IMG/VR virus record: IMGVR_UViG_3300036785_000516
Span: 1-42,055 of that record
DNA: 42,055 nt
Reading direction: 5' to 3' (one strand)
From: a virus
Numbering within the stretch: position 1 is the stretch's first letter; each line of letters starts with the position of its first letter. Shown here one piece after another: positions 1 to 42,055 of the stretch. The position numbers were made by a program, and so were the translations under genes. The notes below the pieces were generated by a model that did not search any database, was not told where the DNA came from, and saw only the letters and a list, made by a program, of their open reading frames with translations.

Positions 1-21
1 GCGGACCGCTTGATTGACGGC

Positions 22-40
22 CGGCGACGGTCGGTCGCCG
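22..40 (-). other. hairpin downstream of the PEP-CTERM-like gene
   Basis: A perfect 7-bp stem (CGGCGAC/GTCGCCG) with a 5-nt loop lies just past the stop of the minus-strand gene ending at 62. No T-run follows on the minus strand, so it is not a classical intrinsic terminator. It could stabilise the mRNA 3' end or be a pause site. Confidence 0.35.
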
Positions 41-61
41 ACGCGTCAGCATCAATAGACG

Positions 62-613
62 TCATGCTTTAAGCTGCTTACGACGACGTGCCAGCCACCC
101 CATCAGACCGAGCCCGCCAGCGAACAGTGGCAGGGCGGCGGGCAGCGGTGTCGCCGTTAGCTGGAAGTTGGATTGTCCCACCAGATCGTTGACGCCGGAC
201 GCCTGCAGCTCGAAGAAATAATCCACCCCGGTCAGCAGAGCCACGGTGTCGGTGTTGTTGTTGGCGGCGAAGTTGCCGGCGACCACCGTGCCGTTGACCG
301 TGTCTCTAGTGATCCTGAATATCTCCGCGGTGAAGCTCGGCAGATCGTTCAACGGGTTGTTGATCACGTCGACGTTGACGAGCGTATTGTTCGACGGCGC
401 GACGGTGAACTCGACCCAGTCATTGAGGAACGATGGCGCGGTCGTGGACTGGAGCGTGCCGGCAATTTCCGACGGGCCGACCTGGCCGACGGTCCCCTGT
501 GCCGGCGGCACACCGGTGAACGTCAGATCCGACGCGACCAGATTGATCGTGGCGGCATTGGCGGCCGTGCCCATCATGAGCACGGCAGCGGCGACAGCGA
601 ATAGGTTCTTCAT
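62..613 (-). CDS. secreted PEP-CTERM-type sorting protein (cargo gene)
   Basis: The 183-residue product begins with a signal peptide (MKNLFAVAAAVLMMGTAANA). It ends with a PEP-CTERM-like tail: a PLPAALPLFAGG motif, a hydrophobic stretch and a basic RRRKQ end. This is the layout of proteins processed by exosortases in exopolysaccharide-producing bacteria. The Asn/Thr-rich middle region has no recognised enzyme domain. The start at 613 is preferred because AAAGGA precedes it and the signal peptide begins there; an upstream in-frame ATG adds 25 uncharged-poor residues that look non-coding. The gene sits 25 bp after the terminase small-subunit gene, where a terminase large subunit would be expected, so it looks like a phage-carried host-surface gene. 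Confidence 0.75.
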   Translation of the reverse strand: MKNLFAVAAAVLMMGTAANAATINLVASDLTFTGVPPAQGTVGQVGPSEIAGTLQSTTAPSFLNDWVEFTVAPSNNTLVNVDVINNPLNDLPSFTAEIFRITRDTVNGTVVAGNFAANNNTDTVALLTGVDYFFELQASGVNDLVGQSNFQLTATPLPAALPLFAGGLGLMGWLARRRKQLKA

Positions 614-638
614 TGGTAGTTCCTTTCGTTTTTGAGTT

Positions 639-1136
639 TCATGCCAGTAGATCGCCGAATTTCGATTTCGGACGGGAGTTTTCGCCAAGGATGCCGGCGG
701 CGATGCGTGCGCGCGCGACCGGCGTCATGCCGAATTCGCTGGCGAAGCGAAGCATTTCGGTGGCCGCTCGCTGGGCGGCGCGGACCAGGGGATTGCTCCC
801 GGCTTCGCCGTTGCGTCGTCGGACGACGAAGCCGTTCATCAACGGATCCTTGTCGACCATGCGCTGCAGCGCTTCCTCGGCGAGGCGCCAGCGCATGTAG
901 CTCTGGCAATAGGCCGCGAGCACCGCTGTATCGATGACGGTGAGCACGCCGAGCCGGTGGAGCTCGCGGGAAACGATGCGCCATTCCGCTGCAGCGTAGC
1001 CCTGCAGATACGATGGCGGGTCGGGCACGTCCTCGGCGATCGGCGGCGCGATCTCGTTTTGCGGCAGCGGGCGGTGCTGCGGGTTGCCCTGTAAGACGCG
1101 CAAATTCGTCGGGGTGGGTCGACGTCCTCGAAGCAT
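639..1136 (-). CDS. phage terminase small subunit, P27-like
   Basis: The 165-residue protein begins LRGRRPTPTNLRVLQGNP, the typical opening of the P27/Terminase_4 family. It continues with a central helical region (AAEWRIVSRELHRLGVLT, YCQSYMRWRLAEEAL) and ends FASEFGMTPVARARIAA. Small subunits bind DNA at the packaging start site and recruit the large subunit and portal. The large-subunit gene is not visible and probably lies beyond the left edge. The ATG at 1136 is chosen because homologues begin there. An in-frame ATG at 1265 would add 43 residues encoded by a duplicated DNA element. The ribosome site before 1136 is weak. Confidence 0.85.
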   Translation of the reverse strand: MLRGRRPTPTNLRVLQGNPQHRPLPQNEIAPPIAEDVPDPPSYLQGYAAAEWRIVSRELHRLGVLTVIDTAVLAAYCQSYMRWRLAEEALQRMVDKDPLMNGFVVRRRNGEAGSNPLVRAAQRAATEMLRFASEFGMTPVARARIAAGILGENSRPKSKFGDLLA

Positions 1137-1160
1137 GTGATTTTGCTCGCTTTTGTGCTG

Positions 1161-1244
1161 CCCTAAGCCATTGATCGGGTAGGCTTTTTTCGCTCGGTTT
1201 CGAGGCTTTTTGCGCCCTAAGCCACTGATCGGGCAGGGTTTTTT
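1161..1244. repeat. two 30-bp direct repeats, 54 bp apart
   Basis: Copy 1 is at 1161-1190 and copy 2 at 1215-1244. They match at 27 of 30 positions, starting CCCTAAGCCA and ending in a run of six T. The 54-bp period is a multiple of three, and read on the minus strand both copies encode PI(S/N)GLG. They lie in the leader of the terminase gene, between it and the palindromic promoter of the plus-strand cassette. They may be a regulatory element, a duplicated coding extension, or the scar of an insertion boundary. Confidence 0.7.
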
Positions 1245-1259
1245 ATCCGGCGCCCACCC

Positions 1260-1288
1260 TTGCAATAGGGCATAATGCCCTATATGTT
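1260..1288 (+). promoter_or_regulatory. promoter P1 of the amidoligase operon
   Basis: A -35-like TTGCAA (1260-1265) and a -10-like TATGTT (1283-1288) are separated by exactly 17 bp. The spacer is filled by the 19-bp palindrome at 1265-1283. This predicts sigma-70-type transcription of the rightward operon at 1348-3576, blocked when a dimeric regulator occupies the palindrome. Confidence 0.55.
1265..1283. promoter_or_regulatory. palindromic operator, copy 1
   Basis: ATAGGGCATAATGCCCTAT is a perfect 9+1+9 inverted repeat lying between the promoter hexamers of P1. An identical 19-mer occurs at 3580-3598 within the second promoter of the cassette. Position and identity point to a shared repressor. 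The small HTH proteins at 2379 and 4528 are local candidates. Confidence 0.75.
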
Positions 1289-1320
1289 AGTGTCTCGATC
1301 GAAGCAGATCGCTTCGCTTC

Positions 1321-1341
1321 AAGGGCAATCAAGCCCGGGAG
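1321..1341 (+). promoter_or_regulatory. leader hairpin touching the Shine-Dalgarno, copy 1
   Basis: AAGGGC, a short loop and GCCC form a small stem that runs directly into GGGAG, the ribosome-binding site of the GTG start at 1348. The same design occurs at 2834-2853 and 4086-4105, so it may tune translation of the cassette genes. Confidence 0.5.
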
Positions 1342-1347
1342 TTCACA

Positions 1348-2361
1348 GTGTCTCATCTCGACTATGGGTTCGGTGTCGAATTGGAATGCTACCTTCCGAT
1401 CGGCACGACACATGCACAAGCCGCAGCTGCCGTTGCGCGACGCATTAACGCGCGTTGCGAATTCGAGCAGTACGGGCATGCGCTGCGCGACTATTGGAAG
1501 GTCGTCACCGACGGCTCGCTCCAAGACTACTCGCGGGGCGCAGAATTCGTTAGCCCGATTTTGCGCGACCAAGCGGGTTTGTATCAGCTTGAACAAGTCT
1601 GCAGCGCGTTGACTGAGATCGGTTGCACCGTCAATGCTTCGTGCGGGTTGCACGTTCATGTCGGCGTCGGCAATCGCCCGCTGCAATTCTTCAAGTCGAT
1701 AACGAAGCTATACGGGATTTATGAGCCCGTTATCGATGCCATGATGCCGCGCAGCCGACGTCGCAGCGAGGGCTTTTTTTGCCGCTCGATTGCCTCTGTA
1801 AGCCCCGCAATGATCGATCGCCAGAGCACGTTTGACGCTCTCGTCCATCTAGTGACGCCGGGCCGAAACGAGCACCAACGTCGATACTACAAAATCAATC
1901 TTGAGGCCCATCGTCGGCATCGCACCGTCGAATTCCGCCAGCACAGCGGCACGCTAGACGCTAACAGAGCGCGCAAGTGGACCGAGTTGTGTCTGCGTAT
2001 GATCGACGCTGCAGCCCGTGGGATCAATCTCGGCGCGAGCAGCGAGGGTCAACGCAATAGCGCGAAGCCGGGTACGCAATCGCATTTAGTCGGCGAAATG
2101 TTGCTGCGCCCCGAAGGCGTGACACAAGCCGAAATTCAAGTCGTGACGGGCGGGCGCTCGCGCCACGTCCCGAGCCGCGCGCGCGCTTGCGGGATCGAAA
2201 TCTTCTCGCAGCGAACGGGTCGCTCGATCCGATACTTTGCCGTCGCAGCAACATCCGCGACTCTAGACGTCTCGATTGAAGGCTTTTGCAATCTGATCGG
2301 GGCGAGCACTGCCGAACGAATGCACATTGAAACCCGAACCGCGACTCTCCAAGCCGCGTAA
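1348..2361 (+). CDS. amidoligase_2 family ATP-dependent ligase with a C-terminal winged-helix-like region
   Basis: The 337-residue protein (GTG start, GGGAG upstream) has the ordered motifs of the COOH-NH2 ligase (amidoligase_2) family: GVELE at 9-13, VTDGSL at 53-58, GAEFVSP at 64-70, CGLHVHVG at 99-106 and TVEFRQHSGTLD at 193-204. The family resembles the glutamine synthetase/glutamate-cysteine ligase fold and is predicted to form amide bonds on peptides or small molecules. Residues 245-300 (LLRPEGVTQAEI onward) resemble a DUF3489-type winged helix, suggesting a DNA- or partner-binding module. It is the first gene of an operon that also encodes a gamma-glutamylcyclotransferase-like protein, a pairing already described for this family. 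The substrate is unknown. Confidence 0.85.
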   Translation: MSHLDYGFGVELECYLPIGTTHAQAAAAVARRINARCEFEQYGHALRDYWKVVTDGSLQDYSRGAEFVSPILRDQAGLYQLEQVCSALTEIGCTVNASCGLHVHVGVGNRPLQFFKSITKLYGIYEPVIDAMMPRSRRRSEGFFCRSIASVSPAMIDRQSTFDALVHLVTPGRNEHQRRYYKINLEAHRRHRTVEFRQHSGTLDANRARKWTELCLRMIDAAARGINLGASSEGQRNSAKPGTQSHLVGEMLLRPEGVTQAEIQVVTGGRSRHVPSRARACGIEIFSQRTGRSIRYFAVAATSATLDVSIEGFCNLIGASTAERMHIETRTATLQAA

Positions 2362-2378
2362 CCCCGAAAGGCACGAAC

Positions 2379-2597
2379 ATGACACAAGTTGACAAGAATA
2401 CGCTTAAGCAGTGGCGCGAAATGATGGGCTTCACCGAGCAAAACGCCATTGACGCTCTCGGCTGCACTGCAGCGCAGTGGCGCGCGTGGGAGGGCGGGAG
2501 CGAAAAAGTCCCGCTGTATATCGGGCTCGCAACGTCTGCGCTCGCTCTCGGCATTTCCCTCGACAACGGCCCCAACGGCGACAGCCAAGGAAAGTGA
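2379..2597 (+). CDS. small XRE-like helix-turn-helix protein
   Basis: This 72-residue product has the pattern LKQWREMMGFTEQNAIDALG, then CTAAQWRAWEGGSEKVP, typical of short XRE-type DNA-binding proteins of rhizobia and their phages. It lies 17 bp after the amidoligase, with GAAAGG upstream of the ATG. It probably regulates the cassette and is a candidate binder of the duplicated palindrome. The C-terminal 15 residues look disordered. Confidence 0.7.
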   Translation: MTQVDKNTLKQWREMMGFTEQNAIDALGCTAAQWRAWEGGSEKVPLYIGLATSALALGISLDNGPNGDSQGK

Positions 2598-2599
2598 AC

Positions 2600-2821
2600 A
2601 TGAACTTTCGAACCAAAGCCGACCGCGTCATCGACAGGGCGCACAACGCGATCGCTTGCGCTGAAATGCTCCTGCAGCATTCCTTTACGCCCGAGAGCCG
2701 ACAGCAAGCCCTCGATGAACTATTCGAAGCGCAAAAGTTTTTGCGCCGCGCGGTCGAGGCCAAGCGAGCTTGGAACGCGATCGAACATGACGATTACGAA
2801 GAATATCCCGACGTCATCTGA
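2600..2821 (+). CDS. small helical hypothetical protein
   Basis: A 73-residue, probably all-helical protein beginning MNFRTKADRVIDRAHNAIA and ending in an acidic tail (EHDDYEEYPDV). It starts 2 bp after the preceding stop, with AAGGAAAG as ribosome site, so it is translationally linked to the HTH gene. I do not recognise the family. Confidence 0.6.
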   Translation: MNFRTKADRVIDRAHNAIACAEMLLQHSFTPESRQQALDELFEAQKFLRRAVEAKRAWNAIEHDDYEEYPDVI

Positions 2822-2833
2822 CCATCCCCAACC

Positions 2834-2853
2834 AAGGGCGCGAAGCCCGGGAG
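2834..2853 (+). promoter_or_regulatory. leader hairpin touching the Shine-Dalgarno, copy 2
   Basis: AAGGGC-GCGAA-GCCC forms a stem running into GGGAG just before the ATG at 2855. It is almost the same as the element at 1321-1341, with a GCGA-type loop. Confidence 0.5.
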
Positions 2854-2854
2854 A

Positions 2855-3367
2855 ATGAAAGTGCTTTACTTTGCTTACGGATCGAACCTTAACCGCGACG
2901 CGATGGCGCGACGTTGCCCTGACGCGAAGCCGATTGGAGCCCTCAAGCTGACAGACGCTCGCCTCGTATTCCGGGGCGTTGCCGATTGCATCTACGAAGA
3001 GGGCGCCGAATGCCCGGGCGCGGTGTGGAAGCTAACGCCAGAATGTGAAGCCGCGCTCGATCGCTACGAGGGTGTGAGCGGCGGCTTCTATCGAAAAGAA
3101 TACGTGACTGTGACCGGGTTCGAGGGCGAGGACCAGATGCTCCTCTACGTCATGAACTCGACCGGCATTTTCCCGCCGTCAGAGGGCTACTACCAAACAA
3201 TTCGACAGGGTTATCGCGATTTCGAGCTGCCGCTCAAGTATCTGCGCGCTGCTGTCAAAGCATCGTGGGACGACAAGGCGCCGAGCCATCGCGAGCGCCA
3301 GCGTCATCGTCGCAACGGGCGCCCCGCGCTTGTTGCGATGCCGGTCGACAAACGGGTGAGCCGATGA
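2855..3367 (+). CDS. gamma-glutamylcyclotransferase-like (GGCT/AIG2) protein
   Basis: The 170-residue protein opens VLYFAYGSNLNRDAM, the YGSN signature of the GGCT/AIG2 fold. It continues with GAVWKLTPECEAALDRYEGV and a C-terminal EYVTVTGF strand region, all typical. Such enzymes release gamma-glutamyl groups as 5-oxoproline, or act on related isopeptides. Its place in one operon with an amidoligase suggests that the two make and trim, or protect against, a gamma-linked product. The last 25 residues are basic and probably disordered. The next gene overlaps by ATGA. Confidence 0.85.
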   Translation: MKVLYFAYGSNLNRDAMARRCPDAKPIGALKLTDARLVFRGVADCIYEEGAECPGAVWKLTPECEAALDRYEGVSGGFYRKEYVTVTGFEGEDQMLLYVMNSTGIFPPSEGYYQTIRQGYRDFELPLKYLRAAVKASWDDKAPSHRERQRHRRNGRPALVAMPVDKRVSR

Positions 3368-3576
3368 ACGCCGCAGATCGCAAGGCGCTCGCATTGCTCG
3401 CCGATTGTAGCAGCGGCGCCACCGGCCCAGCGCTCGAAGCGCGTGGCGTATCAGAAGCCACGCTCGATCGCCTGATCGCGCAAGGGCTCGTCATGTCGCG
3501 CCTTCGACATTTCGCCAATCCGCGGGGCCTCACAGTCATGCACTACTGGCTGATCCCGACAGGAGTTGTCCATTGA
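3364..3576 (+). CDS. small winged-helix-like hypothetical protein
   Basis: This 70-residue protein overlaps the GGCT-like gene by ATGA, implying translational coupling. Its pattern (ALLADCSSGATGPALEARGV, LDRLIAQGLV, then a beta-hairpin ending YWLIPTG) resembles a short winged helix. Its stop codon overlaps the -35 box of the next promoter. The function is unknown. Confidence 0.6.
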   Translation: MNAADRKALALLADCSSGATGPALEARGVSEATLDRLIAQGLVMSRLRHFANPRGLTVMHYWLIPTGVVH

Positions 3577-3601
3577 CGAATAGGGCATAATGCCCTATAA
3601 C
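3573..3601 (+). promoter_or_regulatory. promoter P2 inside the cassette
   Basis: TTGACG (3573-3578) and TATAAC (3596-3601) are separated by exactly 17 bp, a strong sigma-70-like arrangement. The palindrome at 3580-3598 fills the spacer and covers the start of the -10 box. It would drive the gene at 3683 and, by readthrough, the genes up to 5514. Confidence 0.7.
3580..3598. promoter_or_regulatory. palindromic operator, copy 2
   Basis: A second identical copy of ATAGGGCATAATGCCCTAT, again between promoter hexamers. Identity over 19 bp at two promoters 2.3 kb apart strongly suggests a common regulator. Confidence 0.75.
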
Positions 3602-3682
3602 AACGAATAGCGAAGGGATGTCCTTTCGCATGCCCGGAGCGCAGCCAACCGGTAAATGCTGCACAACAGAAGGAACTACAAG

Positions 3683-4021
3683 ATGACTAGCTTTGCTTTG
3701 ATCACCCTAAGCAAGATCGCGCCCGAGAGTCGATACGACTCCGAAGAGGGCGCGCCCGAGCGCAGCGAGCCGACGAATATCAACGTCTTCTCGATCCGCG
3801 CTTTCTACCCGCGCAAGGGCGGCAAGCCCGGCACCCGCATCACCTTCAACGATGGAGGCGGGTTCGCAGTCGCCGAGCCGACCGACTACGTGCGCGAGGC
3901 GACGATCGCCGTCGCCAAGGGCAAGGCGCAGCCCGCTGCGCCCCCGCCGCCCGTCGTCGCGCCCGTCGCGCCTCCCGCGCTCGCTCTCGTCGCTGACGCG
4001 AGCGAAAGCGAAGGCGAGTAA
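3683..4021 (+). CDS. hypothetical protein with Pro/Ala-rich tail
   Basis: The 112-residue product has a beta-rich N-terminal half (TSFALITLSKIAP, NVFSIRAFYPRKGGKPGTRITF). A Pro/Ala linker (AAPPPPVVAPVAPPALAL) leads to an acidic end (ASESEGE). Acidic, flexible tails are common on phage nucleic-acid-binding proteins, but no family is recognised. The start at 3683 has GAAGGA upstream. P2 gives it an approximately 75-nt leader with a GCGAAGGG/CCTTTCGC hairpin, and a strong terminator follows it, so it may be the most highly expressed gene of the cassette. Confidence 0.65.
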   Translation: MTSFALITLSKIAPESRYDSEEGAPERSEPTNINVFSIRAFYPRKGGKPGTRITFNDGGGFAVAEPTDYVREATIAVAKGKAQPAAPPPPVVAPVAPPALALVADASESEGE

Positions 4022-4042
4022 CGCGCGAACTGCAAACCATTC

Positions 4043-4071
4043 CCCGGGTCCGCGCGAGCGGCCCGGGTTTT
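4043..4071 (+). terminator. intrinsic terminator with GCGA tetraloop
   Basis: CCCGGG-T-CCGC, loop GCGA, GCGG-CCCGGG, then TTTT. The stem is 10 bp with one bulged T. It lies 22 bp after the stop at 4021 and would limit P2 readthrough to the following genes. Confidence 0.8.
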
Positions 4072-4085
4072 CCCTTCAACATTCC

Positions 4086-4105
4086 AAGGGGCATGACCCC
4101 GGGAG
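4086..4105 (+). promoter_or_regulatory. leader hairpin touching the Shine-Dalgarno, copy 3
   Basis: AAGGGGCATGACCCCGGGAG: a GGGG/CCCC stem with loop CATGA runs into GGGAG before the ATG at 4113. This is the third copy of the leader design. Confidence 0.5.
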
Positions 4106-4112
4106 ATTCGAA

Positions 4113-4298
4113 ATGACTATCACTGTAAAATTTAAGCTTGAGAAGACGACCAAAGGCGCAGTCCGCTATCAAGAGATCGACGACAACGGCGCCCCCGCCG
4201 AGGCGTGGGCGAAAATCGGCACGCTCTACGTCCGCAAGACCGCTTTCGAGCGCGACAGCATCCCGCAGACGCTAACCGTCAGCGTGACGACAAACTAA
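4113..4298 (+). CDS. small conserved hypothetical protein
   Basis: A 61-residue, probably beta-rich protein (TITVKFKLEKTTKGAVRYQE, then IGTLYVRKTAF). Proteins of this pattern are widespread and unassigned in alphaproteobacteria and their mobile elements. It is flanked by a terminator upstream and a tetraloop hairpin downstream, so its mRNA may be processed or separately stabilised. Confidence 0.65.
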   Translation: MTITVKFKLEKTTKGAVRYQEIDDNGAPAEAWAKIGTLYVRKTAFERDSIPQTLTVSVTTN

Positions 4299-4309
4299 AC
4301 CCGCACAAC

Positions 4310-4331
4310 GCGCGGCCCTTCGGGGCCGCGC
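4310..4331 (+). terminator. 9-bp hairpin with TTCG tetraloop
   Basis: GCGCGGCCC-TTCG-GGGCCGCGC is a perfect 9-bp stem with the very stable UUCG loop, 11 bp after the stop at 4298. No T-run follows, so it is more likely an mRNA 3' stabiliser or pause hairpin than a full terminator. Confidence 0.5.
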
Positions 4332-4348
4332 CCACGGAGTAACTGCAA

Positions 4349-4531
4349 ATGGAAAGTATGGCAATCGAGCAGTTGTTGCTCGCCTTCGCAAAGGGCGAGT
4401 TGAACGGCGGCAAGATCGAATGGGACGATATCGAGATCGCTTTTGACTACGCCCGCGAGGCGATGCCCGGCCGCTATCTTGAGATCATTCGTGAGCTGGG
4501 CGAAGCCCATGAAGAGGCAGAGGCAGAATGA
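4349..4531 (+). CDS. small acidic hypothetical protein
   Basis: A 60-residue acidic helical protein (LLLAFAKGELNGGKIEWDDIE, ending EEAEAE). It starts after GGAGT, and its last codons overlap the next gene by ATGA. No recognised family. Confidence 0.55.
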   Translation: MESMAIEQLLLAFAKGELNGGKIEWDDIEIAFDYAREAMPGRYLEIIRELGEAHEEAEAE

Positions 4532-4749
4532 ACCACAACGAATATCGCGACGCGCTCGCGGCGCTCGACCTGACGCAAGGCGCTGCAGCCCGTTTCTTCC
4601 AAGTCGACGAGCGAACGTCGCGGCGTTGGGCGACGGGCGAGATACCCGTACCGCACGCCGTCGCGCTGTTATTTCGCGTCATGATCGAGGAAGACATCAG
4701 CCCTGCGCGCGTCTACGAACTCGCCGGCTTAGAGGAATTCGAACCATGA
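4528..4749 (+). CDS. small helix-turn-helix protein
   Basis: The 73-residue sequence LDLTQGAAARFFQVDERTSRRWATGEIPVPHAVALL is a clear helix-turn-helix. The DERTSRRWA recognition helix is common in small proteins of rhizobial phages. It overlaps both neighbours by ATGA, so the three genes are coupled. It is a second candidate for the regulator of the palindromic promoters. Confidence 0.75.
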   Translation: MNHNEYRDALAALDLTQGAAARFFQVDERTSRRWATGEIPVPHAVALLFRVMIEEDISPARVYELAGLEEFEP

Positions 4750-5120
4750 AGATCATCGCTATACGTCAGCCGTGGGCGCATCTGATCGTGACGGGCATCA
4801 AGCCCGTCGAGAACCGATCGTGGCGCGTCAACTATCGCGGCCCGCTCGCGATCCTCGCAAGCAAGCAGCCCGCCAAGCAATCCGTCGAGGAGATCGAGCG
4901 CCGCTACCGCGTCAGCATCCCGCGCGATCTTCCCCGGGGCGGCATCGTCGGGCTCGTCGACCTCGTCGACATCGTCGACTCGCATCCGAGCCGGTTCTTT
5001 TCGGGACCGTTCGGGTTCGTGCTCGAAAACGCGCGCCCTCTCCCGTTCATCCCGATGCTCGGGCAGCTGAACATCTGGGACGCGCCATTTCGCGTCGTCA
5101 AGAAACTACTCGCTGCATAA
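4746..5120 (+). CDS. ASCH-domain protein
   Basis: This 124-residue protein begins KIIAIRQPWAHLIVTGIKPVENRSW, then YRGPLAILASKQ, the typical opening of ASCH domains (PUA-like fold, RNA- or modified-base-binding). It ends GQLNIWDAPF. Some ASCH proteins hydrolyse acylated cytidines or nucleosides; others are thought to bind RNA. It overlaps the HTH gene by ATGA. Confidence 0.8.
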   Translation: MKIIAIRQPWAHLIVTGIKPVENRSWRVNYRGPLAILASKQPAKQSVEEIERRYRVSIPRDLPRGGIVGLVDLVDIVDSHPSRFFSGPFGFVLENARPLPFIPMLGQLNIWDAPFRVVKKLLAA

Positions 5121-5145
5121 CCCCAAACCCCGAAAGGAAAATCAG

Positions 5146-5514
5146 ATGACTATCAAGAAACTTGCACTTGCACTTGCGATCACGGTTGCCCCGCTATGCG
5201 CGGCAAACGCCGCCGACACACAACAGGATGTGGCATCCTTGAGAGTTATGACGAAATTCTACATCTACGTGCAAACGTGCAACGTCGATCCAAGCATCCT
5301 CGACGAAGCCACATGGGACTTGATGATTGCTTATGGAAAGCAAGACCCGGAGGAAAGTAAAAAAATCGGCGCGGAAGAAGCAGCGAAGGCTCAACAGAAC
5401 ATCGCTGCGATCGGGCCGGAAAAATTCTGCGCATTCTACGGAGCGCTGACGCAGGACACTGTAACGCTTCTCCACAAGTTGAAGCCGCTTCCCGCAGCAC
5501 CGGCGAAGCCCTAG
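5146..5514 (+). CDS. periplasmic hypothetical protein
   Basis: A 122-residue protein with a signal peptide (TIKKLALALAITVAPLCAANA), a helical body holding two cysteines (QTCNVDP and EKFCAFYG) that could form a disulphide, and a Pro/Ala-rich tail. GAAAGGA precedes the ATG. It is the last gene of the cassette and points toward the convergent gene ending at 5528. It may act in the periplasm, for example in envelope protection, but no family is recognised. Confidence 0.65.
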   Translation: MTIKKLALALAITVAPLCAANAADTQQDVASLRVMTKFYIYVQTCNVDPSILDEATWDLMIAYGKQDPEESKKIGAEEAAKAQQNIAAIGPEKFCAFYGALTQDTVTLLHKLKPLPAAPAKP

Positions 5515-5527
5515 ATATCGCCCGCCC

Positions 5528-5926
5528 CTAAACCAGCGTCAAGAAATCCTCCAGCGTGTCGACGAGCAATAGGTTCCCGAATTGCTCGCGGCACATGCCG
5601 GCGCCACTGTAGACGATGGTCCGGACGTTCACCTGCTGCAGCGTGGCGGCGATGCTGGCGGGATTGCTGATCGAGAACCACCCGGCCAGCGCGATCAGGT
5701 CGACGAGCCCGTTCCGATCGAGCGCCCGCACCCAATCGCAGAACCGCGCCTCGAAGCCTCGACACTGATCAAGGTCGACGGCGTATCGAAAGCGCTCGCT
5801 GACATCCATCACCGCCATCATGACGCCGGCGCCCGACCCGATCAGCAAGCCCCGGCTGACCCGGCGATAGTCGACCACCGGCACCTCAAACAAAGCACTG
5901 CAGAAATTCAAACCCGGATGGCCCAT
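5528..5926 (-). CDS. hypothetical protein
   Basis: A 132-residue protein overlapping the end of the ABC-GNAT gene by 19 bp, so in the same operon. It contains a glycine-rich segment (GLLIGSGAGVMMAVMDV) followed by a helical RFRYAVDLDQCRGFEARFCDWV region and a possible Rossmann-like half (NVRTIVYSGAGMCREQFGN). No family is recognised. Confidence 0.6.
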   Translation of the reverse strand: MGHPGLNFCSALFEVPVVDYRRVSRGLLIGSGAGVMMAVMDVSERFRYAVDLDQCRGFEARFCDWVRALDRNGLVDLIALAGWFSISNPASIAATLQQVNVRTIVYSGAGMCREQFGNLLLVDTLEDFLTLV

Positions 5927-7023
5927 GCGTTGAGCTGGCGCTCGGCGTCATCGCGCGACATTTTCGGGCCGACGTATTCGAACGAGGCGACCAGGCGGTC
6001 GAGCGCGCGCGATCGATCCACGGTGTGATGCCCGGCGGCATGCTGCTTCGGCTTCGACGTCATTCGCCACAGCGGCGAGCGGATCCGGTGCGCGATCTCG
6101 GCGGGATGCCCGGTGCAGCTCACGGCGCGGTAGCCGAAGCCGCGCCACATGCTGGCGACTCTCGTAAACAGCGCATTGCCGATGCCGACGCCCTGGAAAT
6201 CAGGAAGGCAGACCGTGCGGTGACCGCGCCGCAGCAGGCCGTTCGCCTTGCCGAAGAACGGCAGCCACGCATCGAAGGCGACCGGCCGGCCTTCGATGAA
6301 GGCGCAGAAGCAGAACGCCGACTTGGCGAGCGACGCCGTCAGATAGTGATGGTGGGCGAAGAGGGCCCAGGCCGAGTGATGCACCCGACAAATTTCAAGC
6401 TCGATTTTCGGTCGTCCTTGAAGCGACCTCCAAGCGAACGAATTCGTCGCCGGCGTGAAAACCCAATCCGGGTCCAGCCATTCGAGGACGTCGTCATGGC
6501 ACGTCACCGCCACGAATTTCGAGCCGCGCCGCCGCACCGTCTTGGCAACCGCGGCAGAACCGATCTTGCCAACCGTGCGATCAACAACCGACGTGAACTC
6601 GTCGAACACGCACAACTCGGGCCGTTCCGCCAGCGCGCGCGCCAGCGTGGCGCGAAACTGCTCGCCGTTCGAAAGCACCTGAAACGGCCGCACCCAGGAC
6701 GGCGGCGACGAAAACCCGACCGACGACAGCAACAGCGTGATGTCCTTGATCCCCATCGTGGTGGGGAAAGCATCCACAATCGATTTGTTGCTCGGCCACT
6801 CGAAGCCCGTCATGTACGCCGGGCCGAAATACTCGCGCGCGATCGACGTCTTGCCGCAGCCGCTCGGCCCCACGATCAGGCCGATATTCCATTCGCGCTC
6901 CTCGAGCGGCAACGCCACCTCCCAGGCGAGCTCCACCCGTTCGGCTGGCGGCACATCGAACAAGCCCTCGAGCTGCAGAACGCGCGGCGTCCGCTCGATC
7001 ACCGACGACCGCTTGACAGTCAC
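5908..7023 (-). CDS. ABC-type ATPase fused to a GNAT-like domain (Mom-like candidate)
   Basis: The 371-residue protein starts at GTG 7023, which overlaps the ParB-like stop (GTGA). Residues 45-190 are an ABC ATPase: Walker A GPSGCGKTS (52-60), signature LSNGEQFR (117-124), Walker B LCVFDEFTSVVDR (137-149) and H-loop TCHDD. There is no membrane segment, so it is not a transporter. Residues 215-330 look like a GNAT acyltransferase: HHHYLTASLAKSAFCFCAF, RTVCLPDFQGVGIGNALF with an acetyl-CoA loop, then HPAEIAHRIRSPLWRM. Phage fusions of this kind next to ParB-like genes resemble the Mom-type DNA-modification family, but that assignment is an inference. Confidence 0.75.
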   Translation of the reverse strand: MTVKRSSVIERTPRVLQLEGLFDVPPAERVELAWEVALPLEEREWNIGLIVGPSGCGKTSIAREYFGPAYMTGFEWPSNKSIVDAFPTTMGIKDITLLLSSVGFSSPPSWVRPFQVLSNGEQFRATLARALAERPELCVFDEFTSVVDRTVGKIGSAAVAKTVRRRGSKFVAVTCHDDVLEWLDPDWVFTPATNSFAWRSLQGRPKIELEICRVHHSAWALFAHHHYLTASLAKSAFCFCAFIEGRPVAFDAWLPFFGKANGLLRRGHRTVCLPDFQGVGIGNALFTRVASMWRGFGYRAVSCTGHPAEIAHRIRSPLWRMTSKPKQHAAGHHTVDRSRALDRLVASFEYVGPKMSRDDAERQLNAWAIRV

Positions 7024-7607
7024 GCCACCAGCGCGCGGCAGACCAGCCCCTCGCTCTGGAACCGCTCTAACAGCCGTACTTGCTCCGTCTCGTCCTGGCA
7101 TTGAATGATCACCGAAAACTGCGAGTCCAGATTGCCGACATCGCCCGCCTGGTCGCCGCCGGTCGGCAGCAGCCGTTGCAGCTGCGCCTCGGAGAACCCC
7201 GTCAGCGCCAGAAATTCCGCGTCGTCCTCCCGCAGTGCGCCCAGCTCCAGCGCCAGTAATTCCGTGTCCCACGTCCCGTTTTCCGACAGCTTGTTATCGG
7301 CGAGCACGTAAGCCCGCAGCTTGGCCGCCGACCAGCCGCGTGCGACAATCACCGGCACCTCGGTCAAGCCCAGGTGCTTCGCCGCCAGCCAGCGGCCCTC
7401 GCCGGCCTGGATGACGCCGTCCTGGGAGATGACCAGCGGCATGGTCCAGCCCCACGCCTTGATCGATTTGGCAATCTGCTCGACCTGGGCCTGCGGGTGC
7501 CGCTTGGCGTTGCGCTCGTTGGCCCGCAGCTTGGCGATCGGCCACCGCTCCACCTTCTCGGCGAGAAACTGCACGCCGCCGTTGCCGGTTTTTTTCCTCG
7601 CGCTCAT
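7020..7607 (-). CDS. ParB/Srx-like nuclease-fold protein
   Basis: A 195-residue protein with a ParB N-terminal domain: KVERWPIAKLRANERNAKRH, QIAKSIKAWGWTMPLVISQDG, VIQAGEGRWLAAKHLGLTEVP and KLRAYVLADNKLSENGTWD. In phages this domain often precedes or neighbours DNA-modifying enzymes. Its coupled overlap with the ABC-GNAT gene suggests a shared DNA-targeting task. It lacks the HTH of chromosomal ParB proteins, so a role in partitioning is unlikely. Confidence 0.85.
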   Translation of the reverse strand: MSARKKTGNGGVQFLAEKVERWPIAKLRANERNAKRHPQAQVEQIAKSIKAWGWTMPLVISQDGVIQAGEGRWLAAKHLGLTEVPVIVARGWSAAKLRAYVLADNKLSENGTWDTELLALELGALREDDAEFLALTGFSEAQLQRLLPTGGDQAGDVGNLDSQFSVIIQCQDETEQVRLLERFQSEGLVCRALVA

Positions 7608-7613
7608 CCGCGA

Positions 7614-8018
7614 TCAGCTGCCCTTCCGCTTCCACTGCAGCTCGCGCCGGAACGCCTCGCTCATCCGCTCGTGCAGCTTGACCTCCAGCTCCGCGCGCAA
7701 GATCGGTCGCGTCGACCTCGGCCGCGTCGGCTGCGATACCAGCGCCAAGAGCTCGCCATGCTTGCGCGCGCGCCGGGCGATGCGCCGCTGCGATTTGCGC
7801 GAGCGGTTAACCTCGTAGCGCGAATGCGGGCGAACCAACGTCGCAGCGGTCTTGGCACTGCGATTGCGCATCGTGAACGGGCGGCCGCGGTGCATGTCTT
7901 CAACCTGCCACGCCGACATTTCCTGCCCGATCCCAACCCGGCCAAAATGGCTTAGCTGGCGAACCATCGAGCCGATAGTGGCAAGCGGACCGCTCGCATC
8001 CACAGTCAAAACGAACAT
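7614..8018 (-). CDS. basic hypothetical phage protein
   Basis: A 134-residue basic protein starting MFVLTVDASGPLATIGSMVRQL, with an arginine/lysine-rich middle (RYEVNRSRKSQRRIARRARK) and a helical end. The small N-terminal domain followed by a basic region recalls minor virion morphogenesis proteins, but the match is weak. It ends 6 bp before the ParB-like gene and lies in the same late-direction operon. Confidence 0.55.
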   Translation of the reverse strand: MFVLTVDASGPLATIGSMVRQLSHFGRVGIGQEMSAWQVEDMHRGRPFTMRNRSAKTAATLVRPHSRYEVNRSRKSQRRIARRARKHGELLALVSQPTRPRSTRPILRAELEVKLHERMSEAFRRELQWKRKGS

Positions 8019-8238
8019 GATCGATGCCTATCCTCGCTCGCAACCCTGACCAAACACATTCAAAGCGACCCTAACCGCGTCCCACCGCAGCGCAGGAAAA
8101 CCCTTGAAAACCAACCCTTCCCAAATTGTGACCTACCGATAACTCCTAAATCGCGCGCGGTAAAACGAGGATGCGGGCGCGCCGCGGCTATGTGCCATCC
8201 GCCCGGCCAGGACACCCCCCCAGGGCCCTTGCATTCTT

Positions 8239-8778
8239 TTATCCGACGGGCGTCCATCGAATGTTTGTTTGCTCCCGCGTGAACTGTCCTCGCCGCGGGT
8301 GTTTGTTTGCTCCCAAATCCCGATGTTTGTTTGCTCCCGTCCAGTCATCTGGCCTTCGTTCGCTTCCGTTGTATCGGTTGTTTGTTTGCTCCCGACCGAT
8401 GCGGCTGTTTGTTTGCTCCCGGCCAACGCGGTTGTTTGTTTGCTCCCTGCCGGCATTATTGCCGCCATTCGCGGGGTGGCGCGGATCGAGCGGCCATCCA
8501 TCGGCGCCGATCTCGGAGGTGTAGCCATGCAGGTCGAAGTGATGTTTCATTCTTACGTGGCAGTCATTGCACAATGACTGCAATGTCCCGAGACGGAAGG
8601 CGTTCCAGTTGCCTCGGTGTGGGACGACATGGTCGGCGATAACGGCCGGTGTGGCCACGCCGCGGTCGATGCAGAAGGCACACAGGGGTTCCTGCTGCAG
8701 GTGCAGGCGGCGGCGTCTGCGCCAGATATTGAGCTGATACCATTGCCGCCAAGGACGGTCGGTTGGTGCGATGGCCAT
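8239..8778 (-). CDS. HNH endonuclease with repeat-rich C-terminus
   Basis: The 179-residue protein has a zinc-dependent HNH nuclease in its first 90 residues: CAFC, then ADHVVPHRGNWNAFRLGTLQ, then LCNDCHVRMKHH. Such enzymes commonly sit beside terminase genes in HK97-type phages and take part in packaging. The last 75 residues are low-complexity, with four REQTN and two GANKH units encoded by six copies of one 15-bp DNA element. The nuclease part is secure. The repeat tail may be translated but is probably dispensable. Confidence 0.85.
   Translation of the reverse strand: MAIAPTDRPWRQWYQLNIWRRRRRLHLQQEPLCAFCIDRGVATPAVIADHVVPHRGNWNAFRLGTLQSLCNDCHVRMKHHFDLHGYTSEIGADGWPLDPRHPANGGNNAGREQTNNRVGREQTNSRIGREQTNNRYNGSERRPDDWTGANKHRDLGANKHPRRGQFTREQTNIRWTPVG
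8262..8447. repeat. six copies of a 15-bp element inside the HNH gene
   Basis: TGTTTGTTTGCTCCC occurs exactly at 8262, 8300, 8324, 8379, 8406 and 8433. Spacings are 38, 24, 55, 27 and 27 bp. Copies 1, 4, 5 and 6 are in one reading frame (REQTN) and copies 2 and 3 in another (GANKH), so the DNA rather than the peptide is conserved. Confidence 0.9.
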
Positions 8779-8795
8779 CGAATCCTATGGAAAAG

Positions 8796-9107
8796 TCAGA
8801 AAGAGGCGCCGAGCCGTACACCGGGGAGGGCTGGCTCGGCGCTTTTTCCGGGTGCGAATCTCTGAAAACGCCGCCGGAAGAGTGATTCGCTCCAACGCTC
8901 TGCGCAGGCGGAATGCCCTATTTCATGGGTATTCGCGCGAAAAACCAAGCCCTTACATTCGAAACCGCTAGATTTAGTACCGCAAAGATTTTGCTGACGC
9001 AAACGATTACGATCAAACAAATACGCTGCTCCTGCAATGGTTTGGTTGACCTGTAGAGACTGCCGTGTACCTGCCAGATACTTCATCTCGACCTCATATG
9101 GACTCAT
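8796..9107 (-). CDS. possible coupled ORF in the late leader (uncertain)
   Basis: An open frame of 103 codons starts at 9107 with an ATGA overlap to the NusG-like stop, and begins SPYEVEMKYLAGTRQSLQ. It runs through a less GC-rich stretch and its 3' end covers the terminator hairpin. It has no recognisable domain, and its codons (AAT, CTT, ACT, AAA, TCT) are unlike its neighbours. It may be a leader region that is open by chance. Apart from this frame and the candidate signals listed, nothing else is seen in 8779-9103. Confidence 0.3.
   Translation of the reverse strand: MSPYEVEMKYLAGTRQSLQVNQTIAGAAYLFDRNRLRQQNLCGTKSSGFECKGLVFRANTHEIGHSACAERWSESLFRRRFQRFAPGKSAEPALPGVRLGASF
8806..8847. terminator. 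strong intrinsic terminator between NusG-like and HNH genes
   Basis: GCGCCGAGCC (8806-8815) pairs perfectly with GGCTCGGCGC (8833-8842) around a 17-nt loop. TTTTT follows on the plus strand and TCTTTCT on the minus strand, so it can act in both directions. For leftward transcription it stands between the NusG-like gene and the late genes beginning with HNH at 8778. Confidence 0.8.
8911..8934. promoter_or_regulatory. imperfect inverted repeat in the late leader
   Basis: GAATGCCC (8911-8918) and GGGTATTC (8927-8934) form an inverted repeat with one mismatch and an 8-bp spacer. The segment ATGCCCTAT (8913-8921) equals one half of the palindromic operators at 1265 and 3580. Confidence 0.4.
8974..9002 (-). 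promoter_or_regulatory. candidate late promoter
   Basis: On the minus strand TTGCGT (8997-9002) and TACTAA (8974-8979) are 17 bp apart, within the lower-GC leader upstream of the terminator. The match to consensus is modest. Confidence 0.3.
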
Positions 9108-9571
9108 GTTGTGAATTCGAGATCGGCGGGTGCGACATCGACCGGGACCATGCGGCCGAGGATGGCGAGCAGCACGCGTTCGCGGTCTTTGCGGGAGGCG
9201 CCGTCGTAGATCCCGAGATGGTCGGCGAAGGTGCCTCGCGTGATGCGGACTTTGGCGCCGCGTTTGTGGGTTGGTTTGGGCAGTCGGATGAAGCCGCGCC
9301 GATCCTCGCGCGCTCGAATTTCGTCCACGACTTCGTTGCGGAGCATGGCCGGGCATTCGCCGGCGAGCAGGATGCGGAGAATTCCGATTGTCGTGTTGAT
9401 CGTATGCCAGTGCCTTTCGATGCGGATGAAGATGTAGCCGGGGAATAGCGGCTCGACGAGCTTTCGTTTTTTGATGCGCGGTAAATAGGTTTCGAAGCCG
9501 TTCTGCGCGAGGAAGACGGATGCGGTGCGCTCGCGTTGGGATTCGGTTTGGGCAACGGTCCAGTAGCTCAT
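9104..9571 (-). CDS. NusG/RfaH-like transcription elongation factor
   Basis: The 155-residue protein has an N-terminal NGN domain: YWTVAQTESQRERTASVFLA, FETYLPRIKKRK, then the hallmark PLFPGYIFIRI at 41-51. A C-terminal KOW domain follows (KRGAKVRITRGTFADHLGIYDG, 103-124). Such factors bind the RNA-polymerase clamp and reduce pausing or termination. A phage copy as last gene of the early operon, directly before a terminator and the late genes, suggests an antiterminator role like that of lambda Q, though by an unrelated protein. It overlaps the upstream gene by 4 bp. Confidence 0.85.
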   Translation of the reverse strand: MSYWTVAQTESQRERTASVFLAQNGFETYLPRIKKRKLVEPLFPGYIFIRIERHWHTINTTIGILRILLAGECPAMLRNEVVDEIRAREDRRGFIRLPKPTHKRGAKVRITRGTFADHLGIYDGASRKDRERVLLAILGRMVPVDVAPADLEFTT

Positions 9572-9858
9572 TCTTGTTCATCGTCCCATGTGTCGGCCAC
9601 TAATTGCAGGAATATTTCCTTGCGTTTTGTTTGTTCAGTTTTGTCCTTTCTCACATTCCTATTCTGCTCTTCTATCCACATAGCAGCTGCGATCAGTCCC
9701 ATTGCCACGCCGAGCATGTCACCGGAATTGCCTTCATCTGGCAATTGCTTGATCCCAACTTCCAGCGCCTTCCACTTCACGGCCCGATAGATCGTTGTGA
9801 TGCGGTCGTATATTTCATCCGCCGTTTCCGGTTCCGATGCCGCGTTCGCGTCGCTCAT
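9568..9858 (-). CDS. small acidic hypothetical protein
   Basis: A 96-residue helical, acidic protein (AADEIYDRITTIYRAVKWKALEVGI, then LGVAMGLIAAAMWIEEQNRNVRK). It overlaps both neighbours by a few bases and is therefore co-translated. No recognised family. Confidence 0.55.
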   Translation of the reverse strand: MSDANAASEPETADEIYDRITTIYRAVKWKALEVGIKQLPDEGNSGDMLGVAMGLIAAAMWIEEQNRNVRKDKTEQTKRKEIFLQLVADTWDDEQE

Positions 9859-10109
9859 GGTTGATCTCCACTATTTGCTTGATCCTGCGCGAAGCAGACG
9901 TCGACGATATCATTCAAGAGGTCGGTGAGAAAACTTTTGACCTCCTCCGCGTCCATGTGGTCACCATCCACTGTTTTCATTGTCATGGCCTCGTCGGTCA
10001 ATGCGGTGGCGAGGGCGCCGAGGACTTCGAAGGTGCCGGTATCGTCGCCGATGGCTTCCTCGATGCGCTGGCGGCAGCGGCGTTCACGGGAGGCGTCGGG
10101 TTGAGTCAT
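9855..10109 (-). CDS. small acidic hypothetical protein
   Basis: An 84-residue acidic protein (RCRQRIEEAIGDDTGTFEVL, DAEEVKSFLTDLLNDIVDVC). Its start overlaps the stop of the HTH-like mini-gene at 10106 (ATGA). Function unknown. Confidence 0.55.
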   Translation of the reverse strand: MTQPDASRERRCRQRIEEAIGDDTGTFEVLGALATALTDEAMTMKTVDGDHMDAEEVKSFLTDLLNDIVDVCFAQDQANSGDQP

Positions 10110-10276
10110 GGCGGCAACCTCTCTCTAAATTTCACGAAGTCCATTCCGATTGTTTGTTTGTTCAGGACGCGATTGACGTCGTGAGCTGCGCGCATGATCG
10201 AGATTCCGCAGGCGGCGGCGATAGCCTCGAGATCCGCGCCTGCGTTCCAGAGCGCGAGAATGGTCTCGTCATTCAT
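10106..10276 (-). CDS. 56-residue HTH-like protein
   Basis: Reading from ATG 10276, the product is NDETILALWNAGADLEAIAA followed by ACGISIMRAAHDVNRVLNKQ and a basic end. The spacing fits a minimal helix-turn-helix. The stop TGA overlaps the next ATG (ATGA), and the start lies 5 bp before the stop of the zinc-ribbon gene, so coupling supports it. Confidence 0.55.
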   Translation of the reverse strand: MNDETILALWNAGADLEAIAAACGISIMRAAHDVNRVLNKQTIGMDFVKFRERLPP

Positions 10277-10418
10277 CGTCGCCATGACCGATCTCGTCGT
10301 GGATGAAATAACTGCAGGCCTCGTTGGTGCACGCCCATCCTCCTTCGATGTTGACGTCTGGTTCGTCGGCGATGTGGTCCATTGGGGCGCCGCACTTCGG
10401 GCATTCGCGTTCCGGCAT
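10269..10418 (-). CDS. small zinc-ribbon protein
   Basis: A 49-residue protein with CPKCG near the N-terminus and a second cysteine pair, ACTNEACSYF, about 25 residues later, giving a four-cysteine zinc ribbon. The ATG at 10418 is chosen because AGGAGG lies 8 nt upstream; the in-frame ATG two codons earlier is too close to that site. Acidic tail. It may bind nucleic acid or RNA polymerase. Confidence 0.65.
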   Translation of the reverse strand: MPERECPKCGAPMDHIADEPDVNIEGGWACTNEACSYFIHDEIGHGDDE

Positions 10419-10475
10419 GGTCATAACCTCCTTTGATGTTTTATTACGGCTCATTGTTCGAGCCGCCGACCCCAA

Positions 10476-10668
10476 AGGTCCGCGGTGCGCCGCGTTTCCT
10501 TCCTCCTGGCTCCGCGGTTAGCCGCGGTTTCCTCCTACGGAATAGGGGAACCACCGCGGCGGGCTTCCGCGGTTTCTCTCCGTAGGAGGAAGGAAACGCG
10601 GCAAATCGCGGACCTCCAAAATCGCGGCAGTTTCCGCGGTTTCCGCGGTTTGGTTTTCGAAATCGCGG
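10476..10668. repeat. palindrome-rich CCGCGG/CGCGATTT array with a long inverted repeat
   Basis: Seven CCGCGG sites (10480, 10512, 10522, 10554, 10567, 10634, 10643) and three AAATCGCGG nonamers (10603, 10619, 10660) are packed into under 200 bp. An 18-bp perfect inverted repeat (10489-10506 with 10585-10602) is extended by a 9-bp one (10476-10484 with 10607-10615). This could form a long hairpin with a 78-nt loop. It lies 59 bp upstream of the zinc-ribbon gene and downstream of the primase-helicase operon genes. A replication origin, a structured RNA or a regulator array are all possible. Confidence 0.85.
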
Positions 10669-10684
10669 AAGCTTTCTGGCGCAT
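10535..10684 (-). CDS. possible 49-residue basic ORF inside the repeat array
   Basis: ATG 10684 overlaps the upstream stop (TGATG) and has GGAGG 8 nt before it, a good coupled start. The product (RQKASAISKTKPRKPRKLPR, then FWRSAICRVSFLLRRE) is strongly basic and reads through the CCGCGG repeats. Translation is plausible from the signals, but the sequence bias of the repeat array could produce it by chance. Confidence 0.35.
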   Translation of the reverse strand: MRQKASAISKTKPRKPRKLPRFWRSAICRVSFLLRRETAEARRGGSPIP

Positions 10685-11184
10685 CACGGTACCTCCAAAA
10701 AAGATAGCTGCCGTTTATGAGACTTGCGCTCGCGATTATCGAAAATCGCCTGCCGAACCCGCAACGCCCCGTCGATATCGGCCTTGACCCCGCGCCGACG
10801 GACCTTGGTGGGGCGATGAATTTCGTTCAATTCGGTGAGCTGGTCGAAGTAGTCGAGCCTGGTTTCGCACCCGTCTGCATCAGGGAAAACCACCACACGT
10901 TTACGCTTCTCATAGCCACGCGAAGGGCGTTCGAGATAGCGCAATTCTGGGTCGCTCAGATCACGTCCAAGCCAGCATTCTGACTCGACTTCGCAGACAT
11001 CGCCATCGAACCCCAGCACCCGCAGCTTGCCGAATTCGTCCTCGATCGTTTTGTGCGTCAATGCGATCTCTCGCTTGATCGCGCGCTCTTTCTCGTAGAC
11101 CGGCCGTAGCTCTGCATCGAGCGCCTGCAGTAGTTCGTTTTGTTGTTTGATGAAATCATCTAACTCCTCCAACTCGCTACGCAT
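10684..11184 (-). CDS. coiled-coil hypothetical protein
   Basis: A 166-residue protein with an N-terminal coiled coil (SELEELDDFIKQQNELLQAL, then ELRPVYEKERAIKREIAL) and a mixed C-terminal half with many charged residues. The ATG at 11184 is preferred because AGAAGGAAG precedes it and it overlaps the primase-helicase stop by 8 bp. Its partner position suggests a replication accessory role, but no family is recognised. Confidence 0.6.
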   Translation of the reverse strand: MRSELEELDDFIKQQNELLQALDAELRPVYEKERAIKREIALTHKTIEDEFGKLRVLGFDGDVCEVESECWLGRDLSDPELRYLERPSRGYEKRKRVVVFPDADGCETRLDYFDQLTELNEIHRPTKVRRRGVKADIDGALRVRQAIFDNRERKSHKRQLSFLEVP

Positions 11185-13351
11185 CTTCCTTCTCCCAAAA
11201 CATATCGCGTTCTTCACTGGTGATGCCAGCTCGACCGATCACTTTGAGGCCCTGACGCATCGCGCCTTTGCTGTTGGTGAGGACGGTCTCGTATGTTTCA
11301 AGAAGTTTGCCATTGATCCAGATTTTCAGGATTTTCTTGGCTTGCTCGTCCGAGCATGGCCGATAACGTTGGATGATGGCGCCGGCCCAGCGATCTTTGG
11401 TTTTTTGCAGGCTGTAGGGATCGCCAATCGGGCGGCCGCTTTCGTCTTTAACGCCCAGCTTGATTTCATCCAAAATCTTATTGACCTCGATCTCGGTTAG
11501 GCCGGACAACGCATCTGGCGCGTGCCATGGCTCGAGCACGCCGACTTCATCAGCTGGCTCACCGTCGCCGGCATTTGGCAGTGTGACCGATTTCTTGAAA
11601 AACCACCGAGCATTGAAGGTGACCAGTGTCAGGTTTGCCTTGGCGTCATCAAACCGGATGTATTTGTGGCGCTGATTTACCTCCTCGAAGCCGAAGTCCT
11701 GCGCTTCCTTCTCGGTCATCGTGAACAACGTGGCGACGATGCGGGCGACACCTGCCAGGGCACCGCCGCCGCGGCCGGCATCGGGATCGCCAGCCATGTC
11801 GTGCGCGTATTTCTTGGTATGATGGATCAGGAATACTGCAGCGTTGGTTCTGCGTGCGACTTTGCGCCAGAGCGCTGCGGCCCATTTCAGCTCGCTGTTG
11901 GAATTCTCATCGCCCGCGAAGGTCTCGGCGAACGGGTCGACGATGACGATATCGATTTGCTTGGCGATGATGGTGGCGACAATCTGCTCCAGCATGGGGG
12001 TTGCGATCACGGTCTTGGTGCGGCTGTCGGCCTTGGCGACCACAATGGTCTCGGGCTGATCAGCAAATGCGAGGCCGTCGAGCATGTTGGGCGGCACCCG
12101 CATAGCATCGGCCGCGGCCCATAGACGGCGCTTAAGCTCGTCGTCATCTTCCTCGGAGTTGATCACTAGGACGCGGAAGCGACCGCGCGGGCGCCAACCG
12201 TTCCATTCCGGAATGCCGGCAGCGCAGACGATGGCGATTTGCAGCGTCAGCAGACTCTTGCCCGAGCCTGGCGGCGCCACCATGACGGTGACCTGCCGAC
12301 GCAGTAGGAGCCCGGGGATCAGCCATGGGCGGCGCGGGATGAGCCTGGCGTCGATCGGAAACGGGAAGGTAACGGGGATTTCGATGCCGCCGACCGGCGA
12401 GCCGGGCCAGCGCAACGTCATACCATCGAACCAATCCGGCACATCCTCGACCAGGGCATAGAGCACGTCAGCCGTGCCGCCGGCCGCGATCCAGTCGGCG
12501 ATATCACCCTTCGGCTTGATGCCTGGCCACACCGCCGCGAGATCGAGCACGCGGACGCGCCGCGCCACCGCCGAAAGTGATTTGGCGACCGCGAGGGCGT
12601 GATCCTGACCGGGCAGGATCGGGCGCCCATCGGGATGGAACATTAGCTCCTTGGTCTTCTGGTGGGTTTTCTGCGGATCATAGTCGGGCAGCACCACCAC
12701 GTCGGCGCCATCGAAATAGGAATCAAGATCGGTGCGCCACTTGCCGGCGCCGCCGGCATTGGTGGTTGCCGGCAGGCCGAGCGTCCAGCATTTGTCGCAG
12801 TCCTTTTCGCCCTCGGTGATGAAGATGGTCCGGTCGCTGGCGATGGCCTCAATCACCTCGGGCAGCCGATAGGGCACCTGGCGAATGCCGGCCACCGACC
12901 AGACCCAGCCGTCGTGAACCTTGTGCGGATCATCGTCGGACCGCGCGCGTCGGCGCTGGCGGAAATCCTTCGGATCAAAGCGCACGACCTCGAATTGGAA
13001 ATTGCCGGCCTCGTCGACATACGGATAGGTGGCGGCCACGCGGCCGAGCTTGCCGCCGCCGCGATCGTGCCCGTTTGATTTCGCCTCGTCCTGATAGTTG
13101 GTGTTCTGTGAGAGCCATTCGAAGCGCTCAGCCTCGTGCAGGCCGGTCTGCCGCTCGATTAGATCCAGCGTGCCGCCGCCCTCGTTGGTTTCATGATCAA
13201 ACCAAGTCCCCTTGCGCAGATCGACCGACATTGACCCGCGCGTGCCGTAGCGCAGCTCGCCCTTGGACGACAAGCCGCGGTTGGGCTCGCCCAGCAGAAT
13301 GCGGGCGACCGGCTCGATCAACGTCGCGAGCTGTGACAGCGGTTCTGTCAT
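11177..13351 (-). CDS. TOPRIM primase / RepA-like helicase fusion
   Basis: A 724-residue replication protein. The N-terminus (GEPNRGLSSKGELRYGTRGS, then GTWFDHETNEGGGTLDLI) resembles the DNA-binding part of primases. A TOPRIM domain follows with ITEGEKD at 178-184, VLPDYD at 220-225 and GDIADW at 282-287. A RecA/DnaB-like ATPase then carries Walker A APPGSGKS (359-366), a Walker B-like IVIVDPFAETF and the motif LIHHTKK. It probably primes and unwinds phage DNA at forks. It is the central gene of the leftward early operon. Confidence 0.85.
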   Translation of the reverse strand: MTEPLSQLATLIEPVARILLGEPNRGLSSKGELRYGTRGSMSVDLRKGTWFDHETNEGGGTLDLIERQTGLHEAERFEWLSQNTNYQDEAKSNGHDRGGGKLGRVAATYPYVDEAGNFQFEVVRFDPKDFRQRRRARSDDDPHKVHDGWVWSVAGIRQVPYRLPEVIEAIASDRTIFITEGEKDCDKCWTLGLPATTNAGGAGKWRTDLDSYFDGADVVVLPDYDPQKTHQKTKELMFHPDGRPILPGQDHALAVAKSLSAVARRVRVLDLAAVWPGIKPKGDIADWIAAGGTADVLYALVEDVPDWFDGMTLRWPGSPVGGIEIPVTFPFPIDARLIPRRPWLIPGLLLRRQVTVMVAPPGSGKSLLTLQIAIVCAAGIPEWNGWRPRGRFRVLVINSEEDDDELKRRLWAAADAMRVPPNMLDGLAFADQPETIVVAKADSRTKTVIATPMLEQIVATIIAKQIDIVIVDPFAETFAGDENSNSELKWAAALWRKVARRTNAAVFLIHHTKKYAHDMAGDPDAGRGGGALAGVARIVATLFTMTEKEAQDFGFEEVNQRHKYIRFDDAKANLTLVTFNARWFFKKSVTLPNAGDGEPADEVGVLEPWHAPDALSGLTEIEVNKILDEIKLGVKDESGRPIGDPYSLQKTKDRWAGAIIQRYRPCSDEQAKKILKIWINGKLLETYETVLTNSKGAMRQGLKVIGRAGITSEERDMFWEKEDA

Positions 13352-13352
13352 T

Positions 13353-13592
13353 TTAGTCCGGGAACTTCTTGGGCGACCACTTGGCCATCAGGTCGGCCAA
13401 ATAGAGAGCCTCCTGGACCTTCCTATGTTGCGGGCCCAATCGCACGCCTGCTCTAGCGGCCCACTCTCGTACCAGGTCCTCGGACAACTCATCCTGGCCG
13501 CGGAGAACGAACACTGGCTCCTCATCGGCGGCCTTGCCCAGGCAACCCTTGCCAGATGACGCCCACTCCCTCTCTATCCTAGCTATGGCCAT
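13353..13592 (-). CDS. small hypothetical protein
   Basis: A 79-residue protein (MAIARIEREWASSGKG, then EEPVFVLRGQDELSEDLVRE, ending MAKWSPKKFPD). The start is supported by GGAAGGAAG upstream, and the gene ends one base before the primase-helicase start. The repeated EEPVFVLRGQD-type pattern, also seen in other phages, suggests a small conserved early protein. Confidence 0.6.
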   Translation of the reverse strand: MAIARIEREWASSGKGCLGKAADEEPVFVLRGQDELSEDLVREWAARAGVRLGPQHRKVQEALYLADLMAKWSPKKFPD

Positions 13593-13619
13593 ATCGAATC
13601 TTCCTTCCCTTAAACGGAT

Positions 13620-13665
13620 GAGGGCCGATGCCTCGCGGCAGCTTCGGTCGTAGGCACCGGCCCTC
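13620..13665 (-). other. imperfect hairpin upstream of the gene at 13592
   Basis: GAGGGCCGATGCCT (13620-13633) pairs at 13 of 14 positions with AGGCACCGGCCCTC (13652-13665). Its arms resemble those of the hairpin at 13724-13759. Confidence 0.6.
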
Positions 13666-13683
13666 TGCTTCCCGCCGTGCTGC

Positions 13684-13702
13684 CCCGGGGAGTAACCCCG
13701 GG
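13684..13702. other. CCCGGGG hairpin
   Basis: CCCGGGG-AGTAA-CCCCGGG is a perfect 7-bp stem with a 5-nt loop. It is the middle one of three hairpins between the tRNA-like gene and the gene starting at 13592. Confidence 0.6.
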
Positions 13703-13723
13703 CGGTGGGCATGCAACTTGGGT

Positions 13724-13759
13724 GAGGGCCGGTGCCACGACCACGAAGCACCGGCCCTC
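13724..13759. terminator. 12-bp hairpin downstream of the tRNA-like gene
   Basis: GAGGGCCGGTGC (13724-13735) pairs perfectly with GCACCGGCCCTC (13748-13759) over a 12-nt loop. It lies about 45 bp after the tRNA 3' end in its transcription direction. There is no T-run on that side, so termination or 3'-end protection are both possible. Confidence 0.55.
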
Positions 13760-13803
13760 TTTGCTGGCTGCGAGGTTATGAGCCTGTTGCCAGCAAACTC
13801 ATT

Positions 13804-13900
13804 TGGCTCTCCCGCGAGGACTCGAACCTCGACTCCCCGACAGAAAACGGGAACAGCGTGGGGCAGCACGCCGCGCGTCTACCAATTCCGCCACGGGAGA
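13804..13900 (-). tRNA. atypical type II tRNA (Leu-like body, G discriminator, unusual anticodon arm)
   Basis: The acceptor stem TCTCCCG/CGGGAGA is a perfect 7 bp, followed by G73 and an encoded CCA. The D-arm GGCGGAATTGGTAGACGC matches bacterial tRNA-Leu. There is a long variable arm (TTCCCG/CGGGGA) and a good T-arm (CGAGG-TTCGAGT-CCTCG). The anticodon arm is odd: GGCGTG and CACGCT form 6 bp around a 6-nt loop CTGCCC, or 5 bp around 8 nt, and no Leu or Ser anticodon sits in the normal place. The encoded CCA and intact stems argue for function, possibly as a recoding or decoy tRNA. A decayed tRNA is the alternative. Confidence 0.75.
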
Positions 13901-13905
13901 AAATC

Positions 13906-14151
13906 TCATTGTTCATGCCGAGGTGTCCCTTCGCGGGCCAACGGCAGGCCGAGAGACACTGCTGGGATGCGCGCCTGCGCCAAATGCGCTGCCGCCATCT
14001 CGACCTTAAGCGTGTCCAGGATCGTCCGCGCTACCGAAATGTGCAGACGCGCTTCGGCTGACGATATTTTCTTTTCTTCGATCAGCTTCCAGAGTTGGAT
14101 CATGCGCGACCGAATGTCCTGCGTGTCTTTGATTACATTGAGCGTCACCAT
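13906..14151 (-). CDS. small helical hypothetical protein
   Basis: An 81-residue protein (VTLNVIKDTQDIRSRMIQLW, then AEARLHISVARTILDTLKVE). It ends 6 bp before the tRNA-like gene and overlaps the upstream zinc-finger-like gene by 7 bp. No recognised family. Confidence 0.6.
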   Translation of the reverse strand: MVTLNVIKDTQDIRSRMIQLWKLIEEKKISSAEARLHISVARTILDTLKVEMAAAHLAQARIPAVSLGLPLAREGTPRHEQ

Positions 14152-14399
14152 TTTCTGAGCGCCCTTTCTGCGCGCCGGATGTCGGTTTCAATTTGCTTTA
14201 TCCCACGCTCTTGCAGCGCCATCTCGGCGATGCGGCGTCGCGTCGCGATGCCGGCGGCGCGTGCGATCGGATCCAGAGAAGGTGTGCAATTCATGCAGCG
14301 GGCATCGTCATCAGCTCGCAACAGCGCGCGGCATTGCAGACAGCGGCGCTCGGCCGTCATTCCGGGTTGCCGTGACTCGGAGCGCAGACGCGGCCTCAT
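14145..14399 (-). CDS. small protein with a two-CxxC zinc motif
   Basis: An 84-residue basic protein with CLQC and CMNC about 17 residues apart (RRCLQCRALLRADDDARCMN), a compact zinc ribbon followed by a basic helix (ATRRRIAEMAL). It starts with an ATGA overlap to the preceding gene. It could bind DNA or RNA. Confidence 0.6.
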   Translation of the reverse strand: MRPRLRSESRQPGMTAERRCLQCRALLRADDDARCMNCTPSLDPIARAAGIATRRRIAEMALQERGIKQIETDIRRAERALRKW

Positions 14400-15388
14400 G
14401 TGACACCCCAGCGCAGATTGTCGATCGAGCTTTTCAAGACTCGCACATTGCCATTGAGTATTTGGATTTTCCCTTCCCTGCGCAGCTTGTAGAGCGTCTG
14501 GGGGGTGCAATGCAGCAGCTCGCACGCATCTGGAATCGGCAGCAGCAACGCGTCGTTATCCTCCTGTTGGATTGCCGGTTCCTGCGGTTTCTGGGCCAGC
14601 GCGCCTGCGGTTATCAGCTCATTGGCGCAGCTGACCATGAAGTCCATATCCTGGCATTGCGTCGACGCCATCAACATCTCGATGGTCACCGGATTGGGGA
14701 ATGCGCGGCGCATGATCGCCATGATCTGGGCCTGCAGGTTTTGCCGTCGCGCCGCCAGCGCGACGTCGGCCAACTTGATGGCAGCGGCGGCCTCCGCGCG
14801 CATCTGCTTCGCGCGCAGCCGCGATTGTTTTTCGTCGCGCAATTCCTTGGCGCAGGCCTTGGCGCTGGCTTCCGCTGGTGTGTCGACGTGAAGCCGGGTG
14901 GGTTTTTTGTCGGGCGCGCGATGAAGCTGGGTGCGTTTTTTGTCTGGCTGGGCTTTTTCCCATTCGATGTCGCGGCGGATTTGCTCGATCTGCCGGTCCA
15001 GCAATCGTTGCGCTTCATCGGCGCGCTCCTTGGCGAGGAGCTTGCGGTTCTCGTGCAGGCGGATGGCCGCCGGCGTCATTCCCGTCGGCCGTGTCGACCC
15101 CGGTCGCACCGGGCCCGAGCGGCGAACGACGACCTGGTCAACCGGATAAGGCCGCTTCCAGAACTCCGTTTCCTCCTCCAGTCCGACCCGATGGTTGACG
15201 TCGTCGCTGTAGGTGCATTGCGTCGGGACCGGCAGCCCGAGCGAACCGCAGGCCACATAACCGCGCTCCCGTATCCCCTCTATGAATGCGAAATCGTCGG
15301 CGTCGAGATCGCGCGCGAAAAATCCGTTGGTGGCGTACTTGTGCAGCGCCCTGGAGAAGCTCGTGTAATAGGCAGTTCCTCTGCTCAT
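14396..15388 (-). CDS. coiled-coil protein with C-terminal MerR/excisionase-type HTH
   Basis: A 330-residue protein with three parts. The N-terminus is of unknown fold. A charged coiled-coil region spans about residues 110-225. The end carries a HTH_17-like domain (PIPDACELLHCTPQTLYKLR, then REGKIQILNGNVRVLKSSID). HTH_17 domains bind DNA in excisionases and AlpA-like regulators; a long coiled-coil partner is unusual. It overlaps both neighbours by 4 bp. A regulator or replication accessory protein is likely. Confidence 0.65.
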   Translation of the reverse strand: MSRGTAYYTSFSRALHKYATNGFFARDLDADDFAFIEGIRERGYVACGSLGLPVPTQCTYSDDVNHRVGLEEETEFWKRPYPVDQVVVRRSGPVRPGSTRPTGMTPAAIRLHENRKLLAKERADEAQRLLDRQIEQIRRDIEWEKAQPDKKRTQLHRAPDKKPTRLHVDTPAEASAKACAKELRDEKQSRLRAKQMRAEAAAAIKLADVALAARRQNLQAQIMAIMRRAFPNPVTIEMLMASTQCQDMDFMVSCANELITAGALAQKPQEPAIQQEDNDALLLPIPDACELLHCTPQTLYKLRREGKIQILNGNVRVLKSSIDNLRWGVT

Positions 15389-16488
15389 GATGCGATCGCC
15401 TCATCATGATGGACCTCATAGTCATGCGTGACGAAGCCCAGGCCGGCGTCGCCGCGTTGATGCTCGATGATCCAAATCTTGTGACCCTTGCACTTCGTGC
15501 AGATCATGGCGTCGTTGAATTCGTGGTCACATAGCGGCGTCAGCGGATTGCGCCAATCCTTGCGCCAATGACCACGCACCTGATGCGCGCGCTTGCGCAG
15601 GATGACTGATGTCTTGATGACGAGCTTGCGCCAGCGGGTTTCTGGAACGGTCAAATGCACGACAGAATGCTTGAGAAATTTCTTGTAGGAGCCGCGCGCC
15701 ACGTAGCCGTGGCTCGGCTCGACGTGCTCGATCAGGATGGGCAGATCGTTGACAGTGGCGAGCAGCGCCCAGACGTCGCGCATGTGTAGCCGCGGCAGGA
15801 TGAACATCTCCCACCCAGGTTGGCGCTTCCCTGGTGGTGGCTCCATGGCTTGAAACATATCTAGTGCGGTATCGTCGGTGTCGAATGACGACGCCCAATG
15901 CGTATGCTCGTTAACATAACCTTCGATGCCAACGATCCACTCTGAAGTCGCGCGCGGCGCTTGCGTCGGAACGTCAAACCGTCGCCACGCCGACGGATCG
16001 TTGGTCACGCTCCAAGCCATGCTCATGGGATGCACCATAACGGTGCCTGAAAAGTCCGAGCCGGTACAAGAGCGAATTTCTGTGCAGATAAACGATGTCT
16101 CGACCTTCGGATGTTGACGTAACAGCCAACCATATTTTGCCGGCTCAATATGGTCGTTGGCGACGACTTTTAGGTTACCGAGCGCTTTTGCACGCGGCAT
16201 GTAGCCGTTGATGAAATCGATTTCGATCCACGTTGTCGGGTGCGGCAACCGGGCGTGCTGCCGGACATTGTCGAGCATGCAATTGCGCTTGCGTAAACCA
16301 CCGTTCCAGAACGCGACCGACAATTCCGCCAGGTAGGCGCTCATGTTGATGTCGAGCACGAATTTGCGCGCGGTCAGTATGCGCTTGAGAACACCGCAGA
16401 AGTCTTCCGAACGCTTGCCTCCGCGGCTGAAGCGCTTGTCGAGCGCAGTCGCAATGCAAGCGTCAGCGAGTGTCGGGGGGGGTTTCAT
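15385..16488 (-). CDS. hypothetical phage protein, paralogue of the one at 31482
   Basis: A 367-residue protein containing LPHPTTWIEID near residue 80 and a C-terminal HQVRGHWRKDWRNPLTPLCD, with a Cys pair (CTKCKGH). The order WIE ... H-x-VRGH-x-K is shared with the protein encoded at 31482-32567, so the two appear to be divergent copies. No function is known. The His/Cys-rich end suggests metal or nucleic-acid binding. It overlaps both neighbours by 4 bp. Confidence 0.65.
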   Translation of the reverse strand: MKPPPTLADACIATALDKRFSRGGKRSEDFCGVLKRILTARKFVLDINMSAYLAELSVAFWNGGLRKRNCMLDNVRQHARLPHPTTWIEIDFINGYMPRAKALGNLKVVANDHIEPAKYGWLLRQHPKVETSFICTEIRSCTGSDFSGTVMVHPMSMAWSVTNDPSAWRRFDVPTQAPRATSEWIVGIEGYVNEHTHWASSFDTDDTALDMFQAMEPPPGKRQPGWEMFILPRLHMRDVWALLATVNDLPILIEHVEPSHGYVARGSYKKFLKHSVVHLTVPETRWRKLVIKTSVILRKRAHQVRGHWRKDWRNPLTPLCDHEFNDAMICTKCKGHKIWIIEHQRGDAGLGFVTHDYEVHHDEAIAS

Positions 16489-17045
16489 AGCGCGATCGCT
16501 TTGTTGAACAGCGGCGTCAGCCGCAGCGCCAATGCCGGATCGATCAGCGCGCAGGCGTAGGACCAGACCGCCAGCGCGTCGGCGGCGTTGTCGTCCTTAC
16601 AGTCCCAGCCCAGGCGAGCGCAGCGGCGCATGGTCTCTTTCTTGGCGACGTCACGCTTGGCGCCGCGGTGGCCGATGAAATGCGAACGGACGTCGCCGAC
16701 ACTGCAGGTTTTAATTTTGCCGACGCCGCGCAGCTGCGCCACTGCGCGGATGACGCCGTGCAGGCCAGCGAGGCGATCGCGCACGGCCCTGGAGGTGCTG
16801 CCCTTCATGGCATCGGGCGGCAGTAGCGCCTCGATCATCACCATGTCGGGCCTGGGAACCGGCTGTAGGAATTGCGAGGCCCAATCGAGCGCGGCGGCGA
16901 AAACCACATTCTCGTCGCTGGAGCTGTTGCCGAACCGCACCGAGCCGGCGATCGGCGTCTCGCCCAGCCGGCCGAGCGCATGGCCGCAGCGGGTCGCCAC
17001 GTCGAGGCCGAGAATCAGCGGGCGCATGAGCGTGGCGTCGGTCAT
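16485..17045 (-). CDS. RuvC-like Holliday-junction resolvase
   Basis: A 186-residue RNase-H-fold protein. PLILGLDVATRCG gives the first catalytic Asp (residue 15), VMIEALLPP the catalytic Glu, and DDNAADALAVWSYA the C-terminal acidic cluster. This is the pattern of phage RuvC-like resolvases that cut branched DNA before packaging or during recombination. It sits in the early replication operon. Confidence 0.8.
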   Translation of the reverse strand: MTDATLMRPLILGLDVATRCGHALGRLGETPIAGSVRFGNSSSDENVVFAAALDWASQFLQPVPRPDMVMIEALLPPDAMKGSTSRAVRDRLAGLHGVIRAVAQLRGVGKIKTCSVGDVRSHFIGHRGAKRDVAKKETMRRCARLGWDCKDDNAADALAVWSYACALIDPALALRLTPLFNKAIAL

Positions 17046-17087
17046 GATGCACGAAACTCCACAATAGCTTTCATCCGCTGGAGGCCT

Positions 17088-17354
17088 TCATCTGCCGGCC
17101 ACCACAGCAGTCCAAACCCAATAGAATTCCTGTACGTTCGCTGCCATCAGCACGGCGATGCCTTCGCTGAGGCAAAAGTCGCGCACCCATGCCTCGTCGG
17201 CTTTGATCTCCAAGACATAAACTTGCTTGTCCTCTCGCGCGCGAAACGCGATGCGAGCCTGTCCATCGTCCAAAAAAGGCAGGATAACGGCGCGCGCGTC
17301 GATGCTTCCTTTCTTGATGAAGTCGGATGTTTCCTGTGGGGACATGATAAGCAT
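17088..17354 (-). CDS. small hypothetical protein
   Basis: An 88-residue alpha/beta protein (MSPQETSDFIKKGSIDARAV, then FRAREDKQVYVLEIKADEAW). Two close in-frame ATGs are possible; the outer one is used, with AAGGCGGG upstream. It lies between the PD-(D/E)XK-like nuclease and the resolvase. No family is recognised. Confidence 0.6.
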   Translation of the reverse strand: MLIMSPQETSDFIKKGSIDARAVILPFLDDGQARIAFRAREDKQVYVLEIKADEAWVRDFCLSEGIAVLMAANVQEFYWVWTAVVAGR

Positions 17355-17400
17355 GGGCCCGCCTTCTACTGCGCTAGATGTATCTTGAGTAAACCGACCG

Positions 17401-18042
17401 TTACTCCGCGACCTCCGCTTTCTTTCGTGGTGAAAACAATGATCGCTGTTGCTGCGTCAGATCGGCCGCCGGTGCCCGACCATCCCGCGCCTTGCGCTCC
17501 CATGTGTGAATGACTTTCGTCAGGCGCGGAACGTCGGTGAAATCGAAATCGAGCAGACAAACAACGTCCATCTCATCGACATTCCAATAGGCCATCCCGC
17601 GAGGGGCGTGGGGCTGTGATCGTGGATCGAAATCAATCGTGTGAGCAAGATGTTCGAAACTCTGTTCGAGCAAACAAGGATACGGATCGGCCTCGGGGCC
17701 TGGACGATATTGTAGAATCGCGATATCGCCAGGAATGCCAGTGACTTCCTCGACCTTGCGGTAATGATGCCAGTTCGGCAAATCAACGCCGTGTCGCCAA
17801 TAGCCGGTTTTTCCGAATTGGACGCAGTGATCTTTGTACTTCACTTCCTTAAAACGTGAAGTTCCTCTGCGTGCCAGCAGTAAATCTGGCGAAACATATT
17901 TGCCCCCGGCGCCCGTTAGCATCGGAGCGCCGCCATCCTGAATGGCGTATACCGGAATAGAGAAATAGCCGAGCTTTTCGTACGCCGCACGGACCGCGCG
18001 CTCGGCAGCAGCGCCCCAGGCACGTGAGCGGGGATCAATCAT
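17401..18042 (-). CDS. PD-(D/E)XK-like nuclease
   Basis: A 213-residue protein with AWGAAAERAVRAAYEKLGYF, then KYVSPDLLLARRGTSRFKEV and KYKDHCVQFG. The D...(E)VK arrangement after a hydrophobic strand fits the PD-(D/E)XK fold, as in phage VRR-NUC or resolvase-type enzymes. It overlaps the MT-A70 gene by 4 bp. Whether it is a modification-sensitive nuclease or a repair nuclease cannot be told from sequence. Confidence 0.65.
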   Translation of the reverse strand: MIDPRSRAWGAAAERAVRAAYEKLGYFSIPVYAIQDGGAPMLTGAGGKYVSPDLLLARRGTSRFKEVKYKDHCVQFGKTGYWRHGVDLPNWHHYRKVEEVTGIPGDIAILQYRPGPEADPYPCLLEQSFEHLAHTIDFDPRSQPHAPRGMAYWNVDEMDVVCLLDFDFTDVPRLTKVIHTWERKARDGRAPAADLTQQQRSLFSPRKKAEVAE

Positions 18043-19118
18043 TCAGCCGCCTCCGCTCCCTCGTCAGAGTAAACCTCGTTGCCCCACACCGTCCAGCCTG
18101 GGACAGGACGCCGAGCAAACAATTCAAGGTAGGGGCCGGTTATCAATCGTTCGATACGGACGCGCGTTTCTTCCGGCTTTACGCTATGCTCGCCGACTGG
18201 CGCACGAATGATTTGATGGACGTCTTTGTTGACTCTCTCTGGCGCGCCACGTGTGGCGAGAAAGCACGGCTCAGTATTCGCACGAGTCCAGTAACCCATG
18301 CCGGTCGCAAAATCTGAGTTCTCTTCTGATACTTCCTTGAACCAAACAAAACCCGCGGTCTTATACTCGAAGCCCCAGGCTTTGATGACCTCCAATGCGC
18401 CGGGAAGTTCTGGCCACACGCCCCACATGAACAGCGCGCAGTTGTCGGCCGCCAGCGAGGCAATCGGCAATGCTTTAATATCATCGAGAGACGCCGTATC
18501 GTAATGGCGCTCGGCGCTGCGCTGCTTGCCCTTGCCAGAATAGACTTTGAATTCCCAAGGCGGATCGGCATAGATGACCGGGAAGCGCAGGCCCTGCTCG
18601 ATCATCGCAGTGAGATCGGCAACCCGCGCGCCGTGGTCGCGACGTGCCTCGAATGCGGCACGCTTTTCCTTGATCTCGGTTTCCTTCGCCTCGCCCAGGA
18701 CGCCCTTGATGGTGGCGTCCTTACCCGCCTTCCATAATGCCTTGGCGACGATTTCAAGTCTCTTGCGACCGGCCTTGGCGAGCTTCTGCAACCGCGACCG
18801 CGACGTGCCGGGGATGGCAAGCGCGCCGCGGCCGGATGTCAATTTACCCTCCGGGGTAAATTGATGTTTATTCGCCTTCTGTACCTTCCCGATTTCTTCG
18901 CCGATGCGCATGTTGCCGAGCAGCACGACCCATTCGGCCTGCTGCTTGACCTCGGCAACGCCGCGCAACAGAATTTTCATCGCCTCAGCAGCGTCGATGA
19001 TCCTGCGAATGCTTTCGTAGGTTCGAGCCGAATCGAGTTCGGCCTCCATGAGCGAGAGCGCATGAAGGGCTTTGGGAATGCTCGGGACGTGTGATTTCGC
19101 GGCGGCGAGTTTCGTCAT
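18039..19118 (-). CDS. MT-A70-type DNA N6-adenine methyltransferase
   Basis: A 359-residue protein. The C-terminal half is an MT-A70 methyltransferase with catalytic DPPW at 185-188 in FPVIYADPPWEF, then ALFMWGVWPELPGALEVIKA and FKEVSEENSDFATGMGYW. The N-terminal 170 residues are helical and may recognise DNA. It probably methylates phage DNA against host restriction, or acts in regulation. It contains an internal perfect palindrome at 18840-18863. Confidence 0.85.
   Translation of the reverse strand: MTKLAAAKSHVPSIPKALHALSLMEAELDSARTYESIRRIIDAAEAMKILLRGVAEVKQQAEWVVLLGNMRIGEEIGKVQKANKHQFTPEGKLTSGRGALAIPGTSRSRLQKLAKAGRKRLEIVAKALWKAGKDATIKGVLGEAKETEIKEKRAAFEARRDHGARVADLTAMIEQGLRFPVIYADPPWEFKVYSGKGKQRSAERHYDTASLDDIKALPIASLAADNCALFMWGVWPELPGALEVIKAWGFEYKTAGFVWFKEVSEENSDFATGMGYWTRANTEPCFLATRGAPERVNKDVHQIIRAPVGEHSVKPEETRVRIERLITGPYLELFARRPVPGWTVWGNEVYSDEGAEAAE
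18840..18863. repeat. perfect 10-bp palindrome inside the MT-A70 gene
   Basis: CAATTTACCC, spacer TCCG, GGGTAAATTG. The 10+4+10 inverted repeat is AT-rich against a GC-rich coding background and encodes the segment HQFTPEGKL. Confidence 0.8.
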
Positions 19119-19133
19119 TAATGCACCCGCGCG

Positions 19134-19523
19134 TCATGGCGCGAGGCCGTCGAGGGAGTCCTCTTTGCGGCGCCGGCCGCGTTTGGGTCTGGCGCCTTCG
19201 AGCGCGGCGCTGCCGAGCGGGGTATCGGCGAACGCGCCGAGCGCCTGGGCCATCTCTTCGAAGGCGGCGACGTCGTCCTCCTCGAGCGCGGCGATGCGCT
19301 TCTCCTGCTGGCGATCGGCGCGATGGCCTTTGAGGATGACGTTGAAGGCCTTCATGTTGAGGCCGCTCTCGCGGGCCGAGCCCTTGATCTCGGCAATGGT
19401 TGCGCGCGGGCCCTTGCACTGCGACATATAGGAGCCGCGCAGCGACAGCAGCTCGTCATCAGCCGCATCTATGGCGTGCAGGAAGTTGCTTATGGACGTG
19501 TTGGCAGACGCGTCATCCGGCAT
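19134..19523 (-). CDS. GapR-like (DUF2312-type) DNA-binding protein
   Basis: A 129-residue protein whose core, ATIAEIKGSARESGLNMKAF followed by NVILKGHRADRQQEKRIA, fits the GapR/DUF2312 pattern of alphaproteobacterial nucleoid proteins that bind overtwisted DNA ahead of replication forks. It has extra residues at both ends, including a basic PKRGRRRK stretch. ATG 19523 has GGAGG 8 nt upstream. A phage copy could assist replication of phage DNA. Confidence 0.7.
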   Translation of the reverse strand: MPDDASANTSISNFLHAIDAADDELLSLRGSYMSQCKGPRATIAEIKGSARESGLNMKAFNVILKGHRADRQQEKRIAALEEDDVAAFEEMAQALGAFADTPLGSAALEGARPKRGRRRKEDSLDGLAP

Positions 19524-19739
19524 GGTGAAAACCTCCGGGGCGTGAATGTTAGGTGGGGAATTTCGTCGAGGTGCGAGTAAGTCTGCCACGCGATTTGTAG
19601 TTGGCCAAGCGCGACTTGCCTTGCGACGTCGCGACGCGTGCTTGCCGACCGCGGAGAAACCGCGATGGCATCGAGGTTTCTGGCGTTTGGTAGTTCAGCT
19701 GAAAAAAATTGCGTCTCGATTCCCTAAAAAAGCCAAGTT

Positions 19740-19769
19740 GAACACATAGAGCATTATGTGAACGCATGG
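19740..19769. promoter_or_regulatory. regulatory motif, copy A (upstream of GapR-like operon)
   Basis: GAACACATAG-AGCATTATGTGA contains an 18-bp inverted repeat (CACATA-GAGCAT-TATGTG, 19742-19759). It runs into TGAACGCATGG (19759-19769). A related copy lies at 27971-28020 upstream of the integrase. Apart from this motif, nothing convincing is seen in 19524-19882. Confidence 0.6.
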
Positions 19770-19882
19770 ATACCACGGCACGCCTTTCGGGGACTGGCCG
19801 AATCCAGCCCCGCTAAATCTCTGGATCTCCCATGTCTGACCTTGTGAAACCCCGATCGCGGGGAATGCGAAGGCGTGCGCGC

Positions 19883-20599
19883 CTACTTGAGCAGCATCCG
19901 CCGCATCGCATCGCAGCATGCATGCTCGCGCGTCTTGGCGCGGAGTTTAGTCATCGCGCGAGCCACGTAGGTCCGAATGGTGGTCTCGCCGATACCAAGC
20001 GCGCGCGCGATCTTTGCATCGCTCGCCCCATGGGACAGGTGCTGCAGCACGACGAGTTCGCGGGCGCTCAAGCGAATATGTTCTTCTGTCGGTGGCGGGA
20101 CAATTTGATCGAGGCGCATGGCGGCCTGCATTGCCAGAGCGTAAAGGCGCCCGCGCTGCGTCGACGACAAACGCAAAACGTTCGGGGACCAAAAGAGCAC
20201 GATCCATTTGTTGACCGGACAATAAAGCCCATCACGTATTCCATACTCGCGCAACAAATTGAAGACCCAGCGCTCCGACTCGTTCGGTCGCTTCTGGCTC
20301 AGGCATTCCGTCATGGTGAAGGGAGCCCGTTGAACCCAGGCCATCTGAGCGAGCACATTCGGCCCGCGCTCGCGCGCCATTGCGATGTGCTTCGCGTAGT
20401 GCGTCCGCACTTTCGGATCAAGGAGCATGTACTTGCCGATAGCATAGCCTCGTCGATAGTCCTGCGGACGGCGCGGGATGCGCCATGCACCGTAGAAATT
20501 GACCCCAAAATGCGGGGCGGATCGTTGCAGGGACTCGATGATCTCATCAGGGCGCTTGCTCCTCGCAAGCTTCTCAAGCTCCGGGCCGATCATCTGCAT
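19883..20599 (-). CDS. LuxR-type transcription regulator (autoinducer-binding-like plus HTH)
   Basis: A 238-residue LuxR-family protein without a LuxI partner. Residues 25-165 resemble the acyl-homoserine-lactone-binding fold, including REYGIRDGLYCPVN at 117-130. Residues 176-235 are a LuxR HTH: IRLSARELVVLQHLSHGASD, IARALGIGETTIRTYVARAM. Several usual ligand-pocket aromatic residues are not obvious, so the ligand may differ. It is the most upstream gene of the leftward early block and diverges from the YqaJ/RecT operon, a typical place for a phage master regulator. No CI-like repressor was found elsewhere. Confidence 0.85.
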   Translation of the reverse strand: MQMIGPELEKLARSKRPDEIIESLQRSAPHFGVNFYGAWRIPRRPQDYRRGYAIGKYMLLDPKVRTHYAKHIAMARERGPNVLAQMAWVQRAPFTMTECLSQKRPNESERWVFNLLREYGIRDGLYCPVNKWIVLFWSPNVLRLSSTQRGRLYALAMQAAMRLDQIVPPPTEEHIRLSARELVVLQHLSHGASDAKIARALGIGETTIRTYVARAMTKLRAKTREHACCDAMRRMLLK

Positions 20600-20660
20600 C
20601 GTCCTTCCGTTTCTGTAGCAGTTCTCGTTCCACCGGCAGCGCGGCGTGTCACCCGCGCGT

Positions 20661-20689
20661 CATATAACATATTCTTGTCAACGGCTCAA
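20661..20689 (-). promoter_or_regulatory. candidate promoter of the LuxR-type gene
   Basis: On the minus strand TTGAGC (20684-20689) and TATATG (20661-20666) are 17 bp apart, 62 bp upstream of the start at 20599. It lies in the divergent region shared with the YqaJ operon. Confidence 0.5.
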
Positions 20690-20862
20690 CGACACGCGTC
20701 TGGATGGTATCCGGTGCGGCAAGCCCTAGCTCTGGTGGCTGCGCGCGCTTTCGTGCCACTGTCGGTATGGCTTCAGCAGCCGAAATACCATCGCTGGAAT
20801 CTTACGCCGCTTTTACGAGAAGCCGCGGTTAGGATAACGGCGGGCGCGTCTGGGGTGGAGCC

Positions 20863-21798
20863 ATGAAGAAATGGACCACAAGACGCCTGAAGATTCAGCG
20901 CTTCCGCATCACGTCGCGGGAGCAATGGCTCGCACTGCGCGCGGGCGATGTCACCGCGTCCGGGGTCGGCGCCCTGTTCGGGCTGCATCCCTATCAGACG
21001 CCGATGGGACTGTTCGCCGAGAAGACCGGCGTTCTGACCGAGGACGAGGACACGATCGCCAAGCGGCGCGGGCGTCTGCTCGAGGACGCAGTCGCCAAGG
21101 CTTATCAGGAGAAACACCCGAGCTACAAAATCGTCAAGGCGAAGCACTATTACCGCGCCACCGAGCTGCGGCTCGGCGCCACGCCGGATTTCATCATGAT
21201 TGATGACCAGCGACAGCGCGTAGCCCTGCAGGCCAAGACGGTCGCGCCGCTCGCGTTCAAGCGCTCGTGGACCGACACGACTGCGCCGACGTGGATATCG
21301 CTCCAGTGCCTGACCGAGGCGATGCTGATGCGGGCCGATTACGGCGTCATCGCCGCCCTGGTGGTCGATGGCTATCATTTCGACTTACATGAATACATCG
21401 TGCCCCGCCATGACGCCGCCGAGCGGCGCATCCGCGAAGGCGTCGCCAAGTTCTGGGATGACGTCGCCGCCGGTCGGGCGCCGGAATTCCAGGCCGCCGA
21501 TCGCTCGCTGATCGCCGTGATGTATCCGCGCGAGACGCCCGGCAGCACCATCGATCTGCGCGGCGACAACGAGCTGCCCGGCCTGTTGCGACGGCGCGAG
21601 CGCTACAAGAGCCTGATCGATCAGATGACCGAGCGCCAACGCGCGATCGAGACTCGCCTGATGGCGCAGATGGGCACCCATGAATCTGCGCTGGTCAATG
21701 ACTGGCGCATCACGTTCAAGCAGCAGCACCGGAAAGAGTACACCGTGAAGGCGACCGACTTCCGTGTGTTGCGCATTGCCAGGGAGAAGGCCGCATGA
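20863..21798 (+). CDS. YqaJ-type viral recombinase (lambda-exonuclease fold)
   Basis: A 311-residue nuclease: WLALRAGDVTASGVGALFGL, GRLLEDAVAKAYQEKH, LRLGATPDFIM and VALQAKTV give the Glu, Asp and QxK residues of the PD-(D/E)XK YqaJ family. The enzyme degrades one strand of double-stranded DNA so that RecT can anneal the other. It overlaps the RecT gene by 4 bp. Confidence 0.85.
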   Translation: MKKWTTRRLKIQRFRITSREQWLALRAGDVTASGVGALFGLHPYQTPMGLFAEKTGVLTEDEDTIAKRRGRLLEDAVAKAYQEKHPSYKIVKAKHYYRATELRLGATPDFIMIDDQRQRVALQAKTVAPLAFKRSWTDTTAPTWISLQCLTEAMLMRADYGVIAALVVDGYHFDLHEYIVPRHDAAERRIREGVAKFWDDVAAGRAPEFQAADRSLIAVMYPRETPGSTIDLRGDNELPGLLRRRERYKSLIDQMTERQRAIETRLMAQMGTHESALVNDWRITFKQQHRKEYTVKATDFRVLRIAREKAA

Positions 21799-22871
21799 GC
21801 AACCAACAACAAGTCGCGACGCGCGTGCCGAACGCCATCGTATCGCTGCGCAACGACCTCGAGAAGATGGAAGAGCAGTTCCGCTTTGCGCTGCCGGCGC
21901 ATATTCCGCCCGCGCGCTTCATCCGCGTCGTCATGACGGCGGTGCAGAATAACCCGAAGCTGCTCAAGTGCGATCGGGTGTCGCTGTTCAATTCCTGTAT
22001 GAAATGCGCGCAAGATGGTTTGTTGCCCGATGGCCGCGAGGCCGCGCTGGTCCCGTTTGCTGAAGATGGCGGTTCCGATCAAGTCCAATACTTGCCAATG
22101 ATCGCAGGCATCCGAAAAAAGGTCCGCAACAGCGGCCTCCTGCGCGACTGGAATGTGCAAGTCGTGCAGCAAGGGGACCAGTTCGACTATCAGCTCGGCG
22201 ACGATCCCTTCATCGCGCACAAGCCATCCCCGACGGGCGGTCGCGCGCGGCCGGTGCTGTTCGCCTATTCGATCGCGACGTATCCGGACGGGACGAAGTC
22301 GCGGGAGGTGATGAACGTCGACCAGCTCAAGGACATCCAATCAAAGTCCAAGGCAAAGCGCGGCCCTTGGTCCGACCCGATCTTTTACCCGGAGATGTGC
22401 CGCAAGACGGTGGCGAAGTTGCACGCGAAGCAGCTGCCAATGTCCACCGATCTCGACACGCTCCTGCGTCGCGACGAGGATTTGTATGACTTCAAGGGTG
22501 AGCGAGAGCGGGCCCAGCGAACAGCCGACGTGAAACCGCCGCCTTCGGTCGCCGCCGCACTCGATATGTTCGGCGCGGATCCGCAGCCGGAAGATAACCC
22601 ACCGTCGAAGGAAGAGCTTGCCCGGCCCAGCGGTGGCCCCGTCACCGGGCAGGAGGGCGGCGGCGAGCAGGGGGCCGCTCCCACTGCCGCCGCCGCACCA
22701 CCACCCGAAGATCCGATCGTCGCTGCCCGACGTCAGGGCTACGAGGCGCGCACGATGAACGTCGCCCGCAAGGCGATCCCGGGCGAGCTGCGGGCGCCCG
22801 AGCGCAGCAAGGAAGCCGCCGCGTGGCAAGTTGGCTGGGACAACGCCAACAACACCAAAGGCAGCGAATGA
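21795..22871 (+). CDS. recT: RecT single-strand annealing protein
   Basis: A 358-residue protein with the RecT core: IPPARFIRVVMTAVQNNPKL, SLFNSCMKCAQDGLLPDGRE, VQYLPMIAGIRKKVRNSG and RGPWSDPIFYPEMCRKT. The C-terminal third is a Pro/Ala/Gly-rich linker and a short helical end, probably for partner binding. With the YqaJ exonuclease it forms a phage homologous-recombination pair. Confidence 0.9.
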   Translation: MSNQQQVATRVPNAIVSLRNDLEKMEEQFRFALPAHIPPARFIRVVMTAVQNNPKLLKCDRVSLFNSCMKCAQDGLLPDGREAALVPFAEDGGSDQVQYLPMIAGIRKKVRNSGLLRDWNVQVVQQGDQFDYQLGDDPFIAHKPSPTGGRARPVLFAYSIATYPDGTKSREVMNVDQLKDIQSKSKAKRGPWSDPIFYPEMCRKTVAKLHAKQLPMSTDLDTLLRRDEDLYDFKGERERAQRTADVKPPPSVAAALDMFGADPQPEDNPPSKEELARPSGGPVTGQEGGGEQGAAPTAAAAPPPEDPIVAARRQGYEARTMNVARKAIPGELRAPERSKEAAAWQVGWDNANNTKGSE

Positions 22872-23077
22872 GCCTGCAACCGCGTAAGGGATTTGATTGG
22901 AATCATGTCTCATGGGGCAGGCCTGACTCCCCACGATCGGCGCTCTGTTCGTATTGCTCCGCTGGTATCGGCGAAGATGACGTGCCGCTGATCCTATCAA
23001 GTAACAACGGCCACGTCGCGCAGTTCTGCGACGACTGCATGCGCAAGTGGTGGGGAACGGGGGAAAAAACCCGTTGA
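22868..23077 (+). CDS. small zinc-binding protein
   Basis: A 69-residue protein with CSYC and CDDC pairs about 33 residues apart, so a four-cysteine zinc site. It starts by an ATGA overlap with recT. Its role is unknown; small zinc proteins next to RecT genes are common in phages. Confidence 0.6.
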   Translation: MSLQPRKGFDWNHVSWGRPDSPRSALCSYCSAGIGEDDVPLILSSNNGHVAQFCDDCMRKWWGTGEKTR

Positions 23078-23114
23078 TGCCAGATCCACCATAGACACAA
23101 AGGAGGGAACGAAC

Positions 23115-23438
23115 ATGACGACGATCTCGGAGTATGCGCCCAAGCCCGCGGCCGATCCGTTGCAGATCGGCAAGATCACGGTCGAGGCGGTCGACCGTAT
23201 CGGCGACCACGCCGCGACCGAGATCGAGCACACGGCGAAGCAAATACGCGACGGCGCGGACGATATCGCCCGCCGCCTTGAGCAGCTGGCGGAAGCCATA
23301 CGGTCGCACAGCAAAATCGCAAGCGAGCATACTGCGGCTTTCGTCGACAAGACCACCCAAGTCCTCGAAACCGTCCGTGCTCTCGATGCCAAGCTGCAAA
23401 AAAAGGAGAACGGTCATGATCAAAGCCCTTCCGATTGA
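23115..23438 (+). CDS. coiled-coil hypothetical protein
   Basis: A 107-residue helical protein (EIEHTAKQIRDGADDIARRL, then EQLAEAIRSHSKIASEHTAA), likely a coiled coil. AGGAGGG precedes the ATG. It overlaps the next gene by 23 bp. Confidence 0.6.
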   Translation: MTTISEYAPKPAADPLQIGKITVEAVDRIGDHAATEIEHTAKQIRDGADDIARRLEQLAEAIRSHSKIASEHTAAFVDKTTQVLETVRALDAKLQKKENGHDQSPSD

Positions 23439-23646
23439 AGCGATTGAAGGCCCGCTCATGACGGTTGTCGAAGCCTGCAGGGTGCTTCGCTGCGGTCGCA
23501 CGCAGCTCTACAAGTTGCGCAACCAGGGTCACATCGAGATGGTCAAGTTTGGCCACCGCACAACGCGAGTGTCGAAGCGATCGGTCGAGCGATATCTCAG
23601 CGTGATCGACCGGCCGGAGCCCGACAACAAGGGAGACGCAGCATGA
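23416..23646 (+). CDS. excisionase/MerR-type HTH protein
   Basis: A 76-residue HTH_17 protein: MTVVEACRVLRCGRTQLYKL, then RNQGHIEMVKFGHRTTRVSK. The fold is that of excisionases and AlpA-like regulators. AAAAGGAG lies upstream. It is one of three HTH_17 domains in the window, with those at 14396 and 28337. Confidence 0.75.
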   Translation: MIKALPIEAIEGPLMTVVEACRVLRCGRTQLYKLRNQGHIEMVKFGHRTTRVSKRSVERYLSVIDRPEPDNKGDAA

Positions 23647-23948
23647 AGCAGAATGGCGACGGCCGCTTCGAGCTGGATGAATTCGAAATCGCGCTGGCCA
23701 TGGAGATCGCCGACCGGATCAAATTGCAGTTAGCCGCCGTCGTGCAGACTGCAATCGAAGCAGGCGGAAAAACCGGCATACCTGATCAGTGCGTCATGTC
23801 GGCGATTGCGACCGAAACGCTTCTGCTCGCGGCGTGCTGCCACAACGGAACCACGGAATCATTTCGCAGCATGGTCGAAATGGCGCTGGTGGCTACGGAG
23901 CGCTTCAAGTCCTATGCTGCCACGGACGAGCGCGGAGCGATGCAATGA
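23643..23948 (+). CDS. small helical hypothetical protein
   Basis: A 101-residue helical protein (FELDEFEIALAMEIADRIKL, ETLLLAACCHNGTTESFRSM). It overlaps the genes on each side by 4 bp. No recognised family. Confidence 0.55.
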   Translation: MKQNGDGRFELDEFEIALAMEIADRIKLQLAAVVQTAIEAGGKTGIPDQCVMSAIATETLLLAACCHNGTTESFRSMVEMALVATERFKSYAATDERGAMQ

Positions 23949-24262
23949 CGGGACACTCCAAGCATCGCGAATGGCTGGAAGGAATGTCGCGCGAATTGAC
24001 CGACAAGGGGCTGCTGATCGAGGCCGGCTGGATGTCATTCCGCGCGGCCGCGATTTCCACGGACGCCCCCGAGGATCAGCTGCGCGAGATGCGCCTGGCG
24101 TTCTTTGCCGGCGCCCAGCATTTGTTCGGCTCCATCATGACTATCCTCGACCCCGGGAGCGAGCCGACCGAAGCCGATCTCAAGCGCATAGACAACATCA
24201 ACAATGAACTCAACCAATTTCTTGCCGTGATGGTCGAACAAATGCGAGCGGAGCGTCAATGA
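23945..24262 (+). CDS. conserved phage hypothetical protein
   Basis: A 105-residue helical protein (GLLIEAGWMSFRAAAISTDA, then REMRLAFFAGAQHLFGSIM). This pattern is frequent in rhizobial phages, but no function is assigned. Coupled by ATGA to the preceding gene. Confidence 0.6.
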   Translation: MTGHSKHREWLEGMSRELTDKGLLIEAGWMSFRAAAISTDAPEDQLREMRLAFFAGAQHLFGSIMTILDPGSEPTEADLKRIDNINNELNQFLAVMVEQMRAERQ

Positions 24263-24274
24263 CAGGAGGGAATC

Positions 24275-24793
24275 ATGGACTGCATCGAATTACGAACGGC
24301 GGCGGAAGTGCGCGAGCATGCCCGTGCCGTCCAGCGCAGGATCAACGAGCGCCGTCGCGCCATTGCGCCCGAGCCGGCGCCGCCGCGCCGGAAGCCGCCG
24401 CAACCTGATGACGTACCGGAGGATGATCCGCTCGATCCTCGTGACGTGCAGACGGCGGTTGCGATAGCGGACAACCCGCCGCGTTCTGTGTTCGTCATCG
24501 TCAGCGAGTTTTTCGGCTCATCAATTGGCGAGCTGACCGGCAGTAGCCGCCACCCGATATTGGTGCTGCCGAGGCAGATAGCTTGCTTCGTAGCGCGTCG
24601 GCTGGGCTTTTCCTATCCGCGAATAGGCCACGCGGCGCAGCGCGACCACTCGACCGTTCAGTATGCTTGCCGGGTCATCACGCAGCGCGTGGTGCAGGAC
24701 AGGGCAATCGCCCAGTTAGTCAATACGATTGGCACCAAGGCCGCCGCCGACCTTGGGACGGAGTGGCGTCCGGTACGGAGGGCTTCGCAATGA
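24275..24793 (+). CDS. DnaA C-terminal (domain IV)-like protein without ATPase
   Basis: A 172-residue protein whose residues 70-150 match the DNA-binding end of DnaA: HPILVLPRQIACFVARRLGF, then SYPRIGHAAQRDHSTVQYAC, the DnaA signature. There is no AAA+ domain. A Pro-rich linker (residues 31-55) precedes it. It could bind DnaA-box-like sites to recruit or block initiation, or control transcription. AGGAGGG precedes the start. Confidence 0.8.
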   Translation: MDCIELRTAAEVREHARAVQRRINERRRAIAPEPAPPRRKPPQPDDVPEDDPLDPRDVQTAVAIADNPPRSVFVIVSEFFGSSIGELTGSSRHPILVLPRQIACFVARRLGFSYPRIGHAAQRDHSTVQYACRVITQRVVQDRAIAQLVNTIGTKAAADLGTEWRPVRRASQ

Positions 24794-25056
24794 CGGCACG
24801 GGATCAGGTTCTTGCCGCTGGCGAGATCGTCGAGAGCATTCGGCCTCTCCTTGCCGGCCATTCGCCGGAAGTCGTCGGCGCCGCGCTCGCTGATCTGTTC
24901 GCGACGCTGCTTGCGGGCTACCACGATGCGCGCGGGAAGAAACGTACCACCGAGCTGCGCGAGGCAGTCATCACCGAATGGCTGAAAGTCGCGCGCGCGC
25001 TGGTCGAGCCAAACGAGCATCTGCTGCTGGAAAGGCTGCGTCGCAGGAGCAACTAA
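24790..25056 (+). CDS. small helical hypothetical protein
   Basis: An 88-residue helical protein (GEIVESIRPLLAGHSPEVVG, ALADLFATLLAGYHDARGKK). Coupled by ATGA to the DnaA-like gene. No recognised family. Confidence 0.55.
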   Translation: MTARDQVLAAGEIVESIRPLLAGHSPEVVGAALADLFATLLAGYHDARGKKRTTELREAVITEWLKVARALVEPNEHLLLERLRRRSN

Positions 25057-25070
25057 AAGCGGAGGCGCCC

Positions 25071-25181
25071 ATGACCGGATTTTTCCTTGGGCTTGTTGTC
25101 GGCGCCTGCTTCGGCGCTGTCATCATGGCCATCATGTGGTCGAGCGCCGACGTCGAGTCAAAACGGAGGTCACCTAAATGA
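25071..25181 (+). CDS. 36-residue single-span membrane protein
   Basis: MTGFFLGLVVGACFGAVIMA followed by IMW and a charged end (SADVESKRRSPK): one membrane helix with a cytoplasmic tail. GGAGG lies 6 nt upstream and the stop overlaps the next start. Tiny phage membrane proteins often act as regulators or exclusion factors; the role here is unknown. Confidence 0.6.
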   Translation: MTGFFLGLVVGACFGAVIMAIMWSSADVESKRRSPK

Positions 25182-25612
25182 GCCCCGACATGAAGCGCCT
25201 AGACCACAGTCTTGAGATCGATCTCCGCGAGTGGGAGTTTGAACCCAGCGCCGAGTTGAAAGTCCTCTTGACGGAAAGATTAGCTTCCATGGCCACTGCT
25301 ACTTTGCGGAAGCATTTCGAGCAAAATCCCCCGTCGCTATCAGTCCCATCCGGATGGGGAGATCATGACGGAATGGGCGGCCCACGCCCGGACGATCCAT
25401 TGACGATCCACGTCAACTTGCAACTCGCCAACCACGACGATGGCGTCACCTATGCCTGCTCGCTGGAAGCCGCCATCGATGACGTGATCGAGCTTCAGTC
25501 ATACGACGGCGTAAAAGTGGAAGACGAAGATGGCCGCCAAGTCTGCGCCAGGATAGCCGCTCGCCTGCGCGAGTTGGCCGACAAGCTCGATGCGGCCTGC
25601 GCGTCGCCTTGA
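25178..25612 (+). CDS. hypothetical protein
   Basis: A 144-residue acidic protein (LEIDLREWEFEPSAELKVLL, then VNLQLANHDDGVTYACSLEA). ATGA overlap with the membrane-protein gene. It is the last gene of the YqaJ/RecT operon. In the 254 bp after it only a 36-codon frame from a TTG overlapping its stop is seen (LIDVEALIGEETLRPR), without a ribosome site. Confidence 0.55.
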   Translation: MSPDMKRLDHSLEIDLREWEFEPSAELKVLLTERLASMATATLRKHFEQNPPSLSVPSGWGDHDGMGGPRPDDPLTIHVNLQLANHDDGVTYACSLEAAIDDVIELQSYDGVKVEDEDGRQVCARIAARLRELADKLDAACASP

Positions 25613-25866
25613 GGCCTCTCGATCTGATCGACGTGGAAGCTCTCATTGGGGAAGAAACCCTGCGGCCTCGCTCACGCATTGTGCCCGATCCCATTTGCGG
25701 TCCGGGTATCCTCCACTGAATGTCTAGGCGCGCTGGCGCTGATTGCGAGGGGCACTCGCCTAGCCGGCCGGGCATGCCTTCGTCTCGGCCTACTCGGATT
25801 CTGCCCAATTTCTCGCCGCAGGGCAACGGACTTTACCCGATTCCGGCGCCAATGCCTAAAATCTCT

Positions 25867-26073
25867 TCATGACGTCTCAAGCTTGCGGACCCGCTGGTCG
25901 AGGCGATCCAGCTTCGAGCGCAGCCCGCGCACCTCGACGGCGAGGCCGTCGACCGCGCCCTCAAGTCGGATCGCGATCCCGGTGAGGACCGTCATATCGT
26001 CGCGCAGCGAGCCCAGTTCGGTCAGAATGCGCTCGCTCTGCCGCGCCAGGAAATTGAAATCAGGTTCAGTCAT
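25867..26073 (-). CDS. small coiled-coil protein
   Basis: A 68-residue helical protein (FLARQSERILTELGSLRDDM, then GLRSKLDRLDQRVRKLETS) predicted to form a coiled coil. It overlaps the upstream secreted-protein gene by 8 bp and ends the integrase operon. Confidence 0.6.
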   Translation of the reverse strand: MTEPDFNFLARQSERILTELGSLRDDMTVLTGIAIRLEGAVDGLAVEVRGLRSKLDRLDQRVRKLETS

Positions 26074-26314
26074 TGATTGGATTCCTTTTTCGACCGACGA
26101 CCCGACCGCGCGCGTCATAGAACGTCGTGGTGCCGCTGACCGTGGTGGACGTGCCGATGCTGCGGCCCTGCGCATCGCGGAAACGAATGCTGCCAGAACT
26201 ATCGCGTGTGGCGGTGCCGTCGCTCTGGCCGTTCGGCGCAAAGAAGCGGGTCTGCTCCTCGGCCTGCGCTGGCAACGCCAGCGTCAGCAGAAGAGCGAGG
26301 GCCAACTTGCTCAT
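26066..26314 (-). CDS. small secreted protein with YDARGRVVGR-type motifs
   Basis: An 82-residue protein with a signal peptide (SKLALALLLTLALPAQA) and RHS-like short motifs (FYDARGRVVGR, FRDAQGRSIG, FFAPNGQSDG). Small periplasmic proteins of this type are common in Bradyrhizobium-type genomes and their phages. It overlaps its neighbours, so it is expressed with the integrase. Confidence 0.65.
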   Translation of the reverse strand: MSKLALALLLTLALPAQAEEQTRFFAPNGQSDGTATRDSSGSIRFRDAQGRSIGTSTTVSGTTTFYDARGRVVGRKRNPIND

Positions 26315-26643
26315 GACGTCTTGTCTTTGCGCGCGATGGCCGCCGGATCGAAGGTGCCGCATGGCGTCATTTCCCGGAACGCCTCACGGGCTATTTCCCC
26401 AAACGTCTTTGCGGTGACGCCACGCTCCGCAAACTTCTCTTTTCGAAACAATGCGATTCTGGCGGCGTGTTGCAACAGCGCCATTTCCAGAGCGAGAAAC
26501 ATTGCTGCCGCCGATCCTGATTCGCCGTGAGTGGCTTTCATCGATCCCAGCCACCCGTCTATTGCTCCGTCAAGAGCTGCGTACGCTCGACCGCCAGCTT
26601 CGAGATAATTATCGACTTCGGTCATCCTTTGGCGCTCCCTCAT
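26311..26643 (-). CDS. hypothetical protein in the integrase operon
   Basis: A 110-residue helical protein (AALDGAIDGWLGSMKATHGE, LQHAARIALFRKEKFAERGV). ATG 26643 overlaps the integrase stop (ATGA); an internal ATG at 26625 is the alternative start. No recognised family. Confidence 0.6.
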   Translation of the reverse strand: MRERQRMTEVDNYLEAGGRAYAALDGAIDGWLGSMKATHGESGSAAAMFLALEMALLQHAARIALFRKEKFAERGVTAKTFGEIAREAFREMTPCGTFDPAAIARKDKTS

Positions 26644-27860
26644 TGTGCGGCTTGGCGTTTGAACGGGACGATGGCGGCCGGCGAGAGATCGACCATGGCG
26701 GCGCGGACCAGATCGTCAGTGACATCGGTGATGTGGCGCCCGTAGTGCGCACGAATTTGCGCCTCGCTGGTATCATGCAGCGATGCGACAAGGCTCACCG
26801 GCAGGCCTGCCAGCAAGCCGCGCACGATGCTTGAGTGCCGCAGCGCGTAGCTCGTGATTGACGGATCGAGCCCAGCGGCGACGACCGCCTTGCAGAATGG
26901 GTCTTCGATATTGTCGAAGCTCCAAGGCCGCCCGGTTGGCGACAGCAGCAGCAAGTCGTCATCGGCGCGGCCGGCGGCGACCTCCTGCAGCAGCGCGGCG
27001 AGGCTGCCCGGGATCTGCAGCGCCTTGGCCGGGGCCTTCCTCGCCGCCGCCCTGCGCCCGCCCTTGCGCGAGGGTGACATGAGCAATCGCCCCTTCGCGG
27101 CCTGCAGGTCGCTGACGCGCAGCCGAGCCACCTGACTGATGCGCGCGCCCGTCGCCGCCAAGACCTCGACCAGCAGCCCGAAACAGGCGCCGATGGCGCG
27201 GGCCTCGACGATGATGGCGCGGACGTCGCGATCGGGCAGCGTTAGCCGCCGCGCGGTGTTGCCTTCGGGCAGGCTCTCAAGCCCGAGCTTCCATGCCATT
27301 GCGTTGGTGATGCGCGAGTCGCATTTCGCCGCGGCGTTGAGCGCCGCTCGCAGCCCCTTCATGGTGCGGTTTGGGTTGCCGCCCTTGTCGACGATGCCAT
27401 CGCGGAACGCCCGCAGATCCTGCGCCGTCAGCAACGCCACGCATTTCCCGGCGAGCACCGGCGACAGATGGGCGCGGACGCGCTTGGCGTTCGCCGGATC
27501 GGCCCCGGCGCTTTTCAGGTCCGCCTCGTACCGGGTGAGCGCTTGGTCGACCGTGACGGGCGCGCCCTGGCCGCCCGGGGTCTGCCCGCGCGCGATCTCC
27601 TTGGCGCGGTCCTGGGCCTGCCAGAAGTTGAGGATGGTCTGCCCGTCGGCCTTGTCGTGATCGTCGGCCTCGGCGAACTTCCTGATCCATTCCTTGCCGT
27701 GGCCGTCGGTGGCCTCGACCGACCAAGTGCCGCCGGTCGCGTTGCGGCGATAGCCGAGCTTGATGCCGCGCGCGATGCGCAGCCAGAAGGGTTTCGTCTG
27801 CACCGGTAGCGTCAGCCGGGCGCTGGGGGATTCGAATTTGGTCGCTCTGATCTTTGGCAT
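26640..27860 (-). CDS. tyrosine-type phage integrase
   Basis: A 406-residue recombinase. The catalytic core has Arg240 (LAATGARISQVARL), Arg341 in YALRHSS, His362 in LHDTSEAQ and nucleophile Tyr373 in IRAHYGRHI. The first His of the HxxR box is replaced by Tyr338, a variation seen in some family members. The N-terminal 180 residues hold the arm- and core-binding domains. It integrates and excises phage DNA with help from an excisionase, for which the protein at 28337 is a candidate. No attachment site could be identified. Confidence 0.9.
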   Translation of the reverse strand: MPKIRATKFESPSARLTLPVQTKPFWLRIARGIKLGYRRNATGGTWSVEATDGHGKEWIRKFAEADDHDKADGQTILNFWQAQDRAKEIARGQTPGGQGAPVTVDQALTRYEADLKSAGADPANAKRVRAHLSPVLAGKCVALLTAQDLRAFRDGIVDKGGNPNRTMKGLRAALNAAAKCDSRITNAMAWKLGLESLPEGNTARRLTLPDRDVRAIIVEARAIGACFGLLVEVLAATGARISQVARLRVSDLQAAKGRLLMSPSRKGGRRAAARKAPAKALQIPGSLAALLQEVAAGRADDDLLLLSPTGRPWSFDNIEDPFCKAVVAAGLDPSITSYALRHSSIVRGLLAGLPVSLVASLHDTSEAQIRAHYGRHITDVTDDLVRAAMVDLSPAAIVPFKRQAAQ

Positions 27861-27930
27861 TGGAGTCCCTGGTTAAGTCCGAATGAACGGTCCGATGGTC
27901 ATGGGGACCACCAGATACCTTGTATGGACT

Positions 27931-27959
27931 AAAATAGGGTAGTTTCCTCGCAAAATCAA
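27931..27959 (-). promoter_or_regulatory. candidate integrase promoter
   Basis: TTGATT (27954-27959) and TATTTT (27931-27936) on the minus strand are 17 bp apart, about 70 bp before the integrase start. The shared motif at 27971 lies just upstream of the -35 box. Confidence 0.55.
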
Positions 27960-27970
27960 AGGGATTGCGC

Positions 27971-28020
27971 GAACACATGGTGCACTATGAGATACTATCG
28001 AAGGCTTAATGAACGCATGG
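27971..28020. promoter_or_regulatory. regulatory motif, copy B (upstream of the integrase)
   Basis: GAACACATGG-TGCACTATGAGA (27971-27992) matches copy A at 18 of 22 positions. TGAACGCATGG (28010-28020) is identical to the 11-mer of copy A but lies further away. The motif begins 11 bp upstream of the integrase -35 box, a position suited to an activator. Confidence 0.55.
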
Positions 28021-28126
28021 GTTTCGCCCCGATAGGGCAGCGGACGCCCACGCTAACCATTTGATATCGCAAACTAAACGCTTCGACGGGTCGCGTTAGA
28101 GTCCCCATCGACGAGCCCCCCAAAGT

Positions 28127-28173
28127 TTCCCGTGCCCGTTCCCGCGCCGTTCCCGTGCGGGAAGCTACGGGAA
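28127..28173. promoter_or_regulatory. phased TTCCCG/CGGGAA array
   Basis: Three TTCCCG (28127, 28139, 28150) are followed by two CGGGAA (28158, 28168). Spacing within each orientation is 10-12 bp, close to one helical turn, and the centre forms TTCCCGTGCGGGAA (28150-28163). It lies between the integrase and the excisionase-like gene. In the remainder of 27861-28336 nothing else beyond the promoter and motif B is seen. Confidence 0.65.
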
Positions 28174-28336
28174 TGCAAAAGGGGGGTTGCGCGCCCAGCG
28201 ACAATCCGCCCAAAATCATCGCAGAGACCGCCACGCACCCTAGGGATATCCATATCGACCCCCAATCGAGCAGATGACATGCGCGCCAGAATGGTCGACC
28301 TTCGGGGAAGGCCACCGCCCCACGGGAACCCCGAAA

Positions 28337-28567
28337 ATGCCGATCCACGACGAGCCGGGCGACAGCATGACCGTCAACGAATTCTGCGCCCGCAACCGAA
28401 TCTCGAAGCAATTTTATTACAAGCTCCGCGCGCGCGGCGACGGGCCGACGGAAATGCGCCTCGGCTCGCGCGTCCTGATCTCGAAAGAAGAAGCGGCGGA
28501 CTGGCGCCGCCGGATGGCGCGCCCGCTCGAAGACGACGAGCCGCCGGGACCGGACGAGGCAGCATGA
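28337..28567 (+). CDS. excisionase/AlpA-like HTH protein
   Basis: A 76-residue HTH_17 protein: MTVNEFCARNRISKQFYYKL, then RLGSRVLISKEEAADWRRRM. It is first in the rightward operon and divergent from the integrase, the usual place of a recombination directionality factor. ATG 28337 is used; 28274 and 28367 are in-frame alternatives. Confidence 0.7.
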   Translation: MPIHDEPGDSMTVNEFCARNRISKQFYYKLRARGDGPTEMRLGSRVLISKEEAADWRRRMARPLEDDEPPGPDEAA

Positions 28568-28788
28568 GCGCGGCCGCCGATCAGAGCCTGCGACTTCGCC
28601 AGGAGGGCGCGTTCGTCAACGCGTACTTTCCGACGTCATCCAACCGGGAAATCCTGCTGGGCTCGATCAGGGCAAGCCTGGTCCGCCGCCAGCCGCGCCG
28701 CGCCCAATTCATGACGATGATGCGCGCCGCCGCCATCGACGTTCGCAGCGGCATCGAGCGCCTCGAGGACGACGAGGAGGACGCATGA
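28564..28788 (+). CDS. small hypothetical protein
   Basis: A 74-residue protein (LRQEGAFVNAYFPTSSNREI, then LLGSIRASLVRRQPRRAQFM) with an acidic end. Overlaps both neighbours by ATGA. No recognised family. Confidence 0.55.
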   Translation: MSAAADQSLRLRQEGAFVNAYFPTSSNREILLGSIRASLVRRQPRRAQFMTMMRAAAIDVRSGIERLEDDEEDA

Positions 28789-29279
28789 CCAAAATCTATC
28801 GCGGCTGGCGCATGGCCGATGGCGCCCACGTCAAGATCGTACTTCCCGACGGCGAGCTGCGCCGGCTACCGCTGCGGCTCGATCTTGATAATCATTCGCC
28901 GACCGGCTTCGAGTGGGGCTACGCGGGATCCGGCCCGGCGCAGCTCGCGCTCGCGCTGCTGGCCGACGCGACGCGCCGCGACGCGACCGCGCGGGCGCTC
29001 CATCAGGCATTCAAATTCAAAATCATCACGCCGCTCGCGCGCGATGCGCTGTGGGAAATGACCGATGACGATGTCATCCGCCATGCCGCCGCGATCTCCG
29101 AATTGCCGTTGATGCGGATGCCTGACGGCTCGGTCAGCCGATGCTGCCTCGATTGCACCTGTTACTTGTTTGACATGGCCATGATCGTTTGCGACCCGCT
29201 CGGCGTCTATGACATGGCGCCCGGCGTCACGTTCGAGGATGCCCGCAACGCGGTCAAGGATCGACACCCCGGCCCATGA
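28785..29279 (+). CDS. DUF6166-like protein
   Basis: A 164-residue protein whose N-terminal part matches the DUF6166 pattern: YRGWRMADGAHVKIV, LRRLPLRLDLDNHSPTGFEW, GYAGSGPAQLALALLADA. The rest is helical with a Cys pair (CCLDCTC). Function is unknown; the family is common in phages and plasmids. Overlaps its neighbours by ATGA. Confidence 0.75.
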   Translation: MTKIYRGWRMADGAHVKIVLPDGELRRLPLRLDLDNHSPTGFEWGYAGSGPAQLALALLADATRRDATARALHQAFKFKIITPLARDALWEMTDDDVIRHAAAISELPLMRMPDGSVSRCCLDCTCYLFDMAMIVCDPLGVYDMAPGVTFEDARNAVKDRHPGP

Positions 29280-29683
29280 GACGGAGGCGCATCATGCGCG
29301 GAGTCATGCTGATCTTTAGGCCGAACAATCACGAACCGGAAGCCAGAGCATTCACGCACGCTCCTGATATTGGCGATCTCAAGGACGCGATCGGCGGCGG
29401 CTGGCTCGAGGCGGTGCCCGGTTTTGCATCGATCGAGCACGACGGCGCGCTGCAACGATGCGTGGCCTTCTGCGACGAGGAAGGAAAGCTCGATTATCGC
29501 TCGTCGGGCAAAGCCGCGAGCAAGCCTGACCCGGTCAACAGCTTGGCGACCGTTCTTTGGGACAAAGCGCTTCGGCGCGCCACCCATCCCGGCCTCATGA
29601 ACCGGGGTGGATTGCTCGCCGATCATTTGCGCGGTGACATCTGCGTCCTATACGGCGACGACGAATTCATGGAGAGTCTATGA
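29276..29683 (+). CDS. DUF3846-like protein
   Basis: A 135-residue protein. MLIFRPNNHEPEARAF, IGDLKDAIGGGWLEAVPGF, CVAFCDEEGKL, NSLAT and GDICVLYGDDEFM follow the order of DUF3846 proteins found in phages and conjugative elements. Overlaps its neighbours by ATGA. Function unknown. Confidence 0.65.
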   Translation: MRRRRIMRGVMLIFRPNNHEPEARAFTHAPDIGDLKDAIGGGWLEAVPGFASIEHDGALQRCVAFCDEEGKLDYRSSGKAASKPDPVNSLATVLWDKALRRATHPGLMNRGGLLADHLRGDICVLYGDDEFMESL

Positions 29684-30159
29684 CCGACGTCCTGCGCGAG
29701 CTGATCGAGGTGGCATCCGGCGCGTCCGAACTAACATTCATGACGACCGGGAGCTTCCCGCCGACGTGGCACATGATCACGGCCGACGGCGAACATCTGT
29801 ACAGCGGGCCGATCAGTCCCGACAAGGATACACAGGTGGCGCTGATCAGGGCGCTGATGATCATTCGCAATATCGTGAGGTACGTTTTCATCGACGAGGC
29901 GTGGATATTGGAACGCAAAGAGATCGATCGAGCCGAGTTGGATCGGGTCTATCAGACCGGCCTCAAGAACCACCCCGATCGAAAAGAGATTCTGATGTTC
30001 TCGGCCGAGGATCAAAGCGCCGGCATGGTGACGGCCCATCGCGATATCATCCGCGAGCCGGGGCGCAAGGCGCGGCTGGGCCCGCTGGTCATCGACAACT
30101 TCACCGAATCCGAGGGGCGCATGGTGGGACTGCTACCGGCCCCGGGGACGCGGCAATGA
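29680..30159 (+). CDS. hypothetical protein
   Basis: A 159-residue alpha/beta protein (FMTTGSFPPTWHMITADGEH, QVALIRALMIIRNIVRYVFI, DQSAGMVTAHRDIIREPG). Coupled by ATGA to both neighbours. No recognised family. Confidence 0.55.
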   Translation: MTDVLRELIEVASGASELTFMTTGSFPPTWHMITADGEHLYSGPISPDKDTQVALIRALMIIRNIVRYVFIDEAWILERKEIDRAELDRVYQTGLKNHPDRKEILMFSAEDQSAGMVTAHRDIIREPGRKARLGPLVIDNFTESEGRMVGLLPAPGTRQ

Positions 30160-30935
30160 TGCTTGGCGATCTGTATGTGATGGAGCCCTATCCGCCGGCC
30201 AAATTGCTCAAGGCATTGGCTGTCATCGCCGACACGTTGCATCCAGCCTTCGATCTGCGGCCAGATATCAAGCCGTTCTATACGCGCCGCGCCTGCGTCA
30301 TCTCTTCGCTGACGGTGCGCGATTTTCTGGTGCGGATCGGCTTCAACGCGATCGTACGGCCGGTGGCGACCGTGATCTGGGCCGAGCGCGACGGCAAGCT
30401 GCTGCATTCGCTGGCGATCGGAGCGCCGCACGATAGGCGGGACATAAAGGACAACTGGAAGGGCCACATGGTGGTGACGGTCACGACGCCGGCCGGCGAG
30501 TTCCTGATCGACACCACGCTTTACCCGGTTCGACGGCCGCAATGGCGCGAGCTGCCCGGCATGATGGCGCTGGCGCTTTCGGACAAGCGCATTCGCGCAT
30601 GGTGGCGGCTCGAGGTGATCGCATCCGCCGCCTATGGCGTCGAGGGCGAGGAAGTCAGCATCGGGTGGTTCGACAACCCGCGCAACAAGAGCTGGCAGTA
30701 CGGCGGCGACGGCCGCGATCCGTTCCGACGCGCGCCGGTGATAGCCGCACTGATCGAGAAGTTCGGTGTCTGGGAAGAGGCGCCGGCGCAAAGGGGACGA
30801 GGGAAAAATGGCAATTCTGTTGATTGGATTGAAAGAGAAGATGGAGATAGCGGCAGCGATGAAGCGGGCGCGAGCGCATCCAGTGCCGTTGAGCTTCATT
30901 CGCGAATTCGCGGTCGCGGACAAGCCGATCGTTAA
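30156..30935 (+). CDS. hypothetical protein
   Basis: A 259-residue protein (AVIADTLHPAFDLRPDIKPF, FLVRIGFNAIVRPVATVIWA, MVVTVTTPAGEFLIDTTLYP). The pattern recalls phage proteins of papain-like or transglutaminase-like build (Cys in RRACVISSLTV, His in HMVVTV, Asp in LIDTTLY), but this is only a guess. Its last 42 codons overlap the next gene in another frame and look less coding-like. Confidence 0.55.
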   Translation: MMLGDLYVMEPYPPAKLLKALAVIADTLHPAFDLRPDIKPFYTRRACVISSLTVRDFLVRIGFNAIVRPVATVIWAERDGKLLHSLAIGAPHDRRDIKDNWKGHMVVTVTTPAGEFLIDTTLYPVRRPQWRELPGMMALALSDKRIRAWWRLEVIASAAYGVEGEEVSIGWFDNPRNKSWQYGGDGRDPFRRAPVIAALIEKFGVWEEAPAQRGRGKNGNSVDWIEREDGDSGSDEAGASASSAVELHSRIRGRGQADR

Positions 30936-31254
30936 GCTCGCCGATCGCAAGCCGGGATATCAGGAGCGCCCGCGCCGGCCGGAGGAAGTGTTGATCCAGA
31001 TCGGCTATCGCGCCAATGTCAGCGTCGAGGAACAGCCAGCCGGCCTGTTCCTTCATCTGTCGATTTCGGTCGAGCGCACCGATCCGACGCGCATGCCGAG
31101 CGTCACAGCCGTCACAACCATAGCGGAGGCGTTCGGTATCGATTATGCGGCAGCGCAACAGCAGGGCTTGATCTGGATGGAGGAATATGATCCCGGGCGT
31201 CACGCCATCAATCTGCTCAAGCTGATCGTTCCACGTAAGGAAGGCCACGCATAA
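30808..31254 (+). CDS. hypothetical protein
   Basis: A 148-residue protein with GAGGG upstream of ATG 30808. It contains PLSFIREFAVADKPIV, EQPAGLFLHLSISVER and AFGIDYAAAQQQGLIWMEEY. It overlaps the preceding gene by 128 bp, so a later start (30841 or 30859) is possible. No recognised family. Confidence 0.55.
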   Translation: MAILLIGLKEKMEIAAAMKRARAHPVPLSFIREFAVADKPIVKLADRKPGYQERPRRPEEVLIQIGYRANVSVEEQPAGLFLHLSISVERTDPTRMPSVTAVTTIAEAFGIDYAAAQQQGLIWMEEYDPGRHAINLLKLIVPRKEGHA

Positions 31255-31266
31255 AGGAGCTTTGAA

Positions 31267-31485
31267 ATGCACCCATCTACCTTTGACGACGTGCAACCGT
31301 CTCAAGCCCAGATAAACCGAATGAGCACTGTTCGTGATCGATTTACTAACTTTGCAAAGGAATTGGAGCTTCTTCTTCCAGAGGGGCCAGATAAGACCTA
31401 CCTCATGCGCAAACTCCGTGAAATTGGCATGTGGGCGAACGTCACAATAACACGACTTCCAGACGGCTCGCCGAGGGCAGAGTGA
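31267..31485 (+). CDS. Acb2/Tad1-type hairpin protein (candidate signal-nucleotide sponge)
   Basis: A 72-residue protein with AAAGGAG upstream. Its core FAKELELLLPEGPDKTYLMR followed by KLREIGMWANVTITR fits the helical-hairpin family (lP...r..al.KLeEa.mWAn.aIaR) that includes phage Acb2 and Tad1. Those proteins bind cyclic oligonucleotides or cyclic ADP-ribose signals and so block CBASS or Thoeris immunity. The match is by eye, and the ligand cannot be told from sequence. The stop overlaps the next start (GTGA). Confidence 0.65.
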   Translation: MHPSTFDDVQPSQAQINRMSTVRDRFTNFAKELELLLPEGPDKTYLMRKLREIGMWANVTITRLPDGSPRAE

Positions 31486-32567
31486 GACTTTCCGATCATC
31501 TGATGGAGGCCCGCGGAAGCCTCTGCGATCTTCATGGCATCGTGAGTTCGGTTTGCGCCGAGATCGAGCGCGCCGAGCGTTTCGTTCTGTCCGATCATGC
31601 GGCCGACGCGGCGGGCAACATCGTCCAATCCAGACCGTCAACCTTGCTCAAGGCGCTGCCGCTCTGCCGCCTGCCCTATAAAACCATGTGGATCGAATGG
31701 AAGGGCGGCCGAGTTGGCGCCCCGCAAAGCCGGCCCGGAGCTCCGCCACCGGCCAAGATGGGCTGCCTGATCGAAGGCATTGACGATCAGATCGGCACCA
31801 TGACGTGGGCGTGGGTGCATTTCGATCTGCCTGGAATGCCCGGCGCTGGCGTCAACGTCTGTCCGTTCGGCCAAGTGTTTGATTGGCGCCCCGAGGGCAA
31901 TATCCCGGCGCTGCTGAATGGGTTTGCAGACGAATGGCTCGCGCAGCACCACCAATCGACTATGCTCGATCTGATTATCGAGGCCGGCAAGGGCCGATGG
32001 CTCAAAGAGCTGGGCGACGAAACCCTGAAATGGGTGATGACCGATAGCCGTCCAGGCTGGGACAAGTTCGCGAACCGGCCGGGCGAGATCGAGGCGCTTC
32101 GCACGCTGACCAAGCGATCGGCAAGATGGGTGTCGCGGCACGCGTGGAATTTCTTTGCCCTCGCCGGCCCAGCGCTCATGAACGACAGGCACATCGTGCG
32201 CATTCTGACCGGATGGGAGGCCGACACGGTCGGCGAGGGCCCGTTCATAGAAGCGGTCCTCGCCCTGATGAATTCGCGCAACGCGGTCGAGAGCGTGCCG
32301 GCCGATCTGACGCGGCTCAATCGCAAGCGCGTGCGGCTCGGGCGCGTGCCGTTCCTGAGCCACTACGTCACCGATCTGTCGCTCTCGCGCGGACAGACCA
32401 ACGTCGCGAATGCACACGGATTGAGCCGCGAGCAAGCGCGCGGCCACAAGGTTCGCGGCCACTTCAAGATCAGGAGCAGTGGACGGATTTTTTGGTGGAA
32501 TTCGTTCGAGCGCGGTGATCGCAGTCGGCCGATGCCGGAACGCGAAGCCTATGAGGTGGCCGAATGA
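31482..32567 (+). CDS. hypothetical phage protein, paralogue of the one at 15385
   Basis: A 361-residue protein (GTG 31482 overlapping the previous stop; ATG 31503 is an alternative). LCRLPYKTMWIEWKGGR lies in the first third. The C-terminus has EQARGHKVRGHFKIRSSGRI, then FWWNSFERGD. The WIE and HxVRGHxK motifs in the same order occur in the protein at 15385-16488. The family is widespread in phages but unassigned. Confidence 0.7.
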   Translation: MRLSDHLMEARGSLCDLHGIVSSVCAEIERAERFVLSDHAADAAGNIVQSRPSTLLKALPLCRLPYKTMWIEWKGGRVGAPQSRPGAPPPAKMGCLIEGIDDQIGTMTWAWVHFDLPGMPGAGVNVCPFGQVFDWRPEGNIPALLNGFADEWLAQHHQSTMLDLIIEAGKGRWLKELGDETLKWVMTDSRPGWDKFANRPGEIEALRTLTKRSARWVSRHAWNFFALAGPALMNDRHIVRILTGWEADTVGEGPFIEAVLALMNSRNAVESVPADLTRLNRKRVRLGRVPFLSHYVTDLSLSRGQTNVANAHGLSREQARGHKVRGHFKIRSSGRIFWWNSFERGDRSRPMPEREAYEVAE

Positions 32568-32833
32568 GCGGCTACACGATCGCCCCCGACGCGAGCTGGA
32601 TCAGGTGTCATCGCTGCGGCAGGACGAGCTACAATCGCAACGATGTCGCGCAACGCTACTGCGGCTTTTGCCACCGCTTCCACGACGACGAGGACATAAA
32701 AAAAGGGCCGGCGAAGCCGACCCAGATGAGGGGAGGTGTCCAACCTTTACCCAGGGATGCGGCGCCTACCGAACGCCGCGCCGATCTCTTACCACATCCT
32801 GATCAAACACCAAAAGGGAGAGTGACAAAATGA
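32564..32833 (+). CDS. zinc-ribbon protein
   Basis: An 89-residue protein with IRCHRCGRTSYNRNDVAQRY followed by CGFCHRFHDDED: two CxxC pairs in a well-known small phage and bacterial zinc-ribbon pattern. The C-terminal half is Pro/Arg-rich and disordered. ATGA overlap with both neighbours. Confidence 0.7.
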   Translation: MSGYTIAPDASWIRCHRCGRTSYNRNDVAQRYCGFCHRFHDDEDIKKGPAKPTQMRGGVQPLPRDAAPTERRADLLPHPDQTPKGRVTK

Positions 32834-33024
32834 TCATGCCAACACGACCGTCGACCGAACGCGACCGCGCAGTATGGGCGCATTGCCAGCGCATCAAGGC
32901 CACCAGCCCCTGCCTGTTGTGCTTCGCCGATGAGGCGCCGTGCCGCGAGGAGACGGAGGCCGCGATGGGCGTGATTTCATCGTGGTACCCGCCGGGCTAC
33001 GAATGGTGGAAACAGCGCGCCTGA
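32830..33024 (+). CDS. small Cys-containing hypothetical protein
   Basis: A 64-residue protein (RDRAVWAHCQRIKATSPCLL, then CFADEAPCREETEAAMGVIS) with four cysteines that may bind zinc. It is the last gene of the rightward operon and converges on the tail-fibre gene ending at 33079. No hairpin is seen in the 54 bp between. Confidence 0.6.
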   Translation: MIMPTRPSTERDRAVWAHCQRIKATSPCLLCFADEAPCREETEAAMGVISSWYPPGYEWWKQRA

Positions 33025-33078
33025 TCTTGCGTGCTGATCGAGCAGCGAGCTGGCGCGGCTTCTCGCAGAACCGGCAGG

Positions 33079-34077
33079 TCACGGTCCGTGCTCGACGACC
33101 TTGATGCCGCCCGAGCCACCGTTGCCGCCGTTGTTCGTTGATACGCCGCCATTGCCTCCGGCACCGATCGTGTAGGTGTAGGATGCAGCTGGATTTTTGA
33201 TGAGCAAATAGAAACCTTCACCACCACCGCCGCCAGCGGCAGCCGTGTAGTTGGCCGAGCTAGAATTGTCTGCGCCGCCGCCGCCCTCGCCTGTGTTCGG
33301 CAATCCATTGGCCCCGGCTTGGCTAGGACCAGGAGTTCCTGGCGCACCGAAGCTGAACATGCTGGCGCCGCCAACGCCGCCGGCCATACCTGCGGTGGCG
33401 TTGATGCTGACCACGTTTCCGCCCGATCCGCCGCGCTGCCTGAACCCTGTTACCGCCCCAACTCCACCCGACCCACCTATGCCACCGGCGTAACCTAGAT
33501 TAGGAGCGCTCGTCCCTGAACATCCGCCCCCTCCTATCGCCGTAATGCCGCCGAACGTGGTCGTTCCGCCAGCCGATCCGGGTGTCGTGGCCGTTGGCGA
33601 TGAGCCGCCGCCACCACCACCGCCGCCTACGGCATAGACTTCAAGCCAGCTAGTGCCAGAATTGACGGCATAGGTGGCGTTGGTTCCTGATGTGAGAAGC
33701 GTAACGGTTGGAGGCGCACCGATCGGCCCCTGCGGCCCCTGCGGCCCTTGCGGCCCCTGCGGGCCAGTTGTTCCCTGCGGCCCCTGCGAGCCCTGCGGCC
33801 CAGTGAGGCCTTGCGGCCCTTGCGGCCCAGTCGAACCTGTAATGCCTTGCGCGCCGGTTGGTCCGATCGGCCCCTGCGGGCCCGGCTCGCCTTGCTGCCC
33901 GGTTCCACCTGGTCCCATCGGGCCCGGCGGACCGGGCACCCCCTGGGGCCCCGGCGGCCCAATCGGCCCCGGTGAGCCTGTCGGCGGTATCACCAGCGAT
34001 TGAACTGGCGTCGAAGTGTTCTGCGCGAGCGTCATCCGCGGCGTGCCGCCAGCAAGATCGAATCGGTCGCCGGCCAT
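33079..34077 (-). CDS. collagen-like, glycine-rich tail fibre protein
   Basis: A 332-residue protein. After about 32 N-terminal residues come about 30 Gly-X-Y triplets ([18 protein letters not shown] and similar), which form a collagen-type trimeric stalk. Residues 130-332 are a glycine-rich domain ([36 protein letters not shown]) of the kind found at phage tail-fibre tips. It probably contacts the host receptor. The triplet DNA is itself repetitive (GGCCCCTGC units), so length changes by slippage are likely. Confidence 0.8.
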
Positions 34078-34111
34078 GGTTCAAGTCCTCGCGTCTGTGT
34101 AAGCGGTCCGC

Positions 34112-34495
34112 TCACCGGGTCGTCCCCTCGACGACCGTAGCGGTGCCTTCCCAGAGTCGCTCTTGCCAGCCGTTCGGCATCAGCCGCACGATATCGCTGA
34201 CGTAGCTGCCCGGGATCAGTTGGCTCAAGCGATTGCGGTCCAGGGCGATGGTGAAGGCGCCGCCAACCGCGTTGGTGATCTGAATTCCACTGGCGGGAGG
34301 GGCCGTGGATACCGAGACAACGACGTTATGACTGCTCTCGCTTGTTCTGATTTCCATCATCAACGTCGATCCGGTGAGATCGATCGGCGTCGTGGTGACG
34401 CCGTCGGAATTGAGCGTGGCGTAGAGGAACGGCACGATCCAATCGTCGTTCAGCGCGATGTTCATCGTACCGGTGTAGTAGGCCGGGCCGGGCAT
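34112..34495 (-). CDS. tail-fibre-associated beta-sandwich protein
   Basis: A 127-residue protein (WIVPFLYATLNSDGVTTTPI, DLTGSTLMMEIR, GGAFTIALDRNRLSQLIPGS, GTATVVEGTTR). The pattern is that of small Ig-like or BppU-N-type phage proteins between the baseplate and fibres. It lies between two fibre genes. Confidence 0.6.
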   Translation of the reverse strand: MPGPAYYTGTMNIALNDDWIVPFLYATLNSDGVTTTPIDLTGSTLMMEIRTSESSHNVVVSVSTAPPASGIQITNAVGGAFTIALDRNRLSQLIPGSYVSDIVRLMPNGWQERLWEGTATVVEGTTR

Positions 34496-34505
34496 GACCT
34501 CACCC

Positions 34506-35843
34506 TCAATTATATTGGCCGCCGGTTGCCGTCGTGCCCGCCGTGCTGCCAGGAAAGTAATTCACGTTGCCGTTGGTTTGGCTATCGACGAGCCCGTTCA
34601 TGTAGGAGCTATAACGCGGACCGGTGACACTCGCGGCACCCGTGATTGACGTGTAGTGCATCTGCAGCACGCCCAGGCTGAAGGCCACACAGAAGCCGGC
34701 CGAGAAGCTCACCGCGCCGAGGATGTTGAGAACCGGCCAACTCGCGGGCAGCGGCGCCGGATAGGTCAGGTAGCCGACGGTCTCGGCGTTCACGTGCGCT
34801 TGAGCGTTCGCCCCGGCCTCGATGATGATGGTGCCGGGTCCGACCGTCGTGGTGGAACCGCTGCTGCCCGTCGACATGTGATAGCGCGCACACGGACCAA
34901 ATTGCATGCTGTGGATGGCGGCGTAGCCCCCGACGTTGGCGAAGCCGTCCAGTGCGACTGACGGCGAGGATAGACGGAAGCCGTCGTAATCGTAGTTGCC
35001 GCCGCTCTGATAGAACGCGCAGGAGAGGGCCACAGCTTGAGCCGCGACCTGGACGTTCGCCGGAGAGGCGTGATTGCCGACGAGAAAGACCGTGCCGGTG
35101 CCGTTGAGCGCTCGTAAGTTCACCTGTCCGGCGTAGGTTCCATCGGCGACGTTAATGTATTGATTGTAGTTATTCATGTTGTACTTGAGCACTTCGTCGC
35201 TTGCGCGCTGGATCGTCTTAAACGGTCCGATCTTTCCGGCCCCGACGGTCGGTGAAGTACCGTCGTAGGTGTCCAGGCCTGTTGCGCCGTTGACGTACCA
35301 GTTGGTGTTCTTCTGCAGCAGCGGCAGCGCGCCCGGGACACGGGCTTGTGTGCCGGCAACGATCAACCATTCCGCACCGTCGAAGAACAGCAGCAGCCAG
35401 CCGGTGCCAAGCACGTCGCCAATCGCAATCGGCGTGAGATCGGCGTTGGTCACCGGCATGAACGGACTGCCGTTGACCGAGAAAACCGTGCCGCCCTGCA
35501 TGCTGGCATAAACAGCCTTGAACCAGATCGCGGTGCCGAACGGCGGCGGCATGATCGGCAGCGTCGGGACCGTGGTGCTCCATTGCGTGGCATTGCCCAA
35601 ATTTGGCACGCCCACTTTGAAGTGGTTGAACACGTCCATGATCTTCATCATCTCAAGGAGCTGATTCAGGTCGGAGTTTGTTCCAACGAGCCCGGCCGCC
35701 TGGATCGCGTTCATGATCTCGCGCTGCGGATACTCGATCGACGCCGCTGGCACGATCGAGCCCTGGATGCCCGCACCCGGGTTACCGTCGATATATGATG
35801 CGTTCGGATTCGACGGCTGATCGAAAGGTTGGTTGTATTTCAT
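34506..35843 (-). CDS. tail fibre protein
   Basis: A 445-residue protein opening QPFDQPSNPNASYIDGNPGA, then PAASIEYPQREIMNAIQAAG, the usual N-terminus of fibre proteins in Mu-like tails. The rest is Gly/Ser/Thr/Asn-rich with a likely beta-helix (YINVADGTYAGQVNLRAL, GTGTVFLVGNHASPANVQVA). It probably attaches to the gp48-side baseplate and binds the host surface. Confidence 0.75.
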   Translation of the reverse strand: MKYNQPFDQPSNPNASYIDGNPGAGIQGSIVPAASIEYPQREIMNAIQAAGLVGTNSDLNQLLEMMKIMDVFNHFKVGVPNLGNATQWSTTVPTLPIMPPPFGTAIWFKAVYASMQGGTVFSVNGSPFMPVTNADLTPIAIGDVLGTGWLLLFFDGAEWLIVAGTQARVPGALPLLQKNTNWYVNGATGLDTYDGTSPTVGAGKIGPFKTIQRASDEVLKYNMNNYNQYINVADGTYAGQVNLRALNGTGTVFLVGNHASPANVQVAAQAVALSCAFYQSGGNYDYDGFRLSSPSVALDGFANVGGYAAIHSMQFGPCARYHMSTGSSGSTTTVGPGTIIIEAGANAQAHVNAETVGYLTYPAPLPASWPVLNILGAVSFSAGFCVAFSLGVLQMHYTSITGAASVTGPRYSSYMNGLVDSQTNGNVNYFPGSTAGTTATGGQYN

Positions 35844-35858
35844 TTTGGTGAGCCTTTT

Positions 35859-36539
35859 TTAGAAAACCACGACCTCGTCCCACTCGGTCGTCACCGCAAA
35901 CGACCACAGGCCGGTCGCTGGCACGGTGGCACGGATCACAAAGCCCTCGTTGGTGACGAGCATCATCGGATGCTCGTCCTGCAGTTTTTCAAAGAGCGTC
36001 AAGGCGCCTGCTGTGACCGTTGTGTTGATGGCGACCGGCGCGGTCACCGTGCGCGAGTCGAGCGGATCGGGATCGAGCGCGCGCGTACCGGGAGTCAGCG
36101 CGGCCGTGGTGGCGACCATGATCTCCGCCAGCGACGTGCCCATGCTGGTGCGCAGCTGCGCGTGGTCGCCGCTGAGATCGGCGAGAGCGCCGCCGCCATA
36201 GGGCGCGGTGAATTGACGGGCAGCGAAGAGATCGAAGGTCGCGAGCCCGGCCGCGAAGGCGGTGCCGAGTGTCCAAGCATTCAGGCGTACGCGCCGCACC
36301 AAGCCAAGCAAGGATGCCGGCCAGTAGAACGAATAGATCGGCGAGTTGGCGGCGAGGCCGGAGGCCATCACGCCGCTCTTGGCGCAGTGCTGGAACATGC
36401 CGCCGGTACCGTAATCGAGCGGATAACCGGATGTCAGAATCATCGAGCGCTGCAACGATCCGTCGCCAACCGCCGAGAGGTCGCGCATGCGAATATTGAA
36501 CAGATTGCCGACGCCATCTTTGATTTGCTTGTTGTCCAT
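35859..36539 (-). CDS. tail-module structural protein, hypothetical
   Basis: A 226-residue protein (GNLFNIRMRDLSAVGDGSLQ, RSMILTSGYPLDYGTGGMF, GLWSFAVTTEWDEVVVF). It lies directly after the gp48-like gene, with its start next to that stop. Position and beta-rich composition suggest a fibre or baseplate component. No family name is known to me. Confidence 0.55.
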   Translation of the reverse strand: MDNKQIKDGVGNLFNIRMRDLSAVGDGSLQRSMILTSGYPLDYGTGGMFQHCAKSGVMASGLAANSPIYSFYWPASLLGLVRRVRLNAWTLGTAFAAGLATFDLFAARQFTAPYGGGALADLSGDHAQLRTSMGTSLAEIMVATTAALTPGTRALDPDPLDSRTVTAPVAINTTVTAGALTLFEKLQDEHPMMLVTNEGFVIRATVPATGLWSFAVTTEWDEVVVF

Positions 36540-37262
36540 CTACATCATCCCCAACCCGAGATATTGAGTGTTGAATGTTTGGGTGAAGTCGAGCGCGACG
36601 ACCTGCGAGAAGTCGTAGACAATGTCGGTGTGCGCCGGCTTCCAGCGATCAAGAATGCATTCGAGGTCTTCGGGAACGCCGATCGCCAGCAAGCGGTCAA
36701 CGCCGCATTCGCTGACGCCGGTGCGGAAGTAGGTGAGCGACAGCGCGTTGACGTGGACGGTCCAGTAATATCGAATCTCGGGCGGCCCGAGCTGCCACAT
36801 GAACCGCGTCGGATCGTCCGGATTGTCCTTCGCCCAGCGCGTGTCGCCGACGCGCGAGATGCCGCAGATGTACGGCAGATATTCCGTGATCGTGATGGTG
36901 TAGCCGAGCGCCGCCGCCACATTGATGAAGAACTGGCGCGACTGTCCGCCCAGCATCGTCATCTTCAACACCAGTGCCTGCCGCCGCGCGACGATGCCTT
37001 GCGGCGCCTTCACGCAGGGATCTGGCAGCCCCCAGGCGCGTTCCCAGTCGGGCAGCAATTCGACCGTCAGGCGAGGATCGGATTCGATCTCCAACAGGTC
37101 GGCGGCGCGGCTGTCGACGAAGCCCCAATAATCGACGAGCCCGCTGCAGGCCTCGACCAAAGTCGACAGGGCGTGCCTCGGCCAAGCTGGCCCTTGCGGC
37201 AACAGCGCGAGAAAGGCTTGGGCATAATCGGCGCCGCTGCGTCGAACATGAACGTCAGCCAT
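36540..37262 (-). CDS. Mu gp48-like (YmfQ/DUF2313) baseplate protein
   Basis: A 240-residue protein: DYAQAFLALLPQGPAWPRH, LLEIESDPRLTVELLPDWER and AWGLPDPC are typical of the YmfQ/gp48 family, followed by RRQALVLKMTMLGGQSRQFF. The family caps the wedge of the contractile-tail baseplate. It overlaps the gp47-like gene by 8 bp, as in Mu. Confidence 0.85.
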   Translation of the reverse strand: MADVHVRRSGADYAQAFLALLPQGPAWPRHALSTLVEACSGLVDYWGFVDSRAADLLEIESDPRLTVELLPDWERAWGLPDPCVKAPQGIVARRQALVLKMTMLGGQSRQFFINVAAALGYTITITEYLPYICGISRVGDTRWAKDNPDDPTRFMWQLGPPEIRYYWTVHVNALSLTYFRTGVSECGVDRLLAIGVPEDLECILDRWKPAHTDIVYDFSQVVALDFTQTFNTQYLGLGMM

Positions 37263-38403
37263 GGCTCGAATAGGCGATGCTTTGCTGCGAAACCGGCGGG
37301 GGCACCGGCGCGGTGCTGTAGTAGATGTCGCCCAAGGTCGCCATGTGGCCGTTGTCCGGCATGATGTCGTCTTCGACCGTCGTCATGTCGAAAGAGACGA
37401 CGCCGGCCGCGCTCATCACGGCGGCAAATTTCCAGGCCGCGAAGATCGTCTGCCCAGGCGTGGCGTACTGGAACAGCATGTCGAGAATGGACTGCTCGAT
37501 CGCCGCTCGCACAGCCGTCGTATCTGGATTGAGATTGGCGATGTCGAAGTCGATCGGCTCTTTGAGCGGCGCGAGCACGTAGCATTCCTTCACTGTCACA
37601 GGGCGCACCGTATCGAGATAGGCGGAAACCGTGTCGCAGTCCGTTTGCAATGGGAAGCCGCCATTGTCGGCGCGCAGATCGTCCATCATGAAGCGGATCG
37701 AGACGGTGCCGACGCCCATTTCCATCGGCGCGCACCAGGCGCGCGTGACGCCGGGCACGGCAAGCGCCCAAGCGACATAGTCGTCCGCATCGCCGCCCAT
37801 CGGGGGATGCCGGATGCGCTGGAGCACGCGGGCGCGCAGCTCGTCGTCGGTTTCGTCATCGGCGCCGCCATCCAGGGTGTCGACCGTGACCGAGTCGACG
37901 CTGCCGGTGAGCGGCGTCAGCACGCCGAGCGCGGTGCCTGGATCGAGATTGCCGACCGAGCCGGGATCGATGGCGAGGATCGGCGCCGGTGTCGGCAGGC
38001 CGGTTGCGTCGGTCAGGATATCGGCGGTTGTCTGATAGATGACACTCGTCCCGCCATAGGAAAGCTGCGTGCCGGTCGGCACGGTCACGCTCCCGGTCGA
38101 GGTGACGAAATCCGCCGTGCCACTGGCCTGGGTCGCGAGCTTGCGCCCGGTTGATCCGTCCGAATTCGTGAGCCAGATATGGCCGTGCCGATCGAGCCAT
38201 ATTGTCTCGGCGGTATCCGGCAAAAGCTGCAGCGCCAGCCAATCGACGTATTGCAGCACCAGATGGCAGAGCGCGCCCATCGCATCGGAAATAACGCGCA
38301 GGACGCTGTTGGCCACATTTGCGTCGGCGCCCGGCAGCCGCCCGGCGATGGCATCGCGAACCGCGCTGCGCACGTCTCGCAAAGTCGGCGTGCTCCAAGG
38401 CAT
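37255..38403 (-). CDS. Mu gp47-like baseplate J protein
   Basis: A 382-residue baseplate wedge protein: PTLRDVRSAVRDAIAGRLPG, VLQYVDWLALQLLPDTAETI, GVLTPLTGSVDSVTVDTLDG and DDETDDELRARVLQRIRHPP, followed by YVAWALAVPGVTRAWCAPME. These are hallmarks of the baseplate J family. It lies between gp46- and gp48-like genes. Confidence 0.9.
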   Translation of the reverse strand: MPWSTPTLRDVRSAVRDAIAGRLPGADANVANSVLRVISDAMGALCHLVLQYVDWLALQLLPDTAETIWLDRHGHIWLTNSDGSTGRKLATQASGTADFVTSTGSVTVPTGTQLSYGGTSVIYQTTADILTDATGLPTPAPILAIDPGSVGNLDPGTALGVLTPLTGSVDSVTVDTLDGGADDETDDELRARVLQRIRHPPMGGDADDYVAWALAVPGVTRAWCAPMEMGVGTVSIRFMMDDLRADNGGFPLQTDCDTVSAYLDTVRPVTVKECYVLAPLKEPIDFDIANLNPDTTAVRAAIEQSILDMLFQYATPGQTIFAAWKFAAVMSAAGVVSFDMTTVEDDIMPDNGHMATLGDIYYSTAPVPPPVSQQSIAYSSHG

Positions 38404-38407
38404 TGGA

Positions 38408-38914
38408 TCAGTTCTCGATGATGTCTTGCCAGAGAATTTGATATTGCAATTCGACCGCAGTCTTTGGGCCTCGATACAGGCGCACCAGCGCCGTGATGCG
38501 CTGCGTATCCAAGCGCGTGACGATCACCTCCATGCCGGTCGCGACGCGCTGATCGATGAACGGCTGCAGCGCTTCCTGGATGTAGAACTTGATGCGCGAC
38601 ATGGTCGAACCCTGTTGCGCCGCAGAGCCGGTGATCTTCTCGCGCTTGAGCAGCCAAAGCCGGCAGCCGATCGGCCAGCCGTTCCAGATCACGTCGGCGT
38701 CCATGTCGCCCCACCAGCCGCGCCGGTCGGTCGAATCTGGATCTGGCAATCTATCGTTCACGTCCGCCAGGCGATCGGTCCCGAGAGCCACGATGACGGC
38801 GGTGGCAAGCGCCTGCGTCTCGTCGAGTGTGCCGTTGTCGAGCAGCAACCAGTCGACCGACACCTCAGTTTGATAGGGGAAGATGCCCTGCTGGACGAGG
38901 CGGATATCGCCCAT
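38408..38914 (-). CDS. Mu gp46-like baseplate protein
   Basis: A 168-residue GP46-family protein: GDIRLVQQGIFPYQTEVSVD, then TAVIVALGTDRLADVNDRLP, GWWGDMDADVIWNGWPIGCR and LWLLKREKIT. It is a wedge component of Mu-type contractile tails. The start at 38914 follows the gp45-like stop by 2 bp. Confidence 0.85.
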   Translation of the reverse strand: MGDIRLVQQGIFPYQTEVSVDWLLLDNGTLDETQALATAVIVALGTDRLADVNDRLPDPDSTDRRGWWGDMDADVIWNGWPIGCRLWLLKREKITGSAAQQGSTMSRIKFYIQEALQPFIDQRVATGMEVIVTRLDTQRITALVRLYRGPKTAVELQYQILWQDIIEN

Positions 38915-38916
38915 AT

Positions 38917-39861
38917 TCAGCGGCTCGCGAACTGGTAGACGCTCGCCGCGACGACGGGCCAAACGCTGTAATTGATCCCCAGCGATATGCCGAGCAGCAA
39001 CGCCAATGCGACGGGTAGCAGCGAGGAGCTCGCCGCTTGCGGTGGCTCGCCGATGACGACAGCGTCGTCCCTCTCCCCGGCAGCGAGGCTGCCAATGCGC
39101 GCATAGACATTGACCGAGGGCCCCTGCGTGGTTTCCACCGGGGCGAACGAGTGCTTGCTCTGGTTGCCGCCGAGATAGGTTTTCTGGCTGATGCAATGCA
39201 CGTAGCTATCGCCGTCACTGAGCATCATGTGGGCTTCGGTGCCGGACACGCGCGTCTTGTCCTGCGTCACGTCGATGAAGCGGTATGAGTTCTGGCCGTT
39301 CTTATAGACGGGGCTCTGCCCTTTCTGCTGGCCACCTCCACTGGCGGTGCCACTGCCGGACCCACCGGTGCCGCTATCGCGGCTGCTGCCACCGCCTGTG
39401 CCGCCGCTTCCGCTTTGTTGCTGCTGCTGATCGACCAGCTGCATGCGTACCGTCTTCTGGGTCGGTGCGCTCCAATATCCGCCATCCTGCGTCAAGTGGA
39501 ACTGCTGCGAGTCCTGCTTGGTGCGGAACATCGCGACGTCGCCCTTCTCCAGGCCCTTGAGGCGATGCCGGCGATCATCCATCACGCCGCACACAGCAAA
39601 CGAACGGTTGCCGCCGGGGAATTGCATGAACCCTTCGGCGCCACCACTGACCGAACCGTCCTGGCCCTTGTCGGCGTCCATGACGACAGACGTGAAGCCA
39701 TAGTTTTGCGGCGACTCGACCTTGCCGCGCGACTCGCCCTTGGCGAAGTTGCCGCCCATCTCCTGCATAAGCTTGCTGTCGTCCGCCTGATGAATGACGG
39801 TGCGCGCGCCGCCGGCGACGTAGGCGCGGAACGAGGTGTTTGCGGGTGTGGCGCGGTGCAT
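38917..39861 (-). CDS. Mu gp45-like spike with hydrophobic C-terminus
   Basis: A 314-residue baseplate spike protein. SPQNYGFTSVVMDADKGQDG, FMQFPGGNRSFAVCGVMDD and KGDVAMFRTKQDSQQFHL match the gp45 family. The middle has a Gln/Gly/Ser-rich insert (QQQQQSGSGGTGGGSS). The last 35 residues are strongly hydrophobic (SSLLPVALALLLGISLGIN), like a membrane helix, which is unusual for a spike that normally ends in a beta-helix tip. It may insert into the host membrane. The start at 39861 follows the gp44-like stop. Confidence 0.75.
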   Translation of the reverse strand: MHRATPANTSFRAYVAGGARTVIHQADDSKLMQEMGGNFAKGESRGKVESPQNYGFTSVVMDADKGQDGSVSGGAEGFMQFPGGNRSFAVCGVMDDRRHRLKGLEKGDVAMFRTKQDSQQFHLTQDGGYWSAPTQKTVRMQLVDQQQQQSGSGGTGGGSSRDSGTGGSGSGTASGGGQQKGQSPVYKNGQNSYRFIDVTQDKTRVSGTEAHMMLSDGDSYVHCISQKTYLGGNQSKHSFAPVETTQGPSVNVYARIGSLAAGERDDAVVIGEPPQAASSSLLPVALALLLGISLGINYSVWPVVAASVYQFASR

Positions 39862-39865
39862 CTGC

Positions 39866-41110
39866 TTATTCCTGATAGAGGGGCGGCGGATCGGTCGTCG
39901 CTGCGGCCGGCGGCGTGGCCGCTGGCGTGGTCGAGGGCGTGCCATTCCCCGGAGCCTGCGGCGCTCCAGGTACGCCGAGATTGAAATCGCTGTGATCCTT
40001 GAGCAACCACGGCGCCACGAGATCGAGCGACGTCAGCGTTCCGCTGTTTCGATCCTGCGTGAAGGTCACGGTTTCGATTTTGAGAACCTGATTGAGCATG
40101 GCCATCGGCGACCTGACCATGACGTCGTCGCCGGTCATCCAGAGAAGATTGGTGCCGGGCCGAATCCATCCCTGCACCGTGATCGTCGCCTGCACGATCG
40201 TCCCTTCGTGCCAGACCGCCTCGTGCTGCGCGCGGGTCGCGAGCTCGCCGACGCTCCACACCGGCTGCTCGGCCATCGTCAAGAGCGGGCTATATCGCAG
40301 CGCCGTTCCGCCGGCCGATGCCTCCTGCTCGCTCGCCTGCGGACCATTCATGTCATCACTGGCGGCGCTCTGCCCGCGTATGATGTAGTCGTTGAAAATG
40401 TTCTCGACCGAGATGACCGCCTGGCAGCGCAGGATGTTGACGCCCTCGATCAGATCGGACGTCAGCTGGCCGATGTGGTCGCCGATGAGCAGGAAATGTC
40501 CTTGATTGTCGCTGCCGAGAATGATGCCGCGCGGGCGGGCAATCCGTTCCAGAAAGCTCCAGATCGTTTCGCCGGGATCCACCTGCAGTCGCGCAAACGG
40601 CGTTGCGTCGAGCGTGCCGATGACCTTGGGCGAAATGCCGGTTGGCGCGAGCACTTCGTTGGCGACTTGCTCGAAGGTCTTGCCGTCGAAATTCCCGGTC
40701 GCGTGAATGACGCTTGCGCGCGCCGCATACCACGTGATCCCGATTCCCGACAGCTGGACGCCTTTGTTTTCCTTGTCATAGGCCGTCTGCCGGACCGTGA
40801 TGACGCCGGCGACAGCAAGATATCCGCCGAGATAGACCGCGCATTCGTCGCCCGGCTTGAACTGCAGCTCCTGCCAGTTTGCCGGCGGCGGCTGCCCTGG
40901 CACCTCGACGATGTCAGCAGTCGAGAACCGGAACTGCGGATAGGCCTCGGTCCATCGCAGCTGCACCCATACCGATTCGAAATCCTCGAAGCGGCGATTG
41001 CCCACGATCAGCACCGCCTTCTCTGATTGCGCGAGCGTCGGGATGAAATAGACACCCGACGTCGGCGCCGGCGTCGGCGAAGGCGCGTCCATGATGCTGA
41101 CTACCATCAA
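39866..41110 (-). CDS. Mu gp44-like (gpD-type) baseplate hub protein
   Basis: A 414-residue hub protein: GNRRFEDFESVWVQLRWTEA, GDECAVYLGGYLAVAGVI, GIGITWYAARASVIHATGNF and PGETIWSFLERIARPRGIIL. This is the ordered pattern of the gp44/late-control-D family, which forms the platform between tail tube and spike. The C-terminal 40 residues are Pro/Ala/Thr-rich. ATG 41092 is an alternative start. Confidence 0.85.
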   Translation of the reverse strand: MMVVSIMDAPSPTPAPTSGVYFIPTLAQSEKAVLIVGNRRFEDFESVWVQLRWTEAYPQFRFSTADIVEVPGQPPPANWQELQFKPGDECAVYLGGYLAVAGVITVRQTAYDKENKGVQLSGIGITWYAARASVIHATGNFDGKTFEQVANEVLAPTGISPKVIGTLDATPFARLQVDPGETIWSFLERIARPRGIILGSDNQGHFLLIGDHIGQLTSDLIEGVNILRCQAVISVENIFNDYIIRGQSAASDDMNGPQASEQEASAGGTALRYSPLLTMAEQPVWSVGELATRAQHEAVWHEGTIVQATITVQGWIRPGTNLLWMTGDDVMVRSPMAMLNQVLKIETVTFTQDRNSGTLTSLDLVAPWLLKDHSDFNLGVPGAPQAPGNGTPSTTPAATPPAAATTDPPPLYQE

Positions 41111-41113
41111 TCT

Positions 41114-41782
41114 TTAGGCCGAAAGCGCCACACCGATCGGCAGCATGAACGCGGGATGCACGACCTTGTTCTCGGCGCGCAGCTCGTCGGCGCGGGTCGC
41201 ATCCGCATAAAGACGGTTCGCCATCACGAGCGTCGGCATCGATTGCGCGAAGGCGAAGGAGAGCATGCGTGGCAGCGGGCGCGCGGTCTGCACAAGATAC
41301 TGGATGATGCCCGAGTGCAACTGGACCGCCGCCCGGTAGCTCATTTGATCCATCGCATCGGCGAGATATTCCTCGACCTCGGCGAAGATGGTGTTCATCT
41401 CCAGTTTGAGCGCGTCGACGTCCTGCCGGCTGGTGAAGGTCATGTCGGCAATGACGCGGCCTTCGGTCGCCAGGCACATTTCGATGATCGACCCGGTGAT
41501 CATATTGGCGCCGACCGTCACGGGTGTTTCGGTCAGCGTTTGATTGCGGACGATTGCGAGCTGCGCTTGCGTCGCGCCGGCCGAGCGTGCGAGATCGAAG
41601 CACGCTTGCAGGGGCGGCCCGGCTTGATCGGTCTGGATCAGGCTTTCCGCGTTGGCGATCAGGGCGCCGCAGGCGGTGCGGAAATTCGCGCCGGTGCGCC
41701 CCAAAGTGGGCACAGCCCCGAGCAACGCGGTGATGCTCCGTTGCATGATCGGTGCCGCTTCCTGTGCGTCTCGTTTCTGCAT
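41114..41782 (-). CDS. C-terminal part of Mu gp43-like (DNA circularisation) protein, as a separate gene
   Basis: A 222-residue protein whose MTFTSRQDVDALKLEMNTIF, DQMSYRAAVQLHSGIIQYL and RLYADATRADELRAENKVVH with PAFMLPIG match the C-terminal region of gp43-like proteins. The N-terminal domain is encoded by the gene ending at 41787, 4 bp upstream. The open frame extends back to 41827, overlapping that gene, so a split gene or a single frameshift are both possible. Confidence 0.7.
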   Translation of the reverse strand: MQKRDAQEAAPIMQRSITALLGAVPTLGRTGANFRTACGALIANAESLIQTDQAGPPLQACFDLARSAGATQAQLAIVRNQTLTETPVTVGANMITGSIIEMCLATEGRVIADMTFTSRQDVDALKLEMNTIFAEVEEYLADAMDQMSYRAAVQLHSGIIQYLVQTARPLPRMLSFAFAQSMPTLVMANRLYADATRADELRAENKVVHPAFMLPIGVALSA

Positions 41783-41786
41783 CGGA

Positions 41787-42055
41787 TCACGGCAATAGGC
41801 GCGGCGTGCTCGCTGCCGTCGCGGCAAGTTGGGCTTCGAGCCCGGTCATGACTTGCTGAATGCGATCCTTCATCAGGTTCGAATAGGCGATCATCTGATC
41901 GCGGCTCGATGTCAACGGTATCGTTGTGGGAACGCCGTACTCGACGAAGGTCATGTCGAATGTGCAATAGCCACCGAGCCGTTCCTCCTCGGTCCAGCGA
42001 TACTGCGGATTGACCACCGAAATTGGAGCGATGGTCGGCAGCTGCAGCACGCCGG
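41787..42055 (-). CDS. N-terminal-domain part of Mu gp43-like protein (cut by window edge)
   Basis: The visible 89 or so residues include PQYRWTEEERLGGYCTFDMT and FVEYG, the end of the DNA-circularisation N-terminal domain of gp43 proteins, then a helical stretch. The gene continues beyond the right edge. The ATG at 42050 is probably internal. Confidence 0.65.
   Translation of the reverse strand, partial: GVLQLPTIAPISVVNPQYRWTEEERLGGYCTFDMTFVEYGVPTTIPLTSSRDQMIAYSNLMKDRIQQVMTGLEAQLAATAASTPRLLP

Follow-up and report, generated by a model that had tools for sequence, protein, structure and literature searches.

The window considered here is the whole 42,055 nt stretch of viral DNA in IMG/VR record IMGVR_UViG_3300036785_000516. 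Between positions 1348 and 5514 it carries 11 plus-strand genes, opposed in orientation to the surrounding minus-strand phage genes, with terS, ParB, an ABC-type ATPase and HNH as neighbours. The cassette holds genes for an amidoligase with a glutamine-synthetase (GS) fold, a gamma-glutamylcyclotransferase (GGCT), two small HTH proteins and an ASCH protein. This agrees with the content given in a preliminary description of this DNA, which had, however, counted nine small plus-strand genes where there are ten besides the amidoligase. The phage is probably temperate, since it carries an integrase at 26640-27860. In the relative L082, the genes that flank the cassette adjoin each other, leaving an empty site, and we therefore regard the cassette as an insertion, as had been proposed. 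Its genes, operators, homologies and conservation can be read directly from the sequence, and the features are as follows.

1260-1288, plus strand: promoter 1, with TTGCAA (1260-1265), a 17-nt spacer (1266-1282) and TATGTT (1283-1288)
1265-1283, no strand: operator 1, the palindrome ATAGGGCATAATGCCCTAT
1323-1341, plus strand: hairpin in the amidoligase leader, GGGC-AATCAA-GCCC, abutting the SD GGGAG
1348-2361, plus strand: gene A, amidoligase (PF12224), glutamine-synthetase fold, GTG start
2379-2597, plus strand: gene B, HTH1, small and XRE-like, travels with the amidoligase
2600-2821, plus strand: gene C, 73-aa protein with no detectable homologue
2836-2853, plus strand: hairpin in the GGCT leader, GGGC-GCGAA-GCCC, abutting the SD GGGAG
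2855-3367, plus strand: gene D, GGCT-like, catalytic Glu conserved
3364-3576, plus strand: gene E, 70-aa protein restricted to close relatives
3573-3601, plus strand: promoter 2, with TTGACG (3573-3578), a 17-nt spacer and TATAAC (3596-3601), holding operator 2
3580-3598, no strand: operator 2, the second identical O_C-type palindrome
3683-4021, plus strand: gene F, small protein, weakly FlbD-like
4088-4105, plus strand: hairpin in the gene G leader, GGGG-CATGA-CCCC, abutting the SD GGGAG
4113-4298, plus strand: gene G, 61-aa protein
4349-4531, plus strand: gene H, 60-aa protein
4528-4749, plus strand: gene I, HTH2, HTH protein resembling KorC and Aca, proposed to repress both operators and itself
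4746-5120, plus strand: gene J, ASCH-domain protein, stop/start overlap with HTH2 here and in several relatives
5146-5514, plus strand: gene K, putative secreted protein, with a typical signal peptide judged by eye

The amidoligase belongs to the Amidoligase_2 family by its Pfam domain match (E 8.5e-36), its GS/YbdK-type ligase fold (Z 13.7 over 235 residues) and its conserved active-site residues; 16 residues are invariant across 26 sequences, the window's copy among them. A search of the PDB with the amidoligase profile found no sequence relative, and kinship with GS rests on the fold. Protein D matches GGACT/AIG2 in Pfam (E 8e-9 and 2e-9) and carries the YGSN motif and the catalytic Glu (E98 of human GGCT) that place it in the GGCT family. 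At the position aligned with this Glu, chains 3cry and 2rbh diverge; we take both to be E98 mutants. The catalytic residues of neither enzyme are degenerate, and of the 33 records that carry an amidoligase gene, 15 have the GGCT gene as well; such co-inheritance upholds their pairing in the preliminary description. The amidoligase is likely to be ATP-dependent and to make a gamma-glutamyl-type amide, and D is likely to cleave gamma-glutamyl-type bonds; we infer the substrates of both.

Protein F is a third recurrent partner beside the amidoligase and GGCT, and J is an ASCH protein (27.2 bits against PF04266, where the curated Pfam cut-off is 21.2) that also matches phrog_3193 at E 1e-44; the two HTH proteins are backed by weaker profile matches than the amidoligase, GGCT and ASCH. 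K has no homologue among the loci fetched for comparison and is not conserved in relatives. A PADLOC search of the cassette returned no defence matches, no acr gene was named among its genes by Pfam, PHROGs, NCBIfam or PADLOC, and none of them is a known antirestriction gene.

Amidoligase-GGCT pairs in phages are already known, in the families of Iyer et al. (2009). As in the cassette, both genes share one neighbourhood, being adjacent in Arthrobacter cluster AL phages (PMC5513430), neighbouring in a Clostridium clostridioforme prophage (PMC11318856) and within one region of UFV-P2 (PMC3890496). The cassette differs in adding F, HTH1, HTH2-ASCH and O_C-type control, and it is the placement of the pair under a plasmid-type switch that appears to be new.

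The palindromes and leader hairpins previously noted at the locus are real and conserved. The palindrome ATAGGGCATAATGCCCTAT occurs exactly twice in the window, at 1265-1283 and 3580-3598, against 0.00 occurrences expected. Both copies lie between -35-like and -10-like hexamers, in keeping with the paired palindromic promoters of the preliminary description, but a strict sigma-70 consensus scan called neither promoter, and promoter 1 matches the consensus at 8/12 positions. In promoter 1 the spacer (1266-1282) is the O_C-type palindrome itself, a layout shared with L089, L090, L091 and L092.

Although the palindrome string had no match in the literature, its O_C identity was recognised via the KorC match in plasmids. 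Its 17-bp core exactly matches the site 5′ of the antirestriction gene klcA on the IncP-1alpha plasmid pBS228. Operators of the KorC/O_C regulon are TAGGGCATAATGCCCTA or symmetric variants thereof within a promoter, and the operators of the cassette belong among them. Symmetric variants are found in IncP-1beta and IncU-type plasmids (TAGGACAT..TGTCCTA and TAGGCCAT..TGGCCTA), and the operator of phage L093 carries the IncP-1beta-type symmetric change, GGACATAATGTCC; operator variation is symmetric across phages and plasmids. In line with placement in promoter spacers, a perfect TTGACA lies within 12 nt of the operator at 13/42 sites versus 0/26 control sites. Some kinship exists among the operator loci, which makes the p-values of the operator-control comparisons optimistic. 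A genome-wide scan for TTGAC plus operator matched only four contigs. A search of L079, L081, L083, L087 and L002 for other palindromes embedded in promoters gave no clear operator, and the repeat elements of L012 were unmatched in plasmids.

Elsewhere, the O_C-type operator precedes ArdB/KlcA (L043, L044 and L045), RadC (L004, L009, L027, L126 and L127), ArdC (L013) and DUF932 (L039), assignments made by sequence resemblance except for RadC of L009, which is Pfam-confirmed. An HTH2-type gene often stands alongside such cargo; control loci had none.

HTH2 matches KorC at 33% over 51 aa (E 1e-7) in the HTH region only, without the N-terminal extension and conserved C-terminal tail of full-length KorC; because the alignment covers only the central HTH, we call the protein KorC-like rather than KorC. 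Its profile found Aca2, Aca3 and Aca10 as best matches in the PDB (E 2e-6 to 5e-4; Aca2 2e-6), and a structure search ranked Aca2 first. Built from packaging-region phages only, the HTH2 profile recovers 17 further operator loci against 0/26 control loci or, counted by sequence group, 10/19 against 0/7. A KorC-type gene is absent nearby in one operator-bearing group (L010 and relatives) and in several singletons. We take HTH2, a product of the second operon, to be the protein that probably represses its own gene and both operons, and it would bind the operators to that end.

Three known systems invite comparison. In the KorC/O_C circuit of IncP-1 plasmids (klcA-klcB-korC and kle operons), klcA of RP4 is under repression by both KorA and KorC; it is barely expressed at steady state, and entry into a new cell induces it approximately 120-fold (PMC7314908). 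The cassette shares with this circuit the identical operator core (IncP-1alpha) in the promoter region, a homologous small HTH repressor encoded within the controlled region, and GGGC-loop-GCCC leader hairpins 3′ of the operator. It differs in being borne by a temperate phage with amidoligase, GGCT, F and ASCH instead of klcA/kle, in an HTH2 that lacks the KorC terminal extensions, in hairpins that stand ahead of internal genes too, and in that no KorA site was seen at the cassette. The Aca autorepressors (Aca2, Aca3 and Aca10) are likewise small HTH proteins encoded with the genes that they control, with a palindrome in the core promoter; the Aca10 promoter is TTGCAA-N16-TATTCT containing a 21-bp repeat (PMC9410881). 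The cassette has an Aca-homologous small HTH in the operon behind operator 2 and an inverted repeat inside a core promoter of only moderately consensus hexamers, but its operator sequence differs, no known acr gene was identified in it, and HTH2 is a single domain of 73 aa without the C-terminal domain of Aca2. The ArdK/CUP circuit of IncN and IncW plasmids also uses a plasmid repressor to limit antirestriction and establishment genes. However, ArdK belongs to the KorA family and recognises sites made of direct repeats at the -35 box (PMC9723621); the cassette has no such repeats there, but a spacer inverted repeat and a KorC-type HTH, and ArdK was rejected as its regulator on this ground.

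We consider it reasonably probable, at roughly 60%, that the cassette serves as an establishment island of the KorC/Aca type, acquired horizontally by a temperate phage and repressing its own expression. Regulation by a KorC-type switch is strongly suggested; in each of the two putative promoters an O_C-type operator occupies all or nearly all of the 17-nt spacer. A burst of expression from both operons would follow entry into a repressor-free cell; HTH2 would then accumulate and shut off both operons and itself, so that the prophage would be nearly silent. The cargo consists of the amidoligase and the cyclotransferase together with F, ASCH and interchangeable small genes. ArdB/KlcA, ArdC and RadC stand behind the same operator elsewhere, and by that analogy this cargo most likely aids the incoming genome against host defences. 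The preliminary description had suggested that the cassette may act during lysogeny, for which we find no support: operator and repressor type match the IncP-1 KorC/O_C circuit, and early, transient expression is predicted instead.

KorC-type autorepression predicts very low steady-state expression, which makes lysogenic conversion, the view of the preliminary description, improbable: a resident prophage would use the amidoligase and GGCT to modify some component of the wall or surface, or a peptide, for instance to exclude other phages. The GS/YbdK-type fold and the secreted appearance of K would suit such a role, and a cell-wall or superinfection-exclusion function for phage amidoligases has been proposed in work cited in PMC10580990 and PMC11318856, but K is not conserved alongside the cassette. 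We also find it improbable that the enzymes redirect host glutamate, nitrogen or glutathione-like metabolism during infection. Phage-ZRK32, for which a role in nitrogen metabolism was proposed, does combine amidoligase and GGCT genes with glutamine amidotransferase and glutathione synthase genes (PMC10945688); neither of the latter was seen in the cassette, where the co-cargo is ASCH and small genes without assigned function, and related operators govern antirestriction genes rather than metabolism.

It also seems unlikely that the palindromes are governed mainly by HTH1, or by a KorC of host or plasmid origin, in place of HTH2. HTH1 is HTH2-like and encoded in the first operon, its profile gives weak matches at some operator loci (E 1e-3), and the KorC of a co-resident IncP-1 plasmid would encounter an identical operator core. 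However, HTH1 also accompanies the amidoligase at loci that showed no O_C operator (L002, L094 and L095), it gave no alignment to KorC, and KorC is found by the HTH2 profile but missed by that of HTH1.

If the cassette is indeed a KorC/Aca-type establishment island, a circuit studied for decades in IncP-1 plasmids would also drive phage islands, and O_C sites would offer a handle for discovering further genes of anti-defence or establishment, whether on plasmids or in phages and prophages. Phage amidoligase-GGCT pairs would gain a testable time of action, and an incoming phage would be expected to show cross-talk with IncP-1 plasmids already resident in the cell.

Each of the three leader hairpins adjoins a ribosome-binding site and probably contributes a layer of control at translation. 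No other GGGS-loop-SCCC-SD-start element occurs in the 42 kb, and none was present in 234 kb from 26 unrelated loci. A GGGC/GCCC or GGGG/CCCC hairpin lies within 80 nt of the operator at 16/51 sites versus 0/26 controls, a comparison in which chance GC hairpins are favoured at operator sites because the flanks are somewhat more GC-rich than those of controls (0.47 versus 0.40). Hairpins were compared by hand, and a MAFFT alignment of the leaders matched the stems poorly. Aca2 reportedly offers a precedent for dual DNA/RNA control, in work by Birkholz et al. in Nature in 2024. We suggest, very tentatively, that one KorC/Aca-type protein might bind both the DNA operator TAGGGC-N5-GCCCTA and RNA hairpins of the form GGGC-loop-GCCC abutting ribosome-binding sites, as a dual switch common to plasmids and phages; the hairpins bring such control by KorC-type proteins within direct test. 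GGGC-loop-GCCC hairpins recur 3′ of operators in plasmids, and in L092 the gene G leader hairpin stands ahead of a different gene.

The window is an IMG/VR virus record of 42,055 bases. Phage genes (terS, ParB, an ABC-type ATPase, HNH, primase/helicase, RecE/RecT, baseplate and tail-fibre) together with an integrase indicate that the window is probably a piece of a temperate tailed phage. Eleven plus-strand genes, designated A (amidoligase), B (HTH1), C, D (GGCT), E, F, G, H, I (HTH2), J (ASCH) and K, lie between terS and gene L_132.

26640-27860, integrase
639-1130, minus strand, terS, left flank of the cassette
5528-5926, minus strand, L_132, right flank of the cassette

The palindrome ATAGGGCATAATGCCCTAT occurs twice in the window, within the spacers of promoters 1 and 2 (1260-1288 and 3573-3601). 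A search of viral contigs found TAGGGCATNATGCCCTA in 37 stretches, a count that says little alone because a scrambled palindrome yielded 26. Promoter context was more discriminating, as a perfect TTGACA lay within 12 nt of 13 of 42 real operator sites versus none of 26 control sites. When a genome scan required operator plus TTGAC, four contigs remained: three carried ArdB/KlcA antirestriction genes, and the fourth resembled a prophage and had a small gene plus an HTH gene close to packaging genes.

The HTH protein linked to RadC in locus L009 matches KorC of plasmids, where O_C is the KorC operator. Exact TAGGGCATAATGCCCTA lies upstream of the antirestriction gene of IncP-1alpha pBS228, TAGGACATTTTGTCCTA occurs twice in the IncP-1beta-like pALTS31 (klcA-klcB-korC-kleA), and a KPC plasmid typed IncU carries TAGGCCAT..TGGCCTA; for the alpha and beta plasmids the database typing is IncP. 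The base change in these plasmid variants is mirrored between the arms, and a promoter of phage L093 has GGACATAATGTCC, the same change as pALTS31. Searching viral contigs for the GGACATAATGTCC-type variant gave three operator-RadC loci, two with a KorC-type HTH gene in view. We infer with considerable confidence that the cassette is controlled by a KorC-type switch. More tentatively, its role may be anti-defence, a reading whose sole basis is the genes found under the same switch elsewhere.

Contig IMGVR_UViG_3300023063_000005 (loci L012 and L026) has six O_C-type operators within 17 kb, mostly with a near-identical promoter and hairpin leader ahead of different small genes, and probably represents a rich array for anti-defence or establishment. 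In related contigs (L010, L011, L016, L018, L023, L025, L032, L034 and L037) the palindrome sits within the longer inverted repeat cctaggcTAGGGCATTATGCCCTAgcc, and no KorC-type HTH gene lies near it; this group may be a different element.

A profile of HTH2 (gene I) built from seven packaging-region phages picked up another 17 operator loci and none of the controls, and a three-sequence seed behaved nearly identically. With loci grouped by DNA similarity, an HTH2-type gene lay within 4 kb in 10 of 19 operator groups versus 0 of 7 control groups; at E <1e-3 the figures were 7 of 18 versus 0 of 33 background units, which were chosen by the analyst and are not fully independent. The best PDB matches of the profile are Aca2, Aca3 and Aca10, the structures nearest to the HTH2 model (pLDDT 94) are Aca2, HigA2, MqsA and Aca10, and HTH2 aligns to KorC (E 1e-7). 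We regard HTH2, with moderate confidence, as the repressor.

The leaders of A, D and G share CAAGGGS-loop-SCCCGGGAG; their loops vary in both length and sequence, and in one case C-G is replaced by G-C. Hairpins of the GGGC/GCCC kind are also found a short way 3′ of operators in the IncP plasmids, in contigs of Rhizobium, Aeromonas and Methylobacter, and in loci L046, L039 and L012 (16/51 operator sites versus 0/26 controls). In locus L092 it is a different gene that follows the G-type leader, so leaders have been kept while genes were swapped. Because operator and hairpin have the GGGC/GCCC core in common, a single protein could possibly recognize both, as Aca2 reportedly does.

Amidoligase A matches Amidoligase_2 (E 8.5e-36). 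Its AlphaFold2 model (mean pLDDT 89) resembles YbdK/gamma-glutamyl ligases and glutamine synthetases (Z 13.7, 235 residues, rmsd 4.2), and Dop (a depupylase) and PafA (a Pup ligase) also appear among the Foldseek matches. In an alignment of 26 sequences, the window's among them, sixteen residues never vary; the catalytic residues are not degenerate, in keeping with the enzyme proposed in the preliminary description. GGCT protein D matches human gamma-glutamyl cyclotransferase (E 6e-11), and its Glu aligns to a position differing in chains 3cry and 2rbh, which we take to be E98 mutants. Both enzymes look competent.

Amidoligase and GGCT genes are inherited together: this GGCT occurs in 15 of 33 amidoligase-bearing records, mostly directly downstream of the amidoligase, and gene F in 11 of 33. 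In the relatives L090 and L092, most of the gene set is present and ordered as in the window; L093 has a rearranged set. The neighbouring ATPase is common to fifteen loci, and in L082 terS directly follows it, an empty site that upholds the proposed insertion. Since L079, L081/L084 and L087 retain only the HTH2-ASCH pair, amid other small genes, this pair is the steadier part and amidoligase-GGCT the cargo. The latter pair is already known in phages (PMC5513430, PMC11318856), and UFV-P2 has both families (PMC3890496). Gene F (3683-4021), a recurring third partner of the two enzymes found also in L095, L096, L097, L099 and L100, weakly matches FlbD-like proteins (E 0.05-0.2).

The stretch separating terS from promoter 1 contains a pair of almost identical direct repeats (CCCTAAGCCAYTGATCGGGYAGG; 1161-1183 and 1215-1237). 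A T run follows each copy, and the repeats may be sites for control or packaging that lie upstream of terS. Adjoining terS is a PEP-CTERM/VPLPA-CTERM-like sorting-signal protein (62-688, minus strand), a class unusual for phage, and is conserved in L075, again next to terS, and in L007, where it follows a large ORF. The HNH protein (8239-8778, minus strand) repeats REQTN units in its C-terminal tail. L007 also encodes a terminase large-subunit-like ORF (7590-10613) that is apparently interrupted at the Walker A region by an intein, one that by eye resembles class 3 inteins.
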